A DNA stretch of 39,126 bases. Source: Thermoplasmata archaeon (GTDB lineage Archaea; Thermoplasmatota; Thermoplasmata; Thermoplasmatales; ARK-15). The DNA lies in the NCBI GenBank assembly GCA_023261745.1, contig JAGDXR010000056.1:1-39126 (forward strand), given 5' to 3'. This document shows, piece after piece, positions 1-39,126 of this stretch. The notes beneath the pieces were generated by a model. The model was not told the DNA's origin. It did not search any database and saw nothing but the letters and a program-made list of their open reading frames with translations. Within the stretch, counting starts at the first letter, position 1, and the number at the start of each line of letters is the position of its first letter. A program made the translations under genes and the position numbers.

Positions 1-1
1 T

Positions 2-91
2 CAGCCAGCCAATCGTTGCGGTTCAATGAACATCCACTCACGGGTGGAGCAGGAGGCCAGCAACAGGCTCCGAAGCTTTAGCGAGGAGTAG
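2..91 (+). CDS. tnpB: C-terminal end of TnpB (IS605/IS1341-type), partial
   Basis: One open frame enters from the left edge and stops at TAG (89-91). Its last residues include GSMN and EQEA followed by RLRSFSEE. The pattern of a GSM stretch, then QEA, then a short tail is the usual extreme C-terminus of archaeal TnpB, the RNA-guided nuclease of IS200/IS605-type elements. Only about 29 codons are visible, so the RuvC core and zinc finger are outside the window and I cannot say whether the gene is intact. The reading frame overlaps the structured RNA end described separately, as is normal for tnpB. The stretch is visibly richer in G and C than the neighbouring genes, which fits a mobile element. 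Confidence 0.72.
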   Translation, partial: QPANRCGSMNIHSRVEQEASNRLRSFSEE

Positions 92-96
92 CTGAC
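20..96 (+). ncRNA. omegaRNA-like right end of an IS605-type element
   Basis: This stretch holds a 5-bp hairpin (CCACT 34-38 with GGTGG 43-47), a second hairpin (GGAG..CC near 53-58 with GGCTCC 66-71) and then the conserved tail GCTTTAGC (75-82) followed by GAGTAGC and TGAC (to 96). The same tail occurs in a relic at 14245-14267. In IS605-type elements the transcript covering the tnpB 3' end forms the guide scaffold, and the guide is read from the flank just outside the element. The element boundary is therefore placed at about 96/97. The start of the RNA is uncertain and probably lies further left. Confidence 0.6.
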
Positions 97-1292
97 TAAA
101 AATTGAGGGAAATGTCCATTGTTTCTATACCTCTGAAATACCATATAATGGATGCAATAACACCCACTGACCAGAGAATCACGTTTATAATGATGAATTC
201 AAATATGGTGAAATGTGCTGATAAATAGAGCATGATTATATAAAGTGTAATAGGTATTATCCTGACTGTGGCGATACCCCTGGACCTTCTGAGAGTTTCA
301 AACAGTTCAGGTTCAAGATTGGTTCTGCTCACCCATCCAAATTCTGAAAATATCATGTTTATGAATAATATTATCAGGAAATATCCGAATTCTTTAATGA
401 ATGGCATCAGAACAATCATGGAAATTAAACCGGCTGAAAATGAAAATAACACAAATTTCTTTTTTCCCAGTTTCAGCGGGATTGTTGACAGAAAACCTCC
501 GATCGTCGCGCCTAGCATTGATACGAAGACAATAATTCCAACGTTCTCTGGATAATAATAAGGGCCTATAGCCAGTGCAAGAAGCCAGAAACTCATGTAC
601 TGGGAAATTCCAAGTAGAATGAGGACGGTATAAACCAGAGCCTTTGATGGTAAAGGTTTTTTTATTCCCTCATTCTTTATATTAAGTTCTTTTTTTAAAA
701 TTTCGGATTCATTTTCCATTCCATTTTTCTTTAACCAGAGATAGGATTCCGGTACTGAAATCCTTATCATGAGGAGAAGGATTACGCTTATCAGGGAAAT
801 TATCAAAAACGGTATCCTCTGGACATTTTCCTGAGAAAAGAAAGGCATCATGCTTATATATGCCAGGATTAATCCTCCAACATTAAACATGTTTGGGATA
901 AGAGTTAACGTATATTTTCTTTCAGATGGTTCAAAATTCTCTGAAAGTATTGCCAGGGAGGGAGGTTCCTCGCCACCAATACCGAAATTTGCCAAAGCAA
1001 GACCGATTTCAAACATTAAAAATGAAACGGAAAAATATATTACCAACGATCCAGCAGCATAAATTAATATGGTGATTATGAATATCTTTTTTCTTCCGTA
1101 AACATCTGAATAATGACCCATTATATAATTTCCAGCAAGCATAAAAACGGGTCCTGTTATAAGTGCTATGGTTGTAAATATTGGATTATTGAATATTGAC
1201 CAAGAGGTTGCCAGGGGAGCAACTGATGCAATAACTCCCCATAAGAAAAAACCACCTGAGGTTGATAGTAATATATACCATTTCCTGTTCAT
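96..1292 (-). CDS. MFS transporter (metabolite/sugar:H+ symporter type)
   Basis: This is a 12-helix major facilitator superfamily permease in the cytoplasmic membrane. It shows the loop 2-3 signature GHYSDVYGRKK, an acidic FGIGGEEPPS stretch in helix 4 and a PESYLWL motif after helix 6, typical of sugar and organic-acid proton symporters. The substrate cannot be predicted. The frame can be extended to a TTG at 1313, but the ATG at 1292 fits better: a TATA-like box (AATATAAAT on the plus strand, 1312-1320) lies about 25 bases upstream, as for a leaderless archaeal transcript. About 398 residues is normal length. The stop codon (96-98) straddles the proposed end of the IS605-type element, so the last residues may have been altered by that insertion. 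The stretch 1293-1360 holds only this promoter. Confidence 0.85.
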   Translation of the reverse strand: MNRKWYILLSTSGGFFLWGVIASVAPLATSWSIFNNPIFTTIALITGPVFMLAGNYIMGHYSDVYGRKKIFIITILIYAAGSLVIYFSVSFLMFEIGLALANFGIGGEEPPSLAILSENFEPSERKYTLTLIPNMFNVGGLILAYISMMPFFSQENVQRIPFLIISLISVILLLMIRISVPESYLWLKKNGMENESEILKKELNIKNEGIKKPLPSKALVYTVLILLGISQYMSFWLLALAIGPYYYPENVGIIVFVSMLGATIGGFLSTIPLKLGKKKFVLFSFSAGLISMIVLMPFIKEFGYFLIILFINMIFSEFGWVSRTNLEPELFETLRRSRGIATVRIIPITLYIIMLYLSAHFTIFEFIIINVILWSVGVIASIIWYFRGIETMDISLNF

Positions 1293-1309
1293 GAATTTAA
1301 AAAAATTAT

Positions 1310-1322
1310 TCAATATAAATTA
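1310..1322 (-). promoter_or_regulatory. TATA-like promoter of the MFS gene
   Basis: Read on the minus strand this is ATTTATATT, centred about 25 bases before the ATG at 1292. The spacing fits a leaderless transcript beginning at or next to the start codon. No ribosome binding site is seen. Confidence 0.4.
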
Positions 1323-1360
1323 TTTTTTAAATACATATTATAATATTCAATTTTTAGATA

Positions 1361-1735
1361 TTATCTATTAATATTTTTTATATTCTCAAGGTATGTTTGT
1401 TGATATGAAATTATATCATTATATTTTGAATGGGATATAAGCAGAATAATACCCGGCAGAATTATACCGAATATGAATCCGAGAACCATGTACTGCAATG
1501 TAATATTTTTCGCCAATACATACTGTTTATTTTTTACAAATTCATTTATCTTAAGGACCTTTACTGCTGATATTATATCTATAATTCCTATGATAAGGGG
1601 AAACAGTCCTGTAAAAATGAAAATGTACATCAGACCATAAAAGATAAGAAATATACCAATTATTATAAAAATTATGGCCGATATCATATTCATTATCCTG
1701 ATGGTATCCAGATGTGGCGGGTTATATTTATACAT
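1361..1735 (-). CDS. Small three-helix membrane protein, unknown
   Basis: The 124-residue product has two closely packed hydrophobic helices (about residues 15-60), a short basic loop (KINEFVKNKQY) and a third helix (about 80-105) before a polar tail. No enzyme motif is recognisable and I do not assign a family. The start ATG (1733-1735) lacks a ribosome binding site, but a run of alternating A and T at 1754-1768 could be a TATA box at leaderless distance, suggesting transcription separate from arcS, which ends 33 bases upstream. It is followed by the MFS gene on the same strand, with a 47-68 base gap depending on the start. Confidence 0.6.
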   Translation of the reverse strand: MYKYNPPHLDTIRIMNMISAIIFIIIGIFLIFYGLMYIFIFTGLFPLIIGIIDIISAVKVLKINEFVKNKQYVLAKNITLQYMVLGFIFGIILPGIILLISHSKYNDIISYQQTYLENIKNINR

Positions 1736-1768
1736 ATTGGATTATTAATGTATTTTATATATATATAT

Positions 1769-3220
1769 TTAATTGAAGGTCTTTTTGACATCTACGGCCT
1801 TTCCCCTGTCCATATTTTCCATATCTTCATGTCCCATAAGACTTTCTCCTATTCCAATAATTTCCTCATCTTTAATTATGGTAACTATATCCCCTTTCCT
1901 TATATCTTCAGATGATTCGATTATTCCGGGCACATAAACTGTACCTTTTGGATAAAAATCAATTTTCACGTAATATATTTTATTATTATACAGAAATTCA
2001 GCCGCTTCCTTCATGGGGAATATTTTACCCAGACGCCTGTTGTATCTTAAAAAATCCTCCCTGTCCCTTATATAGATGTCTTCCTGAACAAATTTTACCT
2101 TTTTTCCATTCAGGCCAAATTTTATTCCATACTGAAATGAGGCTACCGAATCTATATCATCTGTTATTGAAGGCCTGCTACTACATCCAGATATCTCATC
2201 TTTAAACCATTCCCTGGCATTTTCAGAATGGAGGTTCCCAAAATAATATTTTATGTCATTTTCTTCAAAAAGTTCTCTGAGAAAGTTCAGATCTTCCGGC
2301 AGAAATGCATATTTTTCAGAATATTTGTTGTTTTTTATATAATCATTTAACATTTCAATGATAAATTTTTTCTCATCCTCATACCATTTACCCGTGACAG
2401 GGATGTCGTAACTGTTTGCTGGAAAAGTATTTTCCAATTCCCTTGGCACGATACCGAGAGGAGAGGTCAGTATTACTTCATGGAAATGGGCGTTTTTTGA
2501 TTCTATCAATTTTTTGAAATATCTGTGACTTTTGGAAATAGAATATGGTTTCACTGCGGAGCATGGAAGAAACAGCAGACAATTCATCCCTGAAGGTTTT
2601 CTGTACCTTTCTGTTATCCTTTTTCTCCATCTAACAATTTCAGGTCTGAAGAGACTTTCATAATGACTTGCATTCATCCAGTTTCCCTTGACTGGATAAT
2701 ATTTTTCCAGATCATCATAATAATAGAAATCCATAATCCTTAAAATCGTTTTTGAAAATGGGTTGGGTATACTTTCAACAAGTGTTCTTATTCTGTTTTC
2801 CCTTATGGCTTTAACAGAAATATCAAAATAATATTCAAACATCCCTGAATAATCATCATTCCAGAGGCCCTTAAATTTTGGAAGCATATCATCAATAATA
2901 TCTATTCCCATGTATAGAATTGCAGGTATGGTTTCTGCATAAACCGAAGAGGGTAAATAGATCAATTTATCATTATGTTTTATCCTTGCTTCCATTACCA
3001 TCTTAACAAATTTTTCTGGATCCTTGAATTTTGTAAACAGCCCTGGCAAAATCAAAACATTATTTTTTTCTATTAATTTTTCATTGATCTCAACATCATA
3101 GATCTCTTCAGGATTCAAAATTTTTCCATTTATATTTTCTTCCCTGATATACTTTGGATATATTTCATCCTCCATTTTAACAATCCTTGCCAATCCATCC
3201 CTGCTTATTAATTCCATCAT
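1769..3220 (-). CDS. arcS: Archaeosine synthase ArcS (TgtA2)
   Basis: ArcS acts after tRNA-guanine transglycosylase has put preQ0 at position 15 of archaeal tRNA, and takes part in converting preQ0 to archaeosine by way of a lysine adduct. The ArcS signature PCxxxKPYSxSxSH is seen at residues 219-232, and the C-terminal about 80 residues form a PUA RNA-binding domain ending in RGKAVDVKKTF. The family's N-terminal TGT-like domain is present but lacks TGT catalysis. At 483 residues it is of the shorter ArcS type. Its start overlaps the stop of the large coiled-coil gene by four bases (ATGA, 3217-3220), indicating translational coupling. The radical SAM partner RaSEA is not in this window. Confidence 0.9.
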   Translation of the reverse strand: MMELISRDGLARIVKMEDEIYPKYIREENINGKILNPEEIYDVEINEKLIEKNNVLILPGLFTKFKDPEKFVKMVMEARIKHNDKLIYLPSSVYAETIPAILYMGIDIIDDMLPKFKGLWNDDYSGMFEYYFDISVKAIRENRIRTLVESIPNPFSKTILRIMDFYYYDDLEKYYPVKGNWMNASHYESLFRPEIVRWRKRITERYRKPSGMNCLLFLPCSAVKPYSISKSHRYFKKLIESKNAHFHEVILTSPLGIVPRELENTFPANSYDIPVTGKWYEDEKKFIIEMLNDYIKNNKYSEKYAFLPEDLNFLRELFEENDIKYYFGNLHSENAREWFKDEISGCSSRPSITDDIDSVASFQYGIKFGLNGKKVKFVQEDIYIRDREDFLRYNRRLGKIFPMKEAAEFLYNNKIYYVKIDFYPKGTVYVPGIIESSEDIRKGDIVTIIKDEEIIGIGESLMGHEDMENMDRGKAVDVKKTFN

Positions 3221-6200
3221 ATTTTCACAATGAATATATAATCTTTTGTTGGTTCAAAATAAAATTTATTTCCGCATTTTGGACAGCTTCCTGATTTTTT
3301 GGCACATTCATAATGGTAAGTCGAATTACATTTATTGCATATCAGAACCATGGAATTTCTTTCTATGGTCTTTTTGCATATTTCACATATTTCAGATCCA
3401 CTGGATTTTGATATCCTGAATCCCCTGTCAATCAAAGGCCTGAAATTTATTTCCCTTACCATTGATTTTTTATCATTTGCGGTTTCATAATATATGTTGA
3501 GAGTTAATTTATCCCCCTTAGATATCTTAGTTTTTTCAATCTTATTAATTCCATCATTTGATTTTATGATATCTATACTGAATTCAACGGGCTGTAAAGA
3601 TCCTGAAATCCTTAATTTAACATTTTTTATATCATTTTTTGAAATATTTTTTATTGAAACATTTACAGGTATATCTATCTGGCCTAAAGTTATTTTTAAA
3701 ATAATGTTCATTATAGAATCAACATGTAAGGTTTCAGTTTTTTTATTTTGTACAGTTTCTTTAGGAGGTTTAGGAGATTGAATTACAGCGGGCTGAGGGT
3801 TCTTAGCCTGAGTGGTTTTTAATTGCTGATTTGAAATCTGTACAGGAGGTTCTGGAACTGTTTTTTTAGGCATTTCTATTTTTTGCTGGCTCTGCAATAC
3901 GGGTTTAACAGCCTGAGTGGACATTTCAGCCTGTTTTGTTATCTGATCTGCGCTCTGAGAAACTTTTTGTTGAACTTTCGTTTCCACGATCCCTTTCTTT
4001 TCAGGCATATTTTTTACAGGAGGATTTTCCTTAAAATTCAGAGAATTTTCAATCTTATCCAGCATGTTCTTAATGTAAGAATAACCTGCGCTAAAATCAA
4101 TGTTATTCAAAATCTTCTTCTCTTCAAAAACATCTATATTTTTTCTGTCTAATTCATCTATTCTTTTAAGCATTTTTTCAATTCTTCCTTTGAATATATC
4201 TCTGAGAGAATTCATTATCAAAATTTCCATGTTGTATGATACGAATTTCTTTTCCAAATTCCTGAAATCTCTCTTTTCTATCAGATCTTTTAAAACCTTC
4301 AATTTTTCTGGATCCTTTATATCTTTTGATATTCTGTTAATCTTTTCATTAAGTGAATTTATGATATCCTCCAATATTTTGGTTCTGTATTTTTCTGTTG
4401 ATGCATTCAATTCAGTAGGTGGAATTATCCCGATGTTGAGACTGTAATTCAGGGTGTTTTGGATTGCTGCATCTGGTTCAGGATGATATATCATATCTCT
4501 GGAAATTGAAACAAAAACATCCTTTACATAATCCATTACATATTTCACATATTCTTTATAATTTTTGTATTCAACCAGTGAAAATATGTCGGCTATCATC
4601 TGATATTTCTTATTTCCCCATAGATATAGCATATATGCAGAATCTTCTGATGAAGTCTTAACATATTTAGATATATATGTTATCGAATCCAGCCTTGATT
4701 TTAATATATTGAATAATTTTAGGTTAACAGTCCTTTCAAGTTCACCGTTTGTTTGTTTGAATTCTATTATAAGATAATTGAGATTTTCAACATCCTCAAG
4801 TTTTAGGAGGGATGTTATTATATTAGATGAAAGTTCATTTAATTTATTGTATATCTCATCAATATTTTCATTCAGAATTCTTGACAATGAATATATATAT
4901 TTAGATGTGATCTGAGAAGCTCCTATTATTTTCTCTATTGAAACATTGACATGATCTATCGTATATTCTAAAATTTCTATTGACTCATCTATCTTTCCGT
5001 TTTGGAATGAATTCCGTGCCTCCTGATACATTTTAACAGCCTTATCCACCTTGGCACCAATGGATGTTGCGATATTTATTTTTATTTTCAGTGTCTCAAT
5101 ATAATCCTTTATTATTTTGATTTTCTTTGAAAGTTCCTCAAATTTATCTAGCATATCTGACATTTCGATTATTGATGCTGTATATTTCCCCCTGTTCAAA
5201 AGCTGATTGATCCTTTCAAAACTGACCAGAAAATCTTTGGGTGGCTGTGACTGGAATCTTGTTATGGCCTCCTTCATCCTCATGAAAAGTTTTTCTGATA
5301 CATCGGTAAGCATCTCCACATCCTTGATATTTTCCAGAGCCTCCAGTGCCTGTTTAAATGAATCCAGAGGATTATCATATCTGAGCGTTCTTTTTGCAGA
5401 TGAAATCAAACCTTCTGCAATTATGGTATTCATTGTATTCTTCTTTTCATTAATCTTCTTTTCAACGTTATCAACAAAATCCTTTACTATTTTTGTAATC
5501 TCATCATTGACTGTCAGGTAATTTGTTCTGTAATAATCCTTGAATTTCTGCAGATCACCATTTTTAAGTAATTCTTCAAGGTTTTTAATAAATTCGTATG
5601 TCTTTGGAAGATCCAGCCCCACATTTTTGAAAAATGAAATTTTTACATAAATATCTTCCAGCATTTTTTTGGCACTGTCATATTCAACCGAAATTTTTTC
5701 TATTTCATTATTGATCTTTTTGAGACTATTGTATGCAGTCAGATAATCTCCCTTGCTGTAAAAATCAATGCTTTTATTCAGGTCATCAATTAAATATTCT
5801 ATTTTATATTTATTAAGTTTTATCTTGATATCCATAATAGAATTAAACACATGGTTTCTGAATTCAATCAATTTTCCTTCTACATTATCATATAGAATTT
5901 CGATATCCTTCAAATCATTTCTGTTTATCTGGAGGTCATTTGCCATATCAGCATATAATCCGGTTGATGAAATTATTTCTTTTAAAATCTTTATTATTTC
6001 TTCAAGATTTTTGAATGAATTCTGCGAAATAATATAATTGAATTCTTCCATTATTCTGTCAAGGCTATTGATTATATTTTCCCCAGAATATTTTGACAAA
6101 ACTGAATTATATTTATCATCATCATTCAGAATCTTTTTTATCCTTTTATCCAGCAGGGATTGTGTACTCAGGTATGTGAAAGAATTCTCAAATATATCCA

Positions 6201-8223
6201 TGAAAATGTTTTCGGAATCGATTATCTGCTGAAGTGTTGATATTGTTATCTCAGATTCCTTTTTTGCATCATTCAACACGGTCTCAAGATTTTTATAATC
6301 TATATTTATATTATTATCTTTTAAGACGTTGATCAGTTTTTCAAAATAAACTATTCTTTTCCCGACAATATCCCTGATATCTCTGTTCAATTCTGAAAAT
6401 ATTATATTTAAATACTTTTTTTTAAGTTCCTCGTTTATATCCGATTCATATATTTCATCGAATTTTTTAGAGTGATCCCCCATTTCAAAACTGAGTTTGT
6501 TTAAAGTTTCAAGCACATTTTTTATCTTGACATAATATTCTGACAATTTCTGCAATTTTATAGAATTTTTGATTTTTATGTATTCATCAAGCAACAATTT
6601 TGCGGAATCAAAATCCATTCTTTCTATATCATTTAATATATCATTCTTGATTTTTTCAAATTTTTCCAACATCACATTCAGAGAATTCTTATCTTCAATT
6701 TCATTCAGGGATTCATTGAATTTTTCTGCAAATTCTTTTCTGAGAATATCAATAAAATCCTTTAAATTCTTCAGAAAATCGAAGGGTTTGTATGAAGAAA
6801 TGATATTAAGCTTTGCAGCGGAATTTTCTAGATTTAATCCATTCTGGTTCAAATAAATTATAAAATTCTTTATTTTTGAAACGAGTGAATCCCTGCCATT
6901 CATGGCCTTTTCATTGATATTCTGTATAAAATCTTCAAGAATTTTTTTGGCATTTTCTGGATCTGATATTATCTTTTCATCTATATTTTTAAGATTGCTT
7001 TTGTCAATCTCCACATTAAGAAATTTGAGATATGCAATATTCGAATTTAATTCATCCAGCTGTTGTTTTAATTTTTTCTTTAATTCGATTACATTTCCTG
7101 TCCTCTTTTCCATTTCAAATAATACTTCCAGAGCCTCATCCAGCTCCCTGTTTTCAAGCAAGTTTTTGGCCTTATTCAACTGAGTAACCAAATCCTTTAC
7201 ATTTTCACCCTGTTTCATGAGGTCGAGTATTTTTCTGGAAAGCTCACTTACCCTCTCTGTAATGATCTTTATTTTTTCCGATGAAAGTTTAGATGTCAGA
7301 TCCTTAATCAAACTCAGGGAATTTGCATAATCCCCGCTGTTGATCGAAAGAAAAATTTCCTGCAACTTATCTTCATAATTGGAAGGATTGATTCCGAATT
7401 TTTCAGAATTTTTTATTGTTGTGGAAAGATTCTTTACCATCTCTGTGAGGATCCTTACAAGCTGTTCTTCAATTCTGATGTTAAAGGAATCCAGTTCTTC
7501 AATTGCCTCTATGTGCCGATTTTTCTGAATGAGATCATTAACCTTTTTTTGCTCTATTGTAAATATACTAATGTTCGGAGATATTCTACGATATATTTCT
7601 TGAAGATTGACCATCTTTTCTATCTTTTTGGATACAAGATCTGCAACATACTGATAAACAAGCAATTTAAAATCATTCAATACATTAAGGGAATATTCAT
7701 TTATATCTATCAGTTTTGAGATTAGATTTCCCGCCCTTTCAATAAATTCATTACTCAAATTTTTTGGCAATTTCTGCATTATCTCTTCAATCTTTTTATT
7801 GATCAGAGTTATTGAATCTTTGAGAATCTCATCTTTTATTTCCTTTAGATTTTCAGCTGAATATATTTTCTGCAATTTTGCATTTAAATCCGATACATCA
7901 ATTTCAAGAGATCTCAATGATTCAATGTACTTCTCAATAATTTTCTTATTTTCTTCTATTGTGGATGTAAGAGATTTATTTAACAGTTCTTTCAATTTTA
8001 TATAAACATCATAGGCCTCTATGAACTTTTTATCATCATATAATTTTTTTACCTCATCATATAAATTTTTCATTTCGTCATTTAAGATTTTATTATTTTC
8101 CAATAATTTTATACTTGCATCTATTGATGGCATCTCTTTATCGAGTATATCCTTCTTCTGCCGCATCTCTTTTGTCTTTTCTTCAAGTTCCTTGGATATC
8201 TTGTACGGACTTATTCCCACCAA
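3217..8223 (-). CDS. Giant helical-repeat protein with C-terminal RING/PHD-like zinc finger
   Basis: The 1668-residue product has no signal peptide or membrane helix. Residues 1 to about 1390 are nearly all helix and coiled coil, rich in K, E, I, N and L, with a recurring unit like GxYxxAxxxLxxL (examples: GDYANSLSLIKDL, GDYLTAYNSLKKI, GKYTASIIEMSDML, GKIDESIEILEY) resembling degenerate TPR-type hairpins. A Pro/Gln/Lys-rich linker (about 1398-1495) leads to a beta-rich domain (about 1497-1598) and then a zinc-binding knuckle (about 1612-1651) spaced C-x2-C-x12-C-x2-C-x4-H-x2-C-x6-C-x2-C, like prokaryotic RING or PHD fingers. There is no Walker A motif, so it is not an SMC or Rad50 ATPase. It starts at TTG (8221-8223), seven bases after a strong GGAGG (8231-8235); GTG at 8220 is possible. 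Its function is unknown; a scaffold is the plainest guess. Confidence 0.8.
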   Translation of the reverse strand: MVGISPYKISKELEEKTKEMRQKKDILDKEMPSIDASIKLLENNKILNDEMKNLYDEVKKLYDDKKFIEAYDVYIKLKELLNKSLTSTIEENKKIIEKYIESLRSLEIDVSDLNAKLQKIYSAENLKEIKDEILKDSITLINKKIEEIMQKLPKNLSNEFIERAGNLISKLIDINEYSLNVLNDFKLLVYQYVADLVSKKIEKMVNLQEIYRRISPNISIFTIEQKKVNDLIQKNRHIEAIEELDSFNIRIEEQLVRILTEMVKNLSTTIKNSEKFGINPSNYEDKLQEIFLSINSGDYANSLSLIKDLTSKLSSEKIKIITERVSELSRKILDLMKQGENVKDLVTQLNKAKNLLENRELDEALEVLFEMEKRTGNVIELKKKLKQQLDELNSNIAYLKFLNVEIDKSNLKNIDEKIISDPENAKKILEDFIQNINEKAMNGRDSLVSKIKNFIIYLNQNGLNLENSAAKLNIISSYKPFDFLKNLKDFIDILRKEFAEKFNESLNEIEDKNSLNVMLEKFEKIKNDILNDIERMDFDSAKLLLDEYIKIKNSIKLQKLSEYYVKIKNVLETLNKLSFEMGDHSKKFDEIYESDINEELKKKYLNIIFSELNRDIRDIVGKRIVYFEKLINVLKDNNINIDYKNLETVLNDAKKESEITISTLQQIIDSENIFMDIFENSFTYLSTQSLLDKRIKKILNDDDKYNSVLSKYSGENIINSLDRIMEEFNYIISQNSFKNLEEIIKILKEIISSTGLYADMANDLQINRNDLKDIEILYDNVEGKLIEFRNHVFNSIMDIKIKLNKYKIEYLIDDLNKSIDFYSKGDYLTAYNSLKKINNEIEKISVEYDSAKKMLEDIYVKISFFKNVGLDLPKTYEFIKNLEELLKNGDLQKFKDYYRTNYLTVNDEITKIVKDFVDNVEKKINEKKNTMNTIIAEGLISSAKRTLRYDNPLDSFKQALEALENIKDVEMLTDVSEKLFMRMKEAITRFQSQPPKDFLVSFERINQLLNRGKYTASIIEMSDMLDKFEELSKKIKIIKDYIETLKIKINIATSIGAKVDKAVKMYQEARNSFQNGKIDESIEILEYTIDHVNVSIEKIIGASQITSKYIYSLSRILNENIDEIYNKLNELSSNIITSLLKLEDVENLNYLIIEFKQTNGELERTVNLKLFNILKSRLDSITYISKYVKTSSEDSAYMLYLWGNKKYQMIADIFSLVEYKNYKEYVKYVMDYVKDVFVSISRDMIYHPEPDAAIQNTLNYSLNIGIIPPTELNASTEKYRTKILEDIINSLNEKINRISKDIKDPEKLKVLKDLIEKRDFRNLEKKFVSYNMEILIMNSLRDIFKGRIEKMLKRIDELDRKNIDVFEEKKILNNIDFSAGYSYIKNMLDKIENSLNFKENPPVKNMPEKKGIVETKVQQKVSQSADQITKQAEMSTQAVKPVLQSQQKIEMPKKTVPEPPVQISNQQLKTTQAKNPQPAVIQSPKPPKETVQNKKTETLHVDSIMNIILKITLGQIDIPVNVSIKNISKNDIKNVKLRISGSLQPVEFSIDIIKSNDGINKIEKTKISKGDKLTLNIYYETANDKKSMVREINFRPLIDRGFRISKSSGSEICEICKKTIERNSMVLICNKCNSTYHYECAKKSGSCPKCGNKFYFEPTKDYIFIVKI

Positions 8224-8270
8224 CTTTTTTCCTCCTTTAATATGGATAATGATATCCTCATAGATATTTT

Positions 8271-8993
8271 TTATTTTTTATTGCAGAATTTTCCAAATTT
8301 TCCTATGTATGTGTGGTCCAGTAATAATACATCCATATCCTCTATATTTAAACATTTCGAAAATATCGGACCAGGAGGATCGCTAGCCAGGGACATCCCG
8401 GTATATACATTAAATGATGGTTCAACGATAATTTTTCCTCTGAACATGGGATAATATTTTCTCATCTTTTTGTTTGATTTCCCGATCAGCCATATGGCCG
8501 AATAATTTTTTCCGGATAAATTCATGATACTTATTTCAGGATGTATATGGCCCATGATCAAATATTTCGCATCATTGAGAGAATCTTCAGGCCATGTGTG
8601 ACCGTGCGTCTTGTATATATATCCATCAAGATAGCCTTTGGGAGGATATATTTCTGCATCAATAAATTTTTCAATGTTTCCATCATGATTCCCCTTTACT
8701 ATAGTGACCGAGAATTTATCATTCAAGACATCAAAAAAATTCTTAATCTTTTCCATAATAGATTTTTTTGGAATTTTTATTGAATGTTTAACATCGCCCA
8801 ATATTGTAATCCTATCGACATTCCTTTTTTCTGACATATTCATGATCCTTTTGATCATACTATCTGTGCTGTCCGGGAGTATTATACCTTTTTCAAAGAA
8901 TTCACTCTCTATTCCAATGTGCAGATCCGATATAATCAATTCCTTTTTTTCTGAATTGTAAAGGGCCCTTTCATTCATTATTATTTTGATCAT
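8271..8993 (-). CDS. PdeM/COG1407-type metallophosphoesterase
   Basis: This is a calcineurin-like metallophosphoesterase of about 240 residues. It shows the full metal-binding series in order: SDLHIG (about residues 22-27), LGDVKHS, KGNHDGN, THGHTW and MGHIHPE. The arrangement and the C-terminal half match the COG1407 group, whose bacterial members (PdeM) are associated with DNA ligase and Lhr helicase in DNA repair. Its actual substrate is unknown. The start ATG (8991-8993) lies inside the end of the reductase gene, an overlap of 23 bases, so the two are probably co-transcribed. A gap of 47 bases with a strong ribosome binding site separates it from the large helical-repeat gene. Confidence 0.8.
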   Translation of the reverse strand: MIKIIMNERALYNSEKKELIISDLHIGIESEFFEKGIILPDSTDSMIKRIMNMSEKRNVDRITILGDVKHSIKIPKKSIMEKIKNFFDVLNDKFSVTIVKGNHDGNIEKFIDAEIYPPKGYLDGYIYKTHGHTWPEDSLNDAKYLIMGHIHPEISIMNLSGKNYSAIWLIGKSNKKMRKYYPMFRGKIIVEPSFNVYTGMSLASDPPGPIFSKCLNIEDMDVLLLDHTYIGKFGKFCNKK

Positions 8994-9621
8994 TTTTAAT
9001 TTTTATAAGTATTCCATCGCATAACTTTTCAATATTAATCATTTTAAGTCTGTAAATTTCATTCTCATTCATTGCAGTTTTAAGTGTGGCCATGGGTGGT
9101 GCCTCATGACCTATTATTACAGGAGCCATATATATATTTATTTCATCATAGAATTTTTTTTCAATAAACGATCCTATAACCCTGGATCCTCCTTCCACCA
9201 TCAATCTTTTTATTCCAATTCTGTAAAGATCTTCAAGAACGCACTCCAGGTCAACAATCCCTTCACCACAAATCCTTATTTCTGCATTCAATTTTTTATC
9301 TGGTACTGTTGTAGTATAAATGATTGTTTTAACCGTTCCATCCAGAACCCTGGCATTTTCCGGTATCCTCAGATGCGAATCCAACACAATCCTTACCGGA
9401 TTCCTGACCTCTTCATTTTCAATGTATTTTTTCTTTACTGTCAGTGATGGATCATCTGAAATTATAGTTCCAATACCCACCATTATTCCATCAACGGAAT
9501 TTCTTATTCTGTTTACTCTCTTCATATCCTCCTCACATGAAAGCCTAGTCTGCTCACCCGTTCCCACGGCAAGCCTCCCATCAAGACTTGATGCAAAATT
9601 TATTAATACATACGGTTTCAT
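8971..9621 (-). CDS. 2,5-diamino-6-ribosylaminopyrimidinone 5'-phosphate reductase (RibD C-terminal type)
   Basis: The enzyme reduces the ribosyl side chain of the pyrimidine made from GTP, an early step of archaeal riboflavin (and so FAD and F420) synthesis, using NAD(P)H. The 216-residue chain is a free-standing RibD C-terminal reductase with the DHFR-like fold. Family features include the N-terminal INFASSLDGRLA, the IMVGIGTIISDDPSLTV segment, PVRIVLDS and the glycine motif MVEGGSRVIGSF. Length is normal for the archaeal form. The start ATG shares four bases (ATGA, 9618-9621) with the end of the isoaspartyl dipeptidase gene, and its end overlaps the phosphoesterase gene. No other riboflavin gene is in the window. 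Confidence 0.9.
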   Translation of the reverse strand: MKPYVLINFASSLDGRLAVGTGEQTRLSCEEDMKRVNRIRNSVDGIMVGIGTIISDDPSLTVKKKYIENEEVRNPVRIVLDSHLRIPENARVLDGTVKTIIYTTTVPDKKLNAEIRICGEGIVDLECVLEDLYRIGIKRLMVEGGSRVIGSFIEKKFYDEINIYMAPVIIGHEAPPMATLKTAMNENEIYRLKMINIEKLCDGILIKIKNDQNNNE

Positions 9622-10715
9622 ATTTTATATATCACCCCATTGGAAATATAATATTTTTTATTGAAATCTCTATCCAGAATGAGCATATCCGCCATATATC
9701 CAATATCAATTTTACCCCTTTTCAATTTCAGATATTCCCCTGGATTTTCCGTCATCATTCTGAGTACATCAGTGAAAATATCTTTTTCGTTGTTCCAGGT
9801 ATATTTTAAAATATTATACAGTATCTCCGGATCCGCAACACTCATTTTTACAAATCTTCCATTTTCGTCAAATACAGGTTTCGAACCGTTTCCATCGCTG
9901 GACACAGTCACCCTTTTTAGATCAGCATTATTTTTAATGAGAAATTTAATTGATTCTATAGTTCCTGGAACCTCACCTTCAATGTCCCCTGTAAGATCGA
10001 TTCTTCCACCAAGTTTTAAAAATTCTATTGATTCTTTCAGCAGAACTCTGTTTCGGTCCACATGTGTTGGAAGTATCTGATCTGCAGGGATATCCGTATT
10101 TTCTATTACTTCAATCAATGGCCTGAACATATCCTTTCCATTGCCCAAATGTACATTTACATATCCCGGTTTGCCAGATAATATGCCAGCTCTTCGTGCC
10201 TCAGTTATGTAATTGATTAACATTCTTCTATCAGGATATGAACCCCTGTGATCAGAAACCGCAATTTTCAATCCAATTATTTCTTCTATGAGCATTATGT
10301 CTTTTTCAACACTGCCAGTAAGGGTCAATGGAGGTAATTTATACGAACCGGTCAGTAAAAATGCACTGATGTTATTTTTTCTAAGCAATTTTGCGTGTGC
10401 AAGTAAATTCTCGATATTTCTCGTGATTCCATCGGTTCCCAGAACCCCTACCACTGTTGTAATCCCCGATAATCTCAGCTTTTCAGGTGTCACCGGATAG
10501 GTTCTATATTCAAAGCCTCCCTCACCACCTCCTCCTGCGATGTGGTTGTGAATATCTATAATTCCTGGAATGGCTATATGATCTTCAAAATCCATGAAAC
10601 CAGATATTTCACATACGGCTTCCCTGGTAATGGACTCAATTTTATTGGATATAAGGATATCATTGATACCGAGATACTCAGGAGAATAAACATCCAAATT
10701 TTTCAAAACAATCAT
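9618..10715 (-). CDS. iadA: Isoaspartyl dipeptidase (beta-aspartyl peptidase, M38)
   Basis: The enzyme cleaves beta-linked isoaspartyl dipeptides left after breakdown of aged proteins. It belongs to the amidohydrolase family with a two-zinc site. All expected ligands can be seen: HNH in DIHNHIAGGGGEGG, the lysine likely to be carbamylated in LKIAVSDHRGSYP, histidines in VNVHLGNGKD and PTHVDRN, and the aspartate in SSDGNGS. The C-terminal strand motif GYMADMLILD is typical of the small beta domain. At 365 residues it is slightly shorter than bacterial IadA. It is the first gene of the minus-strand run; the ATG (10713-10715) has no ribosome binding site and a TATA-like TTAAATA lies about 25 bases upstream. 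Confidence 0.9.
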   Translation of the reverse strand: MIVLKNLDVYSPEYLGINDILISNKIESITREAVCEISGFMDFEDHIAIPGIIDIHNHIAGGGGEGGFEYRTYPVTPEKLRLSGITTVVGVLGTDGITRNIENLLAHAKLLRKNNISAFLLTGSYKLPPLTLTGSVEKDIMLIEEIIGLKIAVSDHRGSYPDRRMLINYITEARRAGILSGKPGYVNVHLGNGKDMFRPLIEVIENTDIPADQILPTHVDRNRVLLKESIEFLKLGGRIDLTGDIEGEVPGTIESIKFLIKNNADLKRVTVSSDGNGSKPVFDENGRFVKMSVADPEILYNILKYTWNNEKDIFTDVLRMMTENPGEYLKLKRGKIDIGYMADMLILDRDFNKKYYISNGVIYKI

Positions 10716-10814
10716 ATACTATCATATTAAAAATTAAAGTATTTAATTTTTTAAAAAATATTATGCATTATTAAACATAATTAATTTTAAATTCTTGAAA
10801 AATAATATATTTTC
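10716..10814. promoter_or_regulatory. Divergent promoter region between iadA and AOR genes
   Basis: This A+T-rich spacer serves two divergent genes. Towards iadA, a TATA-like TTAAATA (near 10738-10745, minus strand) sits about 25 bases before its ATG. Towards the oxidoreductase, TTTTAAAT (10785-10792) sits about 25 bases before 10815. Neither gene has a clear ribosome binding site, so both transcripts are likely leaderless. A short imperfect palindrome around 10761-10780 (ATTATGCATTATTAAACATAAT) lies between the two boxes and could be an operator, which is speculative. Confidence 0.4.
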
Positions 10815-12671
10815 ATGTTTGGAATGTTTGGAAGGGTTTATTATATAGATTTATCCAGACAGAAAATAGAGGACATAATAATTGAGGAAGAAATTTACAG
10901 AAAATATTTAGGAGGATACGGCCTTGGAGCTTACTTCTTATTAAAAAACCAGAAAAAGGGAATCGACCCCCTTTCAGAAGAAAGTATAATTGGTTTTATT
11001 CCTGGATTTTTAAATGCCACGGGTGTTCCCATGGCAGGAAGATCAATGTCAGTGGGGAAATCTCCTCTTACAGGGGGTTGGAACGATTCCAATGTTGGAG
11101 GTTACATAGGTCCAGAGATCAAGAGAACAGGATATGATGGTATATTCATAATTGGGAAATCGAATGATCCCGTATACATTTATATTTCAAGGGATATTGA
11201 AATTCTGGATGCCTCTGGGTTATGGGGCATGGATGCAGTGAATACCGAAAAAGAACTGGACAGGATTCACGGGGACGGTGAAATATTAACCATAGGACCG
11301 GCAGGAGAAAAGATGAGCTATATTTCCTCGATAATTACGGATAGGGGAAGGGCTCTGGGAAGAGGTGGCCTTGGAGCGATCATGGGAAGCAAAAATCTCA
11401 AAGCCATATATGTGAAGGGGTTTGAGGATGTTAAAATATATGACAGGCAGAAATTGAGGCAGTATATTTCAGCAATGATGGAAAAGATGAATCCAAGGAA
11501 GAACAGGATTGCTGAATACTGGCACAGATATGGAACCACAGGAGGAAATGAAAGGTCTCATTTATCAGGAGATACACCCATAAAGAACTGGAAGGGCATA
11601 GGCATTAAAGATTTCGGCAGAGAAAATGCCAGGAAGATATCTGGAGATGAAGTCATTAAAGATAATATTCAGAGTTATGGATGTGCTCAGTGTCCGGTCG
11701 CGTGCGGCGCCATAATAAAAAGAAATACAAAATATGGGGAGATAGTGGGTCACAGACTGGAATATGAGGGTCTTGGGATGCTGGGAGGCCTATTATTGAA
11801 TTCTGATCTTGATTCCATAGCATATTCATTTGAGATGGCAAACGAATATGGATATGATGTAATCTCACTGGGAGCAGTTGCAGCATTTGCAGTAGAATGT
11901 TTTGAAACAAATATACTGAATGAAAATCAGCTCGGGATAAAAATGGGCTGGGGAAATCCCGATGCAATTGTAGAATTCATAAAAAACATGGCAAAAAATG
12001 AAGGGATTTATAAGATTTTGAACAGAGGTGTGGCCTATGCATCAAAATATCTCAATGTTCCTGAAGATATGTCAGTACATGTTCACGGTCAGGAATTGCC
12101 TGCTCATGATCCAAAGTATTTGCCATCTCTTGGAACCACATATGTTGCTGATCCAACCCCTGGAAGGCACACAGCCGGAGGCATTGGTTTCAGTGAAGGA
12201 AGTGAATATGTTCCATTTTTTGATATAGGTCTTGAGCCTGTAAAAATAGAAAAATACAGTTATAGAGGAAAGGGAAAATACCAGGCAATTTCATCCATAC
12301 AATCCCAAGTGATAAATTCTCTTGGCTTCTGTCTATTTTCAGATTCATTTTCACCTCTACCAGTTGTTGAAGTCTTGAATGCAGTTACGGGATGGGATAC
12401 AACATCTGAAGAATTGATGATAATAGGTGAAAGGATAATGGATGCAAGAAGGATATTCAATTATCGTGAAAAAGTATATCTCTCTGAAAATGAATTACCT
12501 GGGAGAGCTTCAGGGAGACCACCACATGAAGAAGGTCCACTCAAAGGAATCACAATTGACTGGAAAATTATGGTTGAAGAATTTGCAAAGGAAATGAGAT
12601 GGGATTTAAAGACAGGATTGCCGGACAAGGAAAAATTAAGGGAATTAGATCTAATAGAATTTGTCGATTGA
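10815..12671 (+). CDS. aor: Tungsten aldehyde:ferredoxin oxidoreductase (AOR family)
   Basis: The family oxidises aldehydes to acids at a tungstopterin site and passes electrons through a [4Fe-4S] cluster to ferredoxin. The N-terminus MFGMFGRVYYIDLS aligns without a gap to the family start, which supports the ATG at 10815 over the one at 10824. Pterin-contact regions are visible: GRSMSVGKSPLTGG, GGYIGPEIKRTGYD, RALGRGGLGAIMGSKNLKA and DPTPGRHTAGG. The cluster cysteines are C290-x2-C293-x3-C297 and a fourth near residue 506 (SLGFCLFSD). At 618 residues it is of normal length and looks intact. The true aldehyde (glyceraldehyde, amino-acid-derived or other) cannot be told. It stands alone, and its end overlaps the convergent lyase gene by 21 bases. 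Confidence 0.9.
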   Translation: MFGMFGRVYYIDLSRQKIEDIIIEEEIYRKYLGGYGLGAYFLLKNQKKGIDPLSEESIIGFIPGFLNATGVPMAGRSMSVGKSPLTGGWNDSNVGGYIGPEIKRTGYDGIFIIGKSNDPVYIYISRDIEILDASGLWGMDAVNTEKELDRIHGDGEILTIGPAGEKMSYISSIITDRGRALGRGGLGAIMGSKNLKAIYVKGFEDVKIYDRQKLRQYISAMMEKMNPRKNRIAEYWHRYGTTGGNERSHLSGDTPIKNWKGIGIKDFGRENARKISGDEVIKDNIQSYGCAQCPVACGAIIKRNTKYGEIVGHRLEYEGLGMLGGLLLNSDLDSIAYSFEMANEYGYDVISLGAVAAFAVECFETNILNENQLGIKMGWGNPDAIVEFIKNMAKNEGIYKILNRGVAYASKYLNVPEDMSVHVHGQELPAHDPKYLPSLGTTYVADPTPGRHTAGGIGFSEGSEYVPFFDIGLEPVKIEKYSYRGKGKYQAISSIQSQVINSLGFCLFSDSFSPLPVVEVLNAVTGWDTTSEELMIIGERIMDARRIFNYREKVYLSENELPGRASGRPPHEEGPLKGITIDWKIMVEEFAKEMRWDLKTGLPDKEKLRELDLIEFVD

Positions 12672-13937
12672 ATTAAAAATAATTTCTTTAATTTTTCCAG
12701 GCCTTAATTTATAAATTTTAAACAACTGCTTTATATCCATTTTATCAGATTCCTTAATTATCTTGCTTACATCCTTATAGGGCAATTTTTCCCTGAGCAA
12801 TGCAAGGATTTCCGGATTATACAGCGCAAAATTCTCCATTCTCTTTTTATTTGGCAAAATTAAATTTAAAAATAATATTAATTTTTTGGTTGATTCAATG
12901 GCTATATCAAGGGCCTGAATAGAAATGTACATTTGCAAAGGAAATGAAAGTGAAAGTTCAAATTCTCCAATGATGGAAGAATCTTCAGAAATCTTTGAAA
13001 TTCCCCTCACGTATGTACACCCCAGTAATATTGATTCAAGTGTTACAGGGTTTTTCTTTCCTGGCATTATGCTGCTCCCCTCAATGTCCATATTTTTCAG
13101 TTCAATTTCATTTATCCCCGTAAAAGGTCCAGAAAACATAAGTCTGAGATCCTGAGATATTCTGATAATATCTGAACAGTAAATTGATATTGAATTCAGA
13201 AGGAAAGTAACATCCGTAACAAACTTCATTTTTTCTCCTGGGTCCTTAAGAAGAGTGAAGTTTTCTCCGAAATAATAATTTAAATTTTTTATCAACTCCT
13301 CTTTAAATTTTTCAGAGGAAAGCATTCCCGTCCCCACAGCAGTACCGCCGGCTGGTATATATTTCAAATCTTCAAATGCATCTTCAATCTTTATTAAATC
13401 ATTTTTAATTTTTTCATGATATGATAAAAATTCCAGCCCCAGAGATACTGGAAGAGCATCCCTCAAGTGTGTTCTTCCACTCTTTATATAATATCTGTAT
13501 TTTATTGAAAATTTTTCCAATTCTTTAACTAATTTTTGAATTTCTTTTAACAATGTCATTCTTTCCATGTAAAGAGTGATTCTAAGAACTGAAGGTATAA
13601 CATCATTTGAAGACTGGGATCTGTTCACATCGTCATTGGGATCAATTTCAGTTCTGAAATAATTTCTTGCATAATCACATATCAAATCATTTATGGCCAT
13701 GTTCAATCCTGTTCCGCTTCCCGTCTGAAACACAACTATTTCTGGGAAATCGGATTTTTCTATTATTTTATCACACGAATTTTCTATAACTTCATCCTTA
13801 TTTTTATCAATTAGATTCAGATTAAAATTGGTCTTTGCGGCAATCTTCTTAAATATAACAAGATTTTTGATAAATCTGATGTCAATAATATTTGAGGTCT
13901 CAAGATAATATTTTTTTGCTCTATTATAATAATTCAT
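12651..13937 (-). CDS. Class II fumarase/aspartase superfamily lyase
   Basis: This superfamily reversibly removes water, ammonia or a larger group from succinyl compounds to give fumarate. Motifs in order are QTGSGTGLNMAIND (about residues 71-84), DDVNRSQSSNDVIPS, SGRTHLRDALPVS, PAGGTAVGTG and the signature loop GSSIMPGKKNPV (about 290-301), which holds the catalytic serine. The KKNP in the signature is like argininosuccinate lyases, while fumarases and aspartases have KVNP, so the exact reaction is uncertain; fumarase is most likely on overall pattern, with aspartase next. The length of 428 residues is a little short for fumarase. It is transcribed towards AOR and their ends overlap by 21 bases. 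The ATG (13935-13937) has no ribosome binding site. Confidence 0.82.
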   Translation of the reverse strand: MNYYNRAKKYYLETSNIIDIRFIKNLVIFKKIAAKTNFNLNLIDKNKDEVIENSCDKIIEKSDFPEIVVFQTGSGTGLNMAINDLICDYARNYFRTEIDPNDDVNRSQSSNDVIPSVLRITLYMERMTLLKEIQKLVKELEKFSIKYRYYIKSGRTHLRDALPVSLGLEFLSYHEKIKNDLIKIEDAFEDLKYIPAGGTAVGTGMLSSEKFKEELIKNLNYYFGENFTLLKDPGEKMKFVTDVTFLLNSISIYCSDIIRISQDLRLMFSGPFTGINEIELKNMDIEGSSIMPGKKNPVTLESILLGCTYVRGISKISEDSSIIGEFELSLSFPLQMYISIQALDIAIESTKKLILFLNLILPNKKRMENFALYNPEILALLREKLPYKDVSKIIKESDKMDIKQLFKIYKLRPGKIKEIIFNSIDKFY

Positions 13938-14065
13938 GATTATACTCTTTTAAAAAATTAAATATAAATTTTTTTGAATTAATCATTTGGAATATTCTTC
14001 TTTTTATTATTTAAAAACCTTTTTTTTACAAATTTATTGATAAGTTGAGGTGTTGGTGAGGCTGT

Positions 14066-14263
14066 AAATCTCAACATTGACTATTTCTAGGGATTACAAT
14101 GAATCCAAAAATATAAGGAAGATAGAATTAATAAAAGTAGGGCTGATATAGTTTGAATATATGTGAGAGGAGATCGTCACATCAGGTCTGCATGGGATAT
14201 ATACATACAGATAGATGTCGATCTATGGGATAGGAAGTCCCGGTGCTTTAGCTTGGGAGTAGC
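14066..14263 (+). pseudogene. tnpB: Decayed C-terminal remnant of tnpB
   Basis: Most of the 379-base gap between the lyase and the DUF998 gene is a broken transposon end. One frame (14086-14151) reads SRDYNESKNI then RKIELIKVGL and a stop; this matches the last RuvC motif of TnpB, DRDxNASxNI, followed by its usual KIGL-type tail. A second frame (14162-14263) reads on through RSMG-stop-EVPVL-stop-LGSS, which fits the TnpB C-terminal GSMxQEAPxL ending with stop codons where residues are expected. A frameshift and at least two in-frame stops mean it cannot make protein. No upstream TnpB core and no TnpA remain. The stretch 13938-14065 is A+T-rich and shows nothing else I can identify. Confidence 0.65.
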
Positions 14264-14267
14264 CCAT
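14161..14267 (+). ncRNA. Orphan omegaRNA-like hairpin array (relic IS605 right end)
   Basis: Three consecutive perfect stems are seen: ATGTGA (14161-14166) with TCACAT (14177-14182); ATAGAT (14211-14216) with ATCTAT (14221-14226) around a GTCG loop; and GGGA (14227-14230) with TCCC (14238-14241). They are followed by the conserved tail GCTTTAGC (14245-14252) and GAGTAGC (to 14263). The tail matches bases 75-92 at the left end of the window. The preserved stems beside a dead tnpB could mean a recent loss of the protein frame or continued use of the RNA; the first is the plainer reading. A guide, if made, would start near 14268. Confidence 0.5.
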
Positions 14268-14285
14268 TTAGTATTTTCACGAAAA

Positions 14286-14298
14286 ATTTTTAAATTAT
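14286..14298 (+). promoter_or_regulatory. TATA-like promoter of the 14.3-19.9 kb cluster
   Basis: The sequence TTTTTAAATTATTA is centred about 25 bases before the ATG at 14317. There is no ribosome binding site before that ATG, so a leaderless transcript is likely. It lies about 20 bases beyond the end of the tnpB/omegaRNA relic. Confidence 0.4.
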
Positions 14299-14316
14299 TA
14301 TATTGATTACACACCA

Positions 14317-14922
14317 ATGAAAAAATGGGTTATGGAAATGGGATTTGTGTCTTCTATTTTTTCAATCTCGCTTGTATTTATATCAGCATTAATTTCAAAA
14401 AATTTTTCATGGGAGAATAATTATTTAAGCGATATAGGTGCAAAGCAGTTTGGATTTATTCCATATATTTTTTTTACAATGGGTATGATTACAGGAGGTC
14501 TTTTATTGTCAATTTATTTTATTATTACCATTTATGAATACAAGAAGCACGGGGGTATGGTTTTTTCAGAGTCTTTATTTCTGATATCTTCCATATCCAT
14601 GACCATGATTGCAGTATTTCCTGAAGGGTCTCCTGACAATTTACATTATATATTTTCATTTATATTTTTCTTCATTTTTCCCGTTGGAATGATTTTCACA
14701 GGAATAATCTTTTATAAATATCTCAAAAAATTTTCTCAGGGAACCTTTATGCTTGCATCCCTCGCATTTCTTCTTGACATAACTATTTTAATAAGGGCTG
14801 AAAAAGCTTCATCTGAGATGCTCGTTAGTTTTATAATTTTTATCTGGTTTCTCTTATTCAATTATTTAATGTTCAAAATAACCAATCTGGAGAAGAAAAA
14901 TGAAAATCATGAAAAAAAATAA
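14317..14922 (+). CDS. DUF998 family membrane protein
   Basis: The 201-residue product has six predicted membrane helices. The first loop carries NFSWENNYLSDIGAKQFG, the W-x-x-x-x-YLSDIG pattern characteristic of the DUF998 family, and a second loop carries the family-like PEGSPDNLHYIFS. DUF998 proteins have no established biochemical role. The last residues are strongly polar (NLEKKNENHEKK). It is the first gene of a plus-strand cluster and overlaps the next gene by 23 bases. Confidence 0.75.
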   Translation: MKKWVMEMGFVSSIFSISLVFISALISKNFSWENNYLSDIGAKQFGFIPYIFFTMGMITGGLLLSIYFIITIYEYKKHGGMVFSESLFLISSISMTMIAVFPEGSPDNLHYIFSFIFFFIFPVGMIFTGIIFYKYLKKFSQGTFMLASLAFLLDITILIRAEKASSEMLVSFIIFIWFLLFNYLMFKITNLEKKNENHEKK

Positions 14923-16591
14923 AATTTTATTAATTATTCTTATAATATTCACATTATTTTTACCTTCCTTATATGAAATTCTCTTTAACAAAATTCCGGG
15001 AAATGATCCTTTTGAATATGCCCTTGGAGGCCTATATCTGACAGAAAGACTGAAAAGCATTTATGCATATCCTTATCCATTAATTGATTTAATTTATCTG
15101 CCTTCAAACATTTTAACAACATACCAAACCTATATATTTTCAATATTAATGGAATCCATTTCAATGATTTTCTTATTTTTTTCATCTTTCATTTATTTCA
15201 GAACAAAAAAAGGTTTTAATGAATCGATCATAATATCCTCACTAATAACATATTCACCCTTGTTTTTATCTGAATTTTTATGGGGCGGACAGGCTCAGCT
15301 ATTATCAATTTCCATGTTTTTCTTTTCTCTATACTTTTATGAAAGGAACAATCCTTTATTCATTATTTTTACATCCCTTTCAATTTTTTCTGAACCTTAT
15401 TCTGCAGTTTTTGGGATAATTTTTATATTATTATTAATAATCTATAAAAAACAATATTTTAATTTAATCTTATTGATATTGATATCACTTTTGTCATTTT
15501 CTTATTATCTATTTAACCACAAAGGATTGGTAATCCCTCCTTACATAGAACATATCCTGTTTATCAGCATACCTCCATTATGGTGGTTTTATTTCATATT
15601 CATGATATTACTGATAATATATTTTTACAGGAATCAGAAATATCTAATCTTTGTTTCCATGATTTCATTTTCATCATATTTTTTCCTGACACCTTATTAT
15701 GATTATCCAAGAATTTTTTATTTTCTTGTTATTTCGTTGGGACTGATAATGAATTTTGATATTGACAAGATTATAAAATTTAAAAGAACATTTTTAATAA
15801 TAATCATTTTATTTATAATTATTTTCTATGTAAATTTCTCAATGACCTTACCATCTAAAGAAAATGTTGATAAATATTATGATGCGGGAAATTTTATAAG
15901 AAATAATTCTGAAACAAATCAAAATTTTTTAAATGTCAATATAAATAATGGGTGGGCACTTGAATACTTCTCAGAAAGGGAAATGTATTATGCCTCCTCA
16001 GATCTGAAATTTCTGATATTTCAGGATCAGATAAAAAACAGCCTGATTGGAAAGATAATATCATATTCAGACGTAATGTATACAAATAAAATTAATGATG
16101 GTTATAATTATCTGTTTTTAAACAATAATTCTTTTGAAATATACAGATTTTCTCAATCCTATAACGATTTTTACTGTATTCTGAAATTTAATTATATCAA
16201 TTTCAGTTATTCTGAATACACTAATTACATAAACTTTTCAAACAATGAAAATTACAATTTAATACAGATAATGAATTATTCGAGAACCATTATTGAGCAC
16301 AACAGAATAACAGTTTATGACAGATACAATGAAAATTTTAATTTTACCATATATGGTAAATTTCAATTTTTAAATAAAAATATAATTTTGATAGAGGGTA
16401 AAAATAACATTACATTAAATATGAAAAACAATTACAGAATATATACGGACAATCTATGCATTGAATATAATATCAGATATGCAGTGGTAGAAAATAAAAA
16501 CAGCTTTTATTACAGATTTTTAAATGACAATAATTTCAAATTGGTATATAGTTCAAATAATATTTATATTTTTGAATTCAAAAATCTTTAA
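14900..16591 (+). CDS. GT-C-like polytopic membrane protein with exported C-terminal domain
   Basis: The first 310 or so residues contain about nine to ten hydrophobic helices. The loop after helix 1 carries GNDPFEYALGG (about residues 34-44), resembling the acidic first-loop motif of GT-C glycosyltransferases, which use lipid-linked sugars. Residues 310-563 look like a soluble outward-facing domain rich in N, Y and F with many N-x-S/T sites. It lacks the WWDYG motif of the oligosaccharyltransferase AglB, so it is not that enzyme. A sugar or mannosyl transferase role is an inference. The ATG at 14900 is preceded by GGAG seven bases upstream. The gene is noticeably more A+T-rich than the information-processing genes nearby. 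Confidence 0.55.
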   Translation: MKIMKKNKILLIILIIFTLFLPSLYEILFNKIPGNDPFEYALGGLYLTERLKSIYAYPYPLIDLIYLPSNILTTYQTYIFSILMESISMIFLFFSSFIYFRTKKGFNESIIISSLITYSPLFLSEFLWGGQAQLLSISMFFFSLYFYERNNPLFIIFTSLSIFSEPYSAVFGIIFILLLIIYKKQYFNLILLILISLLSFSYYLFNHKGLVIPPYIEHILFISIPPLWWFYFIFMILLIIYFYRNQKYLIFVSMISFSSYFFLTPYYDYPRIFYFLVISLGLIMNFDIDKIIKFKRTFLIIIILFIIIFYVNFSMTLPSKENVDKYYDAGNFIRNNSETNQNFLNVNINNGWALEYFSEREMYYASSDLKFLIFQDQIKNSLIGKIISYSDVMYTNKINDGYNYLFLNNNSFEIYRFSQSYNDFYCILKFNYINFSYSEYTNYINFSNNENYNLIQIMNYSRTIIEHNRITVYDRYNENFNFTIYGKFQFLNKNIILIEGKNNITLNMKNNYRIYTDNLCIEYNIRYAVVENKNSFYYRFLNDNNFKLVYSSNNIYIFEFKNL

Positions 16592-16617
16592 CTAATTGAA
16601 TTTAGATTATATATAGT

Positions 16618-17091
16618 ATGGATGAGCTAAAAAGATTGTTGGAAATGGCCCTAAGATCTGAAATAGATTCAAGGGATATATACAAAAAATCTGCAGATTC
16701 AACAAAAAATGCACTATTGAAGGAAAAGTTTGAATTTCTTTCAGGTGAAGAGGAAAAGCACAGGAAAATGATTGAAAACATCATAAGGATGAAATACCCG
16801 GATGAGAATATAAACGTTCCCGAATCTACTGAAGTGCCACTTCCGAGGGTTACTGTAACCGAAAAGGATCCAATATCCAAGCTGCTTTCACAGGCCATGG
16901 ATGCAGAAATGGCAGCAAGTAAATTTTACGAAAATTTATCTACAAAATTCGATGATGAAAAATCTTATCTTATGAGGTATTTATCATCTGTAGAAATGTC
17001 ACATTATTATCTTCTTCAGGCTGAGAGAGAAATAATTCTGAGATTTGAAGATTATGATCAGTATTTTGAGATGATGCATGTCGGGCCATAA
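16618..17091 (+). CDS. Rubrerythrin-like diiron protein
   Basis: This 157-residue protein is a four-helix ferritin-like bundle. Likely iron ligands are E15 (helix 1), E45 and H48 (ExxH in GEEEKH), E97 (AMDAEMAA) and E126 with H129 (ExxH in VEMSHYY). There is no C-terminal rubredoxin domain, so it is a short rubrerythrin or erythrin-type protein; such proteins reduce peroxide or handle iron. It begins 26 bases after the membrane-protein gene, with a TATA-like TTATATATA immediately before the ATG that is too close for a standard promoter. Its last codons overlap the next gene by 14 bases. Confidence 0.8.
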   Translation: MDELKRLLEMALRSEIDSRDIYKKSADSTKNALLKEKFEFLSGEEEKHRKMIENIIRMKYPDENINVPESTEVPLPRVTVTEKDPISKLLSQAMDAEMAASKFYENLSTKFDDEKSYLMRYLSSVEMSHYYLLQAEREIILRFEDYDQYFEMMHVGP

Positions 17092-17854
17092 AAATATTCT
17101 CAAAATTATTTTCTCAATTTATATTATACTGTTGCTTTTATATCTTATATTTTTTCTTTCACTGATTTATTCCATTTCAATTTCCGAATTAAATGTAATA
17201 CCCATTGGCACTGTTCATTACAGAATACAGAATGGATTATACATGAATCAGGAGGTTGAGATAATAAACAGGGGGATATATCCAATTAAGGATACATACA
17301 TTACTTACACTGTTTTTAAAAACAATTCATTAATTTCACAGAATAAATTATATTTAAATGAAATAAAGGGATTTGTCATAAAAAATATTTCCATATTCAT
17401 ACCATCAAAAAATGAAAGCATCATTGAAGGTATCATACTGAATGGAAGCAATATTTTATTACATGTACATATAAAGGGATTTTATGCATATTTGATTTCA
17501 TTTGAATTAAACTTTTCAAAATATTTTGTGATACATCCAATATTCCATTATATCATAATGAATTATTCAAGATCATTAAATAATGATACGGTTACAATTT
17601 CACTTCCAGTAAAAGTTTCATTTTATTACAATATAAAAATGAATTCATCCATAATTTCCTCATTGATTTACAAAAATAAAACAATTTCATATTCAAACGT
17701 AACATTTTTCACAAATAATTCAAACATGATCTATTTAAATTACACAATACCATTGAAGTTGATGCAAAACATTACAGATTTTCAGGATATGAATGTGAAT
17801 ATATCCGTAATCATTGGTGGAATTGATATAACGATTCCGAGGGTTGAATTATGA
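17078..17854 (+). CDS. Membrane-anchored exported protein, unknown
   Basis: The 258-residue product starts with a short basic stretch and a long hydrophobic segment (about residues 8-34) that serves as signal or anchor. The remainder looks like one or two beta-sandwich domains and has many N-x-S/T sites, as expected for a glycosylated outside domain in a wall-less acidophile. The segment VHYRIQNGLYMNQEVEIINRG resembles the first strands of CARDB-like adhesive domains, but no family is certain. Its start lies within the rubrerythrin gene and its end overlaps the next gene (ATGA, 17851-17854). Its place before an ABC exporter suggests it may be a partner or accessory of that system. Confidence 0.6.
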   Translation: MSGHKNILKIIFSIYIILLLLYLIFFLSLIYSISISELNVIPIGTVHYRIQNGLYMNQEVEIINRGIYPIKDTYITYTVFKNNSLISQNKLYLNEIKGFVIKNISIFIPSKNESIIEGIILNGSNILLHVHIKGFYAYLISFELNFSKYFVIHPIFHYIIMNYSRSLNNDTVTISLPVKVSFYYNIKMNSSIISSLIYKNKTISYSNVTFFTNNSNMIYLNYTIPLKLMQNITDFQDMNVNISVIIGGIDITIPRVEL

Positions 17855-18225
17855 AAGTTACAAGGCCTCTGATATCTCTTTTTATTTATTCAATAATTAT
17901 TCCCTACACGTTCGAATATTTCAGGGAATTGTATGTTATATCATTTTCCCTGAACATTTACATTTTAATTTTTACTGGCATTTTAATTACAATCTTTTCA
18001 TTTTTATACATGAATTTAAATAAGAAAAAATTACTGTTTTACATTTTTTATTCTGCATCTGTGATAATATATTATTTTTACATTTACATGGAATCAAGAA
18101 TTGGAATTCTGGTAAACACTTATTACATCGAGATCGATTATTCCATGATAGTTATGATTTTAATTTTAATAATTATGATAAATATTATAAGAAAGGGGCT
18201 GGAATTGAAATGGATGAACATGTGA
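17851..18225 (+). CDS. Small four-helix membrane protein, unknown
   Basis: The 124-residue product consists almost wholly of four hydrophobic helices joined by short loops, with a basic loop NLNKKKL near residue 55 and an outward loop ESRIGILVNTYYIEID. No family is recognised. Start and stop both overlap neighbours: ATGA with the exported protein upstream and 16 bases with the ABC ATPase downstream. This argues for translational coupling and for a role together with the exporter. Confidence 0.6.
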   Translation: MKVTRPLISLFIYSIIIPYTFEYFRELYVISFSLNIYILIFTGILITIFSFLYMNLNKKKLLFYIFYSASVIIYYFYIYMESRIGILVNTYYIEIDYSMIVMILILIIMINIIRKGLELKWMNM

Positions 18226-19187
18226 TTGAGGTAAAGGATCTCTATGTCAGTTATGATAAAAAAAGGTTTGCTGTTAATGGAATATCATTCAATGTAAATA
18301 AGGGCGAGGTATTTGGATTTCTGGGACCAAACGGTGCCGGAAAGACAACAACCATAAGAACGCTGACATCAGTTATAAAACCAACATCTGGAAGCGTGAA
18401 AATACTATCCATGGACATAATGAAACATTCAATCACCATTAAATCGAAGATAGGTGTCATTCTCCAATCATCCAGTCTGGAATTATCATTGAATGTTGAA
18501 CAGAATCTTTATCTTTATGGATACATGTGGAACAGAAGCAGAAAGGAAATAACCGAAAAGGTTAATGAGCTCATTGAAAAATTCGAACTTGATGAATTCA
18601 GGAAGGTTCAGGTATCTGAATTATCCATAGGAAACAGGAGAAAACTCCAGATAGCAAGGGAACTGATACATGACTTTGAGATTCTCTTTGTGGATGAACC
18701 AACGACAGGATTGGATCCCGTGATAAGAAAAAAGGTTCTTGATTATTTTCTGGAATTAAAAAGAAATGGTAAAACCATATTTTTCACAACCCATCAACTT
18801 GAAGATGCCGATTACCTGTGCGATACAGTCGCAATAATAAATAAAGGAAAGATTGTTATAAATGAGAAAAAGGATCTATTAAAGACCAGATATAAAAACA
18901 GGAGGAAGGTTGAGATCCTGTTTAATAAATACAACGAACGTCTATTTGATTATTTAAAGGGAATAGATTTTATTGAGAGCATAAAGAGTCCGGAAAATGA
19001 GAATTCATTTTACGAATTGATCATAAACGATCCATCAAAGTTCATGGATTTAATCAACTCCCTTCTCAGGGAAGGAAATGAACTCCTTTGGTTAAACATC
19101 CAAGAGGCAAGCCTTGAAGATATTTATATGGACATTTTCGGTGATAGATATGATAAAGATAATAAGAATGTCTTACAGGATAATTAG
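18210..19187 (+). CDS. ABC-2 type exporter ATP-binding protein (DrrA-like)
   Basis: This cytoplasmic ATPase powers the permease encoded next. Walker A is GPNGAGKTT (residues 39-47), the Q-loop glutamine is in VILQSS, the signature is LSIGNRRK (138-145), Walker B is ILFVDEPTTGLDP, and the switch histidine is in FFTTHQLED. The signature lacks the usual second glycine of LSGGQ, which is common in the drug and polysaccharide exporters of this class. A roughly 100-residue C-terminal extension is typical of DrrA/NatA proteins. The exported substrate is unknown. Confidence 0.88.
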   Translation: MDEHVIEVKDLYVSYDKKRFAVNGISFNVNKGEVFGFLGPNGAGKTTTIRTLTSVIKPTSGSVKILSMDIMKHSITIKSKIGVILQSSSLELSLNVEQNLYLYGYMWNRSRKEITEKVNELIEKFELDEFRKVQVSELSIGNRRKLQIARELIHDFEILFVDEPTTGLDPVIRKKVLDYFLELKRNGKTIFFTTHQLEDADYLCDTVAIINKGKIVINEKKDLLKTRYKNRRKVEILFNKYNERLFDYLKGIDFIESIKSPENENSFYELIINDPSKFMDLINSLLREGNELLWLNIQEASLEDIYMDIFGDRYDKDNKNVLQDN

Positions 19188-19923
19188 AGCAGTAACTGAT
19201 GCAAATACCCTAGGATTTCTCCTCATGATGCCTATCCTTTACCTTGTCATAATGGGTGTAATGATGGGATCCTTCATAGGAAGCTTCAAATATTATGGTC
19301 ATGAAACAAATTACATAATGTTTCTTGCACCTGGTATAATTGCAAGTCAGGTTCTCACAGGGGGAAGCATGGCCGGGTGGTCGTTGTGGATGGACAAGAG
19401 GACTGGAATGATCGAACAGATATTTTCAATGCCGTACAGAAAAAGTGATTACCTGATTGGAATAATAATAGCCATGACGATCATTTCAATAATTTCATCA
19501 ATGATCATGCTAATTTTCTCAATTCCATTCATAAAGATCATAATGACTGTATCCGATTTTCTTTTCATAATACTGAATTTATTTCTGGGGACATTATTTT
19601 TTGGTATGTTAAACCTGACCATAGGAATTATAGTAAAATCTAACCAGTTCATGAATCTTATAAGCAATGTTTTATACATGGTTTTAACATTTGCATCATC
19701 AATCTTTTATCCCATATCCCAGAATTCTCCTGCAGTTCTTAAATACATATCTGATACAAACCCTCTTACTTATGTTTCGAATTGCATCAGGGACGCATTT
19801 TTCAATAATATAAACGGTAACGATTACATTTCTATATTTCTTCTTGTAATACTATCCCTTATCATGACACTGATTACAATCCTCACATACAGGAAGATAA
19901 AATTTGTGAATCTATATGTCTAA
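19150..19923 (+). CDS. ABC-2 type exporter permease (DrrB-like)
   Basis: This is an integral membrane subunit with about six helices and the ABC-2 layout: N-terminal amphipathic stretch, first helix LGFLLMMPILYLVIMGV, an outside loop, and the conserved helix 5 region with FYPISQNSPAVLKYISDTNPLTYVSN, matching the family motif PLxxxP/NPLTY. The frame opens at 19114, but the ATG at 19150 is preferred because GGTGAT (19140-19145) sits four bases upstream and could pair with the 16S rRNA tail; ATG at 19168 is an alternative. It overlaps the ATPase gene. It ends the plus-strand cluster; the 69-base spacer before rad50 is A/T-rich with T runs usable as termination signals for both convergent genes. 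Confidence 0.85.
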   Translation: MIKIIRMSYRIIRAVTDANTLGFLLMMPILYLVIMGVMMGSFIGSFKYYGHETNYIMFLAPGIIASQVLTGGSMAGWSLWMDKRTGMIEQIFSMPYRKSDYLIGIIIAMTIISIISSMIMLIFSIPFIKIIMTVSDFLFIILNLFLGTLFFGMLNLTIGIIVKSNQFMNLISNVLYMVLTFASSIFYPISQNSPAVLKYISDTNPLTYVSNCIRDAFFNNINGNDYISIFLLVILSLIMTLITILTYRKIKFVNLYV

Positions 19924-19992
19924 TTTTCTGAAAAATCATTTTAAATGCATGGAATAATATTAAAAAATTTTTAAACAGTCTTCAAACTATTT

Positions 19993-22431
19993 TCAGATTA
20001 TTTTGCTCTCATTGTTTTCTTTTTCAACTTTTATAATTCTATCTGCAATGGATTCAAGTTCCCTTTCATGCGTAACTATAATAATCTGATTCAGATCCAT
20101 ACTATCAAGTATATCTGAAAACTTGTTAATCTGATCCCTGCTGAACCCTTCCGTTGGTTCATCCAGAATGATTATCCCTTCCCTGAGGGAATTAATCGAT
20201 TCCCTTAAAATATCATTCAGCGAGAGCCTGTAGGCGAGAGATATCGATGATCTTTCGCCCCCGCTCAGAGATGATGAATCTATATCATATGTATCCTGCT
20301 TTACATCAGGTGAAAAGTTTTCATTTATCTCGATTGATTTTGTTGGATCATTTATTAGGTATGAAAAATATGTCTGTATCTTTTCGTTCATTGTTCTCCT
20401 TATTTTTTCCATTATTATTTCTTCAATGTTTTCAACCGATGGAATATAGAATTCATCAATCCAGTTTATAACCCTCTTTAAAAGTTCAATTTTTTCTGAA
20501 ATTCTTTTCTTTTCTTCATATTCATTTGACCTAGTTTCAAGTTCTTTCATGGCCGAATCTATCTTTCCATTTGCCCTGCCCAGATCATGCATTTTTTCAT
20601 TTTCCATATCCTTCAGATTTCTGTATTTATCTTTTAAGGAATTCAAATCACCGAATATTTTATTCCTTTCCTTCAAAATTTCTTCATAGTTTTCCAGATC
20701 CTGATTAATATTTCTCACATCTTCCTCAAGTTCTTCTTTACGCTTTTTCTTTTCATCCATGGATATTTTTAATTTTTCAATTTTGTTTTTTATTTCATTA
20801 TTTCTGTTGTATAAATCGATGTTTTTTTCAAGATTTTCCCTATTAATCTTCAGTCTTTCCTTTTCCTCATTTATAACATTTATATTATTCTGAACGGCAT
20901 CAAAATCCTCTATTTCCTTTTCAATATTCATTTTTTTATTTATCAGATCTTCGATTTTCTTTTTGTTTTTTTCCAGCCTTTTATTTATTTCCGACAATTC
21001 ATTCTTTTTTTCATTCCTCTTTCTTATCAGTGCACGCACATTTCTAAGTATTTTTTTCTGGTCTTCCAGAGATTTAATTTTTTCCTCTATTTTTTTGATT
21101 TCATTTCTTTCAACATCAATCTTCTTCAGATATTCATCTTCATGTCCATGAATGGTTCTTCCGCATGTTGGACAGTATCCCTGTTTAATGATCACTTCAT
21201 AATTTTTTTCGGTAATTTCATGGACTGATCTAATTTTTAAAAGATTTTTGATTTCATTATCCAGCTTTTCAATTTCAATTTCCACATCGGATTCATTTTC
21301 AAATTCTACTGAAATTAGCTTTTTGATGGAATCTTCAATATCTTTTATACTCAAATTTAAATCTTCAGCAGTTTTATTATCATTGTTAATTTCATCATTT
21401 AAATTCTTAATCATTTTATCCTCTTCTTTAATTTCCCCTTTTTTTCTTTCAATAACATTCAATCTTTTATTGTATTCAATTAGCTTTTTATCAATTTCAT
21501 TCAATTTTTCATTGATTTTATTGTATAAATTTTTATCCGGTTCAGGTACATTCATTAAATTGGATTTTAAATCATCCATATCTTTTTCAATTTTTTTAAT
21601 TTCGTCTCTCAGGCTTTCTATCAATTTAATGCTTTTATCACGCTGCTTTTTTAATTCCTCCTTCTTTGAAATTTCATTTTCCATTTCCTTTATTTTATTT
21701 TCATGTTCATTGATTTTTATCTCATATTCTCCAATTTCTTTTCTTAGATTTTCAATTTCCTTTCCCATTCTGTTTTTCTCTGCATTCAATATTTCAAGAT
21801 TATTCTTCAAATTGTTTATAATATCCTTTATTTCATTTATATCCTGTATTCTGGCCTCATAAATTTTAATTCTCATTTCAAGTTCCTTCAGAATTTCTTC
21901 CCCATTTTGAATAATGATCCTGTATTCATCTATACCTGTCGCTCTTCTAATTATGTTCAACCTTACCTCATCATTTTCATCTAAAATTCTTCTCATTTCT
22001 TCCTGTGGAATATAGATTGCATATCTGAATATTATGGACCTTGTCCTTGGATTTTTGTATTCCTTCAGGTCAAGTATCCTTAATATCTCTGTTTTTGCCT
22101 CTTCTGCAGAATACCTGTTTATATATTCCCCGTAATCTATCGATATATCCTGAGAAAATCGGTCCCTGTCCTTTTTTACTGTTCTTTTTATTCTATATTT
22201 TTGGCCGTTTATGGAAAATTCCAGATTAACATTCCCCCTTCTTTCACCAAGGCGTAACAATTTTTCAGGGTCCACATTTGAAAATCCGAATAATGCAAAA
22301 TCAATGGCCATGAGTATTGTGGATTTTCCTGACCCGATGTCACCTATTAGAAGATTTTTTCCGCTTGAAAAATGAATTCTTGCATATTTATAGCTCCTTA
22401 TATTGTTCAGTTCAATATTTTCAATTATCAT
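19993..22431 (-). CDS. rad50: DNA double-strand break repair ATPase Rad50
   Basis: Rad50 is the SMC-like ATPase that, with Mre11, tethers and processes DNA ends. Walker A is GDIGSGKST (residues 30-38). Long antiparallel coiled-coil arms flank the zinc hook CPTCG (near residue 419). The signature LSGGERSS (about 720) and Walker B IIILDEPTEGF (about 748-758) are followed by VTHERELE. At 812 residues it is a normal, somewhat compact archaeal Rad50. Its ATG overlaps the mre11 stop by 11 bases. It is the last gene of the nurA-herA-mre11-rad50 operon. Confidence 0.96.
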   Translation of the reverse strand: MIIENIELNNIRSYKYARIHFSSGKNLLIGDIGSGKSTILMAIDFALFGFSNVDPEKLLRLGERRGNVNLEFSINGQKYRIKRTVKKDRDRFSQDISIDYGEYINRYSAEEAKTEILRILDLKEYKNPRTRSIIFRYAIYIPQEEMRRILDENDEVRLNIIRRATGIDEYRIIIQNGEEILKELEMRIKIYEARIQDINEIKDIINNLKNNLEILNAEKNRMGKEIENLRKEIGEYEIKINEHENKIKEMENEISKKEELKKQRDKSIKLIESLRDEIKKIEKDMDDLKSNLMNVPEPDKNLYNKINEKLNEIDKKLIEYNKRLNVIERKKGEIKEEDKMIKNLNDEINNDNKTAEDLNLSIKDIEDSIKKLISVEFENESDVEIEIEKLDNEIKNLLKIRSVHEITEKNYEVIIKQGYCPTCGRTIHGHEDEYLKKIDVERNEIKKIEEKIKSLEDQKKILRNVRALIRKRNEKKNELSEINKRLEKNKKKIEDLINKKMNIEKEIEDFDAVQNNINVINEEKERLKINRENLEKNIDLYNRNNEIKNKIEKLKISMDEKKKRKEELEEDVRNINQDLENYEEILKERNKIFGDLNSLKDKYRNLKDMENEKMHDLGRANGKIDSAMKELETRSNEYEEKKRISEKIELLKRVINWIDEFYIPSVENIEEIIMEKIRRTMNEKIQTYFSYLINDPTKSIEINENFSPDVKQDTYDIDSSSLSGGERSSISLAYRLSLNDILRESINSLREGIIILDEPTEGFSRDQINKFSDILDSMDLNQIIIVTHERELESIADRIIKVEKENNESKII

Positions 22432-23659
22432 TTTCTATCCCGAGCCTTTTAAAAACATCATCCCTTATCCTTTTAATATAATCATCCTTTTTTTCATTTT
22501 CTCCTTGGTCCCTTGAAAGAATAGCCTTTAAATCCATCGCGAGTGAAACACCTTTATCACCATCAAGAAATTCTCGTTCAAACTTCATTTTTGAAAGATT
22601 TTCCCTGAAGACATTTTTTGATATTTCTTCATTTGTAAGTTCAAAATTGTAATATTTTTCAGTTTTTCTAACCGTTACATTAAAAGAGATTTCTACATCA
22701 AGTGCCCCCATATTCATGAGTTTATCCCTGATCTTTATTTTATTTATATCCGTAGTCTTTCCTGAAATGAGTTCTCCCCATATTTTCAATAAAACGATTT
22801 TATCCTTGACATTGAAATTTTCCACTTCATCAATGACCTTCTTATATGCACTGAGAGAATCCACACCGTCCACATCAATATTCATTAGCAATGGTATATA
22901 TCTATCATTTTTAATAAATTTATAATTCAGAATTTTGGAATCAAATTCAACTATGAAGAACCCCCTTTCACTGCCTCTTGCAAAATCTTCAAGATCTGTA
23001 AGATCTGCACCAAATAACGGTCCCGGATAAAAGAATTTCATATGATCATATTCCTTTACGATCTTTTTGTGTATGTGACCACCAGCATAGTAATCCATGT
23101 CCCTTGGAACAAGACTAACGGGTATTTCAGTTCCAAAATATTTGGTAGTTCTTGCCAACTCAGTAATTGCTGAATGAAACACAAAAATCCTGAAACCATC
23201 TGCATTTTCATAACCGTTCAATAATCTGAAGTAATCTTCTTCGAGGCCTCTCTTACGTGCCGATATTCCATAAATATATGCATTGCATTTTTTATTTATT
23301 GTTGGCCTTAATGTTATCTTCTCATTCTCAATTTTATATTTAAACACGTTTTCAAATAATCCTGCTGATTCAAGAAGATCAAATATTGATGAATTATTTA
23401 TTGAATAGTCATGGCTTCCAGGAATAGCATATATACTGATTCCAGTTTCTCTGAGTTCCTTCATCTTTTTTATTGCTTTTCTTATGGATGAAATATCAGG
23501 GTACGGATTATCGAACAGGTCACCGCTTATGATTATAAAATCCACATTTTCGTTCTTTGATGTTTCAAGTGCATTTACGAATGACTGAACGTTTATTTCC
23601 CTCAATCTTCTGTTCAGGGAACCAAGATGCACATCCGATATATGTGAAAACTTACTCAT
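22421..23659 (-). CDS. mre11: DNA double-strand break repair nuclease Mre11
   Basis: Mre11 is the manganese-dependent nuclease that opens DNA ends with Rad50. Phosphoesterase motifs are SDVHLG (D9, H11), SGDLFDN, PGSHDYS, FVFHSAITE and GGHIHKK. The third motif is GSHD where many relatives have GNHD, a variant also seen in other archaeal Mre11 proteins. A GTG at 23668 would add three residues, but the ATG at 23659 is preferred because the protein then begins MSKFSHISD like the family, with GGTGG eight bases upstream. The start overlaps the herA stop (ATGAGTAA). The C-terminal cap and Rad50-binding region follow the nuclease part. Confidence 0.95.
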   Translation of the reverse strand: MSKFSHISDVHLGSLNRRLREINVQSFVNALETSKNENVDFIIISGDLFDNPYPDISSIRKAIKKMKELRETGISIYAIPGSHDYSINNSSIFDLLESAGLFENVFKYKIENEKITLRPTINKKCNAYIYGISARKRGLEEDYFRLLNGYENADGFRIFVFHSAITELARTTKYFGTEIPVSLVPRDMDYYAGGHIHKKIVKEYDHMKFFYPGPLFGADLTDLEDFARGSERGFFIVEFDSKILNYKFIKNDRYIPLLMNIDVDGVDSLSAYKKVIDEVENFNVKDKIVLLKIWGELISGKTTDINKIKIRDKLMNMGALDVEISFNVTVRKTEKYYNFELTNEEISKNVFRENLSKMKFEREFLDGDKGVSLAMDLKAILSRDQGENEKKDDYIKRIRDDVFKRLGIENDN

Positions 23660-25199
23660 CAGAACCACCGATTATTTTTGTAGGCAATTTTTTCATTTCA
23701 TTTTTTGTTAAATCTTCAATTTTTGGGAAATATACGGGTACAGGAAAATCAAAAAATATTGAGGATATTATTGCCTCACCCTTCCCTAGACTCCTGATTA
23801 TGGATTTTTCCATTTCAAGATACGTTGGGGTACTTTCAACGACCTTGTTTATTTCATTGGAATTTTCAAGACCCAGTATTATAAAGGTGTTAATATTTGA
23901 AAGAATATCACTGTCAATTGGTGTTATTAACTGTGATATTGCAATCAGACCTATTCTGAACTTTCTGCCTTCCCTTGCTATTCTCATGAAAATATTATCA
24001 TTTCCTTTTTTACTGAATTCATTTGAAAGAATAATCCTTGCCTCCTCAATTACAAAAACCACATTATTTATTTCTTCCATCCTGTCTTTGTTTTTCAAAT
24101 TAAAATGTCTTTCATATATCCTGTTTGCAACCATGCTTTCTATAAGAATGGCCTGCATGTCATCAAGGTTTGAAGAATCAAGAATGACGATCCTCCCCGA
24201 TTCAAGATCTTCAACCATATTTTCTACGCTGTCTTTTACAATATTTTCCCTTGTAAATATATTGTTTTCATACAGTTCAATGTTTTCCTCTACATTTGCA
24301 TTGAAAAGGAATTCAAATTTTCTTCTCAGAGACTTTTCAGTGCTGGAAGCCATATCCGAATAATTTTTGTCAAATAGATAATCAAGCCAGACTCTATTTT
24401 CCTGTGTTTTAAATTCTCCTTTCTTCATAATGTTTTTATATCTGTTTACGAAGGCCTGAATCTGCGTGTCTGTAAAATATCCAGTATTTTCCAGATCTTC
24501 AGGAGTTATTTTATTGAGATCTATTTTTATGGAATTTGCCCCCCTGTTGTTCTGAGTATTTTTGCTGTAATATGAAACATTTTTTCTGTTCCTGAATATT
24601 TCATGATACTCATTGTGCGGATCAATTGTAAAAATTCCAATGCCTGAATCCAGTAAACTGTTGATCATGACCTTTGTTGCATTGCTCTTTCCTCTTCCGG
24701 TGGATGCAACAATAAAAACATGGTGTGATAAAATTTCCCTTGCATCACCCCTCAACTGAAAATCCTTATTATATTCATCCCCATTTCTAATATATCCAAG
24801 TAATAGATTTCCATTATCAAGATTCATCCTTTTTATATCATCTATGTTTATTTTCCTTATTATTGAAAACTGGTCCGGAATGATTTTTATTTTTTTTGGA
24901 TTCTCTGTGGATATGTCCAGAAGAGGAATAGCAATTATCTTTTTGTACATATTATCTTTTCCATAGATATTTTCCTTTAAAACACCGTTTCTTGAAAAGG
25001 ATAGTATATTTCCTGAAATTATTTCACTGCCGAGATTTCCCGTAAGTCCCTGATACTCAATATCAACAACCTTGTATACCAGCCTGTGCCTTTCATTTTC
25101 AGCAACAATCATCTCACCAAGTTTAAGGTCTATTCCAGGATTCAGCCTAATCTTTATGATCTCCGTATTTCCTTCATAAACTGCCCCTAATGCTTCCAT
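23652..25199 (-). CDS. herA: HerA bipolar DNA translocase
   Basis: HerA is a hexameric FtsK-clade motor that works with NurA to resect DNA ends. An N-terminal beta-barrel HAS domain (about residues 1-140) precedes the P-loop ASTGRGKSN (165-173) and the Walker B VVFVIEEARI. The motif TIDPHNEYHEIF after the P-loop and the late AISQLITPIDSDILSN are typical. The length of 515 residues is normal. It lies four bases after nurA and overlaps mre11, giving the standard archaeal resection operon. Confidence 0.95.
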   Translation of the reverse strand: MEALGAVYEGNTEIIKIRLNPGIDLKLGEMIVAENERHRLVYKVVDIEYQGLTGNLGSEIISGNILSFSRNGVLKENIYGKDNMYKKIIAIPLLDISTENPKKIKIIPDQFSIIRKINIDDIKRMNLDNGNLLLGYIRNGDEYNKDFQLRGDAREILSHHVFIVASTGRGKSNATKVMINSLLDSGIGIFTIDPHNEYHEIFRNRKNVSYYSKNTQNNRGANSIKIDLNKITPEDLENTGYFTDTQIQAFVNRYKNIMKKGEFKTQENRVWLDYLFDKNYSDMASSTEKSLRRKFEFLFNANVEENIELYENNIFTRENIVKDSVENMVEDLESGRIVILDSSNLDDMQAILIESMVANRIYERHFNLKNKDRMEEINNVVFVIEEARIILSNEFSKKGNDNIFMRIAREGRKFRIGLIAISQLITPIDSDILSNINTFIILGLENSNEINKVVESTPTYLEMEKSIIRSLGKGEAIISSIFFDFPVPVYFPKIEDLTKNEMKKLPTKIIGGSDE

Positions 25200-25203
25200 T
25201 TTA

Positions 25204-26241
25204 TCACCTTATTAAATTCAGTAAATCATGAATGTTTTCATTATTCAGGTTATCTATCAAATCCGGCCTTTTTTCAACTATTTTTGTATAAAATTCATTA
25301 TGAAGATAATTAATTTCATTTTTGTTCACCCTCGCATGAGAATCAGCAAGGATCATTTGGAGTGGATATCCAGGTATATATATGTTTTCAGAATAATTCA
25401 TGAAAGTTTCCATAACACCTTTTATATCATTTCTATGAGTGTAAAGATCTATTCTGAACGAATTTGGCTGATTACTTTTAAATTTTGCAATGTAAACATC
25501 AGATTTGTAATCCGCTGAATTTACATTTCCAAGATATATGTAGCATGGGCATTTTCCTGCCCTGTCGAGTTCATTCATTACTGAATGCATTGAATTTTTA
25601 TTTTTGTCCCTCAAGGAATGAGTCTTTGAAATACCTATGAGGTATAATTTATTTGTATCCACAAATCCGGTAATTTTATCAAGAATGGTGTTTTCTCTGA
25701 TCCCCGAGGATTGCAGTGATCCATCCATAACGATTCCATCCAGAGAAATTCCATCATTCATTTTATTGTGACATATATGCATCGAATAAATTTTTTCTGC
25801 CTCTCTCATAAAAATTGTTGAATAATAATTGAATATCATATCTTCAAATACCGGGACCGAAAAATTTATTTTATATCGGCCGTGAAGGTCATGAAAAATA
25901 TCTTCTTCCTCTATTAAATTTATGTTAACCTGATCCTCATCAATATTTATGATAAGATATGAATCATAGCTTTTTATTTCAAATTCATTTTCTTTTTTTA
26001 AGACATATGCTGTCCTTAACAGATACAGAGAATTATTTTCAATACTTATTATTTCTCCTATTCCACCATCTACATAAAGAAAATTCATGTCCTCATTTTT
26101 ATTCATTTTAATTATATCATTTTCTTCAATATTATATGGTTTAAAATTGTCATGGAATTTAAGAACACTTAAAGGAAATTTCAATTCACCTTTCCTTACT
26201 GAATTTATAAACATATCCGTTGTATGATCTATGAACATCAT
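25204..26241 (-). CDS. nurA: NurA 5'-3' nuclease
   Basis: NurA is the nuclease partner of HerA and has an RNase H-like fold. Likely metal-binding acidic residues are visible in FLYVDGGIG (D58), IVMDGSLQ (about 170) and ILADSHARV (about 296). The segment GISKTHSLRDKN is also a family hallmark. The length of 345 residues is normal. It begins at tandem ATG codons (26241 or 26238) and is the first gene of the operon, four bases before herA. Confidence 0.92.
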   Translation of the reverse strand: MMFIDHTTDMFINSVRKGELKFPLSVLKFHDNFKPYNIEENDIIKMNKNEDMNFLYVDGGIGEIISIENNSLYLLRTAYVLKKENEFEIKSYDSYLIINIDEDQVNINLIEEEDIFHDLHGRYKINFSVPVFEDMIFNYYSTIFMREAEKIYSMHICHNKMNDGISLDGIVMDGSLQSSGIRENTILDKITGFVDTNKLYLIGISKTHSLRDKNKNSMHSVMNELDRAGKCPCYIYLGNVNSADYKSDVYIAKFKSNQPNSFRIDLYTHRNDIKGVMETFMNYSENIYIPGYPLQMILADSHARVNKNEINYLHNEFYTKIVEKRPDLIDNLNNENIHDLLNLIR

Positions 26242-26278
26242 GCCTTATTACATATAAATTATATAAAACATTTTCTTT

Positions 26279-29200
26279 TTATCTTTTTTTTCTCTTCAGA
26301 GAAAGAACAATGATCATAATACCTATGATCAATATTATCAGATATTCAAGATAAAAATAATTTCCTTTGTTATTATTTATAATTTCATTTAAATTCTTTG
26401 AAATTGTTACATTTCCAGATGTTATTTTCTGTTTATTGAGCAAAACCGTAAAATTATATTTTCCGGCGGGAACATGAAAAATGAATTCACCATTCTTTGA
26501 ATACAGTGTATAATTGATTTTTTCTCCCAGAATGTCATTTCCATAAAGAATTATTTCCGTGTCAGTCCTGTTCAGGAATGGAACGTATATGGTATAATTG
26601 AAAATCTTAAGAGATACATTTATTCTAATAATCTTCTCTGAACCGTTAATAATCAGGGTTCCATTCGTAATGTTTGTATTTATGTAATATGGTGGATTAA
26701 TCATAAATCTATATGAACCATTTGGAAGAGGAATGGACAGATTATTTTTCAGAGTATAATTCATCCTGTTTACTGAAATATTCAAAGGTATTTTCAATCC
26801 AATCTCTTCGAAAATTACACAATATTTCTGAATTTTCAAGGAAATATGCAATGTTAAATTTTCATTCAGGTAAACGGATGTATTAAAATAGTAACTTCTG
26901 TTTTCGCTGAATGCATAAATATTATAAAATCCCTGAACGAGATATACTGTAAAATTATTCTGACTTACATTATAGCTATTATTATTTATATCCAGATAAT
27001 ATGGGAAAGAATAATTTTCAGTGATAAATGTTAAGGAATACAATCTCGAAAAATATGAAGTTTCATTTATTGGAGATAGAATCTTTACCGTTATATTTTC
27101 GTATTTCCCGGTATAGGATCCATTCCCATTCCCAAGCCAGTACTCAAATTCATAATACCTTTTTTCATAGACATCTATTTTTATTATTTCAGAATAATTA
27201 TAGAATCCTGAATTTATTGAAAATTGAGCTGATCCGGAGGGATTTGAAGATACATTCAGATAAAATTGTTTTATGAAATATACATAAATGGTATAATTAT
27301 TCTTAACATTAACTAATATGGAATTATTCTTTACAAAGATTCTTTCGTATTTATTTATATTAATGTATTTTTCCATCTCAAATTTTATGGTATAATTTTT
27401 AATTTTTACAGTACAATTGCTAACAGAATAATTTATATCATTCAATGTAAAATTGATACTGAACGTTTTTGAATAATTGACAAATATTATATTTAAAAAT
27501 ATATATTTTGAGAAATTCACATATATCGTAATATTTTTTCCATTCACGATAAAATTTCCCGGATTTGCGTAATAATATGTGGAATATGCACTGTAATTGT
27601 ATGATCCGTTGGGCATATATAAATTATAAATCCTGTTTTTTATGCTTATATTGCCGAATCCTGGAATATTCAGATACCATGAAATGTTCATGTTTGAAAT
27701 AAAGGTAACATCATATTTTACCAGATAAAACTCTATATTAATAGTTTTATTTTCATTTAAATATACATGCCCCGATGAAATGTTTGATCTGTATCCACCA
27801 GGTGGTATGATCCTAAATGAATAATTTCCTGGAAGAAGAAATAGTACAATGTTCTCATTTGTAGTATTGTAGTAAATATTGTTTAAATCAATTTTCCAGT
27901 AATAACCATCCGGCAATCCGTATTCATGAAATACAAGAAAATGTCTTTTATTGTATGTCTCGTAGTATTGGAATGAATTCCAGAGACCAGATTGAGGAAA
28001 ACCTCCATTCTGGTTCATGGAAAATATTGAAATGGCCTTGATTCCATTTTTTAACGTGTAATTTATCCTTAGATTCAAATCTTCCATCGTGAATGGCATA
28101 TTTGTTGAATAATTTATATCAGACAGAATAATCATTATCTGAGCCTTTGTAAGATACTGGCCTGTGGAGGAAATGATGCTGTTTACAGCTTCCTGAAAAC
28201 TGTAATTTCCCATATAAAATGTTTCATAAGCCATGATGGCATAATAATCAGCGTAAAGCGGAATTACGGGATGATATATATACCAGAAAAGCATGGAATT
28301 CGGAATGCCGTTATATGCCGGGTCAACAGCCACTATCAGTTTTTTATTAACTTTGTGAAGTGCAATGGAAAAATTGTTCAGGAACATAACAAACCTGAAT
28401 GAATCATTGGTGGAAAAATCTGCATTTGAGGGATTTTCGAAGTCTATTGAATATCCCGAATAATTATATTTCAAAGATAGGTTCACCGCATAACTGATCA
28501 ATTTATCTTGAAGTGAAATATTATATAAAACAAGATCTGTCTTTGAGATATTGTAATCATTTACAATCATGGGAAAAGTTGGAATTTTTAATTTTTCTGA
28601 AATGTTGGTTATGTTATCATCACCGAAATAATTCAAGCTCCCTGAAGAAGTTATATTGTAAGATTCATATTGTATTCCATTCATCAATTCTGAATAATTT
28701 TTAAGATCATTCCAGTATCCATAGTAATCTGGATATATGTATGGAATGAATAGATTCAATATTCCATCATAATAAAAGTTTACATATACTGTTAAATTTT
28801 TGTTTACATACAAATTAATGGTTGCTGGATTTGCAACATATCCCCTGGAAGAAAATGACAGTGTATGATTTCCATTATCAATGTTCAGAGTTACATTTCC
28901 GGTGAAATTGAATGTTACTCCATCAATATTCAGGAACCATGTATGATTTTCAGGGAGATTCAGAGGTATGATGTTAATTTTAGAAACAGTATTAATTAAA
29001 TCCATTGAAAAGTTGAAAGCATTGATGGAACCCCATCCCGAAGCATAATCCCAGCCCTGTTTAGCCCAGTAAATGGTCTCATTGTCATGATATCCTGCGG
29101 GTGTCTGGATGACATCCCAATATGGAGAATATGGTAATTTTTTATTTTCCGATCCAATTCTATAAATTAAAGGATCAATGAACCCAAATTTTTGATTTGT

Positions 29201-30811
29201 GAATGCCACGATATCAGCAATGATTCCAGCGGTTACAGGTGATGAAACCGATGTTCCGGCAATCTGATACGGTCCACCGTTGATAAAAATTTCAGTATTA
29301 TTTCCAATTGAAGATATATCAGCATAATTTCTTCCTTTAACAGAACCTCCATTTTCTATTACCGCTGGAATATCCTGCCATGATGGCATAGGATATATTT
29401 TACTGGTTCCACTGGTAGTGCCATAATGAATATTTCCATATGCAATGGCCGATTGGTCATACCAGACAATCTGATTGTATATCGAATTTGTAACAGGGAC
29501 ACCATATCCATTCAGGACTCCGGATGGACCGTTCATTAATAATGTTGTTCCACCCACGGCTAGAAATCCAGAAGTATCTGTTGCATAATTTGCGGGCATT
29601 GATACATTATCTACATCTCCATAATCTCCAGCTGACGCAAGAAAAGTTGTTCCTGTCGATTCAAGCATAAGAACGTATTCTGCTGAAACATTATCAACCG
29701 GTGCTTCAGAACCGTTGTTATTGTATCCCCCCCAAGAGTTTGATACTGCAACAAGATCATTCAGTTTACTCAGAGAGGCATATTCTTCATCAGGAAAATC
29801 TGTTTCTGATGGACCGGAGGAATTTCCAGGGCCATAAACGCAAAATGCATTCACTCCCGGTGCCATGGTTGTGACCATTTCGAGATCAAGAGTATTTTCA
29901 TAATTGGTTCCCGTGGTATCATTTGTTGCATTTGGACCTGGCATCACTGCACCATCAACAGGATATCCTGAAACTTTTAATTTGACAATATTTCTTTCCC
30001 ACTGAGGAACGGTTAAATTATAATATGAATAAATGTCAGAAGGATTGTATGGTGAAACCTGAAATCCTCCTGAATCAACACCTTCCCATAAAACTGTGGC
30101 AACAGTCAAATTTAATGGAAATACGTGATTTTTTGAATAATTTCCGTAATAGGAATCGTTGAATATTCCGTATACCTGATATGCCTTTTGAAGATCTCCA
30201 CCCCCCTCCTCGCTTATATTTCCATCATATAATTTAATTAAATCAAATTTATAATATATATTATCTGAAAGACCGGAGATACCACTGACATATTCTGCTA
30301 TGCTATATGGAAGCTCCACGGGTGTTACTGGCATGAATACGTATTTTCTGAATCCGTCAGTCTGGAAATAGGCGATTTTGATGTTGAATGCATTTTCAAT
30401 TTTATAAGCCGGAACGTTATGAGCAAATATTGCAAGGTTGTAGGGTCCCGGATATCCTGTGATACCGTAAGATTTCAGATAATTCAATATGAGATCTACA
30501 GTATTATTGGATGGAGAAAATAATCTGTAAAATTCCCCCTTTGAAATAAATTTATGAAATTCCGGGCTATCTGGATTTTCAACACTGGTAAGATAATCAT
30601 TAAGCATATTTATGTTTTTCAATTTTAAGGATATGGAAATATCCATATTTTTATTTGAAGATATGTATTTACAAAAATGATATTCATCTGATTTAAAAAA
30701 TCCGTATGTGTAAACAAAATTTAAATTTGAAGCGCTACCGGAAAATGAGTAAAAAATCTCAAAGATAAAAAATATCATTATAATCAATGCAATGATTTTT
30801 TTTATCAACAT
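26279..30811 (-). CDS. Exported S53 (sedolisin) peptidase with GH18-like barrel and beta-repeat stalk
   Basis: The 1510-residue product has a signal peptide (about 1-27), a kumamolisin-type pro-domain (about 45-185) and an S53 catalytic domain (about 205-605). Catalytic residues are E304 and D308 (ENTLD), oxyanion D395 (SAGD) and S520 (AGTSVSSP); a calcium site is likely in WDVIQ (565) and DYASGWGS. S53 enzymes act at acid pH. After one small beta domain comes a roughly 685-965 segment like a GH18 barrel: GYSIDFE (785-791, keeping D and E but not the first acidic residues) and DYYAIMAYE (854-862). The rest is a series of PEGA-like beta modules (PGNYSF, PNGSYRF, PAGKYNF) with dozens of N-x-S/T sites, then a C-terminal helix and KRKKR, so the protein is cell-surface anchored. 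The ATG lacks a ribosome binding site. It lies 37 bases upstream of nurA on the same strand. Confidence 0.85.
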   Translation of the reverse strand: MLIKKIIALIIMIFFIFEIFYSFSGSASNLNFVYTYGFFKSDEYHFCKYISSNKNMDISISLKLKNINMLNDYLTSVENPDSPEFHKFISKGEFYRLFSPSNNTVDLILNYLKSYGITGYPGPYNLAIFAHNVPAYKIENAFNIKIAYFQTDGFRKYVFMPVTPVELPYSIAEYVSGISGLSDNIYYKFDLIKLYDGNISEEGGGDLQKAYQVYGIFNDSYYGNYSKNHVFPLNLTVATVLWEGVDSGGFQVSPYNPSDIYSYYNLTVPQWERNIVKLKVSGYPVDGAVMPGPNATNDTTGTNYENTLDLEMVTTMAPGVNAFCVYGPGNSSGPSETDFPDEEYASLSKLNDLVAVSNSWGGYNNNGSEAPVDNVSAEYVLMLESTGTTFLASAGDYGDVDNVSMPANYATDTSGFLAVGGTTLLMNGPSGVLNGYGVPVTNSIYNQIVWYDQSAIAYGNIHYGTTSGTSKIYPMPSWQDIPAVIENGGSVKGRNYADISSIGNNTEIFINGGPYQIAGTSVSSPVTAGIIADIVAFTNQKFGFIDPLIYRIGSENKKLPYSPYWDVIQTPAGYHDNETIYWAKQGWDYASGWGSINAFNFSMDLINTVSKINIIPLNLPENHTWFLNIDGVTFNFTGNVTLNIDNGNHTLSFSSRGYVANPATINLYVNKNLTVYVNFYYDGILNLFIPYIYPDYYGYWNDLKNYSELMNGIQYESYNITSSGSLNYFGDDNITNISEKLKIPTFPMIVNDYNISKTDLVLYNISLQDKLISYAVNLSLKYNYSGYSIDFENPSNADFSTNDSFRFVMFLNNFSIALHKVNKKLIVAVDPAYNGIPNSMLFWYIYHPVIPLYADYYAIMAYETFYMGNYSFQEAVNSIISSTGQYLTKAQIMIILSDINYSTNMPFTMEDLNLRINYTLKNGIKAISIFSMNQNGGFPQSGLWNSFQYYETYNKRHFLVFHEYGLPDGYYWKIDLNNIYYNTTNENIVLFLLPGNYSFRIIPPGGYRSNISSGHVYLNENKTINIEFYLVKYDVTFISNMNISWYLNIPGFGNISIKNRIYNLYMPNGSYNYSAYSTYYYANPGNFIVNGKNITIYVNFSKYIFLNIIFVNYSKTFSINFTLNDINYSVSNCTVKIKNYTIKFEMEKYININKYERIFVKNNSILVNVKNNYTIYVYFIKQFYLNVSSNPSGSAQFSINSGFYNYSEIIKIDVYEKRYYEFEYWLGNGNGSYTGKYENITVKILSPINETSYFSRLYSLTFITENYSFPYYLDINNNSYNVSQNNFTVYLVQGFYNIYAFSENRSYYFNTSVYLNENLTLHISLKIQKYCVIFEEIGLKIPLNISVNRMNYTLKNNLSIPLPNGSYRFMINPPYYINTNITNGTLIINGSEKIIRINVSLKIFNYTIYVPFLNRTDTEIILYGNDILGEKINYTLYSKNGEFIFHVPAGKYNFTVLLNKQKITSGNVTISKNLNEIINNNKGNYFYLEYLIILIIGIMIIVLSLKRKKR

Positions 30812-30869
30812 ATTATAAAAATAGATATCACTGATAAAAATTTTATGCTAAATGCAATAAAATAAATAT

Positions 30870-32783
30870 TTAATAAAAATTATAAAAAAATTTCAAATAT
30901 TCACATCTGGTCAGTTTTTTACCGTTGAAGTCTATGAAAATATTTCCTTTGAAAAGTTCATCTATATTTCTTCCCTTGATTTTAAATATGTTGCTTCTAT
31001 CAAAATTATAGTCTACATAGTTATTTAGAGGATTGTAGATTTCCGGTATTCCTTTTTCTGAAGGGTATGGAACGGAAAGTATCCATACTCGGTCCATATA
31101 ATCATCGAGCTTTTCAATTTTTATTTCCTCACCATTGTATCTGTAATAATGATATTGTCCATTTAAAATTTTAACAGGCTGTATCAGTGTGCAGAACAGA
31201 GACAATGCATCATTCCTGAAAACTGAAAATATCACCCTTTCTTTATTGATGACATGCATGAGCAATTTACCTGGATTTTTTAAATCACCGTATTCCGCTT
31301 CCACACTGATTCTGTCTTTTCCCTTTACTGCTGTAATATCGGGAGAATTCTCAAATGGCCTTGCAGTTTTTATTTCATAACCAAGTGATATCATGAAAGA
31401 TGCCGTTCTCCTTATAAGATATGCGTGGTATATGGATTCTGTAAAATTTCTCAGATAGCTTTCCGAAATTCTTATACCATTTGTCTCAAGGAATATTTTT
31501 CCATTTTCATTTCTGATCATGTTTTTAAGATTTAAAATTCTTAATACTCTTAGAGGATCCTCATCCGATAAACTTTCAAATTCTCTTACTGCATCCTTTT
31601 CAAATGTGTGGCCATTTCTGTCTGTAAGGGAAATAATCACGGATAACATTTTTATTTCATCGTCATATGCATCACAGTTATCTAAATATTTGGTTGTATC
31701 ATTATCGGTCTTATAATCATCAAAATTTACATTTTCAGTTTTACCATGGCTTATGTTTCCATCATAAAGTAGGAATTGAAATTTTTCCATATTTGTTGTC
31801 ATAAGGATAAATTTGTCTCTGTTCATTGGAATTTTGCCCGATAAAATCTTTGCATCGAATGGTGAAATTCTGAAGATTGCAATATATTCTGAATTGGCCA
31901 TAACAGAATTTACAAGATCTCTATCCATCTGAGAAAGATACTGTGTGGCCATCAGAATTTCAACGCCATATTTTCTTGATTCGCTCAGGAGATTTGGGAG
32001 TATGTAGGGTGAAAAATCCTTTATTTCGTCTATAACAATGATTGAATCTTTTATTATTCCGAATTTCATAAAATTGAATAATATTGCGAGGGTTGATGAG
32101 GCCATCATTCTTGCCGAATTTTCCCCGTAATGCAATTTTTCAAAGTCAAAATACAGATTTTTGCCGGAAAAAAGAAATTCCATATTTCCTCGTGAAGAAA
32201 TGAAATTTTTCAATTTAGTGTTGTTTATTATGGGATTCAATTTGTTTATGAAACTTTGAATATATTCGCTGTACTGATATTTGCTCATATTTCGGAAAAA
32301 TGAATTTTCAGTTATTTTATCCATAACTCTGCTGAAAAGATCTTCGAGCGTGGGATCAGGATTTTCATTGTATATTTCTTTTCCAAATACGGTAAATATA
32401 TTGTCAAGTCTTGGTCCCCACGTGCCATTCGAAAAATCCTCATCCATTGAAAATACCATCTTCAATGTATCAATAACCGTCTGTACCCTATCAGGGTCGG
32501 TGGAATTCATGGTGTTCATCAAATTCATCTTAAAGCAATATTCCTTTCCATTAATGTTTATATGTGAAGGAGAAATGTATATTCCGGTGTTCATTAAACT
32601 TTTTGAAATGTCACCGTGTGGATCAAGAACAATTATCCTTTTATTTTCCCCTATTCTCTTTTTAATTACCATTTTAAGAAAAGTGGATTTTCCATAACCG
32701 GTTTGACCTATTACCAGTCCGTGTCCATTTATCCCATTAATATCATATTTTTTTATGAACGAATATATCCTGTCTATATCCAT
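30870..32783 (-). CDS. VirB4/TraG-like P-loop ATPase with C-terminal PD-(D/E)XK-like domain
   Basis: This is a cytoplasmic HerA/FtsK-clade motor of 637 residues. Walker A is GQTGYGKS (26-33), followed by IIVLDPHGDI; Walker B is SIIVIDEIKDF (247-257), followed by a sensor-like EILMATQYLSQMD. Residues about 385-450 look like a winged helix. Residues about 465-500 read GYEIKTARPFENSPDITAV then ISVEAEYGD, the layout of a restriction-like nuclease core (D482, E495 or E497), with Glu rather than Lys at the last position, so catalysis is unproven. Unlike VirB4 or CedB it starts almost directly at the ATPase core; the missing N-terminal part seems to be the gene just upstream. A strong AAAGGAGG lies eight bases before the ATG, and the two genes overlap by 10 bases. 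DNA transport, processing or defence are all possible. Confidence 0.7.
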   Translation of the reverse strand: MDIDRIYSFIKKYDINGINGHGLVIGQTGYGKSTFLKMVIKKRIGENKRIIVLDPHGDISKSLMNTGIYISPSHININGKEYCFKMNLMNTMNSTDPDRVQTVIDTLKMVFSMDEDFSNGTWGPRLDNIFTVFGKEIYNENPDPTLEDLFSRVMDKITENSFFRNMSKYQYSEYIQSFINKLNPIINNTKLKNFISSRGNMEFLFSGKNLYFDFEKLHYGENSARMMASSTLAILFNFMKFGIIKDSIIVIDEIKDFSPYILPNLLSESRKYGVEILMATQYLSQMDRDLVNSVMANSEYIAIFRISPFDAKILSGKIPMNRDKFILMTTNMEKFQFLLYDGNISHGKTENVNFDDYKTDNDTTKYLDNCDAYDDEIKMLSVIISLTDRNGHTFEKDAVREFESLSDEDPLRVLRILNLKNMIRNENGKIFLETNGIRISESYLRNFTESIYHAYLIRRTASFMISLGYEIKTARPFENSPDITAVKGKDRISVEAEYGDLKNPGKLLMHVINKERVIFSVFRNDALSLFCTLIQPVKILNGQYHYYRYNGEEIKIEKLDDYMDRVWILSVPYPSEKGIPEIYNPLNNYVDYNFDRSNIFKIKGRNIDELFKGNIFIDFNGKKLTRCEYLKFFYNFY

Positions 32784-33439
32784 AGTAATTTCCTCCTTTC
32801 TTCATTTTTTACAGGTGGTATCAGGAAATAGGAAATTTCGGATGGATCCATGATCATTTTTTTCCCATTTTTTACAATTGCTTGACCTGTAAAAGGATCC
32901 CTGATGAAAATATCCATATCCAAATCGGTGAAAATTTCAGCCTCGTACATTTCTGAATTTATCTTCTTTTCAACCAATCCTCTCCGATATCTGTTATTTA
33001 TATGTTTAGCAAATTTTTTGGCAATGAATCTTGAATATACTCTCTTTTTTCTTGCCATAAAGATAAAATATTTGGCACCTTTCTTTTCCATTGCAAAATA
33101 TATGTCTGAAAATATGTTATGTTTTGGATAATAAGGAATATAATAGTTTTTAGAAAAACCGTATCTGTACAGGCCATCAATTTTGTATGCATTTACATAT
33201 TCTGTAAATTTTCCCGGTACAACGTTTTCATAATAGAGATATGCAGGTTCATGGTTTTCAAAAAGAGCAAATCTATAATCCGTGCCATCAAAATAGATCA
33301 TTGAGGATATTTCGTCAGAAGAGCTTGCAAGGTAAAAAACATCTTTCAAAATATTTTGAAAATTTTCCCTCAAAAAATCGGGATCAGGTTTAAAAATTTT
33401 AAAATAATTTATATAATATAGACTCTCAACTCCTTTCAT
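32774..33439 (-). CDS. Possible detached N-terminal domain of a VirB4/HerA-type ATPase
   Basis: The 221-residue soluble protein has no membrane helix and no enzyme motif I can name. Residues 110-180 read like the mixed alpha/beta domain in front of VirB4-type motors: AKYFIFMARKKRVYSRFIAKK, then VEKKINSEMYEAEIF with strand-forming ends. Residues 196-209 (MIMDPSEISYFLIPP) resemble the LSTEELATLxHPP-like peptide that commonly joins that domain to the P-loop domain. The next gene begins exactly at such a P-loop domain, overlapping by 10 bases. I infer that the pair equals one split motor; this needs structural comparison. GAGGTG lies just before the ATG (33437-33439). The SDR gene ends 42 bases upstream on the same strand. 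Confidence 0.55.
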   Translation of the reverse strand: MKGVESLYYINYFKIFKPDPDFLRENFQNILKDVFYLASSSDEISSMIYFDGTDYRFALFENHEPAYLYYENVVPGKFTEYVNAYKIDGLYRYGFSKNYYIPYYPKHNIFSDIYFAMEKKGAKYFIFMARKKRVYSRFIAKKFAKHINNRYRRGLVEKKINSEMYEAEIFTDLDMDIFIRDPFTGQAIVKNGKKMIMDPSEISYFLIPPVKNEERRKLLWI

Positions 33440-33481
33440 TTTTACACCTCCAGAAAATCGCCGGTTAAAAGGTTTCGTTAA

Positions 33482-34261
33482 TTATTTAAAAAAATCTGAA
33501 TATTTTACAGGTTCAATGCCGTAAAGATTCCATATATCTTGGGGTCTGCAGAAATCGTACCTCAGCATCTTAATCTGTTCCATGGTAATGGGTAAAAATG
33601 GGATCAGTGAATATAATATGAATGACGGTATTTCATAAGCCTTTTTTCTTTTTATTATTTTATACATGTCTACCAGTCTTATTTTTTCCGATCCTGAAAC
33701 CTCAACAATTCCATTGTTGTTAATCATATTTTTTACAAGATTTGACAGGCTTTCAACATATACCGGGCAGAGATATCCTGATTTTGGAATAAATGGTGTT
33801 TTCAGCTTTTTCAGCATCAATGTAAGATAATCATCATTGCCAAAAATCATGCTCGGCCTAAAGATGAGATAATTTCCTCTTTCGGTGATGATGTTCTCTG
33901 CTTCCCTTTTTGTCTTGAAATATTCAGTATCTCCCTTATCCGCATTCAGTGCAGAAAAGTAAACTATCTTCTGCTTTTTATTCATTTTGGAAAGTATGTT
34001 TCTGATACCTCCAACGTTCACATCTACATGCTTCTGTTCTTTTTGATTTATAACTGCAACTAGATCAATGATAATATCGAATTCCGAAAGGTCGGGTATT
34101 TTATCAGAATATTTTATGTCGCCCTCGATCCACTTTACACCAAGTTCTTTCAATTTCTGATTTTCCTTTCTTGAAATATATGAAACATCATGCTCTTCAA
34201 GGAGCACAGGAATCAAATGTCTTCCCACGAATCCAGACCCGCCAAATACTGCAACCTTCAA
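33482..34261 (-). CDS. NDUFA9-like atypical short-chain dehydrogenase/reductase
   Basis: The 259-residue product is an NAD(P)-binding Rossmann protein. The dinucleotide motif is GGSGFVGRHL (8-17), the following strand keeps SRKEN suited to NADP, and the YFKTKREAE segment supplies the YxxxK pair. This is the atypical SDR group related to complex I subunit NDUFA9; its members lack a firm substrate in archaea. The start must be the TTG at 34259-34261, because an in-frame stop lies two codons upstream and the first residues MKVAVFGG match the family exactly. A TATA-like TTTTATTA (minus strand, about 34290-34297) precedes it. Confidence 0.8.
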   Translation of the reverse strand: MKVAVFGGSGFVGRHLIPVLLEEHDVSYISRKENQKLKELGVKWIEGDIKYSDKIPDLSEFDIIIDLVAVINQKEQKHVDVNVGGIRNILSKMNKKQKIVYFSALNADKGDTEYFKTKREAENIITERGNYLIFRPSMIFGNDDYLTLMLKKLKTPFIPKSGYLCPVYVESLSNLVKNMINNNGIVEVSGSEKIRLVDMYKIIKRKKAYEIPSFILYSLIPFLPITMEQIKMLRYDFCRPQDIWNLYGIEPVKYSDFFK

Positions 34262-34340
34262 GGGTATCTACCAAACCTCAACCAGCCAATAATAAAATTG
34301 TATAGATGTATAAAAATATTTTGAAATCTGACGGTAAAAG

Positions 34341-34351
34341 TTTTATAAAAA
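34341..34351 (+). promoter_or_regulatory. TATA-like promoter of truD
   Basis: TTTTATAAAAA is centred about 25 bases before the GTG start at 34370. The same 108-base spacer holds the oppositely directed promoter of the SDR gene. Leaderless transcription is inferred from the distance. Confidence 0.4.
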
Positions 34352-34369
34352 TAAAATATCATATAAAAG

Positions 34370-35635
34370 GTGGATGAAGAATTTGTAGGAATATCGGGGT
34401 ATGTTACCAGAACTGAGGGGATAGGTGGAAAAATTAAAATGTATCCCGAAGATTTTATTGTAAATGAAATAGCAGAAGAGATAAAAAGAAAATCGGATGG
34501 GAAAAACCTCATTTTAAAGGTAAAGTTAAAGAACTGGGAAAATAACAGGTTTGTATTCAAACTTTCAATGCAGCTGGGAATTAGCAGGGATAGCATATTT
34601 TTTGCCGGAACAAAGGATAAGCGATCTATCAAAATACAGTATTTCTGCATAAGAAATTTTCATTCAAAAATCAGTTTAAATTTAAAGGATATTGAAATTA
34701 TTGAATCATTCAGAACAGATGAATGCATAGATATTGGTGACCTCATAGGCAACGAATTTTCAATAAAAATAAGAAATCTGGAGGAAGATGCGGATGAAAA
34801 GATCAGGAAAATATATCAGGAATTGCCATTAAAAAATTTTCCAAATTTTTTTGGTGTTCAGAGGTTTGGGACAACAAGACCAGTAACGCACATTGTTGGA
34901 AAGTACATAATACAGAGAGATTATGAAAATGCTGTTAAAGCCTATATAGGTATGGTTTTTAATGATGATTCACAGATTGATGCAAGAAAATATTTTATGG
35001 AAACAGATGACCCAGAGGGAACATTGAAAATGTCTGATCCTGGCAAAATGGAATATGAGCGAATAATGTTAAAGCATCTAGTTGAAAGACCAGGTGATTA
35101 TGCAGGTGCAATTTCAAGATTGCCAAGGACTCTCAGAATGATGTTTGTGCATGGATATCAATCATTTTTATTCAACAAAATTCTCAGTGAAAGAATGAGA
35201 AAATTTGATTTGATGGAACCCATGGAGGGTGACATTGTTTTACCAGTTGATAAAAATGGAATACCCATCGAGGATAGATTTATAATGGTAAACAGCAAAA
35301 ATATGGACAAAATAAAGGAGAAAATTCATGAGGGAAAGGCATACATCTCAGCGATACTTTATGGTTCTCAGAGCAGATTTGCTGAGGGAGAGATGGGTGA
35401 AATAGAAAGAAAAATAATTCAAAATGAAAATATCGAGAGGGAAATGTTCAACATAAGGGAAATCAGGGATATATCAAGCAAAGGTTCCAGGAGGAGTATC
35501 TCATCACCAGTTAAAAATTTCAATTATTATTTTAAGGACAGGTATGCCGTTCTGAATTTCTCTCTCAACAGGGGATCATATGCCACATCTCTTTTAAGGG
35601 AATTCATGAAATTATCTGATCTTCGGTCTTTTTGA
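34370..35635 (+). CDS. truD: tRNA pseudouridine(13) synthase TruD/Pus7
   Basis: The enzyme converts uridine 13 of tRNA to pseudouridine. The catalytic aspartate is in FAGTKDKRSIKIQYF (about residue 84), and the TruD hallmark NFFGVQRFGTTRPVTH lies near residue 160. An N-terminal KMYPEDFIVNEI segment matches the family opening. At 421 residues it has the archaeal length with an inserted TRUD domain. The first codon is GTG (34370-34372), placed by the family start and by the TATA-like box at 34341-34351. It is divergent from the SDR gene, and its last 32 bases overlap the convergent radical SAM gene. Confidence 0.93.
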   Translation: MDEEFVGISGYVTRTEGIGGKIKMYPEDFIVNEIAEEIKRKSDGKNLILKVKLKNWENNRFVFKLSMQLGISRDSIFFAGTKDKRSIKIQYFCIRNFHSKISLNLKDIEIIESFRTDECIDIGDLIGNEFSIKIRNLEEDADEKIRKIYQELPLKNFPNFFGVQRFGTTRPVTHIVGKYIIQRDYENAVKAYIGMVFNDDSQIDARKYFMETDDPEGTLKMSDPGKMEYERIMLKHLVERPGDYAGAISRLPRTLRMMFVHGYQSFLFNKILSERMRKFDLMEPMEGDIVLPVDKNGIPIEDRFIMVNSKNMDKIKEKIHEGKAYISAILYGSQSRFAEGEMGEIERKIIQNENIEREMFNIREIRDISSKGSRRSISSPVKNFNYYFKDRYAVLNFSLNRGSYATSLLREFMKLSDLRSF

Positions 35636-37142
35636 TTTCCGGTAATTTTATTTCGGAAATGTCCGTATAGAGATATCCGTTCCTCTTTGCTATCCTCTGT
35701 ATAGTTTCTATGAAAATCCAGTAAAATGGATATATAGTATAAAGATATGGTCTGTCAGTGAAATATCCTTTAAGAATTCTTTTTCCCTGTCGAACGCCAT
35801 GGCTGAGGCATATTTTCAGCAATTCCTGCTGAAGTTCCGATAGGTTATATGCCCTGTACCAGTCCCTGTTTTTAAGAAGACCCATTGGGACAAAGAACAT
35901 TGGCATTATTATTGCCTTTATATCCCACATTCTCTCAACAAGTTCTATCGTCTTTATAACATCCTCTTCCTTTTCTTCAGGAAGTCCCACTATGAGTGTC
36001 ATGGCCGGTATCATTCCCTGGTCATTCATTAACCCGGCTCCCTCCACCACGACATCGGGCCAGTTCCTGGTTTCGAAAGGCTTGGCCTTATTGGGCATTA
36101 TTATTTCTGCGAGTCTCGGAGAACCGGTTTCTATTCCCACCTCTGCACCCCACCAGTCCTGATCCTTTAATATTATTTCACTTAGTCTGGAGAGCATTTT
36201 ATCATTCTTTTCGCCTGCAAGAACAGCGGCAAGACTGGCATGGCTCCAAGCCATGGTTTTATAATATTTTTTTGCCAGTTCATGAAGTTTAATCAGTTTA
36301 TCGGTTTTGGGATAATAATCAGTTGAACCGTAAAGTGGAACGTCTTCGGCATGCAGTATTCCATTTCTGACACCTTCCCTATAATTAACCTGCAACTCTT
36401 TTTCAATCTTTTCAAATGGATAAAATCTGAGAGCCCTCAGGGTTACAGAACAGAACTTGCATCCTCTTATGCATCCCCTCATAATTTCAACAAGACCATT
36501 GATGCTTGCATGTTTTATTTCCGGTATTTCCTCCAAGGAAGGCGCTTCCCTGTTGTTCATAACCACGAATCTCGGTAATTCTTCATTATTCATTGCTTTT
36601 CTGACCAGTTCAACTGCAATTTTTTCCCCCTCACCATCAACAACAGTATCTATGCCCCATTCATCCATAAGATCCTTCCTGTAATTCCATTGCCATGCCG
36701 ATGGGCCTCCGGCTATTATTTTTATCCCCCTCTTCTTTGCCCTTCTAACAGGTTCAGAATTCATCAGATTGGCAAAACTTCTGGCGTTAAGCGGTTCCTC
36801 CTTAAAAATCGATGCGAAAGTAGAACTCGGAGGACCAAAGCCGAAGTAATCATGATGGGATAACATCAGTACCTTTGCATCATCTATGTATCTATCTAGA
36901 TAGTCTGGATCCACTACACTTGCATCAAATCCAGCGTCTATCAGGGCAGCCTCAATCTTTCTAATTCCATATGAGGCCTGCCATGGAATTCCGTTCTTCT
37001 GTTTCATTTTTGGCGCAAACATGTACATCCACAATTTTTCTGGTAGTAATACGGGTACCCCGGTTGCACCAAAACCCAAGAATTCCTTTCCATGGTGGTT
37101 GCTCATCATGGTTCTGTCAGTAGTAAGTATGATATCCACCAT
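35604..37142 (-). CDS. Cobalamin-type radical SAM protein
   Basis: The 512-residue protein has an N-terminal Rossmann-like B12-binding-type domain (about 50-190, including IIAGGPSAWQW and DTVVDGEGE) without an evident DxHxxG cobalamin motif. The radical SAM domain that follows has C224-x3-C228-x2-C231 (RGCIRGCKFC), the GAEVGIETGSPR strand and MTLIVGLPEE. The archaeal tetraether ring synthases GrsA and GrsB belong to this broad class, and Thermoplasmatales make ringed lipids, so a lipid-modifying role is a reasonable guess but not shown by the sequence. Other substrates are possible. It is transcribed alone, convergent with truD. The 52-base spacer before it carries T/A-rich sequence with a TATA-like box. 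Confidence 0.75.
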   Translation of the reverse strand: MVDIILTTDRTMMSNHHGKEFLGFGATGVPVLLPEKLWMYMFAPKMKQKNGIPWQASYGIRKIEAALIDAGFDASVVDPDYLDRYIDDAKVLMLSHHDYFGFGPPSSTFASIFKEEPLNARSFANLMNSEPVRRAKKRGIKIIAGGPSAWQWNYRKDLMDEWGIDTVVDGEGEKIAVELVRKAMNNEELPRFVVMNNREAPSLEEIPEIKHASINGLVEIMRGCIRGCKFCSVTLRALRFYPFEKIEKELQVNYREGVRNGILHAEDVPLYGSTDYYPKTDKLIKLHELAKKYYKTMAWSHASLAAVLAGEKNDKMLSRLSEIILKDQDWWGAEVGIETGSPRLAEIIMPNKAKPFETRNWPDVVVEGAGLMNDQGMIPAMTLIVGLPEEKEEDVIKTIELVERMWDIKAIIMPMFFVPMGLLKNRDWYRAYNLSELQQELLKICLSHGVRQGKRILKGYFTDRPYLYTIYPFYWIFIETIQRIAKRNGYLYTDISEIKLPEIKKTEDQIIS

Positions 37143-37194
37143 TGTAATCTACCCCTTATATCTTTATCGATTAATTAAAAAGATATTAAAAAAA

Positions 37195-37506
37195 TTATGA
37201 TTTTAATTCGATTTCTATGTGTATACCGTCAGGTATCTGTATTCTCATGAGCTGTCTGAGTGCCCTTTCATCTGCTTCAATGTCTATCAGCCTTTTGTGA
37301 ATCCTCATTTCCCAGTGGTCCCATGTAGCACTACCATCCCCACATGGAGTTTTTCTAACAGGTACAATAAGCCTTTTTGTAGGCAGGGGTATGGGACCAT
37401 GAATCTCTACCCCTGTTCTTTCTGCGATGTTTTTAATTTCATCACATACTTCTTCCACCTTTCTGTAATCATTACCCGATAGCCTTATCCTCGCTTTATA
37501 TACCAT
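37195..37506 (-). CDS. rpsJ: Small ribosomal subunit protein S10 (uS10)
   Basis: The 103-residue protein is archaeal S10, part of the 30S head. It begins [13 protein letters not shown] and carries [36 protein letters not shown]-type family sequence (split here by position: residues 43-78). The start at 37506 is chosen by homology; a longer open frame to 37596 runs back through the EF-1A gene and is not expected to be used. It follows EF-1A by ten bases, the conserved tuf-rpsJ pair of archaea. Confidence 0.96.
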
Positions 37507-37516
37507 TGAATCACCA

Positions 37517-38788
37517 TTACATCTGTTTTTTGACAACGTCCTGGCATAGGCCCGCGGCCACTGTGATACCCATATCCCTGATCGCAAACCTGCCAAGCTG
37601 TGGAATTTCTGATGCTTTCTCTATGACCATAGGTCTTGTGGGTACAACCTTGACAATGGCAACATCTCCTGTCTTTATAACATCAGGTTTCTCCTGTTTT
37701 GTCCCGCCAGTTCTTGGATCGATTGTTTTTATGATTTCAGATATCTGGCACGCTACCTGGGCTGTATGTACATGAAATACTGGAGTGTATCCTGGACTTA
37801 TTACAGAAGGATGGTTCAGTACAACAATCTGCGCTGTGAATTCTGCTGCCACTGTAGGTGGATTTGTTACATGTCCGCAGACATCTCCTCTCTTTATATC
37901 ATTCTTTGCTATTCCCCTTACATTGAATCCAATATTATCTCCGGGTTCTGCCTTCTCCATAGCCTGATGATGCATTTCTATGGATTTAACATCACCCGAT
38001 TTATTTGCAGGCATGAATATTACCTGATCGTTTACCTTTAAAAGACCTGTTTCAACCCTTCCAACTGGAACAGTACCTATGCCCTGTATTGAATATACAT
38101 CTTGGACAGGAATCCTAAGTGGTTTGTCTAATGGTTTTTCTGGCATTTTCAGATTGTCAAGTGCTTCGATTAATGTTGGGCCATTATACCATGGCATATT
38201 CTGGCTCTTTTTGGCGATATTGTCTCCAAGATAACCGCTCGTGGGTATGAATGGAATGTCCTTATAACCTACCGTCCTAAGAAGTTTTTCAACTTCAGAT
38301 TTTACAGCTTCAAAAGCCTCTTTGCTATATGGTGGTGTTGTTGCATCCATCTTATTGATCGAAACAATCATCTGTAAAACGCCTAGCGCTTTTGCAAGAT
38401 AAATATGCTCCCTTGTCTGTTCCTGAACACCCTCTTTTGCAGATACAACAAGTATCGCGGCATCTGCCTGAGATGTACCTGTAATCATATTTTTAACAAA
38501 ATCCCTGTGACCTGGAGCATCAATAATTGTGAAATAATATTTTGTTGTCTCGAATTCTTTATGGGCAATATCTATAGTAACTCCTCTTTCCCTTTCCTCC
38601 TTAAGCCTGTCCATAACCCATGCAAATTCAAAAGTTGCTTTTCCCTTTTCAGTAGCTTCTTTTCTATACTGCTCTATAATCCTTGAATCTATTGCTCCAG
38701 TTTCTAATAATAGTCTTCCTACTGTCGTAGATTTACCATGGTCTACATGACCTATGAATACCACGTTCAGATGAGGTTTGTTTACCAT
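37517..38788 (-). CDS. tuf: Translation elongation factor 1-alpha (EF-1A)
   Basis: This GTPase delivers aminoacyl-tRNA to the ribosome. The G1 motif GHVDHGKST is at residues 13-21, switch sequence ERERGVTID follows, then G3 DAPGHRD and G4 NKMD. The three-domain length of 423 residues is normal for archaea, and the C-terminal domain reads through [15 protein letters not shown] (38795-38800) precedes the ATG, and a TATA-like box lies about 50 bases upstream, so this transcript has a short leader, unlike many neighbours. It pairs with rpsJ. In many euryarchaea fusA precedes tuf, but here a transposase gene lies upstream. Confidence 0.98.
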
Positions 38789-38835
38789 TTTTTTCCCTCC
38801 ATTATAATATTGTTTTAACTCACAAATTACGAACT

Positions 38836-38849
38836 AATATATAATATTT
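38836..38849 (-). promoter_or_regulatory. tuf: TATA-like promoter of EF-1A
   Basis: Read on the minus strand this is AAATATTATATATTA, about 50 bases before the EF-1A ATG. This spacing predicts a start site near 38815 and a leader of roughly 25 bases that contains GGAGGG. The proposed transposon end at 38869 lies only about 20 bases further upstream. Confidence 0.45.
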
Positions 38850-38868
38850 TTTAGAATTTTCCTTTCAG

Positions 38869-39126
38869 TGTACAGTCCCGAATTATTTGATCATAAAAAG
38901 CTTGTGGTCGGATATGGGCTACAGGAAACTTACTTTACGCAAAATCACCTATATCATTAACTCCAGAAAAAGAGGATCTAGCATAAGACAGATAGCCATG
39001 GATCTTAAAATAAGTCAATCTACTGTTAAAAGGGTATGGAAGTATTATCTGGATACTGGTGAAAAATTGATCATTAAAGATGGAGGCAGGAAGATGAAAG
39101 AAATTAATCCTGATGAGGAGAAAATT
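38869..39126 (+). mobile_element. Left end of an IS481-like insertion sequence
   Basis: The sequence beginning TGTACAGTCCCG at 38869 looks like a terminal inverted repeat; IS481-type ends commonly start with TGT and a CCC run. A transposase reading frame starts 45 bases inside it. The other end, and so the matching inverted repeat and target duplication, is beyond the window. Confidence 0.5.
38914..39126 (+). CDS. HTH/DDE transposase N-terminus, partial
   Basis: A frame of 71 codons runs off the right edge. It begins MGYRKLTLRKITYIIN and continues through RGSSIRQIAMDLKISQSTVK, a clear helix-turn-helix of the type found at the N-terminus of IS481/IS630-like transposases. The catalytic DDE domain is not visible, so the family is uncertain and I cannot judge whether the gene is intact. 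A TTG at 38902 is an alternative start. It points away from EF-1A. Confidence 0.75.
   Translation, partial: MGYRKLTLRKITYIINSRKRGSSIRQIAMDLKISQSTVKRVWKYYLDTGEKLIIKDGGRKMKEINPDEEKI

What the first reader, a model, noticed from the sequence alone, without database searches (positions are those of the whole stretch)
30870..33439. Split VirB4/HerA-type motor with a nuclease-like tail
Two overlapping genes look like one motor cut in two: the 221-residue product ends in a linker-like peptide (MDPSEISYFLIPP), and the next product starts 20 residues before a Walker A motif. The motor also carries a winged-helix-like part and a PD-(D/E)XK-like core (SPDITAV, then SVEAEYG). No membrane channel protein lies beside it, so it may not be a secretion system; a DNA-processing or defence role is possible. 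It sits about 4.6 kb upstream of the nurA-herA-mre11-rad50 operon.
Basis: partly seen in the sequence, partly recalled or inferred. Interest (0 to 1): 0.72.

Follow-up and report, generated by a model that had tools for sequence, protein, structure and literature searches.

The report
Split DNA pump with nuclease tail
Two overlapping genes in an archaeon of the Thermoplasma order appear to encode one ring-shaped DNA pump split into two proteins and carrying its own DNA-cutting domain; it is inherited across the order, but what it does in the cell is still unknown.

Summary
The 637-aa protein (30870-32783, minus) is a DUF87/TrwB-type FtsK-HerA ATPase with a winged helix (res. 374-432) and a restriction-like core (449-546). 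The core has a D482...E495-x-E497 site (BamHI/OkrAI-type, E in place of K) with H453. All 50 distinct motors that are not cut short carry this tail.

The 221-aa upstream protein (10-bp overlap) is most likely the motor's missing N-terminal domain. Its predicted structure best matches phage proteins that fuse this domain to such a motor (Foldseek E 4e-5). The split partner in another archaeal family matches the same phage domain by profile (97%, P 1e-11). Translationally coupled partners occur in family f1, all 14 f3 genomes, the probable Thermoplasma genus and f26. Most f6 genomes have the motor without one.

The gene tree follows the taxonomy, so the gene is vertical and chromosomal, which speaks against defence. 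Closeness to nurA-herA-mre11-rad50 is real but not conserved. A membrane DNA-import-like cluster (VirB4 plus 7-TM protein) lies on another contig of the genome.

Best mechanism: an ATP-driven DNA translocase cutting the DNA it moves. Cellular role unresolved. New variant of a known kind.

The parts
32774..33439 (-). Partner, 221 aa: separate N-terminal domain of the motor
   Evidence: ORF; conserved upstream and overlapping in f1, f3, g11, f26; AlphaFold2 pTM 0.78, pLDDT 75.8; Foldseek viral top hits are phage ATPases with this N-domain
33447..33452 (-). Shine-Dalgarno-like GGAGGT of the partner gene
   Evidence: sequence
32774..32783 (-). 10-bp overlap ATGGATATAG: partner stop and motor start, suggesting translational coupling
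   Evidence: overlaps of 7-38 bp in relatives
32792..32796 (-). Shine-Dalgarno-like GGAGG of the motor gene, inside the partner ORF
   Evidence: sequence
30870..32783 (-). Motor-nuclease protein, 637 aa
31749..32783 (-). ATPase (motor) domain, residues 1-345
   Evidence: DUF87 4.5e-12, TrwB_AAD_bind 2.4e-4; phrog_5156 4.5e-13
32685..32708 (-). Walker A GQTGYGKS, residues 26-33
   Evidence: sequence; G26, G29, G31 and K32 nearly invariant
32025..32042 (-). Walker B IIVIDE, residues 248-253
   Evidence: D252 and E253 invariant in 27 rows
31488..31664 (-). Winged helix, residues 374-432
   Evidence: model helices 374-390, 395-405, 410-419 and wing strands; MarR-fold Foldseek hits; HTH Pfam hits at the same place in relatives
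31146..31439 (-). PD-(D/E)XK-like core, residues 449-546; H453, D482, E495, E497, D500

Best explanation
The two genes make one DNA-translocating machine. The 637-aa protein forms the ring-type ATPase of the TraG/VirD4-HerA branch of the FtsK-HerA superfamily and pumps DNA. The 221-aa protein is its N-terminal domain, made as a separate, translationally coupled subunit, which would sit on the ring as the fused domain does in relatives. The C-terminal winged helix binds DNA and the D-ExE restriction-like core cuts it as it is moved. The pair is a vertically inherited chromosomal locus of Thermoplasmatales, so it most likely serves the cell's own DNA processing (recombination or cell-to-cell DNA exchange). 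Supported by computation: domain content, split, conservation of the active sites, vertical descent. Inferred: hexamer, translocation, cleavage, partner binding, cellular role.
For: Motor: Pfam DUF87/TrwB, invariant Walker B and WGPR motifs, match to Sulfolobus plasmid type-IV-secretion ATPases. Nuclease: invariant H, D, E, E over 26 rows; single members hit REase_MTES_1575 8.6e-5, CoiA_nuc 0.005 and Replic_Relax 0.012; the profile aligns on the active site of OkrAI, E 0.14; model pLDDT 80.8 with H-E-E-E-H-E order, Foldseek Hjc and HindIII; tail in all 50 motors not cut by a contig end. Split: partner model matches Slash_94 (E 4e-5) and phage G gp156 (E 2.5e-3); HMM shows the N-domain in Slash_94, E 1e-30; f26 partner against the phage N-domain 97.4%, P 1e-11; f1 against f3 partner P 7e-5; 14 of 14 f3 motors have it. 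Vertical: f1, f3 and f6 are each one clade.
Against: No PDB structure matches the partner model, and the tail model's PDB matches are weak (E about 0.02). The window partner has no direct sequence match to any fused N-domain. Many f6 genomes have the motor with no such partner, so the partner is not always needed or has diverged beyond recognition. No complex was modelled and there is no experiment. K is replaced by E in the active site, so activity is plausible but not assured.
Confidence: 0.7

Rival explanations
1. Role rival 1: coupling protein and relaxase-like nuclease for a type-IV-secretion-like DNA exchange system. The motor feeds DNA that its own PD-(D/E)XK tail has cut to the membrane import/export cluster coded elsewhere in the genome.
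For: Kin of TraG/VirD4 ATPases (a Cuniculiplasma protein, probably an orthologue, is listed as arCOG04816 TraG/TraD/VirD4 in PMC5155288); NCBIfam CedD partial hit 2.5e-5; own genome has VirB4 (CD1110-like 3.8e-28, CedB 5e-7) with 7-TM and 2-TM proteins; PMC9905601 and PMC11868833 note that archaeal DNA exchange lacks bacterial-type relaxases.
Against: The VirB4 cluster is also found in several f4 genomes that lack the motor-nuclease, so the two are not tied; no gene clustering; no membrane anchor seen; Replic_Relax found only weakly in one member and nowhere by genome search, whose positive control was also silent.
Confidence: 0.22
2. Role rival 2: recombination/repair machine parallel to HerA-NurA, an ATPase ring with its nuclease in cis that resects or trims chromosomal DNA ends.
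For: HerA-NurA logic of motor plus nuclease; no membrane anchor seen; vertical and chromosomal; Hjc-like core among Foldseek hits; near nurA-herA-mre11-rad50 in the window.
Against: That neighbourhood is not conserved; canonical nurA-herA is present anyway; absence from whole genera of f6 and from f4 shows that it is dispensable.
Confidence: 0.35
3. Role rival 3: defence system that pumps and shreds invading DNA, like HerA-nuclease defence pairs or MADS.
For: PADLOC mad8 3.4e-14 and several defence HerA models; motor plus nuclease is a known defence design (HerA-DUF4297, PMC11291478, abstract seen).
Against: Gene tree agrees with the taxonomy; all multiply sampled genera are coherent; stable neighbours; no methylase or other defence gene beside it.
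Confidence: 0.2
4. The 221-aa protein is an unrelated small protein that merely overlaps the motor gene.
For: No Pfam, NCBIfam or PHROG hit and no PDB fold match.
Against: Conserved upstream and overlapping in four lineages; fold match to phage proteins with the N-domain; the f26 partner is homologous to the fused domain.
Confidence: 0.1

Closest known systems
TraG/TraD/VirD4-family ATPase of Thermoplasmatales (arCOG04816; C. divulgatum CSP5_0791, PMC5155288)
   Same: Probably the orthologous family: the motor in a genome of C. divulgatum size (G021) lies where CSP5_0791 is expected; inferred from position, not by locus tag
   Different: The passage in that paper names neither the nuclease tail nor a split N-domain; the Cuniculiplasma form has no overlapping partner of this kind
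Bacillus phage G gp156 / SPO1 gp27.4 / Slash_94 family (phrog_5156)
   Same: Same motor (E 4.5e-13) and same N-domain fold
   Different: N-domain in one chain with the motor start; no nuclease tail matched
HerA-NurA (archaeal end resection)
   Same: HerA central domain; motor-plus-nuclease logic
   Different: NurA is a separate RNase-H-fold nuclease; HerA has its own N-terminal barrel, and this protein scores 15.8 of the 970 bits required by the HerA model
CedB/CedD and VirB4/TedB
   Same: FtsK-HerA DNA-transfer ATPases; CedB and CedD each match a different part of the VirB4 N-domain (PMC11868833), a precedent for dividing it between proteins
   Different: No nuclease tail; membrane-associated; a separate VirB4 is present in this genome
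MOB_C-type relaxases (TraX of pAD1, MobC; Replic_Relax PF13814), recalled from memory
   Same: Winged helix plus PD-(D/E)XK-like core with an acidic residue in place of K
   Different: Only one member scores, weakly (0.012)
BamHI/OkrAI restriction enzymes
   Same: D...E-x-E site; the profile alignment falls on it
   Different: Not significant by E-value (0.14); free restriction enzymes without a motor

Membership tests
FtsK-HerA superfamily (DUF87/TrwB branch) | Walker A and B with superfamily sequence profile | tested here: met
   DUF87 47 bits against cut-off 23.2; TrwB_AAD_bind 20.6 against 20.5; invariant D252, E253
HerA | HerA equivalog score and N-terminal barrel | tested here: not met
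   NF040819 15.8 bits against 970; only about 25 residues precede Walker A
VirB4 | VirB4 family score | tested here: not met
   TIGR00929 20.2 against 643; CD1110 34.7 against 325
VirD4/TraG coupling protein | Motor kinship to TrwB/TraG | tested here: inconclusive
   TrwB_AAD_bind just above its cut-off; TraG-D_C 18.3 against 22
VirD4/TraG coupling protein | N-terminal membrane anchor | tested here: not met
   No hydrophobic segment in the partner; a simple hydropathy scan gives one segment in the motor, and only about 25 residues precede Walker A
PD-(D/E)XK nuclease | alpha-beta-beta-beta-alpha-beta core in order | tested here: met
   AlphaFold2 model H107-122, E126-129, E139-143, E146-152, H160-169, E173-178 in fragment numbering
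PD-(D/E)XK nuclease | D...(D/E)-x-K active site | tested here: inconclusive
   D...E-x-E, invariant; E in place of K as in BamHI (own knowledge)
PD-(D/E)XK nuclease | Significant match to a solved nuclease | tested here: inconclusive
   OkrAI E 0.14; Hjc E 0.024
MOB_C relaxase (Replic_Relax) | Profile score over cut-off | tested here: not met
   One member at 0.012; genome search without hits, control also silent
Split motor (N-domain as separate gene) | Partner homologous to the fused N-domain | tested here: met
   f26 partner by profile; window partner by predicted structure only
Split motor (N-domain as separate gene) | Partner binds the motor | not testable with these tools
   No complex prediction available
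MADS defence (mad8) | Other mad genes beside it | tested here: not met
   Adjacent genes are an epimerase-like and a protease gene; no methylase seen

The most novel reading that the evidence does not exclude
The pair is the missing DNA-processing and coupling unit of archaeal cell-to-cell DNA exchange: a single translocase that both cuts the DNA, in the place of a relaxase, and delivers it to the Ced-like membrane pore coded elsewhere in the genome.
Probability: 0.18. Interest if true: 0.85.

Novelty: new variant of a known kind. Interest (0 to 1): 0.52.

Why it matters
Archaeal DNA exchange has no known relaxase (PMC9905601, PMC11868833), and one published proposal is that HerA-NurA makes the transferred strand. 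A vertically inherited translocase with a built-in nuclease, present in genomes whose sizes fit T. acidophilum, T. volcanium and C. divulgatum, is a concrete and testable candidate for that step or for a second resection pathway. It also shows how an FtsK-HerA N-domain can be kept as a separate subunit in several lineages.

Tried and rejected
Sequence comparison of the window partner with fused N-domains (paralogues L049/L050, f3 VirB4 pair, L104-L112, phage profile): nothing; only structure linked it. Partner against PDB by Foldseek: no match. Partner against phages by tblastn: none. Programmed frameshift joining the ORFs: considered from the sequence and rejected; no slippery site seen, each gene has its own SD-like site, and the relative frame differs between families. 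Close relatives by single-protein scan in genome contigs and viral contigs: none. Literature on arCOG04816: one paper. [quoted passage not shown] Replic_Relax genome search: uninformative because its control was silent. Nearness to nurA-herA: considered as a functional link, set aside as not conserved. Co-occurrence with the Ced-like cluster: that cluster is too widespread to inform. The upstream 290-308-aa gene of several f6 genomes: no known family; not taken as the N-domain because f3 genomes have it besides their partner. MAFFT could not align f1 and f3 partners well in the middle, so the partner model rests on a shallow and partly misaligned alignment.

Full report
Observation. The motor scores with DUF87 (4.5e-12) and marginally with TrwB_AAD_bind; the partner scores with nothing in Pfam, NCBIfam or PHROGs. 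The nurA-herA-mre11 genes lie 4.6 kb downstream, beyond a 1510-aa kumamolisin-like protease; Rad50 was recognised by eye only.

Relatives. A search of 101 related genomes found the motor in the window's own family f1, in f3, and in most genera of f6. It is missing from f4 and from some f6 genera (only weak HerA-type hits). Named MAG records of the same kin include I-plasma and E-plasma.

Nuclease tail. Alignment of 26 C-termini leaves H453, D482, E495 and E497 (window numbering) invariant and D500 nearly so, although identity to the window is mostly 13-40% (numbering). Single members hit PD-(D/E)XK families in Pfam, and the profile's best PDB alignment falls on the OkrAI active site, though at E 0.14. 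The AlphaFold2 model of residues 345-637 (pLDDT 80.8) shows a winged helix and then the restriction-like core in the right order. Foldseek lists Holliday junction resolvases, HindIII and MarR-type winged helices, each with weak E-values of 0.02-0.1. In a census, 50 of 51 distinct motors carry the tail and the remaining one is cut by a contig end; D...ExE is seen by a simple pattern in 46 of 50, and the four others are distant outgroup proteins with partial alignments. The f6 forms have a much shorter linker where the winged helix sits in the window protein. The site is D-ExE, as in BamHI (own knowledge), rather than D-ExK.

Split N-domain. In f1 the partner (218-221 aa) overlaps the motor by 7-10 bp. 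In f3 all 14 genomes with a complete motor have a partner of about 167-215 aa overlapping it by 8-38 bp. The probable Thermoplasma genus g11 has a 206-208-aa gene overlapping by 8 bp, and the distant family f26 a 284-304-aa one. f1 and f3 partners are related (hhalign 63%, P 7e-5); the g11 gene matches neither by sequence and is called a partner by position only. The f26 partner matches the N-terminal domain of fused phage ATPases at 97.4%, P 1e-11 over 208 columns. The window partner, too diverged for that, was modelled (pTM 0.78, pLDDT 75.8). Foldseek against viral models puts first Slash 551 aa (E 4e-5), an unnamed 327-aa protein (1e-4), phage G gp156 (2.5e-3), phage JL 913 aa (2.8e-3) and phage G gp155 (0.011). 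Phage G gp155 and gp156 are annotated as VirB-like and ATP-binding, and Slash_94 was shown by HMM to hold the same N-domain (E 1e-30) in front of the start of a motor that continues in Slash_95. The window motor itself matches phrog_5156 (4.5e-13) and phage G gp156 (5e-5). Two routes therefore meet at the same fused family. PDB has no match for the partner model. The coordinates of the Foldseek alignments are not printed; that the N-domain is the part matched is inferred.

Descent and context. A tree of 46 motors places f1, f3 and f6 each as one clade, with the multiply sampled genera coherent, apart from a second, long-branched copy in one g28 genome, so the gene is vertical. f3 motors sit beside PTPS and QueC genes, an epimerase-like gene is shared as a neighbour by f1 and f3, and no methylase or other defence gene was seen. 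HerA is not nearby in relatives whose flanks are long enough. Most f6 motors have unrelated upstream genes such as citrate synthase, an archaellum FlaJ-like gene or an uncharacterised 290-308-aa gene.

Other machinery. The window's genome has a fused 844-aa paralogue and, on contig C8, VirB4 with 7-TM and 2-TM proteins resembling Ced/Ted DNA-import clusters. That VirB4 is near universal in the order and also occurs in several f4 genomes that lack the motor-nuclease, so co-occurrence does not tie the two systems. The nearest plasmid relatives include ATPases of Sulfolobus plasmids, one of them typed conjugative.

Conclusion. A split, nuclease-tailed DNA translocase of the TraG/VirD4-HerA branch, chromosomal and vertically inherited. 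The machine's general mechanism is inferred with fair confidence; the cellular role (recombination, DNA exchange or defence) is not decided by these data. The confidences given to the role rivals are for the role and can hold together with the general mechanism.

Noticed in passing
G000 contig C8 (L206): 9108-10682, 10648-10947, 10923-11630, 11631-12635, 12639-12980 (-): Ced/Ted-like DNA-import cluster: CD1110/CedB-like VirB4, a 3-TM protein, a 1-TM protein, a 7-TM VirB6-like protein and a 2-TM pilin-like protein; VirB4 is near universal in the order.
   Followed up: partly
G000 contig C46 (L049) 8900-11434 (+): 844-aa paralogue with an N-domain fused to the same kind of motor and no recognisable nuclease tail; beside a Hef-like helicase in f1 genomes.
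   Followed up: partly
L058, L059, L061, L062: f3 genomes carry two tandem overlapping VirB4-like ATPases (about 527 and 677-700 aa), possibly a CedB/CedD-like pair.
   Followed up: no
L178-L183 (f7 genomes): Large fused motors (830-1190 aa), several per genome, some with a diverged ExE tail.
   Followed up: partly
L044 8307-9191, L037 5366-6274 and others: Uncharacterised 290-308-aa protein directly upstream of the motor in several f6 genera and near it in f3; no Pfam or NCBIfam hit.
   Followed up: partly
L031 3040-3543, L033 2569-3078: Uncharacterised 167-169-aa gene overlapping the partner gene in two f1 genomes, absent from the window.
   Followed up: partly
L036 and L043: In genus g16 the motor gene directly follows what looks like the archaellum operon.
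   Followed up: no
window 26279-30811 (-): 1510-aa kumamolisin-like protease between the motor gene and nurA.
   Followed up: partly
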